From: a virus
Virus record (IMG/VR): IMGVR_UViG_3300028569_000027
Location: 16,046-80,045 of that record
Length of the DNA stretch: 64,000 nt
Strand: one strand, 5' to 3'
The number at the start of each line of letters is the position of its first letter. Position 1 is the stretch's first letter. A program made the translations under genes and the position numbers. Positions 1 to 64,000 of the stretch are shown here, piece after piece. The notes under the pieces are model-generated. The model had not been told where the DNA came from. It did not search any database and worked only from the letters and a program-made list of their open reading frames with translations.

Positions 1-1
1 G

Positions 2-88
2 AAACTTGCAGCACGTGTTAGGCGTATGATGGGTAAGGACGAAATTATTAAACAATTAAAAGAAATAAAGGAGTATGGCAAAGATTGA
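2..88 (+). CDS. 3' end of an unidentified CDS (partial)
   Basis: Frame 2 is open from the window edge and ends in TGA at 86-88, leaving 28 residues ending KEIKEYGKD. The fragment is basic and probably helical. It overlaps the start of the next gene by 14 nt, a packing style seen across this genome. Too little is present to name a product. Confidence 0.5.
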   Translation, partial: KLAARVRRMMGKDEIIKQLKEIKEYGKD

Positions 89-245
89 CAAAAAGAAAGA
101 TAGGATTCGTGAACAAATCAGAATTCTAGGTGATGAAATGAATTCAGCGTTAACTAAAAAGACATCGAATGTTAAGGAAATAAATGTTCCGGAGCATACT
201 AGAAAAATTTCTAAGTTAATTGATGAACTTAAATCACTAAAATAA
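75..245 (+). CDS. Small hypothetical protein, 56 aa
   Basis: ATG at 75, stop TAA at 243-245. The product is highly charged and probably helical (starts MAKIDKKKDRIREQIRILG, ends LIDELKSLK), with no Cys and no membrane segment. It overlaps the end of the preceding gene and stops 5 nt before the first tRNA, so it may be the last protein gene of the upstream operon. I do not recognise a family. The reading frame and position support a real gene, but it is short. Confidence 0.5.
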   Translation: MAKIDKKKDRIREQIRILGDEMNSALTKKTSNVKEINVPEHTRKISKLIDELKSLK

Positions 246-250
246 TAAAT

Positions 251-323
251 GGGGTACTAGTGAAACTGGCTATCATAGTAGATTTGCATTCTACTGTTTC
301 GGATTCGAATTCCGAGTGCTCCA
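251..323 (+). tRNA. tRNA-Ala (anticodon TGC)
   Basis: The acceptor stem GGGGTAC pairs with GTGCTCC (316-322, one G-U), followed by discriminator A. The anticodon stem GTAGA/TCTAC encloses loop TTTGCAT, so the anticodon is TGC. The T-loop TTCGAAT is present. CCA is not encoded. It is the first gene of the array. Confidence 0.88.
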
Positions 324-329
324 CTGTTT

Positions 330-406
330 GCTCCCATATACCCTCAAGCTTATATCTTGTAGAAAGGTTAATTGGTCACATAAGAGTTCGAATCTCTTTG
401 GGAGTA
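330..406 (+). tRNA. Atypical tRNA-like gene, anticodon TAT (Ile), D-like segment after anticodon arm
   Basis: The acceptor stem is complete (GCTCCCA 330-336 with TGGGAGT 399-405). The T-arm is perfect (AAGAG, loop TTCGAAT, CTCTT). The only anticodon-type hairpin is CAAG / loop CTTATAT / CTTG at 345-359, giving U33, anticodon TAT (351-353) and A37. Only 8 nt separate acceptor and anticodon stems, so the normal D-arm is missing. A D-loop-like segment (GGTTAATTGG, 366-375) lies instead between anticodon arm and T-arm. It may be a rearranged functional tRNA or a decayed gene. Confidence 0.5.
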
Positions 407-414
407 CATAATAT

Positions 415-487
415 GCTTTTGTAGCTTAATTGGCAAAGCTCCCGGCTCTTAACCGGAGGAGTGAAAGTTCGAGTCTTTCCAGAAGCA
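415..487 (+). tRNA. tRNA-Lys (anticodon CTT)
   Basis: The acceptor GCTTTTG pairs with CAGAAGC (480-486), followed by discriminator A. A normal D-arm contains TTAATTGG. The anticodon stem closes with CGG/CCG around loop CTCTTAA, giving CTT. The T-arm GAAAG/CTTTC has loop TTCGAGT. CCA is not encoded. Confidence 0.87.
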
Positions 488-496
488 CTAAAATAT

Positions 497-569
497 GGTT
501 CCGTAGCATAGCGGCAAATGCGGTGGTTTTACATACCACATATCCAGAGTTCGAGTCTCTGCGGAACTA
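497..569 (+). tRNA. tRNA-Val (anticodon TAC)
   Basis: The acceptor GGTTCCG pairs with CGGAACT (562-568). The anticodon stem GTGGT/ACCAC encloses loop TTTACAT, giving TAC. The T-loop is TTCGAGT and the discriminator is A. It folds canonically. Confidence 0.88.
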
Positions 570-574
570 CAATT

Positions 575-647
575 GCAATTATAGCTCAGCTGGTAGAGCG
601 TCTCGTTGCCAACGAGAAGGTCGTGCGTTCAAACCGCATTAATTGCT
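575..647 (+). tRNA. tRNA-Gly (anticodon GCC)
   Basis: The acceptor GCAATTA pairs perfectly with TAATTGC (640-646). The D-arm is standard (AGCTCAGCTGGTAGAGC). The anticodon stem TCTCG/CGAGA has loop TTGCCAA, giving GCC. The T-loop is TTCAAAC. Confidence 0.9.
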
Positions 648-652
648 CAATT

Positions 653-727
653 GCGTCATTCGCCTAATTGGCTATGGCACTACGCTTCCAACGTAGAATA
701 GTATCGGTTCGAGTCCGATATGGCGCA
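653..727 (+). tRNA. tRNA-Gly (anticodon TCC)
   Basis: The acceptor GCGTCAT pairs with ATGGCGC (720-726), followed by A. The anticodon stem CTACG/CGTAG has loop CTTCCAA, giving TCC. The T-arm ATCGG/CCGAT has loop TTCGAGT. This is the second glycine tRNA of the array, reading GGA/GGG. Confidence 0.88.
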
Positions 728-788
728 CTAAAGGGTTGGTTGATGACCGAAAGCAATGCTAATCACATTGCTGACTCTTGTGAAATTT
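728..788 (+). other. Structured spacer, possible tRNA remnant
   Basis: A 61-nt gap between tRNA-Gly and tRNA-Thr holds a perfect 7-bp hairpin, AGCAATG (752-758) and CATTGCT (766-772), with a 7-nt loop CTAATCA. The geometry is that of an extended anticodon arm, but there is no T-loop and no acceptor pairing. It may be a decayed tRNA or a processing element. Confidence 0.35.
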
Positions 789-868
789 GCCTTTGTGGCT
801 CAGCGGCGACAGCACCTGTTTTGTAAACAGGGACACAAACATCGGGGGTTCGATTCCCTCCAAAGGCT
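789..868 (+). tRNA. tRNA-Thr (anticodon TGT)
   Basis: The acceptor GCCTTTG pairs with CAAAGGC (861-867). The D-arm is GGCTCAGCGGCGACAGC. The anticodon stem CCTGT/ACAGG has loop TTTGTAA, giving TGT. The T-loop is TTCGATT. It is slightly long (80 nt) because of an extended variable region (GACACAAACATC). Confidence 0.87.
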
Positions 869-877
869 CATTAATAT

Positions 878-950
878 ACCGATGTAGTTCAGCCGGAAGA
901 ACACTCGTTTCATACACGAAAGGTCGCAGATTCGAATACTGCCATCGGTA
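878..950 (+). tRNA. tRNA-Met-type (anticodon CAT)
   Basis: The acceptor ACCGATG pairs perfectly with CATCGGT (943-949), followed by A. The anticodon loop TTCATAC gives CAT. The anticodon stem lacks the run of G-C pairs of initiator tRNA and position 1 is paired, so it is an elongator Met tRNA or an Ile tRNA needing lysidine; sequence alone does not decide. Confidence 0.85.
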
Positions 951-962
951 CTAATTTTAAAT

Positions 963-1049
963 TGCATTATCGCCTAACTGGCAGGGCACGGGGCTTTGAA
1001 TCCCGCAGTCGAAAGACTCTCGGTCTAGGTTCGAATCCTAGTGGTGCAA
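963..1049 (+). tRNA. tRNA with anticodon TTG (Gln) and a long variable arm
   Basis: The acceptor TGCATTA pairs with TGGTGCA (1042-1048), followed by A. The anticodon stem CGGGG/TCCCG has loop CTTTGAA, so the anticodon at 996-998 is TTG (CAA codons, Gln). The region between anticodon and T stems is 19 nt and holds a stem-loop AGTC-GAAA-GACT, a class II feature normally confined to Leu, Ser and Tyr tRNAs. Which synthetase charges it is open. Confidence 0.75.
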
Positions 1050-1060
1050 CATAGTTTTCG

Positions 1061-1090
1061 GTTTCGTTTCATGCTTCTATGAAAACGAAC
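1061..1090 (+). other. Hairpin in the tRNA array spacer
   Basis: The spacer 1050-1094 contains GTTTCGTTTCAT (1061-1072) and ATGAAAACGAAC (1079-1090), which pair around a 6-nt loop with one bulge on each side. There is no tRNA T-loop. It may be a processing signal or a stabilising stem. Confidence 0.4.
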
Positions 1091-1094
1091 ATTT

Positions 1095-1184
1095 GGAAAA
1101 GTCAACCGAAATTGGTATCGGCCCCGTCTTGAAAACGGGTCATCGCTGCAAGGTGGTGTGAGGGTTCGAGTCCGTCCTTTTCCG
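1095..1184 (+). tRNA. tRNA-Ser (anticodon TGA)
   Basis: The acceptor GGAAAAG pairs with CTTTTCC (1177-1183), discriminator G as in serine tRNAs. The anticodon stem CCCGT/ACGGG has loop CTTGAAA, giving TGA. A class II variable arm (CATCGCTGCAAGGTGGTG) fits serine. The T-loop is TTCGAGT. Confidence 0.88.
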
Positions 1185-1190
1185 CAACAT

Positions 1191-1265
1191 GGAGTATGTA
1201 GATTTAATGGTAGAACGCTGGGTTGTGAACCTTGTAGTTGGCAGTTCGACTCTGCTCATACTCCC
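1191..1265 (+). tRNA. tRNA-His (anticodon GTG)
   Basis: The acceptor GGAGTAT pairs with ATACTCC (1258-1264), followed by discriminator C as expected for His. The anticodon loop TTGTGAA gives GTG. The T-arm GCAG/CTGC has loop TTCGACT. The base before the acceptor is T, so the extra 5' G of mature tRNA-His would be added after transcription. Confidence 0.85.
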
Positions 1266-1271
1266 CATAAT

Positions 1272-1345
1272 GCTCCGGTAATCCAACGGAAGAGATATCA
1301 GACTTAAACCCTGTACAGGTGTGGGTTCGAATCCCACTCGGAGCA
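1272..1345 (+). tRNA. tRNA with anticodon TAA (Leu), short (class I) body
   Basis: The acceptor GCTCCGG pairs with TCGGAGC (1338-1344), followed by A. The T-arm GTGGG/CCCAC is perfect with loop TTCGAAT. The loop CTTAAAC places anticodon TAA at 1305-1307. The anticodon stem is weak, with three pairs flanked by mismatches, and the variable loop is short although leucine tRNAs normally carry a long variable arm. The D-arm has only three firm pairs. Its 3' third is nearly identical to that of the tRNA at 1696. Confidence 0.65.
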
Positions 1346-1373
1346 CGAAGTAAGGAAGTAGTTCCCCACGTGG

Positions 1374-1432
1374 CCCCGCGTTGGATGAATGAAAATTAGT
1401 CCCTTATGAAGTATTGTAAAATGCAAGCGGGG
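1374..1432 (+). other. Stem-loop in a 93-nt non-tRNA spacer
   Basis: The spacer 1346-1438 has no tRNA signature. CCCCGCGTTG at 1374-1383 pairs with CAAGCGGGG at 1424-1432 (nine pairs and one bulged G), closing an AT-rich 40-nt loop. A smaller GGAA/TTCC hairpin lies just upstream. It may be a small structured RNA or the footprint of a deleted tRNA. Confidence 0.4.
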
Positions 1433-1438
1433 CGCTTT

Positions 1439-1526
1439 GGAAAGGTAAGCATAATGGTACTGCCGCGCATTGCTAATGCGTTCATCGTCGTAAGATGGTG
1501 TGAGAGTTCGAGTCTCTTCCTTTCCG
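1439..1526 (+). tRNA. tRNA-Ser (anticodon GCT)
   Basis: The acceptor GGAAAGG pairs with CCTTTCC (1519-1525), followed by G. The anticodon stem GCGCA/TGCGT has loop TTGCTAA, giving GCT. The class II variable arm (CATCGTCGTAAGATGGTG) closely resembles that of the Ser(TGA) gene at 1095, suggesting duplication. Confidence 0.88.
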
Positions 1527-1529
1527 CTA

Positions 1530-1605
1530 TGAGAGAATATGGGGTTAAAGTACCCATGCGATAGCCTGGCCAGCATTCGTTCCGTTCTAAGTTAAGGCGC
1601 TCTCA
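1530..1605 (+). other. tRNA-sized segment with acceptor-like ends but no tRNA arms
   Basis: Exactly 76 nt lie between complementary ends TGAGAG (1530-1535) and CTCTCA (1600-1605), with a GGG/CCC hairpin (1541-1555) and a TGGCCA palindrome inside. No T-loop or anticodon arm can be drawn. It may be a decayed tRNA or a distinct small RNA excised from the array transcript. Confidence 0.35.
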
Positions 1606-1610
1606 GTTAT

Positions 1611-1684
1611 GCACCTGTAATTCAATTGGACAGAAGAACAGTTTTCTAAACTGTATGCTGTGGGTTCGAGTCCCGCCAGGTGCT
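1611..1684 (+). tRNA. tRNA-Arg (anticodon TCT)
   Basis: The acceptor GCACCTG pairs with CAGGTGC (1677-1683). The D-arm contains TTCAATTGGA. The anticodon stem ACAGT/ACTGT has loop TTTCTAA, giving TCT (AGA codons, common in this AT-rich genome). The T-loop is TTCGAGT. Confidence 0.88.
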
Positions 1685-1695
1685 CAAAATAATAT

Positions 1696-1769
1696 GGTCC
1701 AGTATCCCAACGGAAGAGGAAATAGTTTTAGAAACTATACAGGTGTGGGTTCGAATCCCACTTGGACTA
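1696..1769 (+). tRNA. tRNA with anticodon TAG (Leu, reads CUA), short (class I) body
   Basis: The acceptor GGTCCAG pairs with TTGGACT (1762-1768), followed by A and, at 1770-1772, CCA; it is the only gene of the array where CCA appears encoded. The anticodon stem ATAGT/ACTAT is perfect around TTTAGAA, placing TAG at 1729-1731. As with the TAA tRNA at 1272, the variable loop is short although the anticodon is a leucine one. The two share the same T-arm and flanks. Confidence 0.7.
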
Positions 1770-1776
1770 CCAAAAT

Positions 1777-1850
1777 ATTCCCGTAATGGCGCTGTCTTCG
1801 AAACAGTATGTGCATAATGGATAATGTGAGTTCGAGTCTCACCGGGGATA
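1777..1850 (+). tRNA. Atypical tRNA-like gene, anticodon TCG (Arg), D-like segment after anticodon arm
   Basis: The acceptor ATTCCCG (1777-1783) pairs with CGGGGAT (1843-1849), followed by A. The T-arm GTGAG/CTCAC has loop TTCGAGT. The anticodon arm GCTGT / CTTCGAA / ACAGT at 1791-1807 gives TCG. Only 7 nt precede it, so no D-arm fits there. The 18 nt between anticodon and T arms read like a D-arm (GCATAATGGATAATG). This is the same rearranged order as the gene at 330. Confidence 0.5.
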
Positions 1851-1856
1851 CTAAAT

Positions 1857-1929
1857 GCTTCTGTAGGCTAATTGGATAAACCACTACATTACGGATGTTG
1901 GATTTCGAGTTCGAGTCTCGATGGAAGCG
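1857..1929 (+). tRNA. tRNA-Arg (anticodon ACG)
   Basis: The acceptor GCTTCTG pairs with TGGAAGC (1922-1928). A normal D-arm contains GGCTAATTGGATAAACC. The loop TTACGGA gives ACG; the anticodon stem has one T-T mismatch. The T-arm TCGAG/CTCGA has loop TTCGAGT. Confidence 0.82.
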
Positions 1930-1946
1930 CTGACAAAATAATATAA

Positions 1947-2186
1947 ATGAAAACTACAACAGAACGAGATAGATTATTTGCTAAAACTCTTGCTAATTTA
2001 ATACTGGGACCTATGTCTGAATATTGTAACAAGAATAAAATTCCATTTGATGAACTTCCTCTTATGCCCGGACAAGGAGCTGAGGTAGTTGAATTAATTA
2101 TTGACAATAAAATATCGTTTAGTAATGCTAAAATTTTATTAAATATATTATATGAACAAAATTTAGCAAGAACGACAAAAAATTAA
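1947..2186 (+). CDS. GatB/YqeY C-terminal (tail) domain-like protein, 79 aa
   Basis: This small protein lies between tRNA-Arg(ACG) and tRNA-Cys, with 17 and 3 nt on either side. Residues 11-70 (AKTLANLILGPMSEYCNKNK ... GAEVVELIIDNKISFSNAKI) follow the pattern of the helical tail shared by GatB, the tRNA-binding subunit of Glu-tRNA(Gln) amidotransferase, and YqeY: an LA-N-L-G helix, a Leu-rich linker, then the E-L/I-I-D/N-x-K/T-I-S-x-x-x-A-K segment. In GatB this tail contacts the tRNA elbow. The catalytic part is absent. Inference: a stand-alone tRNA-binding factor transcribed with the array. The family call is by eye. Confidence 0.62.
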   Translation: MKTTTERDRLFAKTLANLILGPMSEYCNKNKIPFDELPLMPGQGAEVVELIIDNKISFSNAKILLNILYEQNLARTTKN

Positions 2187-2189
2187 TAC

Positions 2190-2265
2190 GGCTAGGTACC
2201 TAATGTTGGTAAAGGGATATGTCTGCAAAACATAGTTAACACCAGTTCGATTCTGGTTCTATCCT
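2190..2265 (+). tRNA. tRNA-Cys (anticodon GCA)
   Basis: The anticodon stem TATGT/ACATA encloses CTGCAAA, giving GCA. The T-arm ACCAG/CTGGT has loop TTCGATT. The acceptor GGCTAGG pairs with TCTATCC (2258-2264) with one C-T mismatch at position 3. Discriminator T fits Cys tRNA. It begins 3 nt after the stop of the GatB-like gene. Confidence 0.83.
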
Positions 2266-2271
2266 CGAATA

Positions 2272-2280
2272 ATATTTATA
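2272..2280 (+). promoter_or_regulatory. ATATTTATA motif, candidate late promoter
   Basis: One of about 18 copies of ATATTTAT[T/A] found before gene starts in this window. It lies 9 nt before the ATG at 2290. I infer a -10-like element for the gp55-type sigma factor; this is untested. Confidence 0.4.
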
Positions 2281-2289
2281 ATTAAATAA

Positions 2290-2766
2290 ATGGTCATGGA
2301 ATTACAATTCAAAAGTTTAACCGACAGAAAAGACGTCGACTTAATTCAATACATTACTGATTATACAAAGTCAAACGCTGACGTAGAAATTTACGTTGGG
2401 TGTGACTCGCAAGTGCACGGCCGTAATATTGATTATGGTATTGTCGTAATATTGCACAAGCCGCACGCGGGTGGGCACGTACTATACACTGAAGTTCAAA
2501 CTAATAGAATTAAAGGTAAACCGACTGAAAATTTATTCACGCGGTTATGGCAAGAAGTCGAATTTTCTCTAACCATTGCCGAGCGATTAAGAGCATCGGA
2601 TATTAAGGTTAAGTATATTGACGTAGACTTAAACCCAGACCCTAGATGGGGTTCTAATACGGTGTTACGTGCGGCTATGGGCTACGTGGAATCTATGGGA
2701 TACATTCCTAGATGTAAACCGGATGCATGGTCAGCCAGTTACTGCGCCGACAAAATATGTAAGTAA
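2290..2766 (+). CDS. RNase H-like nuclease of the YkuK/DUF458 type, 158 aa
   Basis: Predicted RNase H-fold nuclease. The core is visible as EIYVGCDSQVHG (residues 33-44, first strand with acidic Asp), DYGIVVIL, then KVKYIDVDLNPDPRWGSNTV (about 105-124) with the Asp-rich motif and conserved Asn/Arg, and a C-terminal CKPDAWSASYCADKIC block. This is the pattern of the bacterial YkuK family, whose substrate is not established. An in-frame ATG two codons downstream is an alternative start. It follows the tRNA array, so an RNA-processing role is tempting but inferred. Confidence 0.7.
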   Translation: MVMELQFKSLTDRKDVDLIQYITDYTKSNADVEIYVGCDSQVHGRNIDYGIVVILHKPHAGGHVLYTEVQTNRIKGKPTENLFTRLWQEVEFSLTIAERLRASDIKVKYIDVDLNPDPRWGSNTVLRAAMGYVESMGYIPRCKPDAWSASYCADKICK

Positions 2767-2784
2767 AAGTTTGGTAAATCAAAT

Positions 2785-2817
2785 GGTTTTAATTATCTTT
2801 CTAAGGTAATTAAAACC
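2785..2817 (+). terminator. Strong hairpin, probable terminator
   Basis: A perfect 11-bp stem, GGTTTTAATTA (2785-2795) with TAATTAAAACC (2807-2817), has an 11-nt loop and is followed by TTT. It sits 18 nt after the RNase H-like gene and before a new promoter. Confidence 0.65.
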
Positions 2818-2852
2818 TTTACATATGAATAGTGGTGAGTTATTAATATTCG

Positions 2853-2884
2853 TTTGGTAATTCATATGAAATTTCTTATCTTTA
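2853..2884 (+). promoter_or_regulatory. Host-type (Bacteroidota) promoter
   Basis: TTTG at 2853-2856 and TATCTTTA at 2877-2884, 20 nt apart, match the -33 TTTG / -7 TAnnTTTG layout of Bacteroidota housekeeping promoters. The next ATG (2889) is 5 nt further on, so the mRNA may be almost leaderless. A CATATGAAT/ATTCATATG inverted repeat overlaps the region. Confidence 0.55.
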
Positions 2885-2888
2885 TAAT

Positions 2889-3056
2889 ATGACAAAGAAA
2901 GAAGAAGAGAAATTAAAAAAATATATTCCGCCTAAAAAGTACACCGGTGAATATCGTTTTAGTATAAAGTATTGTCCGGGATATGAAGGATATATACCAG
3001 AAAATCTAACTCATGAAGTTTGTAAATACTGTGGACAAATAAGTTATTATCATTAA
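2889..3056 (+). CDS. Small CxxC protein, 55 aa
   Basis: ATG at 2889, TAA at 3054-3056, 1 nt before the next gene. The N-terminus is Lys/Glu-rich (MTKKEEEKLKKY). The C-terminus holds CKYCGQ, a single CxxC knuckle with one further upstream Cys, which suggests metal binding with only part of a zinc ribbon. It lies directly downstream of a host-type promoter, so early expression is likely. I know no family for it. Confidence 0.6.
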   Translation: MTKKEEEKLKKYIPPKKYTGEYRFSIKYCPGYEGYIPENLTHEVCKYCGQISYYH

Positions 3057-3057
3057 T

Positions 3058-3630
3058 ATGAAGCATAATTTTCCAGATAAAATAATTTTCTTAGATGTAG
3101 ACGGTGTAATTTGTGTTGGTCACGACCATTACAGACATTTTAACCAAATATGTTTGGAGCTACTTCAAGAAATAATTGACGCTACGGGCGCAAAAATTGT
3201 TGTATCGTCGTCGTGGCGTGACTCTGATTCTGTTCGAATGAAGGCTAACTTCTTAGAGCATGGGTTTACTGAGAAATTATGGGGAGAAGTAATTGATATT
3301 ACAATTCGTGGATATTCACATATTATTAAAGGGTCTAAACTACCTATTGTTAGGGGTAACGAGATTAAAGCATGGGTAGATACAAAAATGATTTACCCGT
3401 GGCACTCAGACCCTTCTCTAGATAAACAATATCAAATTCTTAGAGAGGATGGTAGTTTTAAAATAATGAATTCTAATAAATTAGGAGTTGATTTTAGCTA
3501 CGTAATATTAGATGATGACGCTGATATGCTATATGAACAACGAAATCATTTTATTCAAACAGGTGCTATGTTCGGGTTATCAATATATGACCGGGATAAC
3601 GCAATAAAAATATTGAATTATGGAAAGTAA
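3058..3630 (+). CDS. HAD-superfamily phosphatase of the RNA-repair-associated type, 190 aa
   Basis: The HAD motif I FLDVDGV is at residues 11-17, with Asp13 the expected nucleophile and Asp15 the acid/base. Motif II is VVSSSWR (48-54) and motif III/IV is VILDDDADM (about residue 148). The DVDGV + SSSWR + R-G-x-E-I + LDDD pattern resembles the HAD modules of Swiss-army-knife RNA repair proteins, which act as end-healing phosphatases. The substrate is inferred. It follows the small CxxC gene by 1 nt and overlaps the next gene by 11 nt, so they form one early operon. Confidence 0.7.
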   Translation: MKHNFPDKIIFLDVDGVICVGHDHYRHFNQICLELLQEIIDATGAKIVVSSSWRDSDSVRMKANFLEHGFTEKLWGEVIDITIRGYSHIIKGSKLPIVRGNEIKAWVDTKMIYPWHSDPSLDKQYQILREDGSFKIMNSNKLGVDFSYVILDDDADMLYEQRNHFIQTGAMFGLSIYDRDNAIKILNYGK

Positions 3631-3835
3631 AATTCTAGGCTACGCCTTTTTAGGTGCTGGTAAAATTTGTTTGGTTGTAGTTGAAACTGAATATGATGGT
3701 GAGAAAGCATACATTGGAGTTCCGCGTATAATGGGGGCGTCTGACGAAGATATTCGTTGGACAGCTGATTGGAGAAGCTTCATTCCATTAGAAGAAGCAA
3801 AATTGTTAATTTCTAAAATGGGAACTTACTTATGA
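3620..3835 (+). CDS. Hypothetical protein, 71 aa
   Basis: Begins inside the 3' end of the HAD gene. The sequence looks like a small alpha/beta fold (KILGYAFLGAGKICLVVVET, then a Trp-containing segment DIRWTADWRSF). There is no metal motif, signal or membrane segment, and I do not recognise a family. Confidence 0.6.
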   Translation: MESKILGYAFLGAGKICLVVVETEYDGEKAYIGVPRIMGASDEDIRWTADWRSFIPLEEAKLLISKMGTYL

Positions 3836-3847
3836 AACTTTTAACAA

Positions 3848-3970
3848 ATGATGAATCTATATAAATGTAAACACTGCGGTAAAATCGTTGAACGCGATAG
3901 CATTAAAGCTTGGATAAAAAGCTGGTGTGAAGTTACTGATAAATTTACTCGTCTTATAAAACAAAAATAA
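3848..3970 (+). CDS. Small zinc-finger-like protein, 40 aa
   Basis: ATG at 3848 with a second in-frame ATG at 3851; stop TAA at 3968-3970. It contains YKCKHCGK near the N-terminus and a third Cys at SWC. The short CxxC form resembles the protein at 2889, so both may be small metal-binding regulators. It sits 3 nt before the next gene. Confidence 0.5.
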   Translation: MMNLYKCKHCGKIVERDSIKAWIKSWCEVTDKFTRLIKQK

Positions 3971-3973
3971 ACT

Positions 3974-4210
3974 ATGCAAGGTGTATTAAGTAAAAACGAA
4001 TCCGGTTGGGTTGTTACCCATATATATCACGAACAGAATACGTTGTCGGGGATACCGCTTCCCGTGCTCCCCGAACAACAATCAACTGCACACCATTTTC
4101 ACATTAACGGAAATTGTATATTTGACGTTGTAGATGAATTTACAAACCCGGAACTATATAAAGATATTCCGTGGGGCGAAGGTATGGAATATGCTAAACT
4201 GAAAAATTAA
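3974..4210 (+). CDS. Hypothetical protein, 78 aa
   Basis: Last gene of the 2889-4210 early operon, ending just before a new host-type promoter. It is His-rich in the middle (TAHHFHINGN) and acidic at the C-terminus. No family is recognised. Confidence 0.55.
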   Translation: MQGVLSKNESGWVVTHIYHEQNTLSGIPLPVLPEQQSTAHHFHINGNCIFDVVDEFTNPELYKDIPWGEGMEYAKLKN

Positions 4211-4211
4211 C

Positions 4212-4242
4212 TTGGAAAGCTCACATAAATAACTTATCTTAA
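4212..4242 (+). promoter_or_regulatory. Host-type (Bacteroidota) promoter
   Basis: TTG at 4212-4214 and TATCTTAA at 4235-4242 with a 20-nt spacer, the same layout as at 2853. The ATG at 4269 follows 26 nt later. Confidence 0.5.
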
Positions 4243-4268
4243 TATTATTATTTAACCAAATCAATTAT

Positions 4269-4481
4269 ATGTACATCGAAGTAATCGTAGAATTCCAAAC
4301 CGATAACGGTAACGGTAAACTTAAAAAGAACCGTGAATCTTATTTAGTAGACGCTATGACAGTGACAGAAGCTGAAGCTTTAGTTCACAGCCATTTCAAA
4401 ACCAGCGTTGCCCCATTTGAAGTAAAAAGTGCAAAAGTATCTAGAGTTCTAGATATTATCAAAAGTAAAACCGCAGCGTAA
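4269..4481 (+). CDS. DUF4494-like small protein, 70 aa
   Basis: The pattern V-x-F-x-T-x-N-G-N-x-K-x-x-R-E-S-Y-L-V-D-A-M-T-V-T-E-A-E-A resembles DUF4494, small proteins of unknown function common in Bacteroidota and their phages; the YLVDA and TEAEA blocks are the useful markers. The C-terminal half continues with FEVKSAKVSRV. It is first in a two-gene unit; its stop overlaps the next ATG by 1 nt. Function unknown. Confidence 0.55.
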   Translation: MYIEVIVEFQTDNGNGKLKKNRESYLVDAMTVTEAEALVHSHFKTSVAPFEVKSAKVSRVLDIIKSKTAA

Positions 4482-4849
4482 TGAAATTAAACCACAAACT
4501 CCCAATTGGGCAGACCGTTGTATTTGAAACATACAACAAGTATAAGGTCGGAAAGATTATTGATGTACGACCTACGACAAAACGTATTGAATATACGGTA
4601 TACGGCGAGGACGGAAAGATTTATGAGGCGATGCCGAATAGAGTTGATGGTACGAATCGAATTGATGTTCGATTAACAAAAATATTCTGTAAAAAGAATA
4701 ACATCGTATTAGATGACGTAGCCGCGGAATTTGCTAGAAATATTCGTACGACACATGTTGTATCAGAAGCTGATGCTACCGATTTGTCGACATTTGATGC
4801 GCAGTTAGGCGAAAAGGCAGAAAAAGTTCCGGCCGAATCAGAAAATTAG
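4481..4849 (+). CDS. SH3/KOW-like hypothetical protein, 122 aa
   Basis: The N-terminal 45 residues (IGQTVVFETYNKYKVGKII) look like a small SH3-type beta barrel and resemble the complete 66-aa protein at 6174 (VGDTVVFSRFGREHTGIITK). The remainder is charged and ends KAEKVPAESEN. The two genes are probably paralogues. It ends 17 nt before the tmRNA. Function unknown. Confidence 0.6.
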   Translation: MKLNHKLPIGQTVVFETYNKYKVGKIIDVRPTTKRIEYTVYGEDGKIYEAMPNRVDGTNRIDVRLTKIFCKKNNIVLDDVAAEFARNIRTTHVVSEADATDLSTFDAQLGEKAEKVPAESEN

Positions 4850-4858
4850 ATATTTATT
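4850..4858 (+). promoter_or_regulatory. ATATTTATT motif upstream of the tmRNA
   Basis: This copy ends 8 nt before the mature 5' end of the tmRNA, the distance expected between a -10-type element and a transcription start. It is the best single argument that the motif is a promoter. Confidence 0.5.
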
Positions 4859-4866
4859 TTACCATT

Positions 4867-5227
4867 GGGGGCGACTGGAATAGATTGGCTAAGAATGGTA
4901 AACAATTAGGTGCGTGATTGATACAGTACACGTTAAAAATTGGTATTAACAATAAACGTAGAAAAATCTACATTTACATTCGAAGATGCTATGGCATTTG
5001 TATCGAGTGAAGAGTTAGTGTTGGCTTAGTAACAGAACACACTCCCATCTATGGGTCAAATAGAAGTTTTACTTGTTTTCACAAAACGAGTTGGTGGACC
5101 GTTGATTGTAACCCAATCAGCCCTAATTATTTTGGAGAGCTAATAAGATTAAACTCTAACCTAAACCTATAAATAAATTGTTTGCGAGTTGTAGAGCAAG
5201 ACCGGGGTTCGAAACCCCGCGCCTCCA
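4867..5227 (+). ncRNA. ssrA: Transfer-messenger RNA (tmRNA)
   Basis: The 5' end GGGGGCGACTGG pairs as a 7-bp acceptor (4867-4873) with CGCCTCC (5220-5226), discriminator A 5227. The T-arm is CGGGG / TTCGAAA / CCCCG (5203-5219). The internal frame ending TTGGCT TAG TAA (5021-5032) encodes a proteolysis tag that probably starts near 4955: NVEKSTFTFE at its start and SSEELVLA at its end, 24 residues if the resume codon is the AAC. CCA is not encoded. tmRNA with SmpB rescues stalled ribosomes; a phage copy could maintain translation during infection. The resume codon and pseudoknots were not modelled. Confidence 0.87.
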
Positions 5228-5267
5228 CAGTTTTTATTTTTTTTTTAACCAAACCAAATACAAGTAC

Positions 5268-5411
5268 ATGAAAAAAGTTTTCTTGATTCTAACCGTATTA
5301 GTGTTCGCAATCACATCGTGCAAACAAACGCCTTCAGCCGAAGTATCCGTTAGTTCAGCAGATACCACAGTTGTAGCGGTAGATACCGTAGCTGTTGATT
5401 CCGTTCAATAA
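5268..5411 (+). CDS. Small lipoprotein, 47 aa
   Basis: The start at 5268 gives a classic lipoprotein signal, MKKVFLILTVLVFAITSCKQ, with the lipidated Cys at residue 18; the longer upstream reading frame runs through the tmRNA and is not used. The mature part is 30 residues, Thr/Val/Asp-rich and without Cys. Small phage lipoproteins can act in superinfection exclusion or lysis, but nothing here decides. It lies 40 nt downstream of the tmRNA. Confidence 0.75.
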   Translation: MKKVFLILTVLVFAITSCKQTPSAEVSVSSADTTVVAVDTVAVDSVQ

Positions 5412-5421
5412 TGACGATAAT

Positions 5422-5454
5422 GTGATGTCGATACTATAACGGTATCGACATCAC
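5422..5454 (+). terminator. Perfect 13-bp hairpin after the lipoprotein gene
   Basis: GTGATGTCGATAC (5422-5434) pairs exactly with GTATCGACATCAC (5442-5454) around a 7-nt loop. No U-run follows, so it may protect the tmRNA/lipoprotein transcript or act on the next start rather than terminate. Confidence 0.5.
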
Positions 5455-5473
5455 CATGTTAAACAACAATTTT

Positions 5474-5641
5474 ATGAAACAGATTTATAACAAAGTACAT
5501 AATGTATTCACCGATTCTATTGGTTGGATTCTTGTAGAGGCCGCAGTGATTGTATCTAACTTAGGGTGTACCGATGTGGCTGACTCTATGTATGATACCG
5601 GCTGCAATTGGTACAATAAATACATTCACCCAGATGAATAA
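5474..5641 (+). CDS. Hypothetical protein, 55 aa
   Basis: The start at 5474 is preferred because the alternative ATG at 5456 directly abuts the 13-bp hairpin. Residues 17-32 are hydrophobic (GWILVEAAVIVSNLGC), followed by a Cys/Trp/Tyr-rich tail (CNWYNKYIHPDE). It could be a short membrane-associated protein. Its stop overlaps the next start by 8 nt (ATGAATAA). Confidence 0.5.
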   Translation: MKQIYNKVHNVFTDSIGWILVEAAVIVSNLGCTDVADSMYDTGCNWYNKYIHPDE

Positions 5642-6137
5642 AATTTTAGTAACCGGTGGCTTCGGCCGATTAGGATTACCGTTAGTAAATGAATTAGTCG
5701 GCCCCAATTTAGTTTATGTTATAGACAACATGAACAACCCTGATTCATTAGAGCGATTCGGACAAATAAATTTCAGAGCTAAGATTACATACACTGATAT
5801 CGTATACAGCCAGCATATTTGGAATGATGTGAAATTTAATACTGTAGTACATTTAGCTACGTATACCGATGAAACAAATGCTGATGCTGATTATACAAAA
5901 GTATTTAAAGATTGTATCTTAGGAACAATGCACATTATTAAGCGGTGTATTAAGGATGGTAGTAAATTAATTTACGTTGACTATTCTAGGGATTCAAATA
6001 GATTTCTAAAATTCATGCACGACGATATTATTCGAATGTTAGCATTCTACTCAGAATCTGGTTTAGATTTTGTTGTTGTACCTTCGAAGGATTTGATAAA
6101 TGATGACATTCGTAAATCGATTATTTCCGCAATATAA
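5634..6137 (+). CDS. Short NAD(P)-dependent epimerase/dehydratase-like protein, 167 aa
   Basis: The start at 5634 places the Rossmann motif at the N-terminus: MNKILVTGGFGRLGLPLV (GGxGxxG). VYVIDNMNN (acidic end of strand 2) and VVHLATYTDE follow, as in extended short-chain dehydrogenases that convert nucleotide sugars. The protein is little more than half the usual 300 residues and no clear YxxxK active site is visible, so it may be a degenerate or binding-only derivative. Confidence 0.65.
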   Translation: MNKILVTGGFGRLGLPLVNELVGPNLVYVIDNMNNPDSLERFGQINFRAKITYTDIVYSQHIWNDVKFNTVVHLATYTDETNADADYTKVFKDCILGTMHIIKRCIKDGSKLIYVDYSRDSNRFLKFMHDDIIRMLAFYSESGLDFVVVPSKDLINDDIRKSIISAI

Positions 6138-6169
6138 TTTGGATAATCAAAAGAAAAACTATATCTTTA
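6138..6169 (+). promoter_or_regulatory. Host-type (Bacteroidota) promoter
   Basis: TTTG at 6138-6141 and TATCTTTA at 6162-6169, spacer 20 nt, identical in layout to the promoter at 2853. The ATG at 6174 is 4 nt downstream. Confidence 0.55.
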
Positions 6170-6173
6170 ATAT

Positions 6174-6374
6174 ATGGCTAAATTAAATTGTAAAGTCGGA
6201 GACACCGTTGTATTCAGTCGATTCGGACGTGAACATACAGGTATTATTACTAAAGAGTATGAACGAGCTGCGGGTCAATATTGGGTACGAGATACCGCGG
6301 ATGGGACTCACTATCCAGCAGTAACAGTCGGTGTACCGAGTTCATATACAAATATTACTTCAATTGTAAAATAA
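6174..6374 (+). CDS. SH3/KOW-like small protein, 66 aa
   Basis: A single small beta-rich domain (KVGDTVVFSRFGREHTGII, then a second half with VRDTADGTHYPAVTV). It resembles the N-terminal domain of the 122-aa protein at 4481, so the two probably arose by duplication. First gene after a host-type promoter; its stop overlaps the next ATG by 1 nt. Function unknown. Confidence 0.6.
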   Translation: MAKLNCKVGDTVVFSRFGREHTGIITKEYERAAGQYWVRDTADGTHYPAVTVGVPSSYTNITSIVK

Positions 6375-6973
6375 TGCAGATGAAACAGGTACAACAATTT
6401 TTTAGTACGCATAAATTTTATTTGTTACATTTAGATACACTATCGCAACGACATATTAAAGTCGCGCCAATTATGTTTCTATTTTTACTGATAAACACGT
6501 TATGTGTATTTACTGGGTTTGTTAGTTCTCGAATAATCGGTTTAGATATCGAGAAATTCACTACAGAGCAGAAAATTTATATCATTAATGATTTAGATAA
6601 GTTCTCACCTACCGCATATAAGCAGGCTATGCTAGATTTACACATAAAATTTCCTAGGGTAGTATTTTCACAAGCAATTTCCGAATCTAAACACTTCACA
6701 TCATCCGTTTTTATTGAAAATAATAATTCATTGGGGATGAAAGAAGCTACATTCAGGCCTACAAATAACATTGGTACGAACAGGAATCACGCAAAGTATA
6801 ACACGTGGCGCGACTGTCTGGTTGATTATGCATTATGGCAATCATTTCATCTTAAGAACATTCACTCGGAGCAGGGGTATCTACAGTTATTGGCTTCAGC
6901 CGGGTATGCTGCGGACACAAATTATATAGCCCTTATAAAGAGCAATCTAGACAAATTTGACAAAGTAAAATAA
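6374..6973 (+). CDS. Membrane-anchored glucosaminidase-like peptidoglycan hydrolase, 199 aa
   Basis: The start at 6374 overlaps the previous stop; the longer frame from 6281 is not used. Residues 28-52 form a membrane segment (KVAPIMFLFLLINTLCVFTG). The C-terminal half reads PRVVFSQAISESKHF, then NNSLGMKEATFR and a Y-x-TWRDCLVDYALWQ block, the layout of the glucosaminidase (endo-beta-N-acetylglucosaminidase) family with the putative catalytic Glu in the AISES segment. It probably cleaves cell-wall glycan from the inner membrane. A second lysin (GH19) is at 57653, so the roles may differ in timing. Confidence 0.65.
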   Translation: MQMKQVQQFFSTHKFYLLHLDTLSQRHIKVAPIMFLFLLINTLCVFTGFVSSRIIGLDIEKFTTEQKIYIINDLDKFSPTAYKQAMLDLHIKFPRVVFSQAISESKHFTSSVFIENNNSLGMKEATFRPTNNIGTNRNHAKYNTWRDCLVDYALWQSFHLKNIHSEQGYLQLLASAGYAADTNYIALIKSNLDKFDKVK

Positions 6974-6974
6974 T

Positions 6975-7292
6975 ATGACTACAAAAGTAAAAGACCCTAT
7001 TAAAGCACTTGCTAAGGCAAAAGCGAGCGTGCTAATGTACTATCCGGGGGCAAAGGTAAGTAAAGAAGGGAACGAGTTCACAATTATTGATACTGTGGAA
7101 GATGATTTAGATATTCTTCAAGAATATTTTTTACCATATGCACCATCCGCAGACGATGCTTGGCATAGAGCGGCCTTGACTGTGAAGACCACACAAAATT
7201 TTAATCGTACACACCCAGAAAAAATGTCTCTAGAATTCGAAGAAGAGAAGATGGTACGACTAAATAAAAGACGCACTAAGAAGCAGCGGTAG
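6975..7292 (+). CDS. Hypothetical protein, 105 aa
   Basis: Starts 1 nt after the previous stop. The charged alpha/beta sequence has a basic C-terminal tail (RLNKRRTKKQR) that could bind nucleic acid. No motif or family is recognised. Confidence 0.6.
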   Translation: MTTKVKDPIKALAKAKASVLMYYPGAKVSKEGNEFTIIDTVEDDLDILQEYFLPYAPSADDAWHRAALTVKTTQNFNRTHPEKMSLEFEEEKMVRLNKRRTKKQR

Positions 7293-7314
7293 TAATTTAC
7301 ATCATACTATATAC

Positions 7315-7323
7315 ATATTTATT
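7315..7323 (+). promoter_or_regulatory. ATATTTATT motif
   Basis: Copy of the repeated upstream motif, 14 nt before the ATG at 7338. Confidence 0.4.
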
Positions 7324-7337
7324 TTAAAGTATTTAGT

Positions 7338-7634
7338 ATGATAGCGATAGATTTTGATAAGTTTCAAACCGATGCTGACTTTGAACTGTGGTTAGAATCT
7401 GAGGACGGTTATAAAGTAGTCGACCATGTATACGAAGTTATTATACATTCATTAGGCGGGGCAAATAGACATATCCCGGTTATAATGAAAAAGTATGATG
7501 ATGGGAGTGTATATTCTATCGATATGAAAAACATCAACGGGTTCTGTATAAAGGCTCTAAAGTTATATCTAGAATTAGAGGAGTATGAAAAATGTAACAA
7601 ATTACAACAAATATTAACTAACAAAAACAAATAA
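7338..7634 (+). CDS. Hypothetical protein, 98 aa
   Basis: First gene after an ATATTTATT motif. It is acidic with mixed alpha/beta character (DFELWLESEDGYKVVDHVYE; C-terminal helix LKLYLELEEYEKCNKLQQIL). No family is recognised. The next gene starts 2 nt downstream. Confidence 0.55.
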   Translation: MIAIDFDKFQTDADFELWLESEDGYKVVDHVYEVIIHSLGGANRHIPVIMKKYDDGSVYSIDMKNINGFCIKALKLYLELEEYEKCNKLQQILTNKNK

Positions 7635-7636
7635 TC

Positions 7637-8137
7637 ATGGAATTAAATTTTCAATTTTTCGTAGAAATTGTATTGATATTAGCACTCCTAGCATGTGCAG
7701 TCTATATTCAACGTCTACGCACTATCATTAATAGCTACTTTGCCGATACAAAGAACAAAGAAATAATTATCGAGGCGCTACAATTGGCATATACAAAGTT
7801 AGAAAATAAAACAGATGAGGCGCAGGTAATAATTACTAAGGCTAATGATGAGATGCTACCGGACCAACATGTTCACGTCGACTCTGAGATGGTTGATTTA
7901 CCGAGCCCGGCTAATGAAACGTTAAGTGTGATTTGGATTGCAGAATCACCGGTAGTAACTAGTACAGAAAAAGATATAAACACTGAGAGTGTAGACGACG
8001 ACAACCCATTCACTATTAAGTTGAATAGTTTTCTGGCGAAGAGTCCGACTACTAAAAAGAAACCAGCTGTTAAAAAGAAGCTTGCCGCGAAAAAGAAACC
8101 GGCAAAGAAGAAAACTACGCCTAAGAAAAAGCATTGA
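7637..8137 (+). CDS. Membrane-anchored protein with a Lys/Pro/Ala-rich tail, 166 aa
   Basis: Residues 7-25 are a membrane segment (FFVEIVLILALLACAVYIQ). An acidic central part follows, then a tail of about 30 residues built of K-K-K-P-A-V/K-K-K repeats resembling histone H1 tails, expected to bind DNA or RNA. The layout suggests tethering nucleic acid to the inner face of the membrane; this is inference. No family is recognised. Confidence 0.6.
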   Translation: MELNFQFFVEIVLILALLACAVYIQRLRTIINSYFADTKNKEIIIEALQLAYTKLENKTDEAQVIITKANDEMLPDQHVHVDSEMVDLPSPANETLSVIWIAESPVVTSTEKDINTESVDDDNPFTIKLNSFLAKSPTTKKKPAVKKKLAAKKKPAKKKTTPKKKH

Positions 8138-8148
8138 GGTATTGACTA

Positions 8149-8553
8149 ATGGGACTAAATGCTGACGAACTTTTTAACGCTCTTGAATTAGACTGTGATG
8201 TACAAGTTTCGGCATCAGCAGTAGTCACTGCGGTGCAATTTAACGAAGATGTGGCGGTTATAGCTAAATATTATATGGATAACAAGGTACCGCTATCATT
8301 CAGCCGGGCTGATTTATTCAGCGTCACTCCATATACCACTAAAGTTATAAAAAATAATGTCCGGTCTAAATTAACGTATCTCATACGATTAATGGACGAA
8401 TTTGCGGAACTAGGAAACGGTTCAGAACTTTCCGACGATAAAGCAATTATTCAATTGTGCTTAGATAAGGTCGATAAAGATTACAGTTTAACTACAATAT
8501 GTATCGATGAATTGAATCGAATTCATTCTAGGTATTCTTCTGACGTTTCATAG
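8149..8553 (+). CDS. Hypothetical protein, 134 aa
   Basis: Begins 11 nt after the previous gene. The sequence is mostly helical and acidic. A segment SFSRADLFSVTPYTTKVIKN followed by KLTYLIRLMDEFAELGNG could be a small helix-turn-helix, but this is weak. Function unknown. Confidence 0.55.
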   Translation: MGLNADELFNALELDCDVQVSASAVVTAVQFNEDVAVIAKYYMDNKVPLSFSRADLFSVTPYTTKVIKNNVRSKLTYLIRLMDEFAELGNGSELSDDKAIIQLCLDKVDKDYSLTTICIDELNRIHSRYSSDVS

Positions 8554-8562
8554 ATATTTATA
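8554..8562 (+). promoter_or_regulatory. ATATTTATA motif
   Basis: Begins immediately after the stop codon at 8553 and lies 12 nt before the ATG at 8575. Confidence 0.4.
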
Positions 8563-8574
8563 TTAAACCACATT

Positions 8575-8967
8575 ATGAAAACTGACGGGTCTTTGTTATT
8601 TATCAGTGAATCGGATTATAAATTTATTCATGCTCTACCTGACGATGAGAAAATTTTATGTTTATTCGACGTGTGGCTTTCAGATTCAACAGAACTTCCC
8701 GATACAATGCCTTCCTTTGAGGAATTAATTGATATGTCAATTATTAATCCTGATACAGCTAACATAGTAATAACTCCTAATATGGCTGTCATTAACGGTG
8801 AGAGCTACAAATTAGTTAGAGACGCAGTATCCCATCTATTTTCATACGGATTTGTATTAGAGCGTATTATAATAAGTAACAATCGACTACGAGATACTTT
8901 TCAAAGACAAAAGTATTGTCTGGTGTATAGCATCAAAGGTGTAGTAAATCCTATTTCGGCCAACTAA
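8575..8967 (+). CDS. Hypothetical protein, 130 aa
   Basis: Preceded by an ATATTTATA motif. The sequence is acidic with alternating hydrophobic strands (SLLFISESDYKFIHALPDDE ... YKLVRDAVSHLFSYG). No catalytic motif, membrane segment or known family is seen. Confidence 0.55.
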   Translation: MKTDGSLLFISESDYKFIHALPDDEKILCLFDVWLSDSTELPDTMPSFEELIDMSIINPDTANIVITPNMAVINGESYKLVRDAVSHLFSYGFVLERIIISNNRLRDTFQRQKYCLVYSIKGVVNPISAN

Positions 8968-8970
8968 TTT

Positions 8971-8980
8971 TATATTTATT
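8971..8980 (+). promoter_or_regulatory. TATATTTATT motif before a micro-transcription unit
   Basis: A full copy of the motif 42 nt upstream of an intrinsic terminator (9023-9048), with only a six-residue reading frame between them. Confidence 0.4.
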
Positions 8981-8998
8981 AATATACCTGTCCACATT

Positions 8999-9019
8999 AT
9001 GATTGAGTTCAGTGCATAG
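8999..9019 (+). CDS. Six-residue leader-type reading frame (MIEFSA)
   Basis: ATG at 8999 and TAG at 9017-9019, directly between a promoter-like motif and a terminator. It could be a leader peptide governing read-through to 9065, or chance. Confidence 0.25.
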   Translation: MIEFSA

Positions 9020-9022
9020 GTG

Positions 9023-9048
9023 GGCGCCCCGTAAGGCGCCTTTTTTTT
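9023..9048 (+). terminator. Intrinsic terminator
   Basis: GGCGCC (9023-9028) and GGCGCC (9035-9040) form a 6-bp all-G/C stem with loop CCGTAA, followed by eight T. It is the most classical terminator in the window. Confidence 0.85.
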
Positions 9049-9064
9049 ACTTTAAATTTTCATT

Positions 9065-9316
9065 ATGCAAATTGATTCTAGAAGAATACTCACTCACAAC
9101 AATTGTAAGTATGTAATTGTACGAATGATTCGTGATGACGAAAATCCAATCATCGATTCATGGAATTCGTTTCTAAATACGGATATTGCTTTGAAACATA
9201 ACGGTGTAATACATTTCTGTCGGTTAATTCAAGAACCTGATGAGTTAGAATACATTACCACCGAATTAACCGTTACGGACGATAAAGTTGAAGAAGTGCT
9301 TGGTGAAGCGAAATAA
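9065..9316 (+). CDS. Hypothetical protein, 83 aa
   Basis: Lies immediately downstream of the terminator at 9048, with an AT-rich 16-nt leader and no clear promoter of its own. The sequence is mixed alpha/beta with a central HFCRLIQEPDELEYITTELTV segment and an acidic C-terminus. No family is recognised. Confidence 0.55.
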   Translation: MQIDSRRILTHNNCKYVIVRMIRDDENPIIDSWNSFLNTDIALKHNGVIHFCRLIQEPDELEYITTELTVTDDKVEEVLGEAK

Positions 9317-9415
9317 TTTAATTATATTTTATAATTTTATAAATAATAATTAAAAACATAATACTTAAATAATTAAGTTAATAATATAAATAATTAAATT
9401 AATTTAGGTGCACTT
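9317..9415. other. AT-rich intergenic stretch with short inverted repeats
   Basis: About 100 nt of almost pure A/T containing repeated TAATTAA/TTAATTA words. No gene fits. It could be an easily melted element such as a promoter region or a minor replication start; there is no direct evidence for an origin. Confidence 0.35.
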
Positions 9416-9425
9416 TATATTTATT
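9416..9425 (+). promoter_or_regulatory. TATATTTATT motif
   Basis: Copy of the repeated motif at the right edge of the AT-rich stretch, 17 nt before the ATG at 9443. Confidence 0.4.
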
Positions 9426-9442
9426 AATAAATCGACGTTGTT

Positions 9443-9622
9443 ATGCGACATAAGGAATTTGTGATTACTCGAGTGGATGCTCAAATTAATCTGATTGAAA
9501 ATTTAAAGAAAACGATTGACGGTAACGTCATATCAAAAGACGATGCGTTAAAAACATTAACTAATATCCAAAAGACTTTGGAACTGGTGGTGGAACGTGT
9601 CGACTTAGAATCTGATGAATAA
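9443..9622 (+). CDS. Small helical protein, 59 aa
   Basis: ATG at 9443, stop TAA at 9620-9622. It is probably a two-helix coiled coil (VDAQINLIENLKKTIDGN; ALKTLTNIQKTLELVVERVD). Its last 8 nt overlap the start of the membrane-protein gene at 9615, so translation is probably coupled. No family is recognised. Confidence 0.6.
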   Translation: MRHKEFVITRVDAQINLIENLKKTIDGNVISKDDALKTLTNIQKTLELVVERVDLESDE

Positions 9623-10625
9623 TGGTATAATATTAAAATACTCAACTGGTATATCGGCGTTACTGTTAGCGTCGGTAGCCGCTTACTTCTCGATAACAGG
9701 TTTATCTAAATTATTTGCAGGTACTGGTACGGCTATTATCATAATGGCATCGGTATTAGAGCTCAGTAAATTGGTTACTGTTTCGTATCTGTATAGATAC
9801 TGGAAAAGTACATCAACTCTATTAAAATTTTATTTAACGGTAGCTGTTACTATTCTAATGATAATTACTTCATTAGGTATTTTCGGGTTTCTAACTGCTG
9901 GATATCAAGGTACTAAAACTCAATTTGAACTTTCGAATACATCTACAGTATCTTCAATTAACAAGAAGCAATCAATTGATAATAAAATTGAAACTATAAA
10001 AAGTTCAATATCAACTAATTCTCAAAGAATTACTAGATTAAATGCTTTACGTGATAATGCTGAAAATAGAATTAATCAATCCTTTGATAAAAATAAATTC
10101 TCAGTAAGTAATAAACAATCAAACGCTGCGTCTAATATTGATAAAGAAATTAAGATTCTAAATAATAAAATTGATACCTTAGAATCAACCATCAACACTC
10201 TCCAGGACAGCAGTTCAGCGATACAGTTACTAATTATGCAGTCTAAATTACAGAATGAAAGTTCGACCGAGCTAGGCCCGTTAGTTTATGTCTCAAATAT
10301 TACGGGTATTTCTTTAGATACTATTACAGGAATATTGATATTATTATTCATATTCGTATTTGACCCGTTAGCTGTCGTGTTATTAATTGTATTTAATAAA
10401 CTATCCATGGATTCTATACCTGTGACTGTATTAGAACCCCATATAGAACCTTCCCCAGCACCGGAATATAAAGATATACCTGAACAGGAAACTGTAGCTG
10501 TTAAACCTGTTAGCGATATTCAAGAAGAAATAATAAAATTCAAGGACGAGTTAGAAGCCCCAGTCACTAAGAAGCAAGAGTCACCACGCAATAACAAACC
10601 TAAGTTATACGGTGATACAAGATAA
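9615..10625 (+). CDS. Membrane protein with a central coiled coil, 336 aa
   Basis: Three hydrophobic segments lie in the first 100 residues (including GISALLLASVAAYFSITGLS and VAVTILMIITSLGIFGFL). A long Asn/Ser/Lys-rich coiled coil of about 110 residues follows, then another pair of hydrophobic stretches (ITGILILLFIFVFDPLAVVL) and a Pro/Glu-rich soluble tail ending KPKLYGDTR. The topology suggests an inner-membrane protein with a large helical loop. Related layouts occur in T4-like marine phages without known function. No enzyme motif is seen. Confidence 0.7.
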   Translation: MNNGIILKYSTGISALLLASVAAYFSITGLSKLFAGTGTAIIIMASVLELSKLVTVSYLYRYWKSTSTLLKFYLTVAVTILMIITSLGIFGFLTAGYQGTKTQFELSNTSTVSSINKKQSIDNKIETIKSSISTNSQRITRLNALRDNAENRINQSFDKNKFSVSNKQSNAASNIDKEIKILNNKIDTLESTINTLQDSSSAIQLLIMQSKLQNESSTELGPLVYVSNITGISLDTITGILILLFIFVFDPLAVVLLIVFNKLSMDSIPVTVLEPHIEPSPAPEYKDIPEQETVAVKPVSDIQEEIIKFKDELEAPVTKKQESPRNNKPKLYGDTR

Positions 10626-10671
10626 CGGAGAATTTTCTTGTAAATAATCAAAATTTACCTTATAATTAGAT

Positions 10672-11313
10672 ATGACAGATAAAAACAAACTATACGATGA
10701 ACGGTTACCGAAGTCTGAAATAGAGCAAACAGCTAGCCCAGACAGTGATTGGATTGTTGCAGACGATTATTCAATTTATAAAGAGATTGAATATGGTGTC
10801 AGTATCGACGATTCGATTATATACTTAAATGGTGATATTGTTCAAGGATTTCTGATAGACTTCATTATGAAAGTCCGGCTCATTTTAAACAACCGCAACC
10901 CGGAGTTTAAATTAGACCCGATTACATTAGTTATCAACTCAGATGGTGGTGAAGCGTATGAAGCACTTGGTATGATTGATTATATTCAAGGGTTAGATGT
11001 TAAGGTTAATGCGATTGCACGAGGCCGGGCAATGTCCGCAGCGGCGTTATTGTTAACATGTGCAACCGGTACTAGAGCAGCGAGTAAACATACTCACATA
11101 ATGGTACATGAACTTAGCTCCGGTGGCGGTGGTTCTGCTTCGGACATCAAAACTCACGCAAGTCATATCGACCAGCTGGATACATTATTGTATGAATTAT
11201 TAGGGAAGTATACCAAATTCCCATCTACACATTGGCAGTCTATGGCACGTAAGGATTATTACATGACCGCAGAGAAGGCAGTTGAAATGGGAATTATTGA
11301 CCAATTAGTTTAA
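10672..11313 (+). CDS. ClpP-like serine protease, 213 aa
   Basis: The fold is clear: SIIYLNGDI, LVINSDGGEAYEALGMIDYI, then the nucleophile in GRAMSAAALLL (Ser122), the catalytic His in HIMVHE (His146) and Asp in ARKDYYMTAEKAVEMGIID (Asp195). Ser-His and His-Asp spacings of 24 and 49 are close to those of bacterial ClpP. The serine motif is A-M-S-A-A instead of the usual A-S-M-A. ClpP rings degrade unfolded proteins with Clp ATPases; none is seen nearby, so a host partner or limited proteolysis is possible. The prohead protease is a separate gene at 47596. Confidence 0.83.
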   Translation: MTDKNKLYDERLPKSEIEQTASPDSDWIVADDYSIYKEIEYGVSIDDSIIYLNGDIVQGFLIDFIMKVRLILNNRNPEFKLDPITLVINSDGGEAYEALGMIDYIQGLDVKVNAIARGRAMSAAALLLTCATGTRAASKHTHIMVHELSSGGGGSASDIKTHASHIDQLDTLLYELLGKYTKFPSTHWQSMARKDYYMTAEKAVEMGIIDQLV

Positions 11314-11314
11314 T

Positions 11315-12070
11315 ATGTTATCAGAAGACCAAATAATACAAAATTGGAAAACCTTTACGGTTATGGTTCACTCATTCAACAGACCTGGTCTAGTTGAATT
11401 ATATACTGACTTAGCTAATAGGATAACGAAGGCCCCGGCATCATCTACAACATATCACCACAATGCCTTTCCCGGCGGATACGTAGACCATGTACTCCGC
11501 GTGATTCAGATAGCCGAGAAACTATACACCACGTGGAAAGCAGAAAATGCGGACGTGGATGGATTTACATTAGATGAATTATTATTTGTCGCGTTAAATC
11601 ATGATTTAGGAAAAATAGGTTTTCCGGGCGAAGGTAATGAACACTATCAATTTAATGACTCTGAGTGGCATAGAAGAAACCAGGGTAAGGTATATAAATC
11701 AAATACAAATATACCATTCGCTGAAGTACCTGATTTATCAATATTTCTATTACAGCATTACGGTGTTAAACTTACCTGGAATGAATTTCTAGGAATTAAA
11801 GTTCATGATGGGTTATATAATGATGCTAATAAACCATATCTAATTGCAAAGTCTGAGGGAAGTAAATTAAAAAATAGTTTACCAGTTATCATTCATCATG
11901 CAGACCATATGGCAACGATTATCGAACATGCTTTATGGAAGCTAACCGGCGGTGAAGAACCTACTATGGTTAGTAAAGATATCAACCATAAAAAAACTAG
12001 AATTAAAAAAATGGTAAATATAGAGGTCGACTCGGGTATTACATCAGCAATAAACAATATATTTGAATAA
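11315..12070 (+). CDS. HD-domain phosphohydrolase, 251 aa
   Basis: The metal-binding HD signature is spread over HHNAFPGGYVDHVLRV (residues about 47-62), LNHDLGKIG (about 92-100, the H-D pair) and further His in LLQHYG and IHHADHMATI (about 195-204). HD hydrolases cleave phosphate esters of nucleotides or cyclic nucleotides; similar genes are common in T4-like marine phages. The substrate is unknown. It starts 1 nt after the protease gene and overlaps the next start by 1 nt. Confidence 0.78.
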   Translation: MLSEDQIIQNWKTFTVMVHSFNRPGLVELYTDLANRITKAPASSTTYHHNAFPGGYVDHVLRVIQIAEKLYTTWKAENADVDGFTLDELLFVALNHDLGKIGFPGEGNEHYQFNDSEWHRRNQGKVYKSNTNIPFAEVPDLSIFLLQHYGVKLTWNEFLGIKVHDGLYNDANKPYLIAKSEGSKLKNSLPVIIHHADHMATIIEHALWKLTGGEEPTMVSKDINHKKTRIKKMVNIEVDSGITSAINNIFE

Positions 12071-12408
12071 TGGAAATATTACATACGATAATTACTGTAT
12101 TACTAATTATATACGGTAGCGTAACGACATACTTAGTAATTAATATGCTTTTACGGGAAGAAGCATTGGAAGAATTCTACGAGACAAAAACAGAACTTCT
12201 GGAAACACAGTTAGTTAACGTTAAAATAAAAGTAGAAGAAACTGTAGTGCGGTTGAAAGAAGTCGACATTAGAGGTTCATTTGAAGCTGATGATGAAGTA
12301 GGATTTGCATTCCAAGATATCAAAAAATTAAACGAAGAATTACTATCGTTTATAGTTACATATAATCAAAAATCTACAGAAAATGCCGAGAAAGCCGGGA
12401 CCGAATAG
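12070..12408 (+). CDS. Single-pass membrane coiled-coil protein, 112 aa
   Basis: Residues 4-26 are a membrane segment (LHTIITVLLIIYGSVTTYLV). The remainder is an acidic coiled coil (LLETQLVNVKIKVEETVVRL). It is the size of small spanin or anchor proteins, but no cell-wall domain is present. The 3' end overlaps the sigma factor gene by 26 nt. Confidence 0.6.
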   Translation: MEILHTIITVLLIIYGSVTTYLVINMLLREEALEEFYETKTELLETQLVNVKIKVEETVVRLKEVDIRGSFEADDEVGFAFQDIKKLNEELLSFIVTYNQKSTENAEKAGTE

Positions 12409-13162
12409 TTCAAAATATTACTTTACAGAAGACACTGAGAAAGCTATTATAAGATATAATGGTAGCAAGGATGCTAGAGAACGAAACTTATTATACTCTA
12501 ATCATATCAGATATGCATTAGATAAGTTAGCCGAAAATCTAATTCACAGGTTTAAGTTTAAGCATTTTGATATTCCATATGAAGATGTTAAACATGAAAC
12601 GGTTGCGCATTTAAACGAAAAGTTGGATAAATTTACACCTGAAAAGGGGAAGGCATTCAGTTATTTTTCTATCGTAGCAAAAAATTATTTGATAAATGAG
12701 AATAATACTAACTACGCACATTTTAAGAATACCGATGATTTGCTAGTAGTCGATGACCGTCGTACGGTGATGAATGAAATCGCGAGGGAGAATAAAATCG
12801 AAGATGAAAAAGAATTCATGGACCTATTTGTTGATTATGTTGAGGCGAACCTACAATCGTTCACAATGCAAGTCACGAATACGAAGAGTGGTAAAGTATC
12901 AAATATACGACTATTTGAAACGCAACTAGATTTGTTAATGGCCGACTCAATATTAGAATTATTTAGACGTAGAGCAAATATTGAGGTATTCAATAAAAAG
13001 GCGTTATATATTCTAATTAAAGAGCGGTGCAATTACGACAAAACTCAAGAGATTACCAAAATTTTAAAACGGGTAGAGCTATTATATAAGGATATATTTC
13101 TTAACTGGAGTAAAACCGGTAGAATTACCACACAATATTTAAAATCTTATAATTATAAGTAG
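12383..13162 (+). CDS. 55: Late-transcription sigma factor, T4 gp55-like, 259 aa
   Basis: The sigma-70 region 2-like core is at residues about 60-105: IPYEDVKHETVAHLNEKLDK followed by FTPEKGKAFSYFSIVAKNYL (84-103). The latter is characteristic of gp55-type sigma factors of T4-like marine phages, which bind host RNA polymerase core and recognise a short AT-rich -10 element without a -35. The C-terminal half is divergent. It is longer than T4 gp55 (185 aa). The likely target is the ATATTTAT[T/A] motif repeated through this window (inference). Confidence 0.75.
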   Translation: MPRKPGPNSSKYYFTEDTEKAIIRYNGSKDARERNLLYSNHIRYALDKLAENLIHRFKFKHFDIPYEDVKHETVAHLNEKLDKFTPEKGKAFSYFSIVAKNYLINENNTNYAHFKNTDDLLVVDDRRTVMNEIARENKIEDEKEFMDLFVDYVEANLQSFTMQVTNTKSGKVSNIRLFETQLDLLMADSILELFRRRANIEVFNKKALYILIKERCNYDKTQEITKILKRVELLYKDIFLNWSKTGRITTQYLKSYNYK

Positions 13163-13163
13163 T

Positions 13164-13604
13164 ATGGATATTCACGATGAATTATTTAAGGGTAGAAGTT
13201 TCAGCGAAATATTAAAGGATATTCACGATAACTCGAAGAAGAAAGACCGTCAGATTAACCTATTAATCGCCGAGCTTAAGCCGTTAATTAAGAATATCGG
13301 TGATGCAACTATCGTAGTACCGTTAATTAAGGAGTATTTAGATATTTCTGTTCGTAATGATGACCATATCGTAAAATTAGCAGCCGTTGCTCAGCGATTA
13401 ATATCGGCAGCTGGTAAGGCTGACACGGTAGGGAACGATTTCACATTATCAGAAGCAGAAAAAGCTGATTTGATGCGTGATGTTAAAGCATTAGATGCAG
13501 GTGACCAATTTGTGGAGAAAACCATACATAATATTCAGAATGAAGCACTAGCTCTTAATGGAATAAATGAATCTTTAGACGAACAAACCGATGTCGCTGT
13601 TTAA
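13164..13604 (+). CDS. Conserved helical protein next to the baseplate hub, 146 aa
   Basis: An all-helical charged protein (FSEILKDIHDNSKKKDRQIN; VVPLIKEYLDISVRNDDHIV; LAAVAQRLISAAG). The central I-K-E-Y-L-D-I-S-V-R-N-D-D-H-x-V-K-L block looks like a conserved small protein of T4-like marine phages, function unknown. Its 3' end overlaps the gp5-like gene by 14 nt, suggesting a role in baseplate assembly. Confidence 0.55.
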   Translation: MDIHDELFKGRSFSEILKDIHDNSKKKDRQINLLIAELKPLIKNIGDATIVVPLIKEYLDISVRNDDHIVKLAAVAQRLISAAGKADTVGNDFTLSEAEKADLMRDVKALDAGDQFVEKTIHNIQNEALALNGINESLDEQTDVAV

Positions 13605-14748
13605 AATACGAGGTGAGAATGTACAAATTATACCTGCAAAGGTTAAGGAGGTTTATTACAAAGATGATAAACCTGAAAGTACATTTTACATTACGGCATT
13701 AATACTCGATGGCGCATCGTCAGAACGTCAAGTTAATGCTCGACCATTATTCGTAAATAATAAACAGTTACCGTTAGAAGGTGAAACGGTGTTACTAATT
13801 GGTACAGTAAGCAGTTATTCATCAGGTTTAGGAGCAAATGAAGATTTGTATTATATCGGTATAATTAATCTTCAAGGTAATGTACATCATAATTCATTAC
13901 CTAATGCTAATGAAATAGAGACTCAAACACAGGCCGGTGGTGATTCTGCAAATTACCAAACCGGTAACGCTGGTAGCACTACCAAAAAAGAAAAAGCAAA
14001 GGTTGATAAGAATTTTCCTGAATCTAAAACCGTAAAGTCACTACAACCATATATTGGTGACGTGCTATACGAAGGCCGGTTTGGGAATAGTATTAGATTA
14101 ACTAGTACATTAAAGAGTTATAACGGCTATACAAAACAACCTAATTGGAATAAAGCTAACGGTGCCGAAGGTGACCCGTTAATGATAATTCGAGTTAGTA
14201 AACCTACTCAAAATACAAATAAGAGTAACGACTTCATTACTGAGGATTTTAAGAAAGATGACTCGTTTATTTTATTACAATCATCACAGGGCATTGACTT
14301 TGAACCGGCATCAACCGTTACCGATTCTATCAAGAATCAAAAATTAGATTCATGGAACACGGGAAAGAAGTTTTCAGGTAAGCAAATACTAATATCATCA
14401 GGAAGAATTATATTCAATTCAACTCAGAACGAGATAATAGCATTTGCTAAAAAAGGAATTGGTTTATCGTCAGCAGATTCTATTTCATTAGATGCTCAAA
14501 AGAATATTGAGTTGAATGGTAATAAAATAATGTTGGGTAAAGATGCTGACGAACCGTTAATTTTAGGTAAGAAATTTAAAGATTGGATGGATGACTTTAT
14601 AGATGCGTTAGGTAAAATGACCGCAATAACTGCTATGGGTCCATCATCACCATTTCAATCATCTCCACAGTGGCCACAGATACAGGCACTCAAACAACAG
14701 TTTGAAAATAATCTAAGTCAATTAGCATACACGAAAAAATCTAAGTAA
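13591..14748 (+). CDS. 5: Baseplate hub/spike protein, T4 gp5-like, 385 aa
   Basis: Residues 1-105 look like the N-terminal OB-fold of gp5/VgrG hub proteins (QIIPAKVKEVYYKDDKPEST ... GETVLLIGTVSSYSSG). The C-terminal part has short repeating strands (ISSGRIIFNSTQNEIIAF, GIGLSSADSISLDAQKNIEL) of a spike beta-helix. T4 gp5 carries a lysozyme between these; none is visible here, as in many marine relatives. The protein would form the cell-puncturing spike. It lies directly before gp25 and gp6. Confidence 0.68.
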   Translation: MSLFKIRGENVQIIPAKVKEVYYKDDKPESTFYITALILDGASSERQVNARPLFVNNKQLPLEGETVLLIGTVSSYSSGLGANEDLYYIGIINLQGNVHHNSLPNANEIETQTQAGGDSANYQTGNAGSTTKKEKAKVDKNFPESKTVKSLQPYIGDVLYEGRFGNSIRLTSTLKSYNGYTKQPNWNKANGAEGDPLMIIRVSKPTQNTNKSNDFITEDFKKDDSFILLQSSQGIDFEPASTVTDSIKNQKLDSWNTGKKFSGKQILISSGRIIFNSTQNEIIAFAKKGIGLSSADSISLDAQKNIELNGNKIMLGKDADEPLILGKKFKDWMDDFIDALGKMTAITAMGPSSPFQSSPQWPQIQALKQQFENNLSQLAYTKKSK

Positions 14749-14788
14749 AACTTTTTGAAATCATAATTATATAAAAGACTTATTAATT

Positions 14789-15253
14789 ATGGATTCAAAA
14801 ACATTTCTTGCAGCTCTTCGAACAATTATTCGTGAAGAAGTAACGAAAGCCGTACGTAACGAGGTTGGTAGAGTATTAACTGAGGGCGCCTCACATCCTA
14901 CACCTGTAGAACGCGCAGTGCAAATACGCCGTTCTGTAGAACATGCAGTACAAACACGCCGCCCGATAGCACAAAAACCAAAATTTAAAAACCCGATGCT
15001 TAACCAGCTATTAGAAGGTGTGGCGCCTGCCCCGTCTGATGAAGCGAAAGTTGGATTTGAAGAGTGGCCGACAATGCAATATGCAGGAAATCCGACACGT
15101 GGTATCTCGAATTCATATAAAAAAGGTCCAATCAATGCCGCACCTGAGGGTGTGAATATAGCCGCGATTGAACGTCAAGCTCCGGAAGTAGCTGCAGCAT
15201 TAACAAGAGATTATCGTTCGTTAGTAAAAGCGATGTTAAAACCTAAAGCTTAA
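14789..15253 (+). CDS. Hypothetical protein with a capsid-targeting-like N-terminus, 154 aa
   Basis: The N-terminus (LRTIIREEVTKAVRNEVGRV, then LTEG) is a charged amphipathic helix ending L-T-E, very like those of the proteins at 48201 and 54403. The gp21-type prohead protease cuts after L/I-x-E, so this protein may be packaged or processed. The rest is Arg/Pro/Ala-rich without a known domain. It sits between the spike and gp25 genes. Confidence 0.55.
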   Translation: MDSKTFLAALRTIIREEVTKAVRNEVGRVLTEGASHPTPVERAVQIRRSVEHAVQTRRPIAQKPKFKNPMLNQLLEGVAPAPSDEAKVGFEEWPTMQYAGNPTRGISNSYKKGPINAAPEGVNIAAIERQAPEVAAALTRDYRSLVKAMLKPKA

Positions 15254-15255
15254 TA

Positions 15256-15717
15256 ATGGCAACTCGTCGTCGGGAGGAAATATCATATAATCTAATAGAT
15301 TTACAGCCGAATATAGCTGTCGGAATTAAACTACCGTTTAGTACACGAACCGGTGGATTATTCGCATTATCATATTCAACCGAAGAACAAGGTATATCGA
15401 ATTTAAAAAATCTATTGTTAACTCGTACTGGTGAACGATATATGTTACCAAATTTTGGGACGGACATTTATGATACTGTATTTGAAAACAACGTAGATGA
15501 TTTACCGATAATCCTACGGGATAGTATATCATCAGCAATCGCTTTTTGGTTACCGTACATAATTATTAACGACCTTACAGTAACACGAACTTCTAAGTAT
15601 GAATCAGACCCTATAGGTCACGCAATTCAAATTAGCTTAACCGTTCAAGTGGGCTCTAGAGGCGCAAATGTACCAATAACAATTATCGTAACACCGTCGT
15701 CAATAACAATAACATAA
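15256..15717 (+). CDS. 25: Baseplate wedge protein, T4 gp25-like, 153 aa
   Basis: Typical gp25/GpW-like sequence: VGIKLPFSTRTGGLFALSYS, then I-S-N-L-K-N-L-L-L-T-R-T-G-E-R-Y-M-L-P-N-F-G-T-D-I, including the conserved E-R stretch, followed by the RDSISSAIAFWLPYI helix. gp25 joins the wedge to the inner tube and sheath-initiating structures. Length matches T4 gp25 (132 aa) with a small extension. Its stop overlaps the gp6 start by 1 nt, the T4-like order. Confidence 0.85.
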   Translation: MATRRREEISYNLIDLQPNIAVGIKLPFSTRTGGLFALSYSTEEQGISNLKNLLLTRTGERYMLPNFGTDIYDTVFENNVDDLPIILRDSISSAIAFWLPYIIINDLTVTRTSKYESDPIGHAIQISLTVQVGSRGANVPITIIVTPSSITIT

Positions 15718-17600
15718 TGGCAGAAACACATGATATAAAGTATTTAGGTAAAGATTTCAATCAGTTACGCACTAACTTGATTGAATTCGCACGTAATTAC
15801 TTTCCGAATACATATAATGATTTTAATGAATCATCCCCGGGCATGATGTTTTTAGAAATGTCGGCATACGTAGGCGATGTATTAAGTTTTTACACTGATA
15901 AACAATTAAAAGAATCATTTTTAATTTCTGCGGAGGAAAAAACTAATTTGTATTCGTTAGCACAATCGTTAGGTTATAAAGTAAAAAATAAAATAGCCAG
16001 CTCAGTTGATTTAGATGTATTTCAGCTACTACCGTCTACAACATCGGGCAGCGCCATTGTACCGGATTGGTCATATGCATTAAACATACCAGCTGGTATG
16101 ACAGTTAAATCCAAATCAACTGGTGCGGAATTTAGAACTTTAGACACTGTAAGTTTTTCACAGCTAAGTAATATGCCGGGCTCAAATGTATCAGTATATC
16201 AAATTAATGAAGTTACTAATCAAGCGGAGTATTACTTATTAAAACATTCTGTGAAGGCGATTGCCGGAAACGTTAATACCACTACGTATAGTTTTGGTAA
16301 CGCTAAACGGTTTGATAAAATATCATTAAGCGATACAAATATAATCGACATTGTTGATATTGTAGACTCTGATAATAATGTGTGGACAGAAGTCCCTAAT
16401 TTAGCACAAGACACTGTATTTGAAACAGTATCTAACGTATCACAGAATGACCCGAGCTTATCACAATTTAATTTAACCGTACCGTATTTATTAAAGTTAA
16501 AGAAAACCGCCCGTCGGTTTATAACACGATTTAGAACGGATGGTACCTTGGATATACAATTCGGAGCAGGTATTTCAGCTGATTTAGATGAGGAAATAAT
16601 TCCGAACCCGGATAATGTAGGCTCAGGACTACCGAATCTACAGTTGCAATATGACCAACCGTTAGACCCGTCGAACTTCATGTATACTAGAAGCTATGGT
16701 CTAGCTCCATCAAATACAACGTTAACGGTAAGATATACAACGGGTGGTGGCCTACAATCAAACGTCCCGGCATTCGACCTAACAGATATAGTAGGATTGA
16801 CATTCGATATTAATGAGACCGGACTTAATGCTGGATTGCAGGGCCAAATAAAAGCGTCAGTTGCATGTACTAACCCTAAGCCAGGAACTGGCGGTAAGGA
16901 CGAAGAGAGTTTAGATGATGTTAGAAATAACGCAATGTCATACTTTGCCGCACAGAATAGAGCAGTAACCGACCAAGATTATATTATTCGTGCATATTCA
17001 ATGCCACCTAGATTCGGTGCAGTAGCTAAGGCATTCATTATTCAAGATTCGCAAATCGACCCAGTAACCAATTTGGGTATTTCGAACCCCTTAGCACTCA
17101 ATCTATACTGTGTAGGGTATGACACTAATGGGAATCTTACTCAATTAAACTCCGCTGTAAAAGAGAACCTAAAGACCTATATAGGGCAATATCGTATGCT
17201 AACCGATGCTATAAACATTCGAGACGCGTATATTATTAATATCGGTATAGAATTTGAAGTGATTTGTTTACCGGACGCAAATTCGAATGAAGTTTTACTT
17301 AAATGTATTAATGCATTAAAGTCGTATTTCGATATTCGAAAATGGCAAATTAATCAGCCAATAATATTGTCAAAATTGAACACGTTATTGGACCAAGTAG
17401 CCGGTGTACAGACGGTAGTAAAAGTTGAATTAAGTAATTTATATAATGCAGACCTAGGATACTCTGGAAACGTGTATACTATTTCAAGCAGTGAAGGTGG
17501 GTCAACTCGTAATGGGGTTGTATACCCTAGTTTAGACCCATCTATATTTGAAGTTCGATTCCCCAGTAATGATATTAAAGGCCGCGTAGTAAGTTTATGA
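15717..17600 (+). CDS. 6: Baseplate wedge protein, T4 gp6-like (baseplate J family), 627 aa
   Basis: The start KYLGKDFNQLRTNLIEFARN and the block FNESSPGMMFLEMSAYVGDV are hallmarks of gp6 proteins in T4-like phages; later DEESLDDVRNNAMSYFAAQN and RAVTDQDYIIRAYSMPPRFG are the baseplate-J signature. gp6 dimers form the ring linking wedges around the hub. Length is close to T4 gp6 (660 aa). It follows gp25 directly. Confidence 0.88.
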   Translation: MAETHDIKYLGKDFNQLRTNLIEFARNYFPNTYNDFNESSPGMMFLEMSAYVGDVLSFYTDKQLKESFLISAEEKTNLYSLAQSLGYKVKNKIASSVDLDVFQLLPSTTSGSAIVPDWSYALNIPAGMTVKSKSTGAEFRTLDTVSFSQLSNMPGSNVSVYQINEVTNQAEYYLLKHSVKAIAGNVNTTTYSFGNAKRFDKISLSDTNIIDIVDIVDSDNNVWTEVPNLAQDTVFETVSNVSQNDPSLSQFNLTVPYLLKLKKTARRFITRFRTDGTLDIQFGAGISADLDEEIIPNPDNVGSGLPNLQLQYDQPLDPSNFMYTRSYGLAPSNTTLTVRYTTGGGLQSNVPAFDLTDIVGLTFDINETGLNAGLQGQIKASVACTNPKPGTGGKDEESLDDVRNNAMSYFAAQNRAVTDQDYIIRAYSMPPRFGAVAKAFIIQDSQIDPVTNLGISNPLALNLYCVGYDTNGNLTQLNSAVKENLKTYIGQYRMLTDAINIRDAYIINIGIEFEVICLPDANSNEVLLKCINALKSYFDIRKWQINQPIILSKLNTLLDQVAGVQTVVKVELSNLYNADLGYSGNVYTISSSEGGSTRNGVVYPSLDPSIFEVRFPSNDIKGRVVSL

Positions 17601-18679
17601 TAGTAGCAATAAAACCTAATCGAAGTGCAACAATGTATGAAGACATGCCCATAAAAAATACGGGTTTGGATGAAATACTTGAAATTACTAAAATAGCTTC
17701 TGCGAGTTTATACTCAGAGTCCAGACCCGTGCTATATTTTAATACAACTGATATAACGCAAGTGTTATCAGATTATGGTGTTTCAATATCTAATGTAACG
17801 TGTTCATTAATTATGAATACTGTTCAAATGTCCGAGGTGCCGATTAATTACACCATAGCAGTCAATGCTATCAGCGGTTCTTGGACAAATGGTACCGGAC
17901 GTTTTGCAGATACCGAATTATCAGGCGGTATATCATGGACATATAAGGCCGGCGAAACATCGTCACCGTGGATGACATCTAGTTTTGCCACCGGGTCGAC
18001 CGGTACATATAATGTAACACCTGGCGGTGGTACCTGGTATACAGCGAGTGCGGCCACACAGTCGTTTTCATTTAAACAGGATAATGACTTAAGCGTTAAT
18101 ATATCCGGTATCGTGAGAGCATGGCTGACCGGTTCAATATCTAATGATGGCGTTATTGTTAGATTATCAAATGTGGCGGTGACTGATTATCTATTACCGA
18201 CAAATATTCAATTTTATAGTGCGAATACGCACACAGTATACGGCCCTAGTTTACGCCTAGAATGGAACAGTGTTACCGAATTTATAACCGGTAGTTTAGT
18301 ATCTATTGATATAGAAGATAATCCAATTATTTATCTATCTGGATTCAAGGGCGAATATAAACCAAATGTTAAGATTAGAGCATTTGTTCGTAGCAGACCA
18401 ATGTATCCTAGACATACATTCGCACAAAATTCCGATTATACAACTGTAAAGTATTTACCGTCCACATCTTATTATAAGATTGTAGATGCCGCTACTTTAG
18501 AAACAGTAGTAGATTATAGCGAAGGTACAAAGCTGTCATGTAATACTAATGGAAATTATTTTGATTTCTCATCTACAGTATTATATCCTGAGAGATTTTA
18601 TAAATTTGAATTCAAAGTTGTTTATAGTGGTACGACTGAATATTTTGCCGATAATTACATGTTTAAAATAGTCAATTAA
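17597..18679 (+). CDS. Baseplate/tail structural protein with a DNRLRE-like region, 360 aa
   Basis: ATGA overlap with gp6. Residues about 45-210 read like a DNRLRE-type beta domain (LYFNTTDITQVLSDY, then ISGSWTNGTGRF, ISWTYKAG, LSVNISGIVRAWLTGSISND), found in fibres and cell-surface proteins. The C-terminal part has additional beta strands. By position it could occupy the gp7/gp8 wedge slot or attach a fibre. Function inferred from context. Confidence 0.6.
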   Translation: MIVAIKPNRSATMYEDMPIKNTGLDEILEITKIASASLYSESRPVLYFNTTDITQVLSDYGVSISNVTCSLIMNTVQMSEVPINYTIAVNAISGSWTNGTGRFADTELSGGISWTYKAGETSSPWMTSSFATGSTGTYNVTPGGGTWYTASAATQSFSFKQDNDLSVNISGIVRAWLTGSISNDGVIVRLSNVAVTDYLLPTNIQFYSANTHTVYGPSLRLEWNSVTEFITGSLVSIDIEDNPIIYLSGFKGEYKPNVKIRAFVRSRPMYPRHTFAQNSDYTTVKYLPSTSYYKIVDAATLETVVDYSEGTKLSCNTNGNYFDFSSTVLYPERFYKFEFKVVYSGTTEYFADNYMFKIVN

Positions 18680-19701
18680 TGTACGATTCATATAAGTTAA
18701 TAACAAACCCCACCGTTACAATCACCGATACGAATATTAATCGTAATAGCCTAGGCTATATGGTTTTAGATAATCAACAATCGGTAGGAATTCCGATAGT
18801 AACAAAGTTATATGATTATCAAAAGTATGTTGAAATAATTGATACTATATTCACAGAGTTATTCCCTAACGATGTACAACCATTAAGTACAGTTGACCTA
18901 GAGTCGCAATTAGCAATATTACAATCACAGTTAAGTGGTAGTAATCAAGAAAACTCGACGTTACAATCGATAATAGATGGATTGTTACAACCAGGCGGTG
19001 AACCTGAAATGTGGCGAACTAGAAAGACATTTAAACGCGTTGTGGATTCGAATAAGGGTACGTATACTCTAGGATTTCCGATAATAAATACTTGGAGCGA
19101 CACGAAATGGGGACAACACGCGGGTGCAGTAATGCAGGTTCTAGGACCAACAGTTAGTGATGCGGAACAGGTATTAATTAATGAATTCTACAGTATGGTG
19201 CAAGGATTCACAACATATCTAAATAATAATCCAAATGATATTACCAACTTAGAAGTTGCTACATTCTTAAACGAAAGCGAAATCCCGGGATATGTAATTA
19301 ATATCCCAGGAAGTGGCGCCCCATATGCCCCATCAGCTATTACCAATCCAATTATATTTAGGTTACAAAATTCACCGGCAGTACCGAATGTTTTAGAACA
19401 GGAGATTAACATATTGTCAATGTCTGATTTACCGTATTGTTACAGAACAATCAACCCGGATACGCAGTTACCATGGATTCAGAATATACAACAATTTAGA
19501 GCATTATGTAAGAAAATCGTATATTGGGTTAGGGTACTATCCAGTAACAACGTTGTAACAAATAATATCAATCTGAGATTGCATCCCCCTTCATCGCCGG
19601 CAGTCGATATTACGACCCAGTTTAGTACTATCAGCGAATATGAAAATAATCCTGTATATAATATCACTAACAAAGAGACTTATTATCTAGATATTCCTTA
19701 G
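18679..19701 (+). CDS. Structural protein in the baseplate operon, 340 aa
   Basis: Overlaps the previous stop by 1 nt. A short coiled coil (VDLESQLAILQSQLSGSNQE, residues about 73-95) separates an N-terminal beta region from a mixed C-terminal domain. No family is recognised; part of the baseplate/tail-tip set by operon position. Confidence 0.6.
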   Translation: MYDSYKLITNPTVTITDTNINRNSLGYMVLDNQQSVGIPIVTKLYDYQKYVEIIDTIFTELFPNDVQPLSTVDLESQLAILQSQLSGSNQENSTLQSIIDGLLQPGGEPEMWRTRKTFKRVVDSNKGTYTLGFPIINTWSDTKWGQHAGAVMQVLGPTVSDAEQVLINEFYSMVQGFTTYLNNNPNDITNLEVATFLNESEIPGYVINIPGSGAPYAPSAITNPIIFRLQNSPAVPNVLEQEINILSMSDLPYCYRTINPDTQLPWIQNIQQFRALCKKIVYWVRVLSSNNVVTNNINLRLHPPSSPAVDITTQFSTISEYENNPVYNITNKETYYLDIP

Positions 19702-19705
19702 GATA

Positions 19706-19714
19706 ATATTTATT
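19706..19714 (+). promoter_or_regulatory. ATATTTATT motif
   Basis: Copy of the repeated motif inside the baseplate gene cluster, only 5 nt before the ATG at 19720. Confidence 0.35.
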
Positions 19715-19719
19715 ACTAT

Positions 19720-20346
19720 ATGACTACATTTTTTTATAAAGATAATACCGGTAATTACAAATTTACCCCGGAAGGTGATTTGGTTGTAAAGATACTACGC
19801 GAAAGAGATAACGCGTGGATTATGAATCAAGATTATGTTTTGGGATGGTTCAAGGGTATGAATATAGAGCCAGGTCCTGAGAATGTGATAGAATTCGCAG
19901 ACGAATTACAAGAATATGTAACCATAAATAATAAGAAAAGCATATGGGGCGGGACAATTAATACCGGCGAATACGTTAAATGGAATTATTACGCGCAGGA
20001 ATCTAGACCCAATGGGAAGAATATAGTAGATGACCAATTTATCCAAACTAGAGTTCTTAAATTAAAAGACCCGCAATCAGGCCACACTGAATATGTTGGT
20101 AGAGTCTTAGCGTTTAATTATGTTACATTATATCAAAATACAGCAGCAATTGCCACATTATTTGGAAGCTTTGATGGCACGTCACCGGAAGCTAGCTCCC
20201 ACGTGTTAGCCTGGTTTAAGGGTGTGAATTTAGCGCCCACACTAGCATTGGTCGAGATATATTCAAACTACATCAAAGCGTATTTGGAAGACCCTAGAAA
20301 AGAGCTAGACACTAATATCGATATTGGTATATTCTTAGTTAAATAA
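19720..20346 (+). CDS. Structural protein with a duplicated WFKGxN module, 208 aa
   Basis: Two related segments, VLGWFKGMNIEPGPENVIEF (residues about 41-60) and VLAWFKGVNLAPTLALVEIY (about 164-183), each run into a helix with L-Q/K-E/A-Y. A third copy is in the next, 1370-aa protein (VAWFIGANIKITPASIEKFA). This suggests an internally duplicated assembly module shared by neighbouring tail proteins. No known family. It starts 18 nt after gp-18679 ends. Confidence 0.6.
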   Translation: MTTFFYKDNTGNYKFTPEGDLVVKILRERDNAWIMNQDYVLGWFKGMNIEPGPENVIEFADELQEYVTINNKKSIWGGTINTGEYVKWNYYAQESRPNGKNIVDDQFIQTRVLKLKDPQSGHTEYVGRVLAFNYVTLYQNTAAIATLFGSFDGTSPEASSHVLAWFKGVNLAPTLALVEIYSNYIKAYLEDPRKELDTNIDIGIFLVK

Positions 20347-20352
20347 TATTGA

Positions 20353-23300
20353 ATGTTACCATACACAAATGATGATACTTTAGTAGCAATACAAAACTTA
20401 CCCGCAAATGGTACGTATTACGATAGTAACGCCGAATTTTTAATACCGGCAAGTTACTACGATGTAATGGATATTCCGACGTGTAATTTAGAGTTACATG
20501 TATACGACTTAGTAGGGAATTATTTAACGGGGACTTCTGCTGTCGACCCAAATAATTGGTACATATCACCAAATTCGAATTCAAATCAAACGAATGTTCT
20601 AACAATTAACTTAGAAAAGGCGTGTAATGATTTAGGATTATTACGTGGACAGTATGTTACCGTTATAAATTTACATAAGCGGGAAGTAGGCGATATACAA
20701 TCACCTAGTTACTTCATAAAGACTTTATCAACTTCACGTACTGAGTTACGTCTTGCTCCGGTCGAGGCATCAACACCAATTGGTTTAGACTTTCAACAGT
20801 TCGCATCTGATTATATTCAGCATAAGGACTTTGCGATAAACAAACTAAATAGAGTATTTCCGGTATATGATTCAGGTGATGTATCATACGGACAAACAAA
20901 CAGTGGTGTATCAATACCGATATTTTATTTTACTGATAACGCAATTCGATTCGCATTCGATAAATTCGTTACCAATCAGGCTACAAACCCTGCAATATAT
21001 AATGGTAGCACATTTATTGCGATAAATGATTATCAGACGTACACAAATTATTTAGCTGCGACAGTGTCGCAGGTAGCAGCTACCGTAGCTTGGTTTATCG
21101 GAGCAAATATTAAGATTACACCGGCATCTATAGAAAAATTTGCACTTGAGCTGATTAACTATAGTAATTCGTTGGCTGTATTAGAATATACAGCGATACA
21201 AGACCTAGCTAATTTACTAAAGATTCAAGACTTTTGGAGACGAAATACAGACGGTACATATAAACATATTGGCCAGCCGTATTTTAATGATACCACTTTA
21301 ATAAACGCGGGATATTCAATATTACCGTATTTATACCCGGCTGACTATATTCTAAATTTTGGTAATAACAATATTGCTAAGGTAGTTAATTTTGCATTTG
21401 AATCTACCGGAACGATGTTAGTAAAGTTGGCGAATCCGTTGGATATTCAATTCAATGAATTGGACCGATTATGTATTGCGTCTGAATTAATTAGACCGCT
21501 TGTAGAAAAGATTCTACTGGTTAATATACTACAGGCTATATCCGGTAATACATTACGTGGGCCGAACTTTGATATTGATGTAGAAGAAGCGCAAAGTATC
21601 GCAACGAGTCTTAAATCATGGAACGATTTATTATCGGCAAACGTAAATACTAATCAGCAGATTATTGATAAATACTTTAGCGGTAGCTTAAACGGTATTG
21701 ATTTGAATATCAATTACAGCGAGTTTAGTAACTTTGTGCATTTTAGTTCTGCAGAAGAACGTGTAGCTAATTTCAAGTATAAGTTACAGCTGATAGAATA
21801 CTACACCGATAGACTAAATACTCTAGCCGTAGCGACCGGGTCAATTGACACCAATTCAATTGAAGCAGTCAATAAACGTAATAATATTATAAGCGGTTTT
21901 GACGACTTTGAAAAGTACTTATTCTACGAACCAACCGGTAGTCAATTATACACGCATCAATCATGCTCAATACAACCGTGGCCAAAACAAAATATTAGCT
22001 CGGGTAGTATCACATACATAAATCAGGTGAGTACAACAGGAAGTGTTACTCAGACGTATTATGATGACGTTATTCAACAGGCGCAGACATTCGACAGATT
22101 TAATATACATTCACTACGTAATGCAGTACCGGTACATATTAATGTAGATGAATTTAATGCGGAGTATGTACTGTTTGTTGATATGATAGGACATTACTAT
22201 GATATTATCTGGTCATACATACATTATTTGACACAAGTTAATGGTCGCCAAGAACATCCGGCAGATGGTATGAGTCAAGATTTAGTATTTAGTGTCGCCA
22301 AATCATTGGGGTTAACGATGTATAGCGGCAAGAGTGCTAAAGATTTGTGGACGTATGCATTAGGCTTAAATGATACTGGTGAGTATATAACGACTGGCAG
22401 TCTACAATCATTATCAGGTGAGGAATCGACTAAAGAAGTATGGCGCCGGCTAATCAATAACTTACCATACCTATATAAAACCAAGGGTACTGCGCGTAGT
22501 ATTAAAGCGTTGTTAACGTGCTATGGAATTCCGACTACAATATTAAACATTAAAGAGTATGGCGGAGTCAATGCGGAACAAAACGATTTACAGCCATTGT
22601 ATATACATGATGTATATTCATATGCAAAAGCTTTTGCACCTCGTGACTCGAAGGATGTAGTAGGTACACCATGGCAGCCTCTCATTAGAAATCAATATAA
22701 TCTATCCGGAAGTACCGTACAATACCCCGACGCTATAGAGTTTAGAGTACGAACTGATGACAACTATTCATATTCAATTGGCACGCATTATTCATTACTG
22801 CGTACGCATAATTATTTTAGTGCTAGTCCGATATGGAATCAAATACAAGACCAATGGGACCAACCTAATTCATCTACTGGTTCTGGTATAGCGCCTAGAT
22901 TGCTTGACCCGTTGATTGAAGTTACATTTAAACCAATAAACGCCCACTCTGGGAGTATTCATCTGTTTATATCAGGAAGTGATGGGTACAAATCAGCGTC
23001 AATTGATGATGTGTGGATGTTTGATAATAATTGGTTAAACGTTTTAGTACAACGCGGTGTATCGACAGACGCGACGGCATCAAATCAACAGTATACTTTA
23101 AAATACCAAAAAGGGCTTTATGGTAAAATTGTCGCATCGGGTAGTTCGACAATCGATTTATCAACCACATCAAGTAGCGGGTCGTATACCACATCATGGT
23201 CAACGGGCAGTGTAATCACGTGGGGTATGGGCGGGACGAATACAGCGACCAGTATATCCGGTAATGAAACGGAAGATTTTAATGGGTTGCTTCAAGAAAT

Positions 23301-24465
23301 TCGGTATTGGTATGATACACTAACTGATGATACTATATCTACCCATACACTATCACCTAGTTCATATAACGGAAATCAACATTATTCAGCGTATTATGAC
23401 CTAGCATATAGAGCGTCATTAACTAGAAAACCAACTGAAACCGGGTCATTCTATTTAGCACAAACATATTCGCAACATCCTAATCAATCTATAAACAGTG
23501 GTTTATCAGTAATATATGCTAGGTATTCTAGCTCAGCGGCGGTACCGTTTGAGGGTGTCGAAGAAACATACTATACTCGGTATGCAGATTTAACCGCTCA
23601 TAACATATACTCTGATAAAGTTCGCATAGAGTCGCAATCATTAAGTGCACCACTAAGTTCTGATAGACGTGTTACAGTTAGTTCTTTTGATAGAAATTCA
23701 ACAGACTCAAATAAGTTAGGAATTTATTTTTCGCCACAAAACGGAATTAATGATGATATAGTAGCACATACTGGGTATCTATCATTAGACGATTATATTG
23801 GCGACCCTAGAGACCAGTACAAACCACAATACACGCACCTAAGTCAATTACAGGATGAATATTGGAAAAAGTATCAGAATAAAAATGACTTTGCCGCGTA
23901 TTTCCGTGCATTATCTTTATACGATTTATCTGTATTTAAGCAGATTAAGAAATTCGTACCGGCTCGAGCAAATTTAATTTCCGGTATACTAGTAGAGCCT
24001 AATCTTTTAGAAAGATATAAAGCTCGTACAATAAAATTACCTGAGGTAGAAAATTTACTGCAGAATGCATCTATTGATGCGTCGGAACATATCAATGCGG
24101 AGGGTATATATGACCCTAGTATTAGCATTTTGTTAGCTATGCCATCATCTATGTCCGGGTCTAGTGTAATCGGAGTTTTAGGTAATATCATTACCACATA
24201 TACAATTGATACAACGCCGTATACTATCGGTTCGTACGACCCGAATACTAACATTACATCACAGCCGAACGTCGTAATGAATAATCTCGATGACTACAGT
24301 TTATCTGACGGTTGGATAATAGGTGCACAGAGTACTAGTGCGAATTGGAATTCACCTAGTCCGGACACATATGATAATGGGCCGGTAGTAGTCACCACCA
24401 CAGCTAATCCCAATTACATAATAACTCAACCACCCGCTTGGGATGGGACTCTGCAAATGCTATAA
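20353..24465 (+). CDS. Very large baseplate wedge-like protein, 1370 aa
   Basis: The longest gene of the window. Features include one WFxGxN module (residues about 245-270), a helical region with WRRLINNLPYLYKTKGTARS (about 700-720), an extensive Ser/Thr/Gly-rich beta region, and a C-terminal block LDDYIGDPRDQYKPQYTHLS followed by VFKQIKKFVPARANLISGIL, typical of large baseplate-associated proteins of T4-like marine phages. Size and position after gp6 suggest the gp7-equivalent wedge protein. The role is inferred; the structural class is reasonably secure. Confidence 0.65.
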   Translation: MLPYTNDDTLVAIQNLPANGTYYDSNAEFLIPASYYDVMDIPTCNLELHVYDLVGNYLTGTSAVDPNNWYISPNSNSNQTNVLTINLEKACNDLGLLRGQYVTVINLHKREVGDIQSPSYFIKTLSTSRTELRLAPVEASTPIGLDFQQFASDYIQHKDFAINKLNRVFPVYDSGDVSYGQTNSGVSIPIFYFTDNAIRFAFDKFVTNQATNPAIYNGSTFIAINDYQTYTNYLAATVSQVAATVAWFIGANIKITPASIEKFALELINYSNSLAVLEYTAIQDLANLLKIQDFWRRNTDGTYKHIGQPYFNDTTLINAGYSILPYLYPADYILNFGNNNIAKVVNFAFESTGTMLVKLANPLDIQFNELDRLCIASELIRPLVEKILLVNILQAISGNTLRGPNFDIDVEEAQSIATSLKSWNDLLSANVNTNQQIIDKYFSGSLNGIDLNINYSEFSNFVHFSSAEERVANFKYKLQLIEYYTDRLNTLAVATGSIDTNSIEAVNKRNNIISGFDDFEKYLFYEPTGSQLYTHQSCSIQPWPKQNISSGSITYINQVSTTGSVTQTYYDDVIQQAQTFDRFNIHSLRNAVPVHINVDEFNAEYVLFVDMIGHYYDIIWSYIHYLTQVNGRQEHPADGMSQDLVFSVAKSLGLTMYSGKSAKDLWTYALGLNDTGEYITTGSLQSLSGEESTKEVWRRLINNLPYLYKTKGTARSIKALLTCYGIPTTILNIKEYGGVNAEQNDLQPLYIHDVYSYAKAFAPRDSKDVVGTPWQPLIRNQYNLSGSTVQYPDAIEFRVRTDDNYSYSIGTHYSLLRTHNYFSASPIWNQIQDQWDQPNSSTGSGIAPRLLDPLIEVTFKPINAHSGSIHLFISGSDGYKSASIDDVWMFDNNWLNVLVQRGVSTDATASNQQYTLKYQKGLYGKIVASGSSTIDLSTTSSSGSYTTSWSTGSVITWGMGGTNTATSISGNETEDFNGLLQEIRYWYDTLTDDTISTHTLSPSSYNGNQHYSAYYDLAYRASLTRKPTETGSFYLAQTYSQHPNQSINSGLSVIYARYSSSAAVPFEGVEETYYTRYADLTAHNIYSDKVRIESQSLSAPLSSDRRVTVSSFDRNSTDSNKLGIYFSPQNGINDDIVAHTGYLSLDDYIGDPRDQYKPQYTHLSQLQDEYWKKYQNKNDFAAYFRALSLYDLSVFKQIKKFVPARANLISGILVEPNLLERYKARTIKLPEVENLLQNASIDASEHINAEGIYDPSISILLAMPSSMSGSSVIGVLGNIITTYTIDTTPYTIGSYDPNTNITSQPNVVMNNLDDYSLSDGWIIGAQSTSANWNSPSPDTYDNGPVVVTTTANPNYIITQPPAWDGTLQML

Positions 24466-24478
24466 ATTCAACTAGTAC

Positions 24479-24488
24479 TATATTTATT
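24479..24488 (+). promoter_or_regulatory. TATATTTATT motif
   Basis: Lies in the 44-nt gap after the 1370-aa gene, 21 nt before the ATG at 24510; it probably starts a tail-protein transcript. Confidence 0.42.
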
Positions 24489-24509
24489 TAAAATAAAACA
24501 ATTACAATA

Positions 24510-25193
24510 ATGGGCTATTTAGATAACACCAGCGTAACCGTTGATGCAATATTAACCAAAAAAGGCCGTGAGCTCTTAGCAGCTGGCTCTGTAGATTTTC
24601 AAATTACACAATTTGCAGTAGGTGACGATGAAGTAGATTATACTTTATGGAATCCGAACCACCCTAATGGTACTGATTATTACGGTACCGTAATTCAAAA
24701 CATGCCATTGTTAGAAGCATTTCCGGACGAAACACAAGTACTTAGATATAAGTTAATCACTTTACCTAAGAACACTACTAAAATACCGGCAATATCTGTA
24801 ACAAATACATCATATACGTATACATATGTATTAAGTACGCCGGACATAATAACCCCGTCGACTATTAACATTACTAACGGTAACCTAACCTTAGGATATA
24901 CAGCAATTTTATCTGATAGTACATGGTTTGATTTGCAGGTCGGAGCAGCTGTTTCGAACGCACCACAGGCACCGTCATTTATTGGTGATGTGCAGTCTAA
25001 TCAGACAGTAACTAAGTCAGGTTTATCATTTACTATTAAACCAAAACAAATTCCAAACATCGGACAAGGATTTGGTGACCAAACCGCGACTCTTACTATA
25101 ATAGGTAATGAAACCGGTGGACAAATAACAATTAATTTGAAGGTTAAGGCTGGCTATACAGTAACAGGACCACCGGTATTACCAACATTCTAG
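24510..25193 (+). CDS. Conserved tail/baseplate structural protein, 227 aa
   Basis: The N-terminal half (MGYLDNTSVTVDAILTKKGR, then ITQFAVGDDEVDYTLWNPNH and NMPLLEAFPDETQ) is a widely shared motif set of T4-like marine phage structural proteins of unknown exact role. The C-terminal half is beta-rich, like an immunoglobulin-type fold. First gene after a TATATTTATT motif. Confidence 0.65.
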   Translation: MGYLDNTSVTVDAILTKKGRELLAAGSVDFQITQFAVGDDEVDYTLWNPNHPNGTDYYGTVIQNMPLLEAFPDETQVLRYKLITLPKNTTKIPAISVTNTSYTYTYVLSTPDIITPSTINITNGNLTLGYTAILSDSTWFDLQVGAAVSNAPQAPSFIGDVQSNQTVTKSGLSFTIKPKQIPNIGQGFGDQTATLTIIGNETGGQITINLKVKAGYTVTGPPVLPTF

Positions 25194-25239
25194 AAATTAT
25201 ATAAACTCAACCATTAACTCAATATCGTATACATAATCT

Positions 25240-26469
25240 ATGGCAACTCTACAGACCGGAACACCATTCAACCCAAATAATTCAAACACCGGTACCGGAC
25301 TAACTCCGAGTACTACTAACTTTAATCAATATAACCAAGGGTACCAAGATGGATTAAACGCGGCAATTGCTAGTTTGAATACTGCAAATAATGGAAAGAC
25401 ATTTTCGCAGCTTAACGTAGCCACCGATGTCAAGGAAAAACAAATCAAGATTATATCTCGAGGAATTTGGACCAACGATTCATCTGCACTAACCACATTT
25501 TGGACGGGTTCGCAGACAAGTACCCAGCAGGCATATTTTTATTCGGTATGGGATGGCAATCCATTTACGTCTGGGTCACTAAGTCAATTTGCCGTATCAT
25601 ACGGACATCGTGCAGGTAGTGGTAGTGCAACTACCGCTGCATCAACAGAGAGACCGACAAAAGCGATATATTCGCAGATGAAATTAGTTGCATTGTCGCC
25701 CGGTGATTCGGTGTTCACATTCAATAGCGGTAGTACAACGCAGAATTCTAACTCTATATATGCATTGACTATTAATAGAGCTAGAATTAAGGACTCATTA
25801 GACCCAGGTAATTGGGAAATGTATTTAGCTACGTTAAGCGGCTCAGCTGTGCCTAACAACGTACATACCGGTTCGAATGTTAGAGTAAAGGGTGACGGTT
25901 CTACAATTAGCGTCATTGATGATAGTAGTATAACTACTTCCGTAGATATGACAAATGCCGGAGCAAGATATAATATTATAAGCGGCTCAATAAACGGTGG
26001 TGCATATGTTAATGCCTCAGGTAGATATGATTATTACGGACTAGCATATCCGGCACTAGGATTACTTATATACAACGGAACTACATTAGATGAGCAATTA
26101 GGATTTAATACCGTGTCCGGTAGCACGTCCGGAGATAATGCATACAAACTATATACGTCGATATCAGGTGCGGCCGCTATTAGTTCAACCAAAGCGTTTA
26201 CTGCTAGAAACAATGAAAAAACTGTTTCAAGTCATTATTTTGTTAGATTAAAAAATGGCGATTTTAACTACAGTAACAATACCACATTTGTAACGGGTAG
26301 CGATGGTGCATTATCCAATATAGATTTCGTAGCAGACCCGCAAGTGTTTATTACTACAATCGGTTTATATAATAGTAAGTATGAATTATTAGCCGTAGCT
26401 AAATTATCTAGACCACTTCTTAAGAATTTTGAAACCGAGCAATTAGTTAAGGTTAAGTTAAATTTTTAA
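25240..26469 (+). CDS. Tail structural/fibre-like protein, 409 aa
   Basis: A Gly/Ser/Thr-rich beta protein with no signal peptide. The C-terminal 45 residues (VFITTIGLYNSKYELLAVAK ... VKLNF) closely match the C-terminus of the next protein, so both probably share an attachment or trimerisation module. Likely decorates the tail tip. No enzyme motif is seen. Confidence 0.6.
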   Translation: MATLQTGTPFNPNNSNTGTGLTPSTTNFNQYNQGYQDGLNAAIASLNTANNGKTFSQLNVATDVKEKQIKIISRGIWTNDSSALTTFWTGSQTSTQQAYFYSVWDGNPFTSGSLSQFAVSYGHRAGSGSATTAASTERPTKAIYSQMKLVALSPGDSVFTFNSGSTTQNSNSIYALTINRARIKDSLDPGNWEMYLATLSGSAVPNNVHTGSNVRVKGDGSTISVIDDSSITTSVDMTNAGARYNIISGSINGGAYVNASGRYDYYGLAYPALGLLIYNGTTLDEQLGFNTVSGSTSGDNAYKLYTSISGAAAISSTKAFTARNNEKTVSSHYFVRLKNGDFNYSNNTTFVTGSDGALSNIDFVADPQVFITTIGLYNSKYELLAVAKLSRPLLKNFETEQLVKVKLNF

Positions 26470-26482
26470 ACAATAGTTTTGT

Positions 26483-28291
26483 ATGCCCAATTATGGAGTT
26501 TTTAAACGGATACCACCATATGATATTTCACGTACGAAGTTTAATACGTACAAGAATTGGTCATTAACTAAACTAAACTTCCTATCCGCCAGTGTAGCGG
26601 ACGATTCACACGTAACATACCTTTCTGCCGTTCAACCAAACCCAGCCAATTACTATGGCGGGGTCGTAACGTACGGTTCATCGCAATCAGCGAATGATAA
26701 TAAGAATGTGTCGGTTACAAATAATTACCTAGATTCAGAATATTACGCATCCGCAGTTTGGTATAGCTTAAATCATCTATATTATAACGACCCGTATTCA
26801 TATAATTCATACGGGAATCTGACACATGGCCAAGCAAGCAAAAACCTATACTGTACGGCATCTGTAATATCAATACCGCAGAAGTTGTTTGGCGATACAG
26901 TAAAACCGGGTAGTGTATCTTTAAATATTCAAGGACTATTTACGTCAGCATCATTTTCCGCATCATTTCAAGACGACGGCTTTGGTAATTTAATTGATAC
27001 TAGTTTATCAGCTTCTGTCGGACAAGTCAATAATAAATTATATCTAGGTTTTAATGAATTTAAGTATAATGCCCCCACAGAGTATAACATACCATTTTCT
27101 GATTTCTCGATTACAACCCGAGAGGTAACATATACTGACTCGGATATAGTACATATGTGGTCTGATAGTGGGAGTCTAATACAAATACAATCAGGTTCTA
27201 TAGGATTATGTGCAACATTCGTAAGTTCTAGTTATATACAAATTAGGGAGAATGGTCCGACACCTTTTACTTCGAAAGTATTAAGCCCTGAGATAAATGA
27301 AAATTTTGCTTTATCATTTTGGATATTCGTTGATACGAATCTAGCCTCGGTATCAGGCGCAAGCTACAATACCGTTATTTCTAAACGTCGCGAAGGCTTA
27401 TGGTATGTCAATACTAATGGGATAGTACAATATACTGAAATAGATTATGATACAAATAAGTTTCCGTATGAGATACGAATAACGGCAACCGGTAGTGCAT
27501 TCCAACCAAATTTTAATGCATTCGAATTACAAGGTGTGCGGTCAGACGGGACGAACTCGACAACGATTACTCATAACATATACGCAGGTGTATCGGGTTC
27601 GATATATCGCGATAACAAGCCGCGAAATGCGTATCACATTGTATATCAGAAATCAGGGTCAATGATGGAATTGTATGCTGACGGTGTACTGTCTAGTACG
27701 ACAGCCGATACCGCTGTATTTAACTTTAACAATAATTGTGATTTATTTTTAGGTAATCTAGGTAAGAATCACGGTGGTTTCGCCGGTACGTTGGACGAGA
27801 TTAATTTCTTTAATAGAGCTCTAACGGCAGCAGAGATATTACAATTATCCGGGCACACTAATTCAATCAATAATAACGTGGTTGGTAACGTATTTTATGA
27901 ACACGGTATAGTCGTTATTTCAGACCCTAGACCAAAATATAACGCGATATCAAAATATGCAAGTAGCTGGAACGGATTGACACCCGGTGGACCTGGCGCG
28001 TATAATAAATTTGACGTTACATATAAATCAAAGTTACCTATAGAAGAAGTAGAGATACTATGTAGACTACGAGAAGATGAATTCACATTTTCAAATAATC
28101 CTACAATATTAAAGGACTATCGATATCCAGATGTAATAAGTGATGTAACCGGGTCATATTGGACACCATATGTAACCACTATCGGATTATATAACGACAA
28201 AGCTGAGTTACTAGCCGTTGCAAAATTAGGTAACCCAGTACCAAAGCTTACAACCGCAGACCTGAATTTTTTAATTAGGTTTGATATCTAA
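26483..28291 (+). CDS. Tail structural protein with a LamG/concanavalin-like domain, 602 aa
   Basis: Residues about 260-460 form a laminin-G-type lectin domain: ENFALSFWIFVDTNL, YHIVYQKSGSMMELYADGVL and FAGTLDEINFFNRALTAAEI are its hallmarks. Such domains bind sugars and fit a receptor-contacting role. The C-terminus (VTTIGLYNDKAELLAVAKLG) matches the neighbouring 409-aa protein. A beta-rich N-terminus probably attaches to the baseplate. Confidence 0.68.
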   Translation: MPNYGVFKRIPPYDISRTKFNTYKNWSLTKLNFLSASVADDSHVTYLSAVQPNPANYYGGVVTYGSSQSANDNKNVSVTNNYLDSEYYASAVWYSLNHLYYNDPYSYNSYGNLTHGQASKNLYCTASVISIPQKLFGDTVKPGSVSLNIQGLFTSASFSASFQDDGFGNLIDTSLSASVGQVNNKLYLGFNEFKYNAPTEYNIPFSDFSITTREVTYTDSDIVHMWSDSGSLIQIQSGSIGLCATFVSSSYIQIRENGPTPFTSKVLSPEINENFALSFWIFVDTNLASVSGASYNTVISKRREGLWYVNTNGIVQYTEIDYDTNKFPYEIRITATGSAFQPNFNAFELQGVRSDGTNSTTITHNIYAGVSGSIYRDNKPRNAYHIVYQKSGSMMELYADGVLSSTTADTAVFNFNNNCDLFLGNLGKNHGGFAGTLDEINFFNRALTAAEILQLSGHTNSINNNVVGNVFYEHGIVVISDPRPKYNAISKYASSWNGLTPGGPGAYNKFDVTYKSKLPIEEVEILCRLREDEFTFSNNPTILKDYRYPDVISDVTGSYWTPYVTTIGLYNDKAELLAVAKLGNPVPKLTTADLNFLIRFDI

Positions 28292-28300
28292 ATTTACAGT

Positions 28301-28705
28301 ATGGCGAAAAAAAGAAACATGTCCAAGAGATGGGTTGCAAAGAAACATGGATTTCGTTCGGGTACTGAGATGGAAGTATCGCAAAACCTAAAAGACCGGA
28401 AGATTAAATTTGAATATGAAACTCTAAAAATAGAGTATGAAGTACCGCCTAGAAAAGCAAAATACACGCCGGATTTTATATTAGATAACGGTATTATATT
28501 GGAAGTGAAGGGACGTTTCTTCGCAGCGGATAGAAAGAAGATGTTATTGGTAAAGATGCAGAACCCGAAATTAGATATTCGATTCTTATTTACTAATTCT
28601 AAAATGAAGATTACGAAAAGCAGTAAAACAACATATGGTGATTGGTGCGATAAAAATGGATTTCAATACGCAGACACCACTGTCCCAAACTCATGGGTAC
28701 GTTAG
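28301..28705 (+). CDS. T7 endonuclease I-like Holliday junction resolvase, 134 aa
   Basis: The catalytic layout of T7 endonuclease I is visible: SGTEMEV (Glu23/25), YTPDFIL (Asp58), LEVKGRF (Glu68 and Lys70); the D-E-K spacing of 10 and 2 equals that of T7 gp3. The C-terminal KSSKTTYGDWCDKNGFQYAD is also typical. It resolves branched DNA before packaging. T4 uses the unrelated gp49 for this step, so this is a replacement by a T7-type enzyme. Confidence 0.87.
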   Translation: MAKKRNMSKRWVAKKHGFRSGTEMEVSQNLKDRKIKFEYETLKIEYEVPPRKAKYTPDFILDNGIILEVKGRFFAADRKKMLLVKMQNPKLDIRFLFTNSKMKITKSSKTTYGDWCDKNGFQYADTTVPNSWVR

Positions 28706-28741
28706 GAATTATGAAATATAATTCTTATATTTTATGGTATA

Positions 28742-29677
28742 ATGGAGAGACTAATTGAATTACTAGAAAATATACTGGGCCAAGGTAAAACCACGAATCG
28801 TGGCAATCACGCATTCCGGTGTCCATTCTGCAATTCCAATGAAAAAAAATTAGAAGTACAAATTACTAGTTCTATAGAAGGGGAGAATCATTTCCACTGT
28901 TGGAAATGCAACGCTTCCGGTAAAAAGTTAATTAATCTTCTTAAACGACTACAGCAGCCACGTGAAATAATATCCGAACTACTGGCGATTCTAAACATAT
29001 CGTCGAAGTATAATGATAAAGATACCAGCGAGTATGCTGCTCGAATCGTTAGATTACCGGATGAATATCACCCACTGTGGAAGAACACTAACAGCGTTGA
29101 ACAAAAGAACGCGTTAAAATATTTGATTCATGATAGAAAGATTTCAATATCGGAGATAATTAAGTACAATATCGGGTTTTGCGAACGCGGGCAATATGGG
29201 AAAATGATTGTCGTGCCTAGTTATAACGATAACGGTGTCTTAAATTATTTTGTTGGTAGGTCATATTATCAGACGGATGGGTTTAGACATAAGAACCCTA
29301 ACATAAGTAAGGATATTATAGGATTCGAATTATTCGTTAATTGGAATTATCCAATCGTATTAGTTGAAGGTGTATTTGATGCGATGGCAATCAGAAGAAA
29401 TGCTATACCATTATTTGGGAAGACTATATCAGAAGAATTACGAAAGAAAATCATAGATAATAAGGTAACCGAAATATACATCTGCTTGGATAAAGATGCT
29501 CAGAAGCAAGCTCTAGAACATGCAGAAGAATTTATGGATAATGGTATAAACGTATTTTTCGTTGACCTACAACAGAAGGACCCTGCGGAAATTGGTTTTG
29601 AAAAGATGACACAAATTATTAAAGATACACAGCCGCTAACATTTAATAGGTTAGTTGAGTATAAATTAGAATTATGA
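28742..29677 (+). CDS. 61: DNA primase, T4 gp61-like, 311 aa
   Basis: The N-terminal zinc ribbon has Cys27/Cys30 (RCPFCNSN) and Cys53/Cys56 (HCWKCNASG). A TOPRIM core follows with VLVEGVFDAMAI (Glu209) and ICLDKDAQKQA (about 248-258). It makes RNA primers for lagging-strand synthesis together with the replicative helicase, which is not in this window. Its stop overlaps the Mre11-Rad50 gene by 4 nt (ATGA). Confidence 0.85.
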   Translation: MERLIELLENILGQGKTTNRGNHAFRCPFCNSNEKKLEVQITSSIEGENHFHCWKCNASGKKLINLLKRLQQPREIISELLAILNISSKYNDKDTSEYAARIVRLPDEYHPLWKNTNSVEQKNALKYLIHDRKISISEIIKYNIGFCERGQYGKMIVVPSYNDNGVLNYFVGRSYYQTDGFRHKNPNISKDIIGFELFVNWNYPIVLVEGVFDAMAIRRNAIPLFGKTISEELRKKIIDNKVTEIYICLDKDAQKQALEHAEEFMDNGINVFFVDLQQKDPAEIGFEKMTQIIKDTQPLTFNRLVEYKLEL

Positions 29678-32600
29678 TAAAAGTAAAAAAGATTGACACC
29701 GCACTCACTGAAATCGACAAAATATTTCACATCTCAGATGTACATATCCGAAACCTTAAACGGCATATAGAATATTCCGAGGTTTTCGAACGTATTTATA
29801 CATACATTCGGAAAAATCGTACCGAGAATAGTGTGATATTTTTAGGCGGCGATATTGTCCATGCTAAAACGGATATGACACCGGAATTAGTAGATATGAC
29901 CCAGAAGTTTTTAAAGTCATGTGCCGATTTATGTTACACAATATTGATTACCGGAAATCATGATTTGAATCTAAATAATAAAAATCGATTAGATGCATTA
30001 AGTCCAATCGTAAAGGCAATCAATCATGATAAACTAATCTATCTTAAAGATGGCGGCGTATATCACATTGCTGATATTCACTTCACGGTAATGGGTGTGA
30101 CACAACGACCTGACGAGTTTATTAGAGCCAGTCAATTCGATGCACCGTATAAAATCGCTTTGCACCATGGAGCAGTTGATACTAGTGTAACCGATACCGG
30201 CCACGTGCTATCAAATAAACACGTTACTACGGCAATGTTCGCAGGGTATGATTTAACATTACTTGGTGATATACACGTACCGGCTCAATATCTAAATAAG
30301 GAGAAGACCATTGCATATCCAGGGTCCACCATTCAACAAAATTATGCTGAAGCGAAGGACCATGGTCTACTAGTATGGGACGTGAAATCTAAAACTTCAA
30401 ATTTTGTAGTAATACCGAATGATTATTGTTACTATACGTTAGATGTTGAAAACGGTCAATATATACTACCCGATACTTTGCCTAAGAATTTACGGCTTCG
30501 GTTACGAGTGATAAACACTTCTGCAGCGGATATTAAACCTATTCTAGCAGATGCAAAATCTAAATACAACGTATTAGAAACCCCAGTACAAAAGGTTGCT
30601 AATTTTTCACCTACCGGGGTATTATCATCTAAAATTAGTTTAGGTGATGTACGAGACATAGAATTCCAAAATCAATTGATATCAGAGTATCTAAAAAGTA
30701 CACTTAATACCACCGATGATATCATCGACGGTGTTAAACATGTTAATAGAACATGTAACACGCTTCTACAAAAATTAGAAGTTAGTAGGAATACTGTATG
30801 GATTCCTAAAATGTTCACATTTTCAAATATGTTTAGTTACGGTGAGAATAACGTTATTGACTTCACTAAATTAAAAGGGTTGTATGGATTATTCGCGCCT
30901 AACGCCGCAGGTAAATCGACTTTATTTGAAGCGTTATCGTTTTGTATATTCGATAAATGTAACAGAACGTCTAGGGCTGAACACGTATTAAATAACCGTA
31001 GCACTGAATTTTTTGGTAAATTCGAATTTGATATTGGTGATAAATCGTACGTTATCGAACGGACTGGGCAGCAACGAAAGGACCACGTTAGAGTTATCGT
31101 AAATTTCTATACGATATCAGAATCAGGGGAGATGCAATCTTTAAACGGTAAAGAGCGTAGCGATACAAATAAAATAATTCGGACATATCTAGGCACATAT
31201 GAAGATTTCGTTTTAACATCATACTCCGTGCAAAATAATAACACGGGATTCATTGATATGGGACAACGAGAGCGTAAGGAATTATTAGCTCAGTTTCTAG
31301 ACTCGGATATTTTTGAACATCTATATAAGGTTGCTAATGAGGAGAGTAAAGAATTAGCATCAGTTATTAAAGACCTTAATAAACAAAACCTAGACACTAA
31401 ATTAGCCGACACGTTAAAATTACTTGGTAAGTCTAGTTTACAATTAGAAACGGCTAAGCAACAGAAAGAATCTAAGGAGTCCGAAATTCACTCGATATTT
31501 GAACTTATAAGCTTATTATCAGGGGAGTTAGTTCCATTAAGTATAAACAACAGTGACCTTGATGAATTGACGGTACAACGAACAAATATTGAATATGCTA
31601 TACGGAAGGATGTCGACAGTCGTACTAGTGTTGAGAATAAATTATTATTACTACAGAAGGGGTTAGTTACCAACCGGACACAATTATCTAGTATTAATTT
31701 GGAAGAAATTACGGCTGGTGTAGCGCATAAACATACTGTTCAAGTTAAGTTAGATAATTTACATTCAGCGTTACGTCACCTAGTTATCGATATACAACAC
31801 AAAGAGCAGAAATTAGCAAAGCTGGATAAACTAGAATACGATGAAAATTGTTCATATTGTATGAATAATATTTTTGTGAAAGATGCTATCGAGACAAAAC
31901 AGTCGTTGAAGGTCGACGTTAATAACAAGTTAACTTTACAACAGGGGATACTAGTTTTAGAAACTGAACTAGATATGTTCCCTGATTATGATAGCAAAAA
32001 ATTACTATACGCTTCGATTGATTCCCATATTAAAACTACCGAATCTGAGATTCTTCGTGTCGAAAATGAAAAGCTTCGATTGGATAGCAATATTGATACC
32101 AGATTAGCAAATCTTCAAAAGATTAATGATGATATTAGGTTTTGTGAGGAACATTCCGATGCAATTAAGAAAAACGGCGATACAAATAAATTGATTACCC
32201 ATAATCGCTCTTTAATTAACGACCTTAAAGCAGAGTTACAAAATATAGAAACGCTCTTAAATGAGTGCTTATACGGTCATACATTAAATGTTAGTAAACG
32301 CGACCATATGGTGCAGGAAATGGCGCGTTTAGCACAATTACAAAAGGAGTTTAATTACTACCAGCTGTATATGACAGCGTTTTCTAGAGATGGTATTCCA
32401 TATCAATTGATAACGAAAGCGTTGCCGAAAATTGAAACGGAAGTGAATAACATTTTAAGTCAGGTCGTTGATTATCAAATACATTTTAATTCAGATGGTA
32501 AAAATATCAATGCATACATCGTATATGATACTGAAAAGTTTTGGCCATTAGAATTATCGTCAGGTATGGAAAAATTTGTCGCATCATTAGCGATTCGAAC

Positions 32601-32832
32601 TGCTTTGATTAATATTTCTAGTTTACCTAGACCGCCATTCTTAGTAATAGATGAGGGTATGGGTAATTTAGATGCTGAAAATCTAAATAATATGTACGTA
32701 TTATTTGATTACCTTAAAACACAGTTTGAATACATGGTTGTAGTGTCACATATAGATACTATACGCGACATGGTAGATTCTCTTATTGAAATCGTTAAAG
32801 TTAATGAAAAATCATCAATAATTTACGATTGA
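29674..32832 (+). CDS. 47-46: Single-chain Mre11-Rad50 (gp47-gp46) recombination nuclease fusion, 1052 aa
   Basis: Residues 1-350 are a complete Mre11/SbcD/gp47 phosphoesterase: ISDVH (Asp22, His24), FLGGDIVH (Asp60), TGNHD (94-98), LHHG (His164-165) and LLGDIH (Asp199, His201). From about 390 a Rad50/SbcC/gp46 ATPase follows: Walker A APNAAGKST (408-416), zinc hook CSYC (726-729) flanked by coiled coils, signature LSSGME (961-966) and Walker B FLVIDEG (Asp993, Glu994). In T4 and most bacteria these are two proteins. The complex resects DNA ends for recombination-dependent replication. All motifs look intact. Confidence 0.88.
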   Translation: MIKVKKIDTALTEIDKIFHISDVHIRNLKRHIEYSEVFERIYTYIRKNRTENSVIFLGGDIVHAKTDMTPELVDMTQKFLKSCADLCYTILITGNHDLNLNNKNRLDALSPIVKAINHDKLIYLKDGGVYHIADIHFTVMGVTQRPDEFIRASQFDAPYKIALHHGAVDTSVTDTGHVLSNKHVTTAMFAGYDLTLLGDIHVPAQYLNKEKTIAYPGSTIQQNYAEAKDHGLLVWDVKSKTSNFVVIPNDYCYYTLDVENGQYILPDTLPKNLRLRLRVINTSAADIKPILADAKSKYNVLETPVQKVANFSPTGVLSSKISLGDVRDIEFQNQLISEYLKSTLNTTDDIIDGVKHVNRTCNTLLQKLEVSRNTVWIPKMFTFSNMFSYGENNVIDFTKLKGLYGLFAPNAAGKSTLFEALSFCIFDKCNRTSRAEHVLNNRSTEFFGKFEFDIGDKSYVIERTGQQRKDHVRVIVNFYTISESGEMQSLNGKERSDTNKIIRTYLGTYEDFVLTSYSVQNNNTGFIDMGQRERKELLAQFLDSDIFEHLYKVANEESKELASVIKDLNKQNLDTKLADTLKLLGKSSLQLETAKQQKESKESEIHSIFELISLLSGELVPLSINNSDLDELTVQRTNIEYAIRKDVDSRTSVENKLLLLQKGLVTNRTQLSSINLEEITAGVAHKHTVQVKLDNLHSALRHLVIDIQHKEQKLAKLDKLEYDENCSYCMNNIFVKDAIETKQSLKVDVNNKLTLQQGILVLETELDMFPDYDSKKLLYASIDSHIKTTESEILRVENEKLRLDSNIDTRLANLQKINDDIRFCEEHSDAIKKNGDTNKLITHNRSLINDLKAELQNIETLLNECLYGHTLNVSKRDHMVQEMARLAQLQKEFNYYQLYMTAFSRDGIPYQLITKALPKIETEVNNILSQVVDYQIHFNSDGKNINAYIVYDTEKFWPLELSSGMEKFVASLAIRTALINISSLPRPPFLVIDEGMGNLDAENLNNMYVLFDYLKTQFEYMVVVSHIDTIRDMVDSLIEIVKVNEKSSIIYD

Positions 32833-32847
32833 AATAATTATTGATAT

Positions 32848-35172
32848 ATGATTAGAAAAACAGCCGCTCGTAAATATTTAGAAACCGGTAATGTGTTAAT
32901 AGAGGACACGTCACCGATGTCTAACAATTATTTTAAGATTGTCACTCTTTCTGATACGTTGCATGGTGGAAAAAACATTATAAGGCTTCAGGGCTCTACA
33001 AATTTAGAGATAAACAAACAAATTTTTATTGAAGTATTAGATGCTAACAATAATACGGTGTACCATGAAGTTACTACTGTATTGGAAGATGACGGTTCAC
33101 GTGTAGTATCAATATGGGTATATCCGGAAACAGGTCCGGGCCCGGGAACTATTACATTAGTCGGTACCGCACTTAACGACTTAACCGGTAACCAAATTCC
33201 TGAACGACTTCGTACCACTCCGAACCTTCGATGGCGTAAACAAGTAACGATTAATCCGTTGAATAAAAATTCATCTGGGATAGTTTATAACACAGCACCG
33301 ACTGTGTCTATTACTGAGATACAAAAACCACTTATTACTCGTAGTTATCAGGGCTCAGGTGACCGGTTTAGTACTTATTCGTTTTATACGTCGTCTAGTT
33401 TTACATACACAAATTATAATAATTCACCGACGTTAACCTTAGATAATCCAACAATTGGTGTTAAGACGTTCCTAGGAAGTATGCTATCTGGGACAGTATA
33501 TGTCTCCGCATCATTCTTTACAAGTACAACTCCGGAAACTACCTCAAACGTACGAACACCGAATGTGTATAGTTCTAGTATAGATAAAGTATTGAATTCA
33601 TATATTGTTCGATTAGCGACTCCTTTTGAATCACCGCGCACAGATATACGAGGCACGCAAACCATCAGAACCGGAAACATAGTCGGTGATATTGCGGTAC
33701 GGTATGAACAGGATGCTTCAACAACTGATGTGACACGCTCAGACGGGGCAGCGTTAACGGGCTCAGTAGCATTATTAACTATTTCCAATTTGTCACCTGA
33801 AACAGGCGACGTGAACAGAGTACATGTATACCTTAAAAAAAATAGCACCGCTGGGTTGATTAAATCGTTTAAGGGATATGAATCACCCGGAGCATATGTA
33901 AAAGTAGCTGATACCGCTGTACAAGCGAGAGAAGTTTTACTGAATGATACAGTATCAACAGTAGATACACCTATAGGTAGAGTGGATACGGCTGCTGCAT
34001 TTAATAAATGGACGCAGGGGTTATCATCAACACTAGCAGTCAGCGGCTCAGTGTTTACCAGCAGAAGTGCATATCCATTAGTAAATGCTATAGGATTCAA
34101 TAGTGCATCCGGTACACCTACATTATTTGGTGAATATGATTATTTTACATTAAAAACTAGTGGGTCATATGAATTTAATGCGGGTACTACATATAACCTA
34201 AACTTTGATGCGATTGTTCAAAGTAATACAAACTTTAATGCAGCCGCGGGTTACTATTCCTTAGATATAGTATTATCAGGTAGTGCATGTGTTGATACGT
34301 ACTTAGACTTGTCTCATACTAAGTATATCGGTGGTATCACTAAATCTGACGGGTATATGTTCGAAGATAATTCTTTTGATTTCACCGTACCAGCAACAGG
34401 TACCGCACAATTAGTGTTTATACTACGTGCGGGAATGTGGTCATTTTCTGATATTAGTATTCGACCAATACAGGAATCAGGATTCACACCTAATAAATTA
34501 GAGCTAGTATTTCCTATAGAAGATTATATTGGTGAAACGTATGATGTAAAAGTAGAATATTGCGATTATATGGGTAACCGGTCCGATACGATATCCGAGA
34601 TTAAGGATTTTAAATTTACACCGACTACATTCCGAGCAACATCTATTACTGCCGGTTCGGTATACGCTGATAATATCAGTGCATCCGGGTCAATATCACT
34701 AAACAATCACAAATTGTTCAATTACGGACAATTTATCAGTAATGTTGAACAGTCTTGTTCAGCCAATACGCGTACGGTGATAACTTACGAAACACAATCA
34801 TTTATTGATAGTATTAACCTTATCTCTGGGTCACAATTACAGTTCGTGAACTCGGGCAAGTATCTACTGGCGGCCAGCGTTCAATATTATAACACGGCTA
34901 ACACCGACATTATTTTTGATACTTGGGCAGCGCTTAATGGTACGGATATACCTTCATCCACTAGCAGATTCGAACTACATAAAATAGGTGGTTCGAACGG
35001 ATACATAGCATCTACATATACACTTATGTGTACCGTAAGCGCTAGTCAGTATGTACAATTATATTGGGCATGCAATGCAAATACGGGCCGTCTATTACCA
35101 TTTCCGGTAGGTACGGTACCTACACACCCATCTGCACCATCTGTAAGATTAGAAATTTCGCAAGTTGCGTAA
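32848..35172 (+). CDS. Large structural/fibre protein with a C-terminal jelly-roll-like domain, 774 aa
   Basis: Starts 15 nt after the recombination gene. It is Ser/Thr/Gly-rich and beta-structured throughout. The last 150 residues (QFISNVEQSCSANTRTVITY ... SGKYLLAASVQYYN ... LEISQVA) resemble C1q/TNF-like jelly rolls found at receptor-binding ends of phage fibres. The N-terminal ARKYLETGNVLIEDTSP block may anchor it. Exact location on the virion is unknown. Confidence 0.62.
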   Translation: MIRKTAARKYLETGNVLIEDTSPMSNNYFKIVTLSDTLHGGKNIIRLQGSTNLEINKQIFIEVLDANNNTVYHEVTTVLEDDGSRVVSIWVYPETGPGPGTITLVGTALNDLTGNQIPERLRTTPNLRWRKQVTINPLNKNSSGIVYNTAPTVSITEIQKPLITRSYQGSGDRFSTYSFYTSSSFTYTNYNNSPTLTLDNPTIGVKTFLGSMLSGTVYVSASFFTSTTPETTSNVRTPNVYSSSIDKVLNSYIVRLATPFESPRTDIRGTQTIRTGNIVGDIAVRYEQDASTTDVTRSDGAALTGSVALLTISNLSPETGDVNRVHVYLKKNSTAGLIKSFKGYESPGAYVKVADTAVQAREVLLNDTVSTVDTPIGRVDTAAAFNKWTQGLSSTLAVSGSVFTSRSAYPLVNAIGFNSASGTPTLFGEYDYFTLKTSGSYEFNAGTTYNLNFDAIVQSNTNFNAAAGYYSLDIVLSGSACVDTYLDLSHTKYIGGITKSDGYMFEDNSFDFTVPATGTAQLVFILRAGMWSFSDISIRPIQESGFTPNKLELVFPIEDYIGETYDVKVEYCDYMGNRSDTISEIKDFKFTPTTFRATSITAGSVYADNISASGSISLNNHKLFNYGQFISNVEQSCSANTRTVITYETQSFIDSINLISGSQLQFVNSGKYLLAASVQYYNTANTDIIFDTWAALNGTDIPSSTSRFELHKIGGSNGYIASTYTLMCTVSASQYVQLYWACNANTGRLLPFPVGTVPTHPSAPSVRLEISQVA

Positions 35173-35188
35173 CTTACCAATATCCTTA

Positions 35189-35197
35189 ATATTTATT
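35189..35197 (+). promoter_or_regulatory. ATATTTATT motif
   Basis: Only 4 nt separate this copy from the ATG at 35202, too close for a normal promoter with a 5' leader. Confidence 0.35.
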
Positions 35198-35201
35198 GTA
35201 T

Positions 35202-37478
35202 ATGATTAAGAAAGTAATAGCTATATTCCCGGGGAGATTTCAACCATTTTGTAAGCACCACGCTGCAACTTTTATGTGGTTACAAAAGCAGTTTGGTACC
35301 AATAATACATTCATAGTAACTTCTGATAAAGTCGTACGACCGAAATCACCATTAAACTTTAAGGAAAAGGAAGCTATTATTGATATGTATAAGTTAGGTA
35401 GCAAGGTTATTAAAGTAACAAATCCGTATAAGCCGGTCGAGTTACTTAATAAGTTCGACCCTAAAACTACCGCAGTCGTATTTATGGTAGGTAAGAAAGA
35501 TATGGAAGAAGACCCTAGATTTTCTATGAAACCGAAGGCAGACGGTAGCCCGTCATATTTTCAACCATATGAAAAGAACAAATCGAATCTAGAAGGTTTT
35601 GATAAACATGGATACCTAATTATTGCACCGCATATCTCATTAAATGTACCGGGATACGGTGAAATGTCAGGCACTCAGGTTAGAAAAGCATTGGGGGATA
35701 AAATGCGCACTGCGACACAAAAGAAAGCGATATTTCAATCTATATTTGGTTGGTATTCTCCTACGTTAGCTAATTATGTTATCAATAAATTTTCGAATTT
35801 AGAAGAAGATAAAATACCAGGTGGTTTAGCTGCAAACAAAACATTACAAGATGTCGCAAAGCATCATGATTGTGATATCGAAATGCTATCAATGCAATTA
35901 ACTAAAGGTATTAATATAGAGCTTGAACACACTACTGACCAAGATATCGCTCAAGAAATAGCTTTGGACCATCTTTGGGAAGACCCACAATATTATACGA
36001 AATTAGTACATGTAGAAGAAGCTGTTTTAACGAAACCATGGTGGGACGCTGTATTGACTGAAAGTTTAGTTGACCACGCACAGAATGAATTAGAATTAGC
36101 GGGTTTATTTGATAAAGATGCTGACTACGGTGGTATGATAGGAAAGGCCGTCCTGGACCTGATGAAAACATTCGCTGACCAAGGACACTCAGGTATGTCT
36201 GCAATGTGGGTACGAGATTTATTTAATAAGTTAGGTAACTACGAAAATTTAACTCCGATAACATCAGACCCTAAGGAATGGGAGGATGTTACTGCTGCAG
36301 GTATAGGAACCAGTAATGGTACGTTATGGCAAAACAGAAGAAACCCAGCTATATTTTCTATAGATAAAGGTAACAGCTGGTACAATGTAAATGATACTCA
36401 GCTGAAAGATGGCCTATTAATAGTCCTTAATAAAATGAAATACTTACATTATATTACGGAAGGCGGTGCAGCCGGTCATATGGCGCACATATTCGATATA
36501 GAGTGGGTAAAGACAGGGGATGATATTATCACGGCATTTAATAAATGTGTTGATTACTTAGAAAAGGGTACCGGCGCACTAAAAATTGATGGGGTAAATG
36601 CCTCTGTCAGATTAGTAACTGTAGACGGTAAGAAACAGTTTGTATTAGATAGAGGTTCTAATAAAGAATTAGATGTCAAGGGTGTTACTAAAGCCGATTT
36701 ATTAAATCGATTTGGTGATGGTCACGGTATGATAATAATCGGAACAAAAGTTCTAGATGTATTTAATCAAGCAATACCAAAGATTCAAACAGAACTAAAA
36801 TCATTAGGACTATGGGATAATCCAAACATAATGTTTAATGTAGAGTATGTATCAGGACAAACAAACGTTCTGCAGTATGAAAAGAACTTTATTGCTATTC
36901 ACGGCCTATTAGAGCTAGTACAAGCGACACCTACGCGTAGGGTAACTAAAGAAATTTCATATTCTAAGAAAACTTTAGCAACATTGGTGCAGAAAATGGC
37001 ACCAGTAGCCGACATCAATAAATTTAAGATATACGGCGTTATCCCAACTACGCTGGAACATAAGGCAAATTTTACCGAGGCGTTAAATAAGAAATACACG
37101 ATTAACTTGACTGTAGATAAGGCTGTCACCCGGTCGTTACAAAAACTACTATCTAATTTAGACATACCTAAAAATCAAGTTATTGATTGGAACGGTAAAA
37201 AGGTTAGCCCGGTTAGTAAGGAGGTATTTACCAGTATACTTAAAGGTGTACCAATAATGGATAATACTAAACAGGTTAAATTAGCGGTTGCCGGGTTTGT
37301 TACATACCTAGCTACCATGGAATTAGGTGATGCAGTATTAAAATCATTGACATCACCGTTAGGTCAGGTTGAGAATCAAGAAGGTGTAGTAATTAGAGAT
37401 AAGAGCATTTCCGGCAAACCTGTTAAAATCACCGGCAAGTTTATACTAAAAGGTTTGGCGTCTAGTTTCCAAAAATAG
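35202..37478 (+). CDS. Nucleotidyltransferase-ligase-like fusion (NadM/cytidylyltransferase + KxDG adenylation domain), 758 aa
   Basis: The ATG at 35202 is used rather than the TTG two codons upstream. Residues 1-170 are a HxGH-superfamily nucleotidyltransferase: IAIFPGRFQPFCKHHA, FIVTSDKV and SGTQVRKAL; the first His of HxGH is Cys here. Residues about 440-758 look like an ATP-dependent ligase adenylation domain: LKIDGVNASVRL with candidate lysine 461, FNVEYVSGQTN, EGVVIRDKS and VKITGKFILKG (motifs I, III, IV, V). Similar proteins in T4-like phages are annotated DUF6267. Together the parts could act on NAD-like or RNA ends; that is inference. Confidence 0.68.
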   Translation: MIKKVIAIFPGRFQPFCKHHAATFMWLQKQFGTNNTFIVTSDKVVRPKSPLNFKEKEAIIDMYKLGSKVIKVTNPYKPVELLNKFDPKTTAVVFMVGKKDMEEDPRFSMKPKADGSPSYFQPYEKNKSNLEGFDKHGYLIIAPHISLNVPGYGEMSGTQVRKALGDKMRTATQKKAIFQSIFGWYSPTLANYVINKFSNLEEDKIPGGLAANKTLQDVAKHHDCDIEMLSMQLTKGINIELEHTTDQDIAQEIALDHLWEDPQYYTKLVHVEEAVLTKPWWDAVLTESLVDHAQNELELAGLFDKDADYGGMIGKAVLDLMKTFADQGHSGMSAMWVRDLFNKLGNYENLTPITSDPKEWEDVTAAGIGTSNGTLWQNRRNPAIFSIDKGNSWYNVNDTQLKDGLLIVLNKMKYLHYITEGGAAGHMAHIFDIEWVKTGDDIITAFNKCVDYLEKGTGALKIDGVNASVRLVTVDGKKQFVLDRGSNKELDVKGVTKADLLNRFGDGHGMIIIGTKVLDVFNQAIPKIQTELKSLGLWDNPNIMFNVEYVSGQTNVLQYEKNFIAIHGLLELVQATPTRRVTKEISYSKKTLATLVQKMAPVADINKFKIYGVIPTTLEHKANFTEALNKKYTINLTVDKAVTRSLQKLLSNLDIPKNQVIDWNGKKVSPVSKEVFTSILKGVPIMDNTKQVKLAVAGFVTYLATMELGDAVLKSLTSPLGQVENQEGVVIRDKSISGKPVKITGKFILKGLASSFQK

Positions 37479-37498
37479 TGTTAACTATACTTATTCTA

Positions 37499-37508
37499 TA
37501 TATTTATA
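37499..37508 (+). promoter_or_regulatory. TATATTTATA motif
   Basis: Lies in the 45-nt gap before the ATG at 37524 (15 nt spacing). Confidence 0.42.
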
Positions 37509-37523
37509 TAAAAATTAAAAGTT

Positions 37524-38165
37524 ATGGCAAAATCAAACGCAGATTCAAAGTTACGTAATATTGATGCGATTAAAAAGATGCTTTCGGGCACGCATCAATT
37601 CCAAACAAAGACGAGTGTATCGTTTCAAGATATAACAGCACCTGCACCTGATAGACAGGTGGGTGATGTGTGGACTGATAAGGACGGTATAGAGTGGGAG
37701 CAAAGAAAAGGTTACAAGATGAATAAAGGTAAGTTTGATGATTTACGTGCGGAACTTAATTCGTTTCCAAAATGTAGAAAAGAAACGTGTACTTGTATTA
37801 AACCTGAGAGATTAGACTATAAGATGCGCGGTCTACACGGTATGTGTTTTGACTGCGTAGTAGATATGGAACATGATTTAAAGATAACCGGGAAGTATGC
37901 TGAGTATGAGCGGAATAAAATGAAGAAGAATGCAATGGGGTGGTTAAAGGATAGTGAACAAGAAGTTATTGCATTAAAAGTAGCAGTAACAAAGGCCCCG
38001 GAGTTCGTAACGGTAGATGGTCAGGTAAATAAATGGGAAATGCAATATGACCCGGAAAAAATGGCCGCATCAATCGACGCACAATTTAATGAGATGAAAT
38101 CAAATATTTTTAAAAATTACGGCGTTACAGAGGAAGAATTTATAGAATTTAAACAATCACAATAG
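37524..38165 (+). CDS. Conserved hypothetical protein with a Cys cluster, 213 aa
   Basis: The central part carries CRKETCTCIKPERLD and later HGMCFDCVVDMEH (residues about 84-123), five Cys plus His that could bind one zinc. Flanking regions are helical and charged. An R-Q-V-G-D-V-W-T-D-K-D-G-x-E-W-E-Q segment precedes the cluster. Function unknown. Confidence 0.6.
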   Translation: MAKSNADSKLRNIDAIKKMLSGTHQFQTKTSVSFQDITAPAPDRQVGDVWTDKDGIEWEQRKGYKMNKGKFDDLRAELNSFPKCRKETCTCIKPERLDYKMRGLHGMCFDCVVDMEHDLKITGKYAEYERNKMKKNAMGWLKDSEQEVIALKVAVTKAPEFVTVDGQVNKWEMQYDPEKMAASIDAQFNEMKSNIFKNYGVTEEEFIEFKQSQ

Positions 38166-38747
38166 ATGTTGCATACGATGGTACAATCAGTAATGACTTT
38201 GGCTATAAGTTTAATAACTATTATAGGAAGTCTGTTCGCATTTGTAAAGTGGGCTTGGCCACCAATAGTGAATTATTTGGAGCGATATGTGTATTATCAT
38301 AAAACAGGTGTACACGTAATTAGAGATATCGAAGCGAATTTTGGTAGAGAAGCCGGTAGAGCTATTCGAGACATTCTAATGACACGTGGCTCAGAGCTAA
38401 TTTTAGATGAGGCTAGGTTAGATATTATTGAAAACGCTGTAGGCCTCGGTATTTACATATGCGACCCCGCAGGAAGGTGTACGTATGCAAATAAGACATT
38501 AGCAAAGATGTTCGGTATGCAGCAGCACGATATGTTAGGATACGGTTGGTTTCACCCGATAGTAGACAAACCCAAAGCTTTCACTAATTGGAATTTCTCA
38601 ATTGATAATAACGTACCATATATGGATGTATATGATATCATTGTACAAGGGGAAACAAAACGAATCAGTACTGAAGCGGAATACAGTGAAGCTGGTTCGG
38701 TAATTATAGGATTTGTAGGTATCGCAAAAGAAATAAAACAAAAATAA
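38166..38747 (+). CDS. Membrane-anchored PAS-domain protein, 193 aa
   Basis: Residues 8-32 are a membrane segment (SVMTLAISLITIIGSLFAFV). A linker of about 50 residues precedes a PAS domain (about 85-190): AVGLGIYICDPAGRCTYANK, MFGMQQHDMLGYGWFHPI and a final GFVGIAKEIKQK strand. PAS domains sense small molecules, redox state or protein partners. No kinase, cyclase or other output domain follows, so it would act by binding a host or phage protein. It is contiguous with both neighbours. Confidence 0.72.
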   Translation: MLHTMVQSVMTLAISLITIIGSLFAFVKWAWPPIVNYLERYVYYHKTGVHVIRDIEANFGREAGRAIRDILMTRGSELILDEARLDIIENAVGLGIYICDPAGRCTYANKTLAKMFGMQQHDMLGYGWFHPIVDKPKAFTNWNFSIDNNVPYMDVYDIIVQGETKRISTEAEYSEAGSVIIGFVGIAKEIKQK

Positions 38748-38750
38748 AAA

Positions 38751-39104
38751 ATGGCAGATTTAGTATCACAGCAGCTAGAAAAGGCATCAGAAGATTTGCG
38801 TCAAGCAATGCAAGTTCATGCCAAAATTAATATTCAACTACAAACCTTAAAATCTAAGTTTGTCGGTGCCTCTAATCCATTAACTAAGGAAAAGATGAAA
38901 CCGTTATTAATCGCGGCGACTCGCAAGGAAAAATTAGCTAAAGCTGCATTGGCCCGCGCGGAGAGTATATTTCAAGATACACTAAAAACTGAACCGGAGG
39001 AAATGGTTGACCTATTAGACCATAAACTTAAAGAACATTATCTACGTCTATTAATTCGTGGTAAGCTTAAAGAACATAAGAATGAATCCCAAAGTAAAAG
39101 ATAA
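38751..39104 (+). CDS. Helical hypothetical protein, 117 aa
   Basis: An almost entirely helical protein with two likely coiled-coil helices (LEKASEDLRQAMQVHAKINI; ATRKEKLAKAALARAESIFQ) and a basic C-terminus. It overlaps the next gene by 23 nt. It could be a small assembly factor upstream of terminase; no family is recognised. Confidence 0.55.
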   Translation: MADLVSQQLEKASEDLRQAMQVHAKINIQLQTLKSKFVGASNPLTKEKMKPLLIAATRKEKLAKAALARAESIFQDTLKTEPEEMVDLLDHKLKEHYLRLLIRGKLKEHKNESQSKR

Positions 39105-39354
39105 CACCATTCACGTTGATGAAGCTTCATGGCCTGAGTTTGAAAAAATAGCAAACGGTAATCATGTATTATACGACGCGACGATTTCAAAGCAATTCAA
39201 GGGCCATACACAGGTAGAGTTTTATTCAAAAAATGATTACATTAAAGTAAAGACGTTACTCAATAAACGTAATATACCGTATAAAGATAGATTCTCAGAA
39301 TCTATCAGAACTCTAATACAAACTGTGATACGGGAATATCTCGCAGATAAATAG
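39082..39354 (+). CDS. Hypothetical protein, 90 aa
   Basis: The ATG at 39082 is preferred to a non-ATG start at 39058. The sequence has an alpha/beta appearance (HVDEASWPEFEKIANGNHVL) and a C-terminal helix (SIRTLIQTVIREYLADK). No motif is recognised. Followed by a TATATTTATA motif. Confidence 0.5.
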   Translation: MNPKVKDNTIHVDEASWPEFEKIANGNHVLYDATISKQFKGHTQVEFYSKNDYIKVKTLLNKRNIPYKDRFSESIRTLIQTVIREYLADK

Positions 39355-39370
39355 GATATCTTAAGATTTC

Positions 39371-39380
39371 TATATTTATA
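39371..39380 (+). promoter_or_regulatory. TATATTTATA motif before the terminase cluster
   Basis: Copy of the repeated motif 12 nt before the ATG at 39393; probably starts the packaging transcript. Confidence 0.45.
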
Positions 39381-39392
39381 GTAAAGTGATAT

Positions 39393-39632
39393 ATGGCATT
39401 AGCCCCACCTGTTCTACAACAACAAATTCAAGCGGCCTTTTTAAAGGCATTTAATAACAAGACAGCTACACCGGAAGCGTGTGCAGCCCAAGTCGCTGCT
39501 GACCTTACGATTGCAATCGATGCATACATAAAAACCGCACAAGTTCAACCCGGACAATTGGTAGTCGGCTCAGGTGGCGCCATCCCCGGTCCAATGGCCG
39601 GAGCTACTACAACCCCAGGTACATTATTCTAA
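39393..39632 (+). CDS. Small conserved protein upstream of terminase, 79 aa
   Basis: MALAPPVLQQQIQAAFLKAF, then a helix DLTIAIDAYIKTAQ and a Gly/Pro-rich tail. Similar short proteins precede structural or packaging genes in T4-like marine phages. By position it could be the small terminase (gp16-like), but it lacks a visible DNA-binding motif and is shorter than T4 gp16 (164 aa). It ends 1 nt before the terminase gene. Confidence 0.5.
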   Translation: MALAPPVLQQQIQAAFLKAFNNKTATPEACAAQVAADLTIAIDAYIKTAQVQPGQLVVGSGGAIPGPMAGATTTPGTLF

Positions 39633-39633
39633 T

Positions 39634-40470
39634 ATGGCTACACAAGTAAACTATAAGGAAATAATCAAACAGGAATACAAGAAGTGTCTACAAGACCCTG
39701 TGTATTTCATGAAGCGGTATTGTATTATTCAACATCCGCAACGCGGTAAGATACCGTTCAACCTATTCCCATTTCAGGAGAAAACATTAAGTGACTTCTA
39801 TAATTTTGACTATAACATCATATTAAAGTCGAGACAGCTAGGGATATCAACTCTATGTGCTGGATACGCTCTATGGCTTATGATTTTCTTCTCGGATAAA
39901 AACGTAATGGTAATAGCTACAAAGCAAGATACGGCAAAGAATCTGGTAACTAAAGTGCGTGTTATGTGGCAGAATTTACCATCATGGTTAAAGGGCACTG
40001 AACCGGACGAGCATAATAAATTATCTATGCGATTTAAGAATGGTTCGCAAATCAAAGCTGTAACCACATCATCAGATACCGGTCGTTCAGAAGCACTATC
40101 ATTACTTATTGTGGATGAGGCAGCCTTTATTGATAACATTAGAGAAATTTGGGGAGGTTCACAACAAACCTTAGCAACCGGTGGTAAAGCGATTATATTA
40201 TCAACACCTAACGGTACCGGTAACTTTTTCCATGAAACGTGGGAAGATGCTGAGTTAAATCCTAAAACTAGATTTCACCCAATCAAATTACACTGGACTG
40301 TTCATCCGGAACGAAACCAAGCTTGGCGCGATAAACAGGATGAAATTCTAGGGCCTAGATTAGCCGCTCAAGAGTGTGTTTCCGGTAATTCGTCTATATT
40401 TATAGTAGATAATGAAACCGGAATGGAAGAACAATTAACGATTAAACAACTATATGACCGACTTAGCTAA
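39634..40470 (+). CDS. 17-N: Terminase large subunit, N-terminal half plus N-intein (split gp17), 278 aa
   Basis: The ATG at 39634 is used. Residues 1-247 are the gp17 ATPase: Walker A-like KSRQLGIST, Walker B LLIVDEAAFI and coupling motif LSTPNGTG. The reading continues RLAAQE and then Cys248, which begins an N-intein of only 31 residues (CVSGNSSIFI ... LYDRLS) and stops at 40468. The matching C-intein and nuclease half are at 41424. Protein trans-splicing would rebuild a 529-aa terminase, the motor that packages DNA. Confidence 0.85.
   Translation: MATQVNYKEIIKQEYKKCLQDPVYFMKRYCIIQHPQRGKIPFNLFPFQEKTLSDFYNFDYNIILKSRQLGISTLCAGYALWLMIFFSDKNVMVIATKQDTAKNLVTKVRVMWQNLPSWLKGTEPDEHNKLSMRFKNGSQIKAVTTSSDTGRSEALSLLIVDEAAFIDNIREIWGGSQQTLATGGKAIILSTPNGTGNFFHETWEDAELNPKTRFHPIKLHWTVHPERNQAWRDKQDEILGPRLAAQECVSGNSSIFIVDNETGMEEQLTIKQLYDRLS
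40375..40467 (+). other. N-terminal fragment of a split intein (31 aa)
   Basis: Starts at the nucleophilic Cys codon (40375) directly after the extein residues QE and contains only block A (C-V-S-G-N-S-S-I-F-I). Block B is not here but in the C-terminal fragment, so the break is unusually early. The same arrangement is known from the AceL-TerL class of atypically split inteins, which also sits in a terminase. Confidence 0.8.
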
Positions 40471-41434
40471 TGTCCGCATGTTATGTTGTAAAGTGTGTGG
40501 GTATCAAAATAAACAGTTATTTCAACATATCCGGTCAGTTCACAAAATGTCAACGGCTGATTATCGAAAGATGTATGGTTGTGATGAAATTATGCAAATA
40601 GGATTTGCTCCGCCAAAACAGTCTACTGTTAATAAACATAACTCCGCAACCGTTAAATTATCGTATATTAATATTCAAAAACAGTTAGCGAATATTAGTG
40701 CACTATCAGCGAATGATACTCGAGATTTGCTCATACATAACAATTATTATCTAAAATTTTTAGGTAAATCAAAACAAAAATCACTTCGTGTTGAAAATAT
40801 ACAGTTATATAAATCGGTATATGAGAATACAAGAATATTAGATAATTTAGTTAATATACACCCAACTCGAGGATTCACGTATCGAATAAAGTTTATTGTC
40901 GAATATAATTATAACATTGATAAAATACGATGTATATGCGGTAAGTACACATTCTCAACAATGTGTCGTGGTTGCGTGTCAAAAACATCTACCATAGACT
41001 GGTATAAGCGTAAATACCCTGATAGTTATATGACAAAGTATGAACACCGATTAATATCTGACAAGTTATTAGGCTATTCATATTCTAAGGTTAGTCAAAA
41101 ATTATTTAATTCAATATATTATAAATTACGTACTACCATCAATGATGTGATGTACTACGGAGAGTTAAACTCTGAGTGGAAAATATTTCTCACTGACGAT
41201 GAACGACAAATAGCTAACCAATCTATGTATTGTTTAGATTTTAAATATAAAGATAAAAATATTGAATTTGATAGTGACTTCGGGAGGTTTCCTAAAGACT
41301 CTAGATATGTAGCAGTTCGTGATAGTATATTGAAAGCTCGTGGTATGAGCATTTTACGAGTTGACGAGCGTGAATATGTTAATAATCATGATGAAACATT
41401 AAATAAATGCATTAACTTTATAAATGATAATTAA
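40454..41434 (+). CDS. Homing endonuclease with zinc finger and Vsr-like domain, 326 aa
   Basis: The gene occupies the gap between the two terminase halves, overlapping them by 17 and 11 nt. The N-terminus holds a C2H2-like finger (CCKVCGYQNKQLFQHIRSVH). A second Cys group is CICGKYTFSTMCRGC. The C-terminus, FDSDFGRFPKDSRYVAVRDS followed by LKARGMSILRVDE, matches the very-short-patch-repair (Vsr) endonuclease pattern. Vsr-like homing endonucleases placed between split-intein halves are known as fractured genes. The gene looks more AT-rich than the terminase around it. Confidence 0.72.
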   Translation: MTDLANVRMLCCKVCGYQNKQLFQHIRSVHKMSTADYRKMYGCDEIMQIGFAPPKQSTVNKHNSATVKLSYINIQKQLANISALSANDTRDLLIHNNYYLKFLGKSKQKSLRVENIQLYKSVYENTRILDNLVNIHPTRGFTYRIKFIVEYNYNIDKIRCICGKYTFSTMCRGCVSKTSTIDWYKRKYPDSYMTKYEHRLISDKLLGYSYSKVSQKLFNSIYYKLRTTINDVMYYGELNSEWKIFLTDDERQIANQSMYCLDFKYKDKNIEFDSDFGRFPKDSRYVAVRDSILKARGMSILRVDEREYVNNHDETLNKCINFINDN

Positions 41435-41750
41435 GAACACCAAGTATAGCGTATTAACACCATCCGGATATAAGTCATTTGATGGTATAAAATCCACGAA
41501 TGTTACCAGTTCATTAACGTTTATGTATGAAAATGGTACATCAATTTCATGCTCTGAAAATCATAGATTTATAGTAAACTCGACTGAGGTGTATGCTAGT
41601 GATTTACGAACCGGCGATGTCGTTGTGAGTACGTCCGGTGATTTAGAAATTATCGACATTACAAAAAATAGTGACAGCTGTGAATTATTTGATATTGTGG
41701 GAGTTACCGACGGGAATATATTTTTTGTAAACGATATATTAAGTCATAAT
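41424..41750 (+). other. C-terminal fragment of a split intein (109 aa)
   Basis: Ends with the splicing residues H-N at 41745-41750 before a +1 Cys codon at 41751. It carries block B, block F (LFDIVGVTDGNIFFVND) and block G. A 31 + 109 residue division makes a complete mini-intein without an internal endonuclease. Confidence 0.8.
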
Positions 41751-42599
41751 TGTGATACCGACTTCGTGTCATCCGGAGCGACATTGATAGAGGGTGACTT
41801 ATTGAAATGGTATTCGGATACAACAGTTAAAGACCCGGTTGAAATGCGCGGGTTCGATAAAAATATATGGATTTGGGAGTACGCTGACTATACAAAACAG
41901 TATGTGGTATCAGCCGACGTTGCTCGAGGAGATGGGAAGGATTATTCAGCATTTCACGTACTTGATGTTGAAACATTGACGCAGGTTGCTGAATACAAAG
42001 GACAAATAGGTACAACCGAATTCGGGCATATGTTAATAGCAATTGCATCTGAATATAATAATGCATTATTGGTTGTAGAAAATGCTAACGTTGGTTGGGC
42101 GACAATTCAGCCGATAATCGATAACAATTATGAAAATCTATTCTATTCAGCAAATGATTTAACTGTAGTCGACGTGCACGCACAATTGGCTAAGGGATAC
42201 GATTTAAAAGATAAAAATTCAATGAAACCCGGGTTTAGTACAACTACTCGTACGAGGCCACTATTGATTTCTAAGTTAGAAACGGTGATGCGCGAACGCG
42301 TACTTACAATTCGCAGTAAACGGTTAATGTCCGAATTAAATGTATTCATATGGAAAGGTGAACGTGCGGAGGCACAGGCAGGTAAAAATGATGATTTAGT
42401 TATGAGTATGGCAATCGGCTTATGGGTTCGTGACACGACGTTTAAACTACGCCAGCAGGGTTTAGATTTAACTCGTATGACACTAGATAGAATCGGTAAA
42501 TCTCAGCCCATGATAATTAGCACCGGTGCAGCAAAACAAACCGGTTGGTCTATGAACACAGGCAACGGTCAACAGGAAGATTTATCATGGTTACTGTAG
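41424..42599 (+). CDS. 17-C: Terminase large subunit, C-intein plus C-terminal half (split gp17), 391 aa
   Basis: Residues 1-109 are the C-intein, including block B (SENHRF) and the terminal LFDIVG ... FFVNDILSHN before Cys110. From Cys110 (CDTDFVSSGATLIEGDL) the gp17 nuclease domain continues, with acidic residues in SADVARGDGKDYS, LLVVENANVGWA and GKNDDLVMSMAIG. It needs the N-half encoded at 39634. The start is the only ATG compatible with a complete C-intein. Confidence 0.85.
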   Translation: MIIKNTKYSVLTPSGYKSFDGIKSTNVTSSLTFMYENGTSISCSENHRFIVNSTEVYASDLRTGDVVVSTSGDLEIIDITKNSDSCELFDIVGVTDGNIFFVNDILSHNCDTDFVSSGATLIEGDLLKWYSDTTVKDPVEMRGFDKNIWIWEYADYTKQYVVSADVARGDGKDYSAFHVLDVETLTQVAEYKGQIGTTEFGHMLIAIASEYNNALLVVENANVGWATIQPIIDNNYENLFYSANDLTVVDVHAQLAKGYDLKDKNSMKPGFSTTTRTRPLLISKLETVMRERVLTIRSKRLMSELNVFIWKGERAEAQAGKNDDLVMSMAIGLWVRDTTFKLRQQGLDLTRMTLDRIGKSQPMIISTGAAKQTGWSMNTGNGQQEDLSWLL

Positions 42600-42629
42600 T
42601 TTCATAATTATGGTAGTACAATAAAATTC

Positions 42630-42639
42630 TATATTTATT
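42630..42639 (+). promoter_or_regulatory. TATATTTATT motif upstream of the portal gene
   Basis: Lies in the 68-nt gap between terminase and portal, 28 nt before the ATG at 42668. Confidence 0.45.
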
Positions 42640-42667
42640 ATTGTATTCGATATATTAAATAAAACTC

Positions 42668-45600
42668 ATGGCAGAAAAATCATTATATAGTAGATTAAAA
42701 AGAATCTTTAGCAATAACGTTATTGTTCGTAGAATTGGAAAGAACGAATTACGAGTTGTTGATAATGATGCGTTACAGTCATCAGGTAATCTAAATGTAA
42801 GTCGATATATTGACAGATTCACACGGCTACACGGAGTTAAGGCCGGTACGTCTACATATAACAATAACTATAATTACTACAGTGCTAAGACCGAGTTATA
42901 TACCGATTACGAGGTAATGGATATGGACTCTATTATTAATAGTGCATTAGACATTTATGCAGATGAATGCTTATCGGGTGATACTAGGATACCGTTATTG
43001 GATGGTAGCACATCGACCATTAAAGAGTTATATGATAACAATACCACAGATATATGGTTATACGGATTAGATTCTGACGGAACCATGAAACCGACTCGTG
43101 CTTCACATGTAGCATGTAATGGTGTTAAGCCCGTGTATAAATTAACTTTAGAAGATGGTACAGAAATAAAATGTACAGATAATCATATATGGGTTAATTC
43201 GTTTAATAATTTAATAGAAACTAAAGATATTCAAGTCGGGGACGGTATCTACGCGCTACAAACAAAATTAAGCGATTCACCCAAAATGTCAGGCTATTTG
43301 ATGATAGAAAATGGGGATGGGTATGAATACGTACATAGAATTGTTGCTCAAAAAGACCCGATATTATTAGAGCAAAGAAAAACTAAAAACGATTCACCGG
43401 TAATACACCATTCATCATTTAATAAACTTAATAATCGACCAGATAAGCTACAATGGTTAAATTGGGTAGAACATAATAAAGTGCATGCCGATTTTAATAG
43501 ACAAATTTGGTCTGATAAGAGTATTATTCATGAATATAAGGATAAAATACGAGCCGGCCACGCTAAATATTGGACGCAGCAACGTCGAAAAGATGTGTCA
43601 ATACGTCAAAGTGCGTATATGCATAAATTGATGTCGTCATTATCAAAAGAAGATAGAATAGACATATATAGTCATCCCGGCGCGAAAAACGGAATGTATA
43701 AAAACGGCGATAAAGTCTCAGGTAACAAAAATGGTCGATATTTACATACTGCGTTTAGAGCAGACCAACTTAGTATACCCGATTTTCTTCGGTTTGTATT
43801 TGATGAGAAAAATGTTAAAAGTATCGGTGGTAAAACTGCGAATTGTCGCTTGGTAGATTTGTTGTCAGAATACACGAATTTACCCGTACTTGATACTGAG
43901 TGTGCGATTGTAAGTACTAACATATGTACATATCTAAAATGTGATACAATCAAAAAAGCTGGAACGTACTATTTTATACAAAAGAATTCGAGAGCGTTGT
44001 CAGATATTCGAGAGAGATTACTAGTTTCTGATACTAGAAGATTTTCTGCTATATGCTCCCAGTTATCATTAGATAAACATAAAGTATATTCAGCAATTAT
44101 AGGATTGGGATATAAAAATTTAGATGCATTTATCAACACGTCAAATCATAAAGTTATTGGTATTGAATACGTCGGCGAAGAGCTAGTATATGATATTGTA
44201 AATGCTGGGGATAACCATTTATTTGCAATTGAATGTAATGATGGGTCAAAATTGTTTACGCATAATTGCGTTATGAAAGATGAATTCGGTCAGGTATTAA
44301 CGATAAAATCTGACGATGAACGTATTAGAAAAATTCTAGATAACTTATTCTTTGATATTCTAAATGTCGACTTTAATTTATGGCCATGGGTTAGAAATAT
44401 GTGTAAATACGGTGATTTCTACCTTAAATTAGATATACAAGAAACCATTGGTATAGTTAACGTCGTACCAATGTCTTCATATGAAATGGTTCGCGAAGAA
44501 GGTTCCGACCCGAATAACCCATATCATGTACAGTTCTCTAATATGAACTATAAGAATATTAAATGGGAAAATTTCGAGGTAGCCCATTTTAGAATGTTAT
44601 CGGATTCAAACTTTTTACCATATGGCAAATCAATGCTAGAGGGTGCTAGAAAAGTATGGAAACAATTAACTCTTATGGAGGATGCGATGCTTATCCATCG
44701 TATAATGAGAGCGCCTGAAAGACGTGTATTCAATATTGATATCGGTAATATACCGCCTAATGAAGTTGATGGGTATATGCAAAAGGTAATTAATCAAATG
44801 AAAAAAGTACCTTTCGTTGATGAGAGAACCGGTGATTACAATTTAAAGTTTAACCTACAAAACATGTTGGAAGATTACTATCTTCCTAAACGTGGACAAG
44901 CTTCTGGTACATCGATTGAATCATTACCGGGTATGGAATTTACTGGTATTACCGATATCGAATATCTTCGTAATAGAATGATGGCCGGACTTAAAGTACC
45001 AAAATCGTTCCTAGGATATGAAGAAGGTGTATCAGGTAAAGCTACATTAGCTGCACAGGATGTTAGATTTGCGAGAACAATTGAAAGAATTCAACGGATT
45101 ATTATTTCCGAATTAACCAAGATAGCAATTGTGCATTTATATTCACAAGGATTCGAAGGAATTGATATGGTGAATTTTGAAATCACTATGACGTCACCAT
45201 CTGCTATATACGAACAGGAAAAGATTGCTCTATGGACGTCTAAGACTGATTTAGCTAAATCTATAGCTGATGGCAAATTAATGCCGAAAGAGTGGGTGTA
45301 CGAAAATATATGGGATTTCACAGATGAACAAATCGAGAAAATTCAAGCTGGTAATATTGAAGATGCTAAACAAGCATTTAGAATGACTTCAATTGAAGAG
45401 AATGGCGAAGACCCGGCTAATCCTGTTGGAGCCGGTGCCGAAGATGATGCCGCAGCAGAAGATGGTGGCGATGAAGCCGCACCTGCCGCGGATGATAAGG
45501 AATCACCAGCTGTTGACAATCCATTTAAAGAAGAAGGTGTTGAAGTACCAAAAGGTGGTTGGCCTGGAGCAGGTCGTCCGAAGGAACCAAAAAAATATGG

Positions 45601-45814
45601 TACCAACCGTTCTATTAATGATAGAGACCCGTTAGGTCGTGAAGCGTGGCATAATGCGTCTAAAGAAAACAGACGCGATAAGTCTCGTGTAGAAGGTATT
45701 ATGAAATCGTATAATCTTAAGCCACGCAAGAAAATCACAACACCATTAATCACTGAAACGATTAAGTCCGGTTCATTAATGGATGAAAATTCCTTGTTAG
45801 ATAGTGAAATGTAG
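42668..45814 (+). CDS. 20: Portal protein, T4 gp20-like, interrupted by an in-frame intein, 1048 aa precursor
   Basis: Extein residues 1-100 (SRYIDRFTRLHG, YTDYEVMDMDSIINSALDIY) and 534-1048 (RKILDNLFFDILNVDFNLWP, FLPYGKSMLEGARKVWKQLT, MAGLKVPKSFLGYEEGVSGK) are clear gp20 sequences. Removal of the 433-aa intein (residues 101-533) leaves a 615-aa portal. The C-terminus is extended by an Ala/Asp/Glu-rich stretch. The portal dodecamer forms the DNA entry ring bound by terminase. Confidence 0.9.
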   Translation: MAEKSLYSRLKRIFSNNVIVRRIGKNELRVVDNDALQSSGNLNVSRYIDRFTRLHGVKAGTSTYNNNYNYYSAKTELYTDYEVMDMDSIINSALDIYADECLSGDTRIPLLDGSTSTIKELYDNNTTDIWLYGLDSDGTMKPTRASHVACNGVKPVYKLTLEDGTEIKCTDNHIWVNSFNNLIETKDIQVGDGIYALQTKLSDSPKMSGYLMIENGDGYEYVHRIVAQKDPILLEQRKTKNDSPVIHHSSFNKLNNRPDKLQWLNWVEHNKVHADFNRQIWSDKSIIHEYKDKIRAGHAKYWTQQRRKDVSIRQSAYMHKLMSSLSKEDRIDIYSHPGAKNGMYKNGDKVSGNKNGRYLHTAFRADQLSIPDFLRFVFDEKNVKSIGGKTANCRLVDLLSEYTNLPVLDTECAIVSTNICTYLKCDTIKKAGTYYFIQKNSRALSDIRERLLVSDTRRFSAICSQLSLDKHKVYSAIIGLGYKNLDAFINTSNHKVIGIEYVGEELVYDIVNAGDNHLFAIECNDGSKLFTHNCVMKDEFGQVLTIKSDDERIRKILDNLFFDILNVDFNLWPWVRNMCKYGDFYLKLDIQETIGIVNVVPMSSYEMVREEGSDPNNPYHVQFSNMNYKNIKWENFEVAHFRMLSDSNFLPYGKSMLEGARKVWKQLTLMEDAMLIHRIMRAPERRVFNIDIGNIPPNEVDGYMQKVINQMKKVPFVDERTGDYNLKFNLQNMLEDYYLPKRGQASGTSIESLPGMEFTGITDIEYLRNRMMAGLKVPKSFLGYEEGVSGKATLAAQDVRFARTIERIQRIIISELTKIAIVHLYSQGFEGIDMVNFEITMTSPSAIYEQEKIALWTSKTDLAKSIADGKLMPKEWVYENIWDFTDEQIEKIQAGNIEDAKQAFRMTSIEENGEDPANPVGAGAEDDAAAEDGGDEAAPAADDKESPAVDNPFKEEGVEVPKGGWPGAGRPKEPKKYGTNRSINDRDPLGREAWHNASKENRRDKSRVEGIMKSYNLKPRKKITTPLITETIKSGSLMDENSLLDSEM
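42968..44266 (+). other. Intein with an HNH homing endonuclease domain (433 aa)
   Basis: Begins at Cys101 (CLSGDTRIPLLDGS, block A), has block B (CTDNHIW) and ends FTHN before the +1 Cys534. In the middle, residues from His247 (HHSSFNKLNNRPDKLQWLNW, then VEHNKVH) are an HNH-type nuclease motif. The block KNGMYKNGDKVSGNKNGRYL resembles the NUMOD DNA-binding motifs of homing enzymes. Splicing residues look intact. Confidence 0.87.
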
Positions 45815-45822
45815 AAATTGTA

Positions 45823-45832
45823 TATATTTATA
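45823..45832 (+). promoter_or_regulatory. TATATTTATA motif upstream of the head-assembly operon
   Basis: Located 8 nt after the portal stop and 29 nt before the ATG at 45862. This start also has a purine-rich GAAAGG upstream. Confidence 0.45.
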
Positions 45833-45861
45833 TTAAATCATACTAACCGAAAGGTAAACTC

Positions 45862-46701
45862 ATGAAAAAACTCCGACATTCTAAATTTAAGAATACCGGT
45901 ATTTTGTTTGAAATGTTAGTCAGACAAATTGCCGCAGATACACTTAACAATAAAAGTTCAAAGTCTATCGACCTTATAAAGAAGTACTTTAAACAAGGTA
46001 CTGAGCTATCAAAAGAATTGGAGCTATATCAAACTCTAGTTAAAGAAAAATTCAACTCTGAATCGAAAGCTACACAATTATTAGAAGCAGTAGTTGCTTC
46101 ACAAAGGCATTTGAATCAGTCAAACCTGAATAAGCAGAAATATAACTTAATTAGAGAAATACAAAAGAATTATATTATAGAAGATTTCTTCAAAGCAACC
46201 GTTTCTAATTATAAGGAATTAGCGTCTATATATAAAGTGTTCGAATATAATATGGCAGATAATCCGGCCGACATAACTAGAACTAGACACACAATCATTG
46301 AACATATTTCAGCTGTAGGTAAAAAGCCAGAAGTTGCACAATTATCTGAGTTCAGTAAACAAGATAAAGATATTAGATTATTAACATACAAACTATTAGT
46401 TGATAAGTTTAATACCAAATATTCAAACCTAGATACCGCTCAGAAGAATACTCTCCGTGAATACATAAATAATGTGAATAACACAGTAACATTAAAATCA
46501 TTTGTATCCGCGCAGGTACCTAAAATGCAAGCTTTGATTAAAAAGTATTCAGCCAACGTTACCGATAAAGTAACTAAAATTAAACTAGCTGAAACGATTT
46601 CGTTATTAGAAAAACTAAAAACGGTTAAGGTTGTAAAAGATAATCACATCTTATCGATGTTACGTTATTACGAATTAATTAAAGAACTTAAAAAGGTATA
46701 A
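45862..46701 (+). CDS. Conserved helical head-region protein, 279 aa
   Basis: An all-helical, Lys-rich protein (MKKLRHSKFKNTGILFEMLV ... ISLLEKLKTVKVVKDNHILS). Similar proteins lie between portal and prohead protease in T4-like marine phages; the role is unknown but prohead assembly or core is likely from position. It is immediately followed (0 nt) by the next gene. Confidence 0.62.
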   Translation: MKKLRHSKFKNTGILFEMLVRQIAADTLNNKSSKSIDLIKKYFKQGTELSKELELYQTLVKEKFNSESKATQLLEAVVASQRHLNQSNLNKQKYNLIREIQKNYIIEDFFKATVSNYKELASIYKVFEYNMADNPADITRTRHTIIEHISAVGKKPEVAQLSEFSKQDKDIRLLTYKLLVDKFNTKYSNLDTAQKNTLREYINNVNNTVTLKSFVSAQVPKMQALIKKYSANVTDKVTKIKLAETISLLEKLKTVKVVKDNHILSMLRYYELIKELKKV

Positions 46702-46998
46702 ATGGCAACAATAGATTCAGGGGACGGATATTCAAATGCATCAGCTAATAAGCGTGATGCTATCAACCGTAGAAACAATAGTACCGCAATTCTTGTAACA
46801 ACAGCTAATTCACCGTATACTGTATCAGGCAGCGTACCGACTAATATTGCATTGACATGTAATACAGGTACTGCGGGTACCGGTTCATTATCAAGTGGTG
46901 GCACGATTAGCTTAGGGTCGCTGCAGGTAGGGGCTATTTATCCATTATCATTATCGAATGTTATAGTAACAGCAGGTTCGGTAAATCTATTATACTAA
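46702..46998 (+). CDS. Small Ser/Thr/Gly-rich structural protein, 98 aa
   Basis: ATG directly after the preceding stop. The C-terminal two thirds are beta-rich (TNIALTCNTGTAGTGSLSSG; GAIYPLSLSNVIVTAGSVNL), resembling a small decoration or fibre-base domain. Flanked by head genes, so a capsid accessory protein is plausible. No family is recognised. Confidence 0.55.
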   Translation: MATIDSGDGYSNASANKRDAINRRNNSTAILVTTANSPYTVSGSVPTNIALTCNTGTAGTGSLSSGGTISLGSLQVGAIYPLSLSNVIVTAGSVNLLY

Positions 46999-47000
46999 TT

Positions 47001-47591
47001 ATGGCGAAGTATTTAAACGAAATGATATCTAGAATTCGCTTAGACGAGAAAGAGCAACTACCCAAAGATATTTTAGCATCACAGGGGGTTGAAATAGATG
47101 ATGAAGACCTTCAAGAAATGTCTGATTCATCAGGGGCGGGACCATATAGTACACCATTCGCCTTCGGTAAAGCATCAGATAAATCAATTGAATCGTTAGG
47201 ATATAAGAAGGTTAAAAAGAAACCAGGTGTAAATGTAGTTAAAGAAGATTCTGAATTCATGAAAGTGTCTAAACAAATGCACTTGACTGAGGTATCTTAT
47301 AAAGATTACAAGAATGACCCAACCAGCTCTTCTAAATTTAAGTTGAATAACGCAATTAAGGAAATTAATAGCAGATTATTTCAAGTAGAGCGATATCTTA
47401 AGCAGAATCGTAAACTAAAAGAGGAGGAAAATTTAGGAACGGATGAATATTGGAAATCAACTGCACATAAATTAGTTAAAATGAACGAGCGAGTTCGCAA
47501 TTTATATAAAGAAATTAAGAATTTTGGACTAGAAGAAGTTATGAAACAAATTCAAGAAGCTGAGCAATTAGCTCAAGAATCTAAAAGATAA
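47001..47591 (+). CDS. Prohead core-like helical protein, 196 aa
   Basis: Highly charged and mostly helical (SKFKLNNAIKEINSRLFQVE; STAHKLVKMNERVRNLYKEI), located directly before the prohead protease. It contains L/I-x-E sites (IRLDE near the N-terminus, HLTE near residue 96) that a gp21-type protease could cut. Probably an internal core or scaffold-associated protein; inferred. Confidence 0.6.
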   Translation: MAKYLNEMISRIRLDEKEQLPKDILASQGVEIDDEDLQEMSDSSGAGPYSTPFAFGKASDKSIESLGYKKVKKKPGVNVVKEDSEFMKVSKQMHLTEVSYKDYKNDPTSSSKFKLNNAIKEINSRLFQVERYLKQNRKLKEEENLGTDEYWKSTAHKLVKMNERVRNLYKEIKNFGLEEVMKQIQEAEQLAQESKR

Positions 47592-47595
47592 AATT

Positions 47596-48201
47596 ATGAA
47601 GCAATTACTCGTAGATTATTTACCATTTCAAATAAGCCCGCAACAGATTAATGAAGCGATGGCCCAAAACGGTGGCCGGTTACTCGTAAAAGGTATTTTA
47701 CAACGTGCGGACGCGGAAAACCAAAATGGTAGAAGATATCCTAGACCGATATTGCAACGTGAAGCGGTAAAATATACCGAGTCAATTAAGCAACGCCGTG
47801 CATTAGGGGAATTAGACCACCCAGATTCTGCGGTGGTCAATCTTAATAATGTATCACACAATATTATTGAGATGCATTGGGACGGTAATGATTTATTAGG
47901 AACTGTAGAAGTATTGACTACACCTGCAGGAAACATATTACGTGAGCTATTCAAGGCGGGAATTACCTTAGGTATTTCTTCAAGAGGAATGGGCTCCGTT
48001 AAGGAATTAGGTGAGGGAAAGGTTGAAGTTCAAGAAGATTTTGATTTGATAGCGTTTGATTTTGTATCGAACCCATCAACTCAAGGTGCGTTCTTAAGAC
48101 CGATTCACGAATCAGTAAGTAAGGGTGGAATAATTACACCGGCAGCAAATAAGTATGGAGTAATTAACCGATTAATCACGGATATTTTATCAGACTTCTA
48201 A
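47596..48201 (+). CDS. 21: Prohead core protease, T4 gp21-like, 201 aa
   Basis: The catalytic blocks of gp21-type serine proteases are visible: GELDHPDSAVVNL with His75, and LGISSRGMGSVKEL with Ser128/Ser129. N-terminal GILQRADAENQNGRRYPRPI and C-terminal FDFVSNPSTQGAF are also typical. It matures the head by cutting scaffold, capsid and internal proteins after L/I-x-E. Length matches T4 gp21 (212 aa). Its stop overlaps the next start by 1 nt. Confidence 0.88.
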   Translation: MKQLLVDYLPFQISPQQINEAMAQNGGRLLVKGILQRADAENQNGRRYPRPILQREAVKYTESIKQRRALGELDHPDSAVVNLNNVSHNIIEMHWDGNDLLGTVEVLTTPAGNILRELFKAGITLGISSRGMGSVKELGEGKVEVQEDFDLIAFDFVSNPSTQGAFLRPIHESVSKGGIITPAANKYGVINRLITDILSDF

Positions 48202-48653
48202 TGAAAGTAACTCAATTCAGACAATTAATACGAGAAGAAATTAAAAAAGTTCTCAACGAATCAAACCACGTTATAACGGAAGGAGAATCAGCCGAACTAG
48301 AGAAGCTCTTCGCGAAGTTGGTACCGCCATCGGGCCCTGCTAAAACGGAAGAAGGCGAATTAGTTAGAGCTATTATGCGAATATGGTATCGTTACACAAA
48401 CGATGGCGATTATTGGTTTAAAGGATACGGTAGAGAAACCGCAGGCCCGACACGTAAATGGTTAGCGAGTGAATCACCATTAGCAAGCGAAATGCGCAGC
48501 ATACTTAAGGTGGTATCGTTACCACGCGGTTCCGCAGAATACGGTAGCAATGACCCGTATATGAAATCAATCAAACAGGCCGCAGCTGTTATTGTTAAGT
48601 ATGTGAATTCAAAAGGAAAAAATTTAACACCTAATACGGGTGACAGTAGATAA
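48201..48653 (+). CDS. Probable capsid-internal protein with targeting-like N-terminus, 150 aa
   Basis: The N-terminus (FRQLIREEIKKVLNE) is an amphipathic helix ending V-L-N-E, nearly the same as that at 54403 (LIREEVKKVVTE). A second candidate cleavage site, V-I-T-E-G, follows. The remaining domain (IMRIWYRYTNDGDYWFKGYG; ASEMRSILKVVSLPRGSAEY) is unknown. Placement directly after the protease supports packaging and processing. Confidence 0.6.
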   Translation: MKVTQFRQLIREEIKKVLNESNHVITEGESAELEKLFAKLVPPSGPAKTEEGELVRAIMRIWYRYTNDGDYWFKGYGRETAGPTRKWLASESPLASEMRSILKVVSLPRGSAEYGSNDPYMKSIKQAAAVIVKYVNSKGKNLTPNTGDSR

Positions 48654-48665
48654 AAAATAAATAAT

Positions 48666-49097
48666 ATGCCAGCAGTATCAAAATCACAACAAGCACTATT
48701 CGGACTTGTAAAAGCCGTTAAAGCAGGTAAAGTAACCCCAGGTAAAGTATCTAAGAATGTTAGAGACATTGCCAAGGATATGTCATCAAAAGAAATAAAT
48801 AAATTTGCTAAAACCAAAACAAAAGAACTTCCCGATAAAACGAAAGAAGTTAAAAAGGAATCATCTGGTAAGCTGGGTGATATGGCTAAGGAAATTACGG
48901 GTAAGAAGTCGGTTAAGGACGCAGACACATCAATACCGAAAGCAAATATTCATCCGTGGGTAGCAAATGCTATGGAAGAACTAAATAATACTCTAGAATT
49001 ATACTTATCACCGAAAGCTAATACAAAAGTTGATTGGCAATTATTGAAGAGTCATATGAATGACTTAACGAAACAAATAAACAAATTTCATAAATAA
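48666..49097 (+). CDS. DUF3008-like basic protein, 143 aa
   Basis: The N-terminal MPAVSKSQQALFGLVKAVKA ... VSKNVRDIAKDMSS matches the DUF3008 pattern, found in bacteria and T4-like phages with unknown function. The middle is extremely Lys-rich; the C-terminal 50 residues are helical. A basic protein within the head operon may bind packaged DNA (inference). Confidence 0.65.
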   Translation: MPAVSKSQQALFGLVKAVKAGKVTPGKVSKNVRDIAKDMSSKEINKFAKTKTKELPDKTKEVKKESSGKLGDMAKEITGKKSVKDADTSIPKANIHPWVANAMEELNNTLELYLSPKANTKVDWQLLKSHMNDLTKQINKFHK

Positions 49098-49098
49098 T

Positions 49099-49626
49099 AT
49101 GAAAAAGAAACCAATAAAAGAATCGAAAGGTGTTTGGGGTATTGTCACACCTAAAGCATTAAATAATCCAAAACGGATTAGCTTATCAGAATTAGCTAAG
49201 GAAACTTGGGAACCAAAACAGGAAGCTCCGCAATTATCTCCAGAAGATAAGAAAGCGTTCATGGAAGCTATCAATAATTTCGGCGGATTAAGTTCTGCTA
49301 TATATAGAGAACAGACCCTTCAAGAAATTACTGAGAAAATCAAATCAATTGTAGAGCAAGCCGCACATGTAACTGTAACCGAAACAGAAGATTGGTTCGA
49401 TAGAGTTACTGTACAACGCCATATGAAACAATTGGGTGAATCATATAAAACCTTTGAAAAGACAGCTAAACAATTATCAGAATTACAACAACGCTTAGAA
49501 GCATGTTATGAAGACATTGGTAGTACGTTAGGTAGATACTATAAGATAAATGAATTTGAACAAAAACCGGAAGATACTAATATGTCTGATATGGTTAAAG
49601 AAAACAAAGTAAAAAAACGTAGATAA
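49099..49626 (+). CDS. Helical head-operon protein, 175 aa
   Basis: Starts 1 nt after the previous stop. The C-terminal half is coiled coil (MKQLGESYKTFEKTAKQLSE; LQQRLEACYEDIGSTLGRYY). The N-terminal part is basic. It is the last gene before a strong terminator, closing the operon that starts near 45862. No family is recognised; assembly or scaffold role likely. Confidence 0.58.
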   Translation: MKKKPIKESKGVWGIVTPKALNNPKRISLSELAKETWEPKQEAPQLSPEDKKAFMEAINNFGGLSSAIYREQTLQEITEKIKSIVEQAAHVTVTETEDWFDRVTVQRHMKQLGESYKTFEKTAKQLSELQQRLEACYEDIGSTLGRYYKINEFEQKPEDTNMSDMVKENKVKKRR

Positions 49627-49646
49627 CCGATATTCACTAGATTTAT

Positions 49647-49676
49647 AAAAGCAACTCTTAACCGGGTTGCTTTTTT
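49647..49676 (+). terminator. Intrinsic terminator
   Basis: AAAAGCAAC (49647-49655) pairs with GTTGCTTTT (49666-49674) around a 10-nt loop, with the T-run continuing to 49676. It separates the assembly operon from scaffold and capsid. Confidence 0.82.
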
Positions 49677-49728
49677 CATGCACGAAATAAAAAAGTTTAC
49701 CGAAAGGTCCATCCACGCGATTTTCATC

Positions 49729-49738
49729 TATATTTATT
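49729..49738 (+). promoter_or_regulatory. TATATTTATT motif starting the gp22-gp23 unit
   Basis: It lies 110 nt before the gp22 ATG, giving an unusually long leader for this genome. The leader holds a CCTTAC (49748-49753) / GTAAGG (49774-49779) hairpin, a second TATTTATA (49799-49806) and a rare Shine-Dalgarno-like AAGGA just before the start. Confidence 0.5.
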
Positions 49739-49848
49739 TCTGTAATACCTTACGAAAGACACTCTCTCCAAATGTAAGGTTAACAAACTATTATTATCTA
49801 TTTATAGTTTCTGAATAACTATATTTCCAAAAAAAAATTTAAGGAAAA

Positions 49849-50793
49849 ATGAAAGACTTATTAAAAGAGGCAATTGCCGATGCCAAAGCTGTACGTGAGA
49901 CCGCTTTGCAAAATGCGAAAATCGCATTAGAAGAAGCATTCACTCCTAGATTGCAGTCAATCATCTCAAGCCAGCTTCAGAAAGAAGAAGAAGGCGCTGA
50001 TGACGAAATGCAAGACGAAGATGATGTTGATTCAACCGAAGAAGCACCCGTTGAGGATGCTCCGGTAGAAGATGAAGTAGCAACCGACGACGAATCATCA
50101 GAAGAATATTCTGAAGATGAAACCGGAGAAGGTGAAGCTCAAGAAGAAGAAGATGTTGATTTAGAAGAAATCATCCGCGAATTAGAAGGAAGCGATGACG
50201 AGAATGTTGATGACTTAGAAGAACTTGATTCTTCAGCCGTTGGTAGTGCTCCGAATAAAGCCCCGTCAAAAGACGCTAGTGATTCATCAGAAGATGGTGA
50301 AGATATTGATTTATTCGAAGATGACATGGAAGGTACCGAAGATGTAGCAGATGATGAGGAAGTTGATTTAGATGAAGTTATTCGTTCTCTTCGTGAAGAA
50401 GATGAAGTAGCTCCGGAAGAAGATACAAAAGAAGAAGAATTAGAAGAAGCATATAATGTTATTCGTTTCTTGAAAGATAAAATCAATGAAGTGAATTTAC
50501 TTAATGCAAAACTTCTTTATTCAAACAAATTGTTTAAATCGTATGATTTGAACGAGGGACAAAAAATGAAGGTTATCGAAAATTTCGACAGAGCTCATTC
50601 AATGCGTGAAGTGAAATTAGTTTATACAACATTAGCTGAATCGTTCCGTGGACCTGCAGGTAGCAAAAGAATCGTAAAAGAATCATTTGCAAGTAAACCA
50701 GTAGCATCTACTAAACCAAATAGTAAAAATGTATTGACTGAAGGAGCAACGCAAGCATTGAGATTCCAGAAATTAGCCGGTCTTATTAAATAA
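49849..50793 (+). CDS. 22: Prohead scaffold protein, T4 gp22-like, 314 aa
   Basis: Very acidic: residues 40-210 are dominated by Glu/Asp runs (DDEMQDEDDVDSTEEAPVED and similar). Helical ends flank this (MKDLLKEAIADAKAVRETAL; VIRFLKDKINEVNLLNAKLL). This composition and position directly before gp23 identify the internal scaffold that is degraded by gp21. T4 gp22 is 269 aa. A Shine-Dalgarno-like AAGGA is present, suggesting strong expression. Confidence 0.8.
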   Translation: MKDLLKEAIADAKAVRETALQNAKIALEEAFTPRLQSIISSQLQKEEEGADDEMQDEDDVDSTEEAPVEDAPVEDEVATDDESSEEYSEDETGEGEAQEEEDVDLEEIIRELEGSDDENVDDLEELDSSAVGSAPNKAPSKDASDSSEDGEDIDLFEDDMEGTEDVADDEEVDLDEVIRSLREEDEVAPEEDTKEEELEEAYNVIRFLKDKINEVNLLNAKLLYSNKLFKSYDLNEGQKMKVIENFDRAHSMREVKLVYTTLAESFRGPAGSKRIVKESFASKPVASTKPNSKNVLTEGATQALRFQKLAGLIK

Positions 50794-50825
50794 TTTTTTA
50801 AAAAACAAAAAACAATTTTTTCAAT

Positions 50826-52487
50826 ATGAAAAACGTTAAATCACTCTTAACCAACACTGACTCGACATACCGTCAGCAATTGAGCGAGACCAAAGGTCTT
50901 GTTACAAAATGGGAAGATACCGGTCTATTAGAAGGCTTGACAGCTGAATATGACCGTCATGGTATGGCAATTATGCTTGAGAACCAAGCTAAACAATTAG
51001 TTCAAGAAGCGAATGCAACAGGAACTGGTGGAAACTCTGAACAATGGGCTGGCGTAGCTCTTCCATTGGTAAGACGTATCTTTGCTGAAATTTCTGCAAA
51101 AGAGTTCGTTAGTGTACAACCGATGAATTTACCTTCCGGCCTTGTATTCTACCTTGACTTTAAATTTGGAACAGCAGTAGCTGGTTTTAATACAACCAAT
51201 ACTAGCAATGACCCTACTAAAGCTGGTTACCAAAACAACTCTATCTTTGGTGTTACTCAAGACGCTAACGTAGACGCCTCTAAAGGTCTTTACGGAGCAG
51301 GTCGTTTCGGGTATTCATCTAACGATACAGTAGCTATCGATATCGGTGTATCCGGTTCATACACACCATCGTCCGCTGTATTCGCAAACGTGACTGCCGC
51401 GAACCAAACAACAGATATTAACTTTGATTCTAAATTCTCTGCCTCGTTTACCGCGGGACACATTCAGAAAATCACTGTTTCTACCGCGTCATTCACTAAT
51501 CCAGACCTTAAAGGTGTTCGTGCATTTGTAATCAGCGGCTCAGGTATTGTTACTACGTTCCCTCAGTTTACCAGTTATAACTCGACAGCGGAAACAATTT
51601 CGTTTATCGTATCCGGTTCTGCATCGACTGCAGCATTGTATACCGCAGGCGTTACTTACTTCAAGCAACCGACTGCAACTGGCCGTGGTGATTTTGAAGA
51701 CCAAAGCTCTGGTACTAGTACTACAGACTTAGTGATTCCTGAAATCAACGTAGAATTGAGAAGTGATACAATCACTGCTAAGACTAAAAAGTTAAAAGCT
51801 ATCTGGACACCAGAGTTTGCTCAAGACTTGAACGCTTATCACTCAATTGACGCTGAAGCGGAGTTGACTTCGATGTTATCTGAGTATGTATCTATGGAAA
51901 TCGACCTTGAAATCCTTGATATGTTGATTCAAAACGCTGTAACAACAGAATATTGGTCAACACAAGTAGGTGAGTACTGGAACGGTTCCGGATTTACTTC
52001 GGATTCAGCAACCAATGCAGCATCTGCATACAACCAAGGACAATGGTTCCAAACATTAGGAACTAAAATCCAAAAGGTTTCTAACAAAATTCACCAAAAG
52101 ACAATGCGTGGTGGTGCGAACTTCTTAGTATGTTCTCCAGACGTAGCTACTATCCTTGAATCTATTCCAGGATATGCAGCAGACACTAATGGTGATAAAT
52201 CACAATTTGCAATGGGTGTACAAAAGACCGGTTTGTTAAATAGCCGTTTCACTGTATACAAGAACCCATACATGTTGGAAAACACAATCCTATTGGGATA
52301 CCGTGGTGCTCAGTTCCTTGAAACAGGTGCTGTATACGCCCCATATATTCCGTTGATTATGACTCCGCTTGTTTATGACCCGACTAACTTTACCCCTCGT
52401 AAGGGAGTTATGACGCGTTATGCGAAAAAGGTTGTGAGACCAGAATTTTATGGTAGAATCTACGTTAAGGGTTTGACAGCACTTTAA
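50826..52487 (+). CDS. 23: Major capsid protein, T4 gp23-like, 553 aa
   Basis: The conserved gp23 block GVALPLVRRIFAEISAKEFV, then QPMNLPSGLVFYLDFKFG, is at residues about 76-115, and the C-terminus KKVVRPEFYGRIYVKG is also typical. The N-terminal 61 residues end LVQE before ANATG, a candidate gp21 cleavage site corresponding to the T4 gp23 propeptide. Followed by an intrinsic terminator. Confidence 0.93.
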   Translation: MKNVKSLLTNTDSTYRQQLSETKGLVTKWEDTGLLEGLTAEYDRHGMAIMLENQAKQLVQEANATGTGGNSEQWAGVALPLVRRIFAEISAKEFVSVQPMNLPSGLVFYLDFKFGTAVAGFNTTNTSNDPTKAGYQNNSIFGVTQDANVDASKGLYGAGRFGYSSNDTVAIDIGVSGSYTPSSAVFANVTAANQTTDINFDSKFSASFTAGHIQKITVSTASFTNPDLKGVRAFVISGSGIVTTFPQFTSYNSTAETISFIVSGSASTAALYTAGVTYFKQPTATGRGDFEDQSSGTSTTDLVIPEINVELRSDTITAKTKKLKAIWTPEFAQDLNAYHSIDAEAELTSMLSEYVSMEIDLEILDMLIQNAVTTEYWSTQVGEYWNGSGFTSDSATNAASAYNQGQWFQTLGTKIQKVSNKIHQKTMRGGANFLVCSPDVATILESIPGYAADTNGDKSQFAMGVQKTGLLNSRFTVYKNPYMLENTILLGYRGAQFLETGAVYAPYIPLIMTPLVYDPTNFTPRKGVMTRYAKKVVRPEFYGRIYVKGLTAL

Positions 52488-52516
52488 TTAGTGTAGTAAA
52501 TCTTTAAGATACAAAT

Positions 52517-52543
52517 GAAAGGCCCTCAAAAGGGGCCTTTCTT
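52517..52543 (+). terminator. Intrinsic terminator after the capsid gene
   Basis: GAAAGGCCC (52517-52525) and GGGCCTTTC (52533-52541) form a perfect 9-bp stem with a 7-nt loop, followed by TTC. The T-run is short, but the stem is very stable. Confidence 0.75.
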
Positions 52544-52602
52544 CATGTACGGTCTCTAGAAATTAATTCCTAGTAACTATAGATATTATGAATAAAATTT
52601 CA

Positions 52603-52612
52603 TATATTTATT
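52603..52612 (+). promoter_or_regulatory. TATATTTATT motif before the endonuclease-methylase gene
   Basis: Only 3 nt separate the motif from the ATG at 52616. Together with the terminator at 52517 it isolates the gene from the capsid unit. Confidence 0.35.
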
Positions 52613-52615
52613 AAT

Positions 52616-54367
52616 ATGAAAGAATATTTAAAGAAATGTAGTTACTGCAATTACAAATGGAATGGTGGACACGATAGAAATAAACATTTAAAATCTGCCC
52701 ATAATAAAGCGTTTTCGGATTACATTATAGAATTTGTATATAATGGTATACAACCGAAATGCAAGTGCGGCTGTGGTCATGATATGAAATTTAAGAATTT
52801 CGCAGAAGGTCCATGGTTTAACGAATACACCAAGAATCACTTCCCACATCAGAAACATACTTTAGCCACTAGAGCAAAAATACGAACGGGTGTAGTAACG
52901 ACCTTTCAGAAAAAGTATGGGGTAGATAATGTATTTATTTTAAAATCTGTTCAACAGAAATCAGCAGCGACTAAATTAGAAAGGTATGGTAATTCAAATT
53001 ATAATAATCAATCTAAACATTCGCAGACATTACTGGATACCTACGGGGTATCGAATAGTCGGTATTTAGTTAAAAATGTTAAGACATCAAAAATTGAAAA
53101 TATCGTAATAGATGCATTATCAAGATTACACCCGGAGCTGGAATCTAGACCCATAATTAATAGTAAACAATTTGATTTTAAGATTGGTAATGAAATTTTT
53201 GAGATAGATGGTAGATATTATCACCCCAGTTCTATAACGAATTGTACAATCACGCAGCTGAATAATATTATTAATGATGCCGCAAAAGTTGCGATAATTA
53301 AATTATTACCGGAATTCAAATTACATAAAATTCGCGCGGAGCAAATAGACAAAAATAATATTAGTATCGATTCGATATTATCAAAAGAATATATGCCCGA
53401 CCATTCGTTTGATTTTTATACTAAGATAGTTGCCGCGGCTTATTTTTCAAATTATATATCAACAAAAGGTATAGCTAAGCTTAAACGATATATACCGTTG
53501 TTTCTCAAGTTCATTAGAACGTTCCAACCGACCCTACCAGATACTACCACCGATGAAACTTTAGATTATTGTTTAGATATTGCAAAAAATACAAAATTAC
53601 AAATTGATGGTAATACAATATTTCATAATAAACATTCACATATAGGTAATGGTTATCTAAAAAGCCAATTCAAATCATATTGGAAAAGCTCCTATGGTAA
53701 GAATAAATCTCCATACGACGCATGGCTTGATGATGAATTAATGAGTAAGATTATTGAATACAGAATTGGATGCAATGATTCTAATGAAGTATTTGATTTT
53801 TCAATGCACCAAATGATGCGAGGTATATCCGCTCGAAGAATATCCGTTTCGTTTTTTAAGCCGACGTTAGCTGCCGGCATATATGAACATTTCTTAGGTA
53901 ATATTGATTCACCGACAGTATTAGACCCGTGTGCGGGCTTTGGTGGTAGAATGCTGGGCTTTTATAGCAAGTATCCTGCCGGGGTGTATATTGGTATAGA
54001 ACCAAATACGGCGACGTTTAATGAGCTTGTAGAGCTTAATAAGAGCTTGGGTAAAAAGAGCATTTTAATTAATGATTTATACGAAAATGTGGATATTTCA
54101 AAATATGATTATGATTTAGCATTTACATCGATTCCGTATTGGGATACCGAAATATATTCAGAAGACCATACAAAGTATTATGCTGATTATACTGATTGGG
54201 TGAATAAATTTTTAAGTAGAATTAAAAATACACCTAGAATGTTAGTTAATATACCGGATGCGATTAAGCCTGAATTTCTTGATTGTAATGACTTATATTC
54301 TATTCAGATGAATACGTCACATTTCAGTTCCGTTAATTCTAAACAAGAATGGCTCGTTAAGTTATAA
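52616..54367 (+). CDS. Homing-endonuclease-like / DNA methyltransferase fusion, 583 aa
   Basis: The N-terminus has a zinc finger (CSYCNYKWNGGHDRNKHLKS) like that of the terminase-associated homing enzyme, and a Cys/His block (CKCGCGHDM). Repeats of the KYGVDNVF / RYGNSNYNN / TYGVSNSR type follow, then a nuclease-like core (KQFDFKIGNEIFEIDGRYYH, residues about 187-206). Residues about 425-583 form a methyltransferase: VLDPCAGFGGRMLGF (SAM-binding motif I), IGIEPN and TSIPYWD (catalytic motif IV). Endonuclease joined to methylase in one chain suggests cut-and-protect behaviour. Target unknown. Confidence 0.65.
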   Translation: MKEYLKKCSYCNYKWNGGHDRNKHLKSAHNKAFSDYIIEFVYNGIQPKCKCGCGHDMKFKNFAEGPWFNEYTKNHFPHQKHTLATRAKIRTGVVTTFQKKYGVDNVFILKSVQQKSAATKLERYGNSNYNNQSKHSQTLLDTYGVSNSRYLVKNVKTSKIENIVIDALSRLHPELESRPIINSKQFDFKIGNEIFEIDGRYYHPSSITNCTITQLNNIINDAAKVAIIKLLPEFKLHKIRAEQIDKNNISIDSILSKEYMPDHSFDFYTKIVAAAYFSNYISTKGIAKLKRYIPLFLKFIRTFQPTLPDTTTDETLDYCLDIAKNTKLQIDGNTIFHNKHSHIGNGYLKSQFKSYWKSSYGKNKSPYDAWLDDELMSKIIEYRIGCNDSNEVFDFSMHQMMRGISARRISVSFFKPTLAAGIYEHFLGNIDSPTVLDPCAGFGGRMLGFYSKYPAGVYIGIEPNTATFNELVELNKSLGKKSILINDLYENVDISKYDYDLAFTSIPYWDTEIYSEDHTKYYADYTDWVNKFLSRIKNTPRMLVNIPDAIKPEFLDCNDLYSIQMNTSHFSSVNSKQEWLVKL

Positions 54368-54374
54368 TTGGTAG

Positions 54375-54383
54375 ATATTTATT
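54375..54383 (+). promoter_or_regulatory. ATATTTATT motif before the cargo cluster
   Basis: Lies 7 nt after the methylase stop and 19 nt before the ATG at 54403. Confidence 0.42.
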
Positions 54384-54402
54384 AAGAAATAATACACTAA
54401 TC

Positions 54403-54681
54403 ATGAAAGTATCAGCATTCAAGAAACTAATAAGAGAAGAAGTTAAAAAAGTGGTTACAGAATTTGATGGAAAGGCCCATGACGCTTCCGTAAGTAAAGA
54501 AACTATATTCGCGGAGTATGATATGTTAGTTAACAAGTTCGGTGATTTGTTAAGTGATGCCTTTGAATTTAATCAAAATATTAAAGGTAAAGTACTTCCG
54601 GCTGAATATAATAAAGTCGCATTAGCTTTAAAGAAAATTCGAGACGGTGTTTATGTATTACAAGATGCTCTACCTAGTTAA
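54403..54681 (+). CDS. Probable capsid cargo protein with targeting-like N-terminus, 92 aa
   Basis: The N-terminal helix FKKLIREEVKKVVTE ends V-V-T-E, closely matching the protein at 48201. After the candidate cleavage site, the remainder (EYDMLVNKFGDLLSDAFEFN; KVALALKKIRDGVYVLQDAL) is a small helical bundle. Likely packaged with the DNA and processed by the gp21-like protease. No family is recognised. Confidence 0.58.
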   Translation: MKVSAFKKLIREEVKKVVTEFDGKAHDASVSKETIFAEYDMLVNKFGDLLSDAFEFNQNIKGKVLPAEYNKVALALKKIRDGVYVLQDALPS

Positions 54682-54741
54682 TAATCGCCGCTCTTAGCAC
54701 TCATTTTACACATAATTTCACGTTCTTAAAATACTGTTACA

Positions 54742-55419
54742 ATGGACCACAACGAAGGTAATACCGGTAATCTAAAAAGAAAACCGAAGGGAGATATTAG
54801 ATTCCACGTCACTCTCAATGATGAGCAAAAGGAAGCAAAACAAATTATTATAGATAATGCGGTAACCGTATTAAAAGGGCAGGCCGGGTCGGGAAAGACC
54901 TTAATAGCTTGTCAGGTTGCCTTAGATTCATTATTTAAGAAAGACGTCGAACGAATTGTTATTTGTCGACCGGCGATATCTAAAGAAGAAATTGGATTCT
55001 TGCCCGGTTCTGCAAACGATAAGCTTCAACCGTATATGCAACCGGTTCTAGACAACTTCTATAAGCTGTATAATAAAGAAAAAGTCGACGCTCTTATTTT
55101 AGATAGAAAGATTGAGATTATACCATTTGCATTTATGCGTGGGCATACATTTACAAATACTTTTATAATAGCAGATGAGGCTCAGAATTTATCTTTTGAC
55201 TTCATGGAGCTAATATTAGGTAGATTAGGTTTAGGTAGTAAATTAGTAATTTGCGGGGATGCTTCACAGATTGACTTAAAGAACAAGAAAGATTCTGGTA
55301 TTCATTACGTTACAGCATTAGAGGCGAGAGTTCCCGGATTCAAGATATTTACTTTAAAGAAGAATCACAGACATCCAATTGTACAATTACTGTTGGACGT
55401 GATTACCGAATTGAAATGA
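54742..55419 (+). CDS. phoH: PhoH-like ATPase, 225 aa
   Basis: Walker A KGQAGSGKT (residues 45-53) and Walker B IIADEAQN (Asp144, Glu145) of PhoH proteins, with CRPAISKEEIGFLPG and KKNHRHPIVQL also typical. PhoH is related to superfamily I helicases and is common in marine phages, linked to RNA metabolism or phosphate stress; the function in phages is unproven. Unlike its neighbours it lacks an L-x-E targeting N-terminus. Overlaps the next start by 4 nt. Confidence 0.85.
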   Translation: MDHNEGNTGNLKRKPKGDIRFHVTLNDEQKEAKQIIIDNAVTVLKGQAGSGKTLIACQVALDSLFKKDVERIVICRPAISKEEIGFLPGSANDKLQPYMQPVLDNFYKLYNKEKVDALILDRKIEIIPFAFMRGHTFTNTFIIADEAQNLSFDFMELILGRLGLGSKLVICGDASQIDLKNKKDSGIHYVTALEARVPGFKIFTLKKNHRHPIVQLLLDVITELK

Positions 55420-55754
55420 TAAAGTTAAAAAAGATATTGGTTCAGGAAACCAAACAGGAAGAGGAATTTGCAGAAACCAGAATGGGCGGTGCAAAAACAA
55501 TTACTGACAATGCCAAAGAAAAAGGTGGGTTAGCAATGCTTACTTATCATCATTTCAAAGTTAAATTACCGTATTATAAAAAAGCCGCGGCAGGGACGCT
55601 TGATATGGATAAAGCATCTACCCAATATAAAAAACTTTTGGAAGAATTATATTCTACGACTAAAGATAATATGGGTATTGAACAGATAGCTTTTCAGGAA
55701 TTAGTAGGTAAATTAGAAGTGTTAGGAGAGTTGCTTATAAAACATAAACAGTGA
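55416..55754 (+). CDS. Probable capsid cargo protein, 112 aa
   Basis: ATGA overlap with phoH. The N-terminus MIKLKKILVQETKQEEE includes a hydrophobic/basic helix and candidate sites V-Q-E. Downstream, MLTYHHFKVKLPYYKKAAAG and a helical C-terminus resemble small conserved proteins of T4-like marine phages. Function unknown. Confidence 0.55.
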   Translation: MIKLKKILVQETKQEEEFAETRMGGAKTITDNAKEKGGLAMLTYHHFKVKLPYYKKAAAGTLDMDKASTQYKKLLEELYSTTKDNMGIEQIAFQELVGKLEVLGELLIKHKQ

Positions 55755-56380
55755 AATTATCTTTATTAGATAATAAATTAAACAATAATCCGTATTGGTC
55801 GAATACTATAACAGACACGCCTACTATAAATGATGTAGCATTGTTCGACACAAACGGTTATGATTTATCCGGTTTAGAACAAAAGTATGCACTGGTAAAT
55901 CTATCAGCTTCGTCACATAGATATAAAATGGCATTGAAATATGATTGGTTTACTGATATTGATAACTCATATCAAAATGCCCATATAAATCACGCGTTAT
56001 TGTTTGAAAGAAAAGGCTATGATAACGAAGCTAAAGAGCAGTTAATAAAATTTTCTGAGCAATTGCCACTATGTCATAAGCTTTTAAAAATTCATCCGAA
56101 ATGGGGAATTGATTTTGCGGTTGATTATTGCGATACATACGGAAATGTTTTTGAAGTATTTCATTATGAATGGGATTCATTTCATTATGAAGAAGTAGAA
56201 AATGTAAAATACAATATGGAGAAATTCATAGTAAGTATGGATTGGGACAATGCAGCGTCGCACTTATTAAAAAGAAAACATGAGTGGGACAGTTTATCAT
56301 TTTTTGAACAAAGTAATTGGAAATGTAATTATTTTGGTGTAGAACCTGAACAATTCAAAATAGTAATTTGGAATACATGA
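55751..56380 (+). CDS. Hypothetical protein, 209 aa
   Basis: A GTG start at 55751 gives a 4-nt GTGA overlap with the previous gene; no ATG is better placed. It is aromatic- and acid-rich (CDTYGNVFEVFHYEWDSFHY) with helical segments, without a targeting-like N-terminus or known motif. Confidence 0.55.
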   Translation: MKLSLLDNKLNNNPYWSNTITDTPTINDVALFDTNGYDLSGLEQKYALVNLSASSHRYKMALKYDWFTDIDNSYQNAHINHALLFERKGYDNEAKEQLIKFSEQLPLCHKLLKIHPKWGIDFAVDYCDTYGNVFEVFHYEWDSFHYEEVENVKYNMEKFIVSMDWDNAASHLLKRKHEWDSLSFFEQSNWKCNYFGVEPEQFKIVIWNT

Positions 56381-56381
56381 G

Positions 56382-56390
56382 ATATTTATT
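56382..56390 (+). promoter_or_regulatory. ATATTTATT motif
   Basis: Ends 3 nt before the ATG at 56394. Confidence 0.33.
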
Positions 56391-56393
56391 AGT

Positions 56394-56840
56394 ATGAAAC
56401 TACAAAACGTATTGTTAGAAGATTGCTGGGATGGATATACCCAAATCGGTATGAAAGAAAAAGACGGGAAAAAAGTACCTAATTGTGTACCCGTTAAGGA
56501 GAGTATTATGTGTAATGAATGCGCACTTATAATGCTTAAATCATTACGTGAATCTACACTAACAGAAGCTGATTACCAAGGTCGCACAGTAACATTGAAT
56601 AAACCCACTCGTGGCGATGTCGCTAAATATAAAGTATATGTTACTAATGATAAAGGTAATGTCGTTAAGGTAAATTTCGGGGATAAAAATATGTCCATAA
56701 AGAGAGATAATCCTGTTAGGAAAAAATCTTTTAGAGCGCGACATAAATGTGACCAAAAGAAAGACAAAACGACTGCGGGTTATTGGAGTTGTAAAATGTG
56801 GTCGTCCACACCGGTTAGTCAAATTTTAAAAGGTAAGTGA
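56394..56840 (+). CDS. Conserved protein with CWDGY and FRARHKC modules, 148 aa
   Basis: The N-terminus MKLQNVLLEDCWDGYTQIGM has an L-L-E candidate cleavage site followed by C-W-D-G-Y...KEKDGKKVPNCVP, a short module seen in proteins of T4-like marine phages. The C-terminal part KVNFGDKNMSIKRDNPVRKK, then SFRARHKCDQKKDKTTAGYW, is a separate conserved block with Cys/His residues. Function unknown; capsid packaging is inferred. ATGA-type overlap with the next gene. Confidence 0.62.
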   Translation: MKLQNVLLEDCWDGYTQIGMKEKDGKKVPNCVPVKESIMCNECALIMLKSLRESTLTEADYQGRTVTLNKPTRGDVAKYKVYVTNDKGNVVKVNFGDKNMSIKRDNPVRKKSFRARHKCDQKKDKTTAGYWSCKMWSSTPVSQILKGK

Positions 56841-57376
56841 TGATAAAGTTAAAATATCTACTTAAAGAATACTCATATAAAGCTTCGAAAATTTTTGATT
56901 TTGACGATACTTTAGCCACAACTGATACTAATGTAAGAGTTATTCATACTGATGGTACCGAATCAATAATAACACCGGCTGAATATGCTATATATGATGC
57001 GAAACCGGGTGATAAGTTTGATTATAAGGAATTCAATCAATTATTAAAGTCCCCGAAACCCATAGATAAAATATGGAAGCTGTTAGTTAAAGCGGCAAAG
57101 AATCCTAGCAATAAAGTAACTATTCTAACCGCACGACAATTAGCATTTCCTATTAGATATTGGTTAAAGAAAGCCGGGTTAGACATTTATGTCGTGGCGG
57201 TTGGTAGCAGTGACCCTAAGGTTAAAGCTGATTGGATTGAAAATGAAATTAAACGTGGGGCCACAGATATTACATTTATAGATGACTCAGAAAAGAATGT
57301 AAAGGCTGTTAGTAAATTAGCAGATAAGTATCCCGCAATTAAACTACAATCACTAACACCAAATCAAGTAAGATGA
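56837..57376 (+). CDS. HAD-superfamily phosphatase with targeting-like N-terminus, 179 aa
   Basis: The first 10 residues (MIKLKYLLKE) end L-K-E and look like a removable tag. HAD motifs follow: IFDFDDTL (Asp20, Asp22), TILTARQLAFPIRYWLKKAG and FIDDSEKNVKAV (motif IV). The DxDDT form suggests a phosphomonoesterase. If packaged, it could be injected with the DNA. The substrate is unknown. Overlaps the next start by 4 nt. Confidence 0.7.
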   Translation: MMIKLKYLLKEYSYKASKIFDFDDTLATTDTNVRVIHTDGTESIITPAEYAIYDAKPGDKFDYKEFNQLLKSPKPIDKIWKLLVKAAKNPSNKVTILTARQLAFPIRYWLKKAGLDIYVVAVGSSDPKVKADWIENEIKRGATDITFIDDSEKNVKAVSKLADKYPAIKLQSLTPNQVR

Positions 57377-57651
57377 AGTTAAAAGAATTAATAACTACCA
57401 TTACCGAGAGTTTCGGTGGTCCTGGTAAAATGATACTACCCGCAAATCATAAAGCCGGATTAAAGGTAACTAAGGGTGGTAGTTGTTGTGCAAATTGTAA
57501 ATACTGGGATACTGAAAATGAAGTATGTACAAGTAAATATTATCAAAAATGGGCAAAGACAGATAAAATACCTTATGCCCCTAATGAATATTGTACAAAT
57601 TGGTGGGAACCGAACATAATAAAGGTTAAACCAAAAACAGAAAACGAGTAA
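57373..57651 (+). CDS. Cys-rich small protein with targeting-like N-terminus, 92 aa
   Basis: The N-terminus MKLKELITTITESFGGPGK ends I-T-E, a candidate gp21 site. The mature part has GGSCCANCKYW, VCTSKY and EYCTNWW, five Cys in an arrangement like small iron-sulfur (HiPIP-type) or zinc proteins of phages. The metal and role are not determinable by sequence alone. It lies 1 nt before the endolysin. Confidence 0.6.
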   Translation: MKLKELITTITESFGGPGKMILPANHKAGLKVTKGGSCCANCKYWDTENEVCTSKYYQKWAKTDKIPYAPNEYCTNWWEPNIIKVKPKTENE

Positions 57652-57652
57652 C

Positions 57653-58249
57653 ATGGATATCAATAAGTTAAAAGGTAGTATACCTGATTCGGTGCTAGCA
57701 CAAATACCGACGATTGTAACTAAATTCGGAATTAATACACCACTTCGATTAGCACATTTCCTTTCACAGTGCGCACATGAGTCTGGCGACTTTAGAGTAA
57801 CGACAGAAAATCTAAACTACTCCGCAGATGGGTTAAAGAAAACATTCTCAAAATATTTCCCGGGCACATTAAATGAAACGTATGCTAGAAATCAACCAGC
57901 AATAGCGAACAGAGTATATGCTAATAGAATGGGTAATGGTGATGAAAAGAGTGGTGATGGATATAAATTTCGTGGTCGCTCATATTTACAAATAACCGGC
58001 CGAAACAACTATGCAGAATTTTCATCTGCTATCGGAGAAAATTGTCTAACGAACCCAGATTTATTATCCGCAAAATATGCATTAGCCGCAGCGGCATGGT
58101 ATTGGGATTATAGAAAAATAAATACTGCGGCTGATACCGGGCCCGGCACCGAATCAATTAAAGCTGTTACTAAACTAATTAACGGTGGTTACATAGGATT
58201 ATTAGACCGAATAGAAAAATTTAATAAGTATTTCGCTCTATTATCATAA
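57653..58249 (+). CDS. GH19 chitinase-type endolysin, 198 aa
   Basis: Full-length GH19 domain: LAHFLSQCAHESGDF with catalytic Glu43, then KFRGRSYLQITGRNNYAEFS (residues 106-125) and AAAAWYWDYRKINTAADTG. Phage GH19 enzymes cleave the glycan strands of peptidoglycan for lysis. There is no signal peptide, so a holin is needed; none is evident next to it. A second, membrane-anchored hydrolase is encoded at 6374. Confidence 0.87.
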   Translation: MDINKLKGSIPDSVLAQIPTIVTKFGINTPLRLAHFLSQCAHESGDFRVTTENLNYSADGLKKTFSKYFPGTLNETYARNQPAIANRVYANRMGNGDEKSGDGYKFRGRSYLQITGRNNYAEFSSAIGENCLTNPDLLSAKYALAAAAWYWDYRKINTAADTGPGTESIKAVTKLINGGYIGLLDRIEKFNKYFALLS

Positions 58250-58296
58250 GAATACGTTTATTATTCAAATAGCGATAATTATTAAAAAGAGATAAT

Positions 58297-59448
58297 ATGT
58301 CGCAAACAATAATTCCGATATGGCCGGGCAGTTCATCGTTTACCACAGGGTCGACACCTTTCGGGTTTTATGATGCTGATAATGATTTTACATCATCAAT
58401 TGATAAGGTGACATTATGGTGTGCTCGTAGATTAGGATATCCAATCGTAAATATAGAACTTCAAGATATTAATTTTTACGCTGCATTCGAAGAAGCTATT
58501 ACAGAGTATTCCAATCAAGTAAATCAATTCAATATTCGTGATAATATGCTCACACTTACAGGTGCGAGCACATCTACAAATTTATCACAACGTGTAATTT
58601 CTAATAATTTCGATAGAATAATTACATTATCATCAGAATATGGTACTGAATCAGGATATGGTGGTACTGTTACATACAAGTCCGCTTCGCTTCAATTGGT
58701 AACCGGTGTACAGAATTACAATTTATCTAGTTCATTAGTATTGGAAGGTACTGATGCGTGGGGCGATATTGAAATTAAGAAAATTCATCACTACGCACCA
58801 CCCGCAATTACTCGGTATTTCGACCCATTCGTTGGAACGGGTATGGGCAGCCAGCAAATGTTAGAACAGTTTGGCTGGGGCGCGTATTCACCGGGCGTAT
58901 CATTTATGATGATGCCAATGTATGCTGATTTGCTTAGATTACAAGCTATCGAGTTCAACGACCAGATAAGACGTTCTGGCTATGGGTTTGAATTACATAA
59001 CAATAGATTAAAAATATTTCCAGTACCTACAACCGGTCTTAAGGTTTGGGTTGAATATATCGTTAAGTCAGAACGTGCGAATCCGTTAAAACAATCAACA
59101 GGATTAGTATCTGATTTCAGTAATGCACCGTATAATCGGATAACATATTCAAATGTAAACCACCCCGGACGTCAATGGATTCTAATGTATACGTTAGCAT
59201 TATGTAAAGAAACGTTAGGCTATATACGTAACAAGTACTCAGCTATACCATTCCCTAATGCCGAGATAACATTAACGGGCGGTGATTTAATCGCTCAAGG
59301 AAAAGAGGAAAAAACTGAGTTAGTGGCACAGTTACGAGAGAACCTAGAGGCAACTAGTAGAAGCGTGCAGTTGACGAAGAAACAAGAAGAGTCAGAAGCA
59401 TTACAAAATCAATTAACTAAGATGCCAATTGGTATCTGGATAGGATAA
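58297..59448 (+). CDS. 13: Neck/head-completion protein, probably gp13-like, 383 aa
   Basis: The N-terminal block SSIDKVTLWCARRLGYPIVN followed by DINFYAAFEEAITEYSNQVN is the helix pair of head-completion/connector proteins in T4-like marine phages. The C-terminal region has a long charged coiled coil (KEEKTELVAQLRENLEATSR). Position before gp14- and gp15-like genes supports gp13. It is longer than T4 gp13 (309 aa). Confidence 0.62.
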   Translation: MSQTIIPIWPGSSSFTTGSTPFGFYDADNDFTSSIDKVTLWCARRLGYPIVNIELQDINFYAAFEEAITEYSNQVNQFNIRDNMLTLTGASTSTNLSQRVISNNFDRIITLSSEYGTESGYGGTVTYKSASLQLVTGVQNYNLSSSLVLEGTDAWGDIEIKKIHHYAPPAITRYFDPFVGTGMGSQQMLEQFGWGAYSPGVSFMMMPMYADLLRLQAIEFNDQIRRSGYGFELHNNRLKIFPVPTTGLKVWVEYIVKSERANPLKQSTGLVSDFSNAPYNRITYSNVNHPGRQWILMYTLALCKETLGYIRNKYSAIPFPNAEITLTGGDLIAQGKEEKTELVAQLRENLEATSRSVQLTKKQEESEALQNQLTKMPIGIWIG

Positions 59449-59465
59449 AAATTAGTATAGAAATC

Positions 59466-60260
59466 ATGATAAATTGGAAACAACTATATTATCGGTTATT
59501 ATTAGAAGGTGAGGTATCTATCGATACCACCGGCGAGTATCATCATTCCGTTCCTAGGCATTCTGACGGTGTCGATAGTCGCTTAGTTAAATTATCTCAT
59601 AGAAATCATACATTAGCTCATTATATTAGATTTAGGTGGTTGGGGCATCCGGGTGATAAAGTGGCATATCAAATGATGTCTGGACAGTTATTAAATCCTA
59701 TGCATGACCCGTTTATTCGTGCTAAGGTAATTACTTATAATCAATCTGCAGCCGGCAGACAAAAATCGAGTGATACATTTACAAGATATTATGCGAATCC
59801 TGAAAACCTAGCTCGGCATTCCGAACAACGAAAACAGTTTATAGCTAACATGCCAGATAAGCGTGTAATGACTGCTCATATGAATGACCCGCAAAAGATA
59901 TCGGACTATATTGAAAAACGGGTGGCTACATATAAACAAACTGCAAAAAATAACCCAGAACGATTTGCAAATAATTCAAAGTTGCGTGGTGATATATTGC
60001 GTCGCAACAATCTTTTACGTTCTGATATAGAATTAGCCGATATATACGGCCGCGGTACCGGTGCTAACAATCCTAAGTGGCGCGGCTACGTTATTGTTGA
60101 ACTCGGTAATAACAAACAAATATTTGATAGTTTTCAAGATGCATATCAAAAAATAGGCCTAACATATGGACTGGCTAATAAGTATAAAAATACGAATATA
60201 CCGGTTAAAGCTGGTAGATTAAAGGGTAGTATTATTTCATTAACTAAATTTATTTCATAA
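59466..60260 (+). CDS. HNH-family homing endonuclease-like protein, 264 aa
   Basis: The motif EYHHSVPRHSDG (His26, His27) followed by VKLSHRNHTLAHYIRFRWLG (His45, Asn47, His48) is an HNH-type beta-beta-metal core. The C-terminal GANNPKWRGYVIVEL and IFDSFQDAYQKIGLTYGLAN resemble NUMOD modules of homing enzymes. It separates the gp13- and gp14-like genes. The N-terminus also carries an L-L-L-E sequence before the domain. Confidence 0.72.
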   Translation: MINWKQLYYRLLLEGEVSIDTTGEYHHSVPRHSDGVDSRLVKLSHRNHTLAHYIRFRWLGHPGDKVAYQMMSGQLLNPMHDPFIRAKVITYNQSAAGRQKSSDTFTRYYANPENLARHSEQRKQFIANMPDKRVMTAHMNDPQKISDYIEKRVATYKQTAKNNPERFANNSKLRGDILRRNNLLRSDIELADIYGRGTGANNPKWRGYVIVELGNNKQIFDSFQDAYQKIGLTYGLANKYKNTNIPVKAGRLKGSIISLTKFIS

Positions 60261-60289
60261 TGTGCGCTCTATTCGCCGGAGAGAGGGAT

Positions 60290-60784
60290 ATGTCGTTATT
60301 CTATCATCTTAATAAAGAGATGATAACTAGAGTAATGGACGTACAGGTCTTATTATATAAGATTAATCTTAATGGTACGGATGTAAATATATATGGTGAG
60401 TCAAGTAAAAAATCATACGATGCTCCGATACTAGTTCACACTGTAATTAATCTAACACCGTCAGATTCGACAGGTGAAGACTTTGGTGTCGAACAAGTAC
60501 AACAATGTGAGTTTGCTTTCCTACGAGATTTATTAGTTGAAGCCGATATAGTCCCAGAAATTGGTGACCTTATTGAATATGATAGTGCGTTCTGGGAAAT
60601 TGACAATACAAACGAATGGCAATATTACGCAGGTAAAAATCCTGATAGTTGGCTCGGTGGTACTAATTTCGGGCATTCTATATCTATAGTATGTAACACG
60701 CATAGAACCCGCCAATCGCAGTTACAAATTATTCCGGTTAGAACGGGGACTCAACCTAGAAAAGCATTGCCTAAAAATATATGA
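60290..60784 (+). CDS. 14: Neck protein, probably gp14-like, 164 aa
   Basis: I prefer the ATG at 60290, which has a GAGAGGG sequence upstream, over the ATG at 60260 overlapping the HNH stop; the ten extra residues look unrelated. Markers are VIDVQVLLYK-type strands, FGVEQVQQCEFAFLRDLL and PEIGDLIEYDSAFWEIDNTN, typical of the neck protein preceding gp15 in T4-like marine phages. Its stop overlaps the gp15-like start by 4 nt. Confidence 0.6.
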   Translation: MSLFYHLNKEMITRVMDVQVLLYKINLNGTDVNIYGESSKKSYDAPILVHTVINLTPSDSTGEDFGVEQVQQCEFAFLRDLLVEADIVPEIGDLIEYDSAFWEIDNTNEWQYYAGKNPDSWLGGTNFGHSISIVCNTHRTRQSQLQIIPVRTGTQPRKALPKNI

Positions 60785-61974
60785 AGCCAATAATACCAAA
60801 TAAAACAGAAAATACGTTTGGGGCAAATAGTCCATTACGGCGCGAAACACAAACGCGTAGGGATAATGATAAGCAAAAGAATATTAGCGTATCATTATAT
60901 GATATAGACTACAATGTGAAGTGGCATATTGATAATGTTATCGTACCGCAATTAATTGATAACGGGCAGATAATCAGAATACCTATTCTATTTAGTACTC
61001 CGGAGAAATGGGCGTCTATTAGAGAACAGGGATATTTACGAGATAATAAACAAAAAGTATTAGCTCCGATAGTATTAATCAAACGAAATTCTGTCACACC
61101 ACGCGAAGATATTAATACCAGTGCTATATTTAGAGATATTAAGAGCAAGGATAGTAATAACTCGATAATGTTCGAGAAGAAATATACCAACGAAAATAGA
61201 TACGACCAATTTTCGTTATTGAACGGACGCCCACCACTGCGGGAATTTTATGCAATTGAAATTCCTACATATGTAGAAGTACAATATGATGTAATGATAT
61301 GGACTGATACAGTGGTTCAACTTAATGAAGTTCTGGAGCAGTTTCTATTTTACGATGGAAAGGCATTTGGTGATACGTATAAGTTTATGACTTATATTGA
61401 TAGTCCAACATTTGAACATGTTAATGCTACGACCGAAGACCGTTTAGTTAGATGTAATCTATCGTTAAGAACAAAAGGATACTTAGTGCAGGAACATATA
61501 AACAATGCTCCGAATATGCGTAAGTTCTTTAATATGAATAAGGTACAATTTGATATTGAAGTAGCCGGCGCATCTGAAATATTAGCTGCCGGACCGAAAA
61601 CAGGCGCGCGGGTATCATTCACTAGACCGGTAGCTCCAGCATCCGGGGCATCTGTATCAACCGAAGTTATAACATTCCTTAATACAAACGTAACGGTTAA
61701 TGCTGATACTATAACGGCTTTATATGCTGACTTCAATAATGTTCAGATATTAAGTTCACCATCAGCAACTATTCCAGCACCAGACAAATACAGTTTTGCT
61801 TATTTTATTAATGGTCAATATGTAACACCTGCAGTGATATCGAGTATAGTGAATCAAACTTCATCGACGGTACGTGTAACATTTGATACTAGTATTTTAG
61901 GTTACACACTAGAAAGCACAGATGTGATTACAGTTTCCGGTAAATTCTCAGGTAATAGCGATACAACAATATGA
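60781..61974 (+). CDS. 15: Tail completion/sheath stabiliser, probably gp15-like, 397 aa
   Basis: The N-terminal 270 residues contain VPQLIDNGQIIRIPILFSTP, PTYVEVQYDVMIWTDTVVQL and VLEQFLFYDGKAFGD, the pattern of gp15 in T4-like marine phages. The C-terminal 120 residues are an added beta domain (Ig- or fibronectin-like) with SFTRPVAPASGAS, which T4 gp15 (272 aa) lacks. It would cap the tail tube where it meets the head. Confidence 0.65.
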   Translation: MKPIIPNKTENTFGANSPLRRETQTRRDNDKQKNISVSLYDIDYNVKWHIDNVIVPQLIDNGQIIRIPILFSTPEKWASIREQGYLRDNKQKVLAPIVLIKRNSVTPREDINTSAIFRDIKSKDSNNSIMFEKKYTNENRYDQFSLLNGRPPLREFYAIEIPTYVEVQYDVMIWTDTVVQLNEVLEQFLFYDGKAFGDTYKFMTYIDSPTFEHVNATTEDRLVRCNLSLRTKGYLVQEHINNAPNMRKFFNMNKVQFDIEVAGASEILAAGPKTGARVSFTRPVAPASGASVSTEVITFLNTNVTVNADTITALYADFNNVQILSSPSATIPAPDKYSFAYFINGQYVTPAVISSIVNQTSSTVRVTFDTSILGYTLESTDVITVSGKFSGNSDTTI

Positions 61975-62537
61975 TTTTAATACATAACAAACAATTATTA
62001 TATCCATTATCAGGAAGCTTCACAGGAAGCTTTACCGGCAGTTTTACGGGCAACGGGGCAGGATTAACTAATCTACCAATATCACCGACATCTAGTTACG
62101 CGGTGTACGCTGAGTCAGCAACCAGTGCTTCATATGCAACCAGTGCATTAAGTTCTTCATACGCAACGCGCGCATTAAGTTCTTCATACTCAAGTACCGC
62201 GTCATATTATGATGTCAGCAATTTGGTTACTACCAGTTCATTTAATGCATTCACATCTAGCTATAACGAAGCCAGCTCTTCATTTGTAACAAACATATAT
62301 GGATTAACGAGTGCCACATCTAGCTACGTATTAAATGCACAGACCAGTTCAATGAGTGTGTTGAGTAGTTCATATGCGGGGACCGCATCATTTGTAGAGA
62401 ACGCTATCAGTTCGTCGTATTCTGATAATAGTGTAAGCTCATCGTATGCCATCAGTGCATCATATGCCCCGTTTCCGGCAATACCCGCTTCAACACCACC
62501 AGCATTAAATGTATTTACCTGGATGAATTTCTATTAA
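61971..62537 (+). CDS. Repeat-rich fibre-like protein, 188 aa
   Basis: ATGA overlap with the gp15-like gene. It begins with three GSFT repeats running into GNGAGLTNLP, a common fibre motif, and continues with about ten SSSYA/ASYA-type repeats, predicted to wind into a trimeric fibre shaft. No signal peptide or enzyme motif is seen. It probably forms a short fibre or whisker. Confidence 0.6.
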   Translation: MILIHNKQLLYPLSGSFTGSFTGSFTGNGAGLTNLPISPTSSYAVYAESATSASYATSALSSSYATRALSSSYSSTASYYDVSNLVTTSSFNAFTSSYNEASSSFVTNIYGLTSATSSYVLNAQTSSMSVLSSSYAGTASFVENAISSSYSDNSVSSSYAISASYAPFPAIPASTPPALNVFTWMNFY

Positions 62538-62542
62538 ATTCG

Positions 62543-62551
62543 ATATTTATT
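62543..62551 (+). promoter_or_regulatory. ATATTTATT motif
   Basis: Copy of the repeated motif 19 nt before the ATG at 62571. Confidence 0.42.
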
Positions 62552-62570
62552 AGTAAATAATCACATAATT

Positions 62571-62993
62571 ATGGCACAGAATACGTCACCGATTTTTATC
62601 CTAACCCCGGACACTACGACTGTTGTAGTAGATGCCTCCAGCTCATTACGTGATGGCTCGGGTTCATTATTTACATTATTCGCAGCGGGTCCGAGTGGTT
62701 CCCGTGTAGATTCTGTAACATGGACATCAGCACAATCGTCATCATATGCCGCTTCATCAGCAATGGTTGGTCGCGTATTCATAACAGATACGGCCGGTTT
62801 AAATCCTAGATTATTACAAGAAGTGGCGATTGCTACTGTGACACCATCTGCTACCGTAATAGGCGCACAAGCGATTATTAACTTTACAAACGGACTTCTA
62901 ATGAACTCAGGTTCATTATTAAGGGTAAATCAATCAGTATATGCAGGCGTACAAGACCGTATGGCAGTAGTGGCGCGCGGTGGTGATTATTAA
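62571..62993 (+). CDS. Structural beta-rich protein, 140 aa
   Basis: Ser/Thr/Val-rich with one SSSYA stretch (AQSSSYAASSAMVG) resembling the upstream repeat protein, and a hydrophobic C-terminal half (ATVIGAQAIINFTNGLLMNS). Likely associated with the same fibre. No family is recognised. Confidence 0.55.
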   Translation: MAQNTSPIFILTPDTTTVVVDASSSLRDGSGSLFTLFAAGPSGSRVDSVTWTSAQSSSYAASSAMVGRVFITDTAGLNPRLLQEVAIATVTPSATVIGAQAIINFTNGLLMNSGSLLRVNQSVYAGVQDRMAVVARGGDY

Positions 62994-63007
62994 AAGTAAT
63001 TACCGAC

Positions 63008-64000
63008 ATGGTACAACAATTAGGTTACAATAATCCATCAAATATTGGTGTTTTAGGTATAATGAATTCACAAGGAAATTATACTTACTATGCTGACTAT
63101 ACATCTGCTTTAAAAAATGCTAAAGCTGGTGATACAATTGTACAATTTGCGAACATTGTAGAGCAGAATCAAGTTACACTCATACTTAAAAATGGTGTTA
63201 ACTTAAATCTAAATGGTTTTATTTATGAGTTTAAGCGCGGATTTTATTTTTATGATAATAACGTTGCTGTTGCGTGTTCAATAATGAATGGAAAAATCTA
63301 TTCGGGTGTTGCAAGTAATACAACATCTTTATTTATAATACTAAATGCATCATCTGTAATTACAACAAATTGTACAATTGAAGCGACAATGGGTAGCAGT
63401 TCATCAGCGGTTCAATGTAATGGAACTTGGATAGGTGGTATTTTTAGAGTATCAACAGGATATGCTATTACGACAGGTATATATTCAGCAGGTGGTGGTA
63501 GTGGCGTTTTAATAAATGCTAATGTATATGGAGGAGTATATACAGGCGGTGCTTTTGGTGGTGGTGGTACACTTAGAAATTGTGTTGTAGTGGGCGGTGT
63601 ATTCACAATAGGAATAGTATCAATGCAAAATTGTGTTGTAATAGGAACCACATCATGTTCGAGTAATACATTAACAACATATAATTGCATATTTTATAAC
63701 TCAAGTGGTTTTGGATTATATTATTCTAATAATACTTATAGTGGTGTACATACAAATTTGGTTGTAATATCACTAACGGGCTCTGGTGGTGCTGTGTTAT
63801 GTGGTGGTGCAACATTTTATAATTGTTTTTTTTATTCTGGTGTTGCTCCTATATTTAAGGATAATGGAAGTGTATATGGTATATCACAAATTAGCCAATT
63901 TAATAAATTTTACAATTGTACGTTAGTCGCAGCTGCGTCAATTCTTACAAATTCATTTAATGATACATATGTTAATTCAACATTAAATTGTCTATGGAAC
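63008..64000 (+). CDS. Beta-helix fibre/tailspike-like protein, N-terminal part (runs off window)
   Basis: Open from ATG 63008 to the window end (331 codons, no stop). It starts MVQQLGYNNPSNIGVLGIMN. From about residue 60 the sequence is a series of short strands with regularly spaced Gly, Asn and Cys (NGTWIGGIFRVST, GVLINANVYGGVYTGGAFGG, LRNCVVVGGVFT, NCTLVAAAS), typical of parallel beta-helix tailspikes that bind or degrade surface polysaccharide. It looks lower in C/G-ending codons than the genes before it, suggesting a different origin. Confidence 0.65.
   Translation, partial: MVQQLGYNNPSNIGVLGIMNSQGNYTYYADYTSALKNAKAGDTIVQFANIVEQNQVTLILKNGVNLNLNGFIYEFKRGFYFYDNNVAVACSIMNGKIYSGVASNTTSLFIILNASSVITTNCTIEATMGSSSSAVQCNGTWIGGIFRVSTGYAITTGIYSAGGGSGVLINANVYGGVYTGGAFGGGGTLRNCVVVGGVFTIGIVSMQNCVVIGTTSCSSNTLTTYNCIFYNSSGFGLYYSNNTYSGVHTNLVVISLTGSGGAVLCGGATFYNCFFYSGVAPIFKDNGSVYGISQISQFNKFYNCTLVAAASILTNSFNDTYVNSTLNCLWN

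Follow-up and report, generated by a model that had tools for sequence, protein, structure and literature searches.

Homing genes must spare their own carrier, and the usual means is that insertion disrupts the target or that the target diverges. Such genes are concentrated around capsid, terminase and ribonucleotide reductase genes (PMC10448857), and phage T4 carries a free-standing one, segD, between genes 23 and 24 (PMC2988022). The gene analysed here resembles segD in being free-standing and directly behind a T4-type capsid gene, whereas segD encodes a GIY-YIG nuclease, has the opposite orientation in T4 and lacks a methylase. The EDxHD homing endonucleases (I-Bth0305I, phrog_3339) share its nuclease fold, catalytic residues and finger/DUF7487 arms, and phrog_3339 homing genes likewise stand behind gp23 (in loci L092, L142, L001 and others); the known members, however, have no methylase, and phrog_3339 proteins end in another C-terminal domain. 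We do not claim a Mom-like domain in that C terminus: the profile comparison was collinear, with a probability of only 1.6%.

Type IIG enzymes (BcgI, MmeI, BpuSI) also use one chain for cleavage and methylation, but they contain another nuclease, are bacterial defence genes, read short sites and do not home, and profile searches showed no relation to the fusion. Stand-alone N4/N6 methylases (Vibrio phage 2.058.O, Bacteroides phage DAC16 and phrog_12517) have a homologous methylase domain; they lack a nuclease, lie away from the capsid genes examined and carry SPPY, whereas SIPY is usual in EDxHD fusions. In ShiLan, an HNH gene lies inside a phage methylase gene (PMC11855218), bringing a homing nuclease and a methylase to one locus as here, but that HNH is read in a different frame, as a parasite of the methylase gene, whereas ours is a single in-frame protein. 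The same 2025 paper notes that no strong association of HNH endonucleases with methylases is known so far (PMC11855218). A full-text search of open-access papers returned no account of a nuclease–methylase homing fusion behind a capsid gene, an absence that is no proof. That free-standing homing genes occur next to conserved genes is established; the novelty lies in their regular joining, in frame, to a single family of methylases.

The window is a 64,000-nucleotide stretch of IMG/VR virus record IMGVR_UViG_3300028569_000027. The 80-kb source record holds a single copy of the fusion gene, an exact, ATG-started open reading frame of 583 amino acids directly 3′ of gp23 (Table 1). A preliminary description made from the letters alone had listed a zinc finger, homing-type repeats and the motifs EIDGRYYH, DPCAGFGGR and TSIPYWD, and all are present in this frame, the repeats being of the KYGV type. 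The finger is formed by C8-C11-H24-H29 and is accompanied by a CKCGCG knuckle; in 10 relatives C8 and C49 are invariant and C11 and H29 nearly so, and the relatives' N-terminal region gives zinc-finger Pfam matches. DUF7487 (PF24308) matched the window protein at 7.1e-6, just below the Pfam cut-off (26.5 versus 27 bits), and lies well over it in relatives (best 9e-27, in L007), some of which carry NUMOD3 as a further DNA-binding arm by Pfam. NCBIfam and PDB sequence searches with the window protein gave no useful match and a PADLOC search gave none at all.

Table 1. Features of the fusion gene and its surroundings, in window coordinates
Feature	Position	Strand	Basis
gp23 major capsid gene, conserved neighbour, possible homing target	50826..52487	+	PF07068 3.4e-77
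Hairpin terminator of the capsid gene; insert lies beyond the hairpin	52517..52541	.	like the hairpin after gp23 in empty sites
ACGGTCTCTAGAAATTA element, similar or common to several relatives	52549..52565	+	comparison of upstream regions
Homing endonuclease–DNA methyltransferase fusion gene (predicted)	52616..54367	+	ORF, families, AF2 model pLDDT 81.6, 30 distinct intact proteins
Cys2His2-type finger and CxCGCG knuckle, aa 8-60, presumed DNA-binding	52637..52795	+	conservation, Pfam in relatives
KYGV repeats of DUF7487 type, aa 88-149, presumably the arm with which phage homing endonucleases read DNA	52877..53062	+	Pfam PF24308
EDxHD/Vsr-type nuclease domain (predicted), aa 155-240: E161, D187, E196, D198, H203, D221, K224	53078..53335	+	AF2 model, Foldseek, conservation
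Methyltransferase region (predicted), aa 329-583, order X (FFKP) - I - IV	53600..54364	+	phrog_12517, relatives' PF01555, class I MTase fold
Motif I DPCAGFGGR (SAM binding)	53924..53950	+	D437, P438, G441, G443, R445 invariant 30/30
Motif IV TSIPYWD (catalytic)	54125..54145	+	S505, P507 invariant 30/30; Y508 29/30
Small 92-aa gene between insert and phoH	54403..54681	+	ORF of like size here in phages without the insert
phoH-like gene, conserved right flank	54742..55419	+	PF02562 2e-57; directly after gp23 in most empty relatives

We modelled residues 152-282 with ColabFold/AF2 (pLDDT 83.8) and compared the model with the PDB by Foldseek. The best match was the catalytic domain of the homing endonuclease I-Bth0305I (3r3p, probability 1.00, E 0.019), followed by E. 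coli Vsr (1vsr/1cw0, probability 0.95), the fold of the EDxHD homing family (PMC3943268, PMC6083498). Among relatives, Vsr Pfam matches ranged from 3e-6 to 9e-4, with the core reaching or nearing the cut-off. Across the 30 proteins D187, D198, H203 and D221 are invariant, E161 is kept in 29 and K224 is nearly invariant. On this model the domain belongs to the EDxHD homing family and is expected to cleave DNA. The preliminary description had read the gene as one selfish-looking chain of nuclease and SAM methylase, to be abandoned should domain prediction show the N-terminal part to be no nuclease; prediction instead returned the I-Bth0305I/Vsr fold, with Vsr Pfam matches in the closest relatives.

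The full-length model (pLDDT 81.6) found its best PDB matches among class I methyltransferases. The methylase half matched phrog_12517 at 1.6e-7 and, weakly (0.033), phrog_498, a phage DNA methyltransferase family; with the window protein itself these were the only matches, and no curated DNA N4/N6 methylase profile was passed. Relatives do pass PF01555 (N6_N4_Mtase), and the amino methyltransferase motifs I (DPxxGxG) and IV (S/D/N-x-P-Y/F) are present and almost invariant in the 30 proteins. The C-terminal half is therefore probably an amino-type DNA methyltransferase.

Searching viral sequences with the window protein alone gave no match, and relatives were reached through alignments only. 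One, in the uncultured 484-kb phage LR756508.1, is full-length at 34% identity and also lies downstream of gp23, with one extra homing gene in between. Profile scans of IMG/VR added further relatives (counts here are of the matches listed, some loci being near-duplicates, and some motif readings in single relatives were made by eye), bringing the set to at least 30 distinct intact EDxHD–methylase proteins, the window protein included. The domain fusion is thus no chance joining, since 29 further distinct intact proteins have the same domain order and invariant residues. In L250 and L247, the most useful close pair, dN was 0.045 against dS 0.53 over the first 300 residues (dN/dS ~0.09) and 0.094 against 0.85 over the remainder (dN/dS ~0.11); with dN well below dS in each, both halves are under purifying selection.

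The position beside the capsid gene, computed across loci, is highly regular. Among the 40 further EDxHD–methylase matches listed that have gp23 upstream on a contig of sufficient length, the gap from gp23 to the fusion is 53-373 nt in 38 and 969 and 2694 nt in the other two. In L255 (2469-6613) an intact fusion is not behind gp23; by sequence reading, TnpB-like and tail-tube-like genes flank it. The fusion was found in none of the 80 nearest gp23 relatives listed, which were picked by gp23 similarity only; phoH directly follows gp23 in most of these, and a phrog_3339-type homing gene stands behind gp23 in 3. In L278 (530-5755) the capsid and fusion genes are fragmented and a phrog_3339-type homing gene is inserted, possibly reflecting a decaying locus or sequencing errors.

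Precise empty sites came from a second gp23 lineage, in which many phages leave only ~50-63 nt between gp23 and a Mom-like gene; the Mom-like protein scan that supplied them was of low diversity yet gave clean examples. Two phages (L010 and L011) have this gap filled by the fusion. In L010 the insert runs from just past the terminator of gp23 to the Mom-like gene's stop codon, and the capsid end and terminator closely match those in empty relatives. Because the end of gp23 is almost unchanged, a target there would still be open to cutting in the carrier unless something protected it. GIY-YIG homing-type genes fill the same gap in L184, L185, L195, L222, L230 and others.

These comparisons also reassign the hairpin that the preliminary description had taken as the fusion gene's own terminator: it is the capsid gene's, and we rejected it as part of the element, phages without the insert carrying the same kind after gp23. 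A ACGGTCTCTAGGAAATTA-like element follows the capsid terminator, ahead of the fusion gene, in the window and in L011 (3866), L248, L250, L252, L256, L260 and L263; of the 28 distinct upstream regions, a minority have ACGGTCTCTAG exactly or in nearly identical form.

Divergence of element and host gene is discordant in both directions. Capsid identity between L250 and L247 is 68%, against 91% for the nuclease half and 85% for the methylase half of the fusion, so the element, more alike than the capsid, has recently been transferred horizontally. Between L268 and L250 the capsids agree at 87%, whereas the nuclease halves share only 28% and the methylase halves 60%, showing that the site has been occupied by different elements and that the nuclease half was swapped apart from the methylase. 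With its empty sites, the other homing genes at the site and this discordance, the fusion gene behaves, by sequence comparison, as a mobile element: it is present or absent at a fixed site with intact flanks and spreads independently of the host gene, as free-standing homing genes do. The same three observations support the homing part of the compact homing or restriction-modification system proposed in the preliminary description. Its restriction-modification side, protection of the element's own DNA, is plausible, and gains from recurrent fusion with different nuclease families.

That recurrence is broad. LAGLIDADG domains (Pfam up to 1.7e-38) are the nuclease partner of this methylase family in LR745208.1 and other phages, and 15 of the 16 distinct LAGLIDADG–methylase genes (4 of the 16 typed through our own profile only) lie directly behind an unrelated major capsid family, phrog_2522. 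A single HNH case, L019, joins the methylase family to HNH_3 and NUMOD4. Five further capsid-linked methylase genes (L321, L326, L329, L360 and L373) carry zinc ribbons and a PFD..VKTA domain; by eye only, this domain resembles PD-(D/E)xK and is possibly a fourth nuclease type. Across the 67 informative loci of the second capsid family, picked by capsid similarity alone, a methylase-bearing gene lies 54-196 nt behind the capsid gene in 12 and LAGLIDADG without a methylase follows it in 14. Such recurrent pairing of cutter and methylase beside the capsid genes of many unrelated phages suggests selfish cutters that bring their own protection. In L026 (1325-3527) and L035 (1424-3498) a LAGLIDADG gene, possibly within an intron, interrupts the capsid gene, and a LAGLIDADG–methylase gene comes next, giving two homing genes per capsid locus.

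Stand-alone members make up 56 of the 80 rows of the methylase tree set, and such members also occur in Vibrio and Bacteroides phages. None of the stand-alone loci adjoins a capsid gene of either of the two families checked. Two stand-alone methylases, in L038 (4722-6517) and L081 (4180-5825), adjoin Mom-like DNA modification genes. In the tree, EDxHD fusions form one clade (100/99) with the HNH fusion as neighbour (99/93), and LAGLIDADG fusions fall in several places, the starred branches forcing at least 2 changes; because deep nodes are weak and some branches long, the number of fusion events cannot safely be fixed, and we do not assume that all fused genes arose once.

We read the fusion, with a probability of roughly 55%, as a free-standing (intronless) homing gene whose methylase half protects carrier DNA from its own nuclease. 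The N-terminal half would read DNA with its zinc finger and DUF7487 repeats and cut it with the EDxHD/Vsr-type domain; a co-infecting phage without the gene would be cut at or near the capsid locus, and repair from the carrier copy would spread the gene. The C-terminal methylase would mark the same target, or carrier DNA more widely, leaving the methylated carrier uncut even though the insertion has not altered its capsid region. What we infer here is that the protein cleaves and methylates DNA, which target it acts on, and that methylation blocks cleavage. Methylation is held to matter because this one family of methylases recurs in fusions with LAGLIDADG as well as HNH_3, the LAGLIDADG fusions not forming a single clade. 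Several points pull the other way. The window's own methylase half matches DNA-methylase families only weakly. The target could span the insertion point, and insertion alone would then protect the carrier; and a C-terminal recognition domain was not seen, so that the sharing of DNA reading by both halves, for which the N-terminal arms could serve, is a guess. Nor is the methylase essential for homing, because at the second site 14 LAGLIDADG genes lack it against 12 that have it.

The main competitor, though an unlikely one, keeps the nuclease as the source of mobility and makes the methylase a passenger that helps the phage, for instance by blocking host restriction, and leaves the element's own cutting unaffected. 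The abundance of stand-alone family methylases, the two beside Mom-like modification genes and the independent swapping of the nuclease and methylase halves are what this explanation would lead one to expect. It has more difficulty with the fusion itself: a passenger need not be joined in frame, yet in-frame joining arose with several nuclease families, and nearly all fused genes adjoin one of the two capsid types whereas the stand-alone loci adjoin neither. If instead the methylase acted on RNA (tRNA or rRNA, for example), the best whole-model PDB matches would fit, since these class I methyltransferases include the tRNA m2G10 enzyme and small-molecule enzymes; family members nevertheless match the DNA methylase profile PF01555, and in the fusions the partner is in every case a nuclease that reads DNA or a protein that binds it, making an RNA substrate the least credible of the alternatives.

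Restriction-modification in the Type IIG style, with a short, frequent site, a methylated phage genome, destruction of unmodified host or superinfecting DNA and little or no homing, would account for a nuclease and methylase in one chain with the motif order X-I-IV, as in Type IIG enzymes (PMC4081073). We consider it improbable: the nuclease is of a homing family with long DNA-reading arms, its constant location by a single conserved gene, with empty sites and further homing genes at that location, is typical of homing, and neither NCBIfam and PADLOC restriction models nor PDB sequences of known Type IIG or defence proteins were matched. Phages elsewhere reuse homing-type DNA-reading arms as regulators (PMC10448857), and the nuclease fold might by analogy merely direct the methylase, so that the capsid region is marked or regulated and stays uncut; conservation of the catalytic residues (D187, D198, H203 and D221 in 30/30, E161 in 29/30) and purifying selection make this very improbable.

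More tentatively, and at somewhat less than even odds, the self-protecting homing gene that we favour may exemplify a widespread self-immunising class, in which several unrelated nuclease families (EDxHD, LAGLIDADG, HNH and perhaps a fourth) repeatedly captured the same methylase family in frame behind capsid genes, the methylase replacing a disrupted or diverged target. If so, such an element can target conserved sequence that must stay unaltered in its carrier. Carrying its own methylase would solve the self-protection problem in another way and would link homing elements with restriction-modification systems, two subjects that tend to be considered separately. Unrelated nucleases behind unrelated capsid genes offer many natural replicates for testing the idea, and a potential use lies in rare-cutting nucleases supplied with a matched protecting methylase.

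Other genes in the window also carry homing-type features. The large terminase gene (39574-42599) looks interrupted by an intein-like insert, within which a homing-type gene with DUF559/ROS_MUCR matches is nested (40454-41434), and a 1048-aa portal-like protein (42668-45814) has an apparent intein with a homing-type region. Between structural genes, a 264-aa protein (59466-60260) with no significant Pfam match reads like a free-standing HNH-type endonuclease. Near the window's start (251-2266) lies a cluster of 16 tRNA genes.
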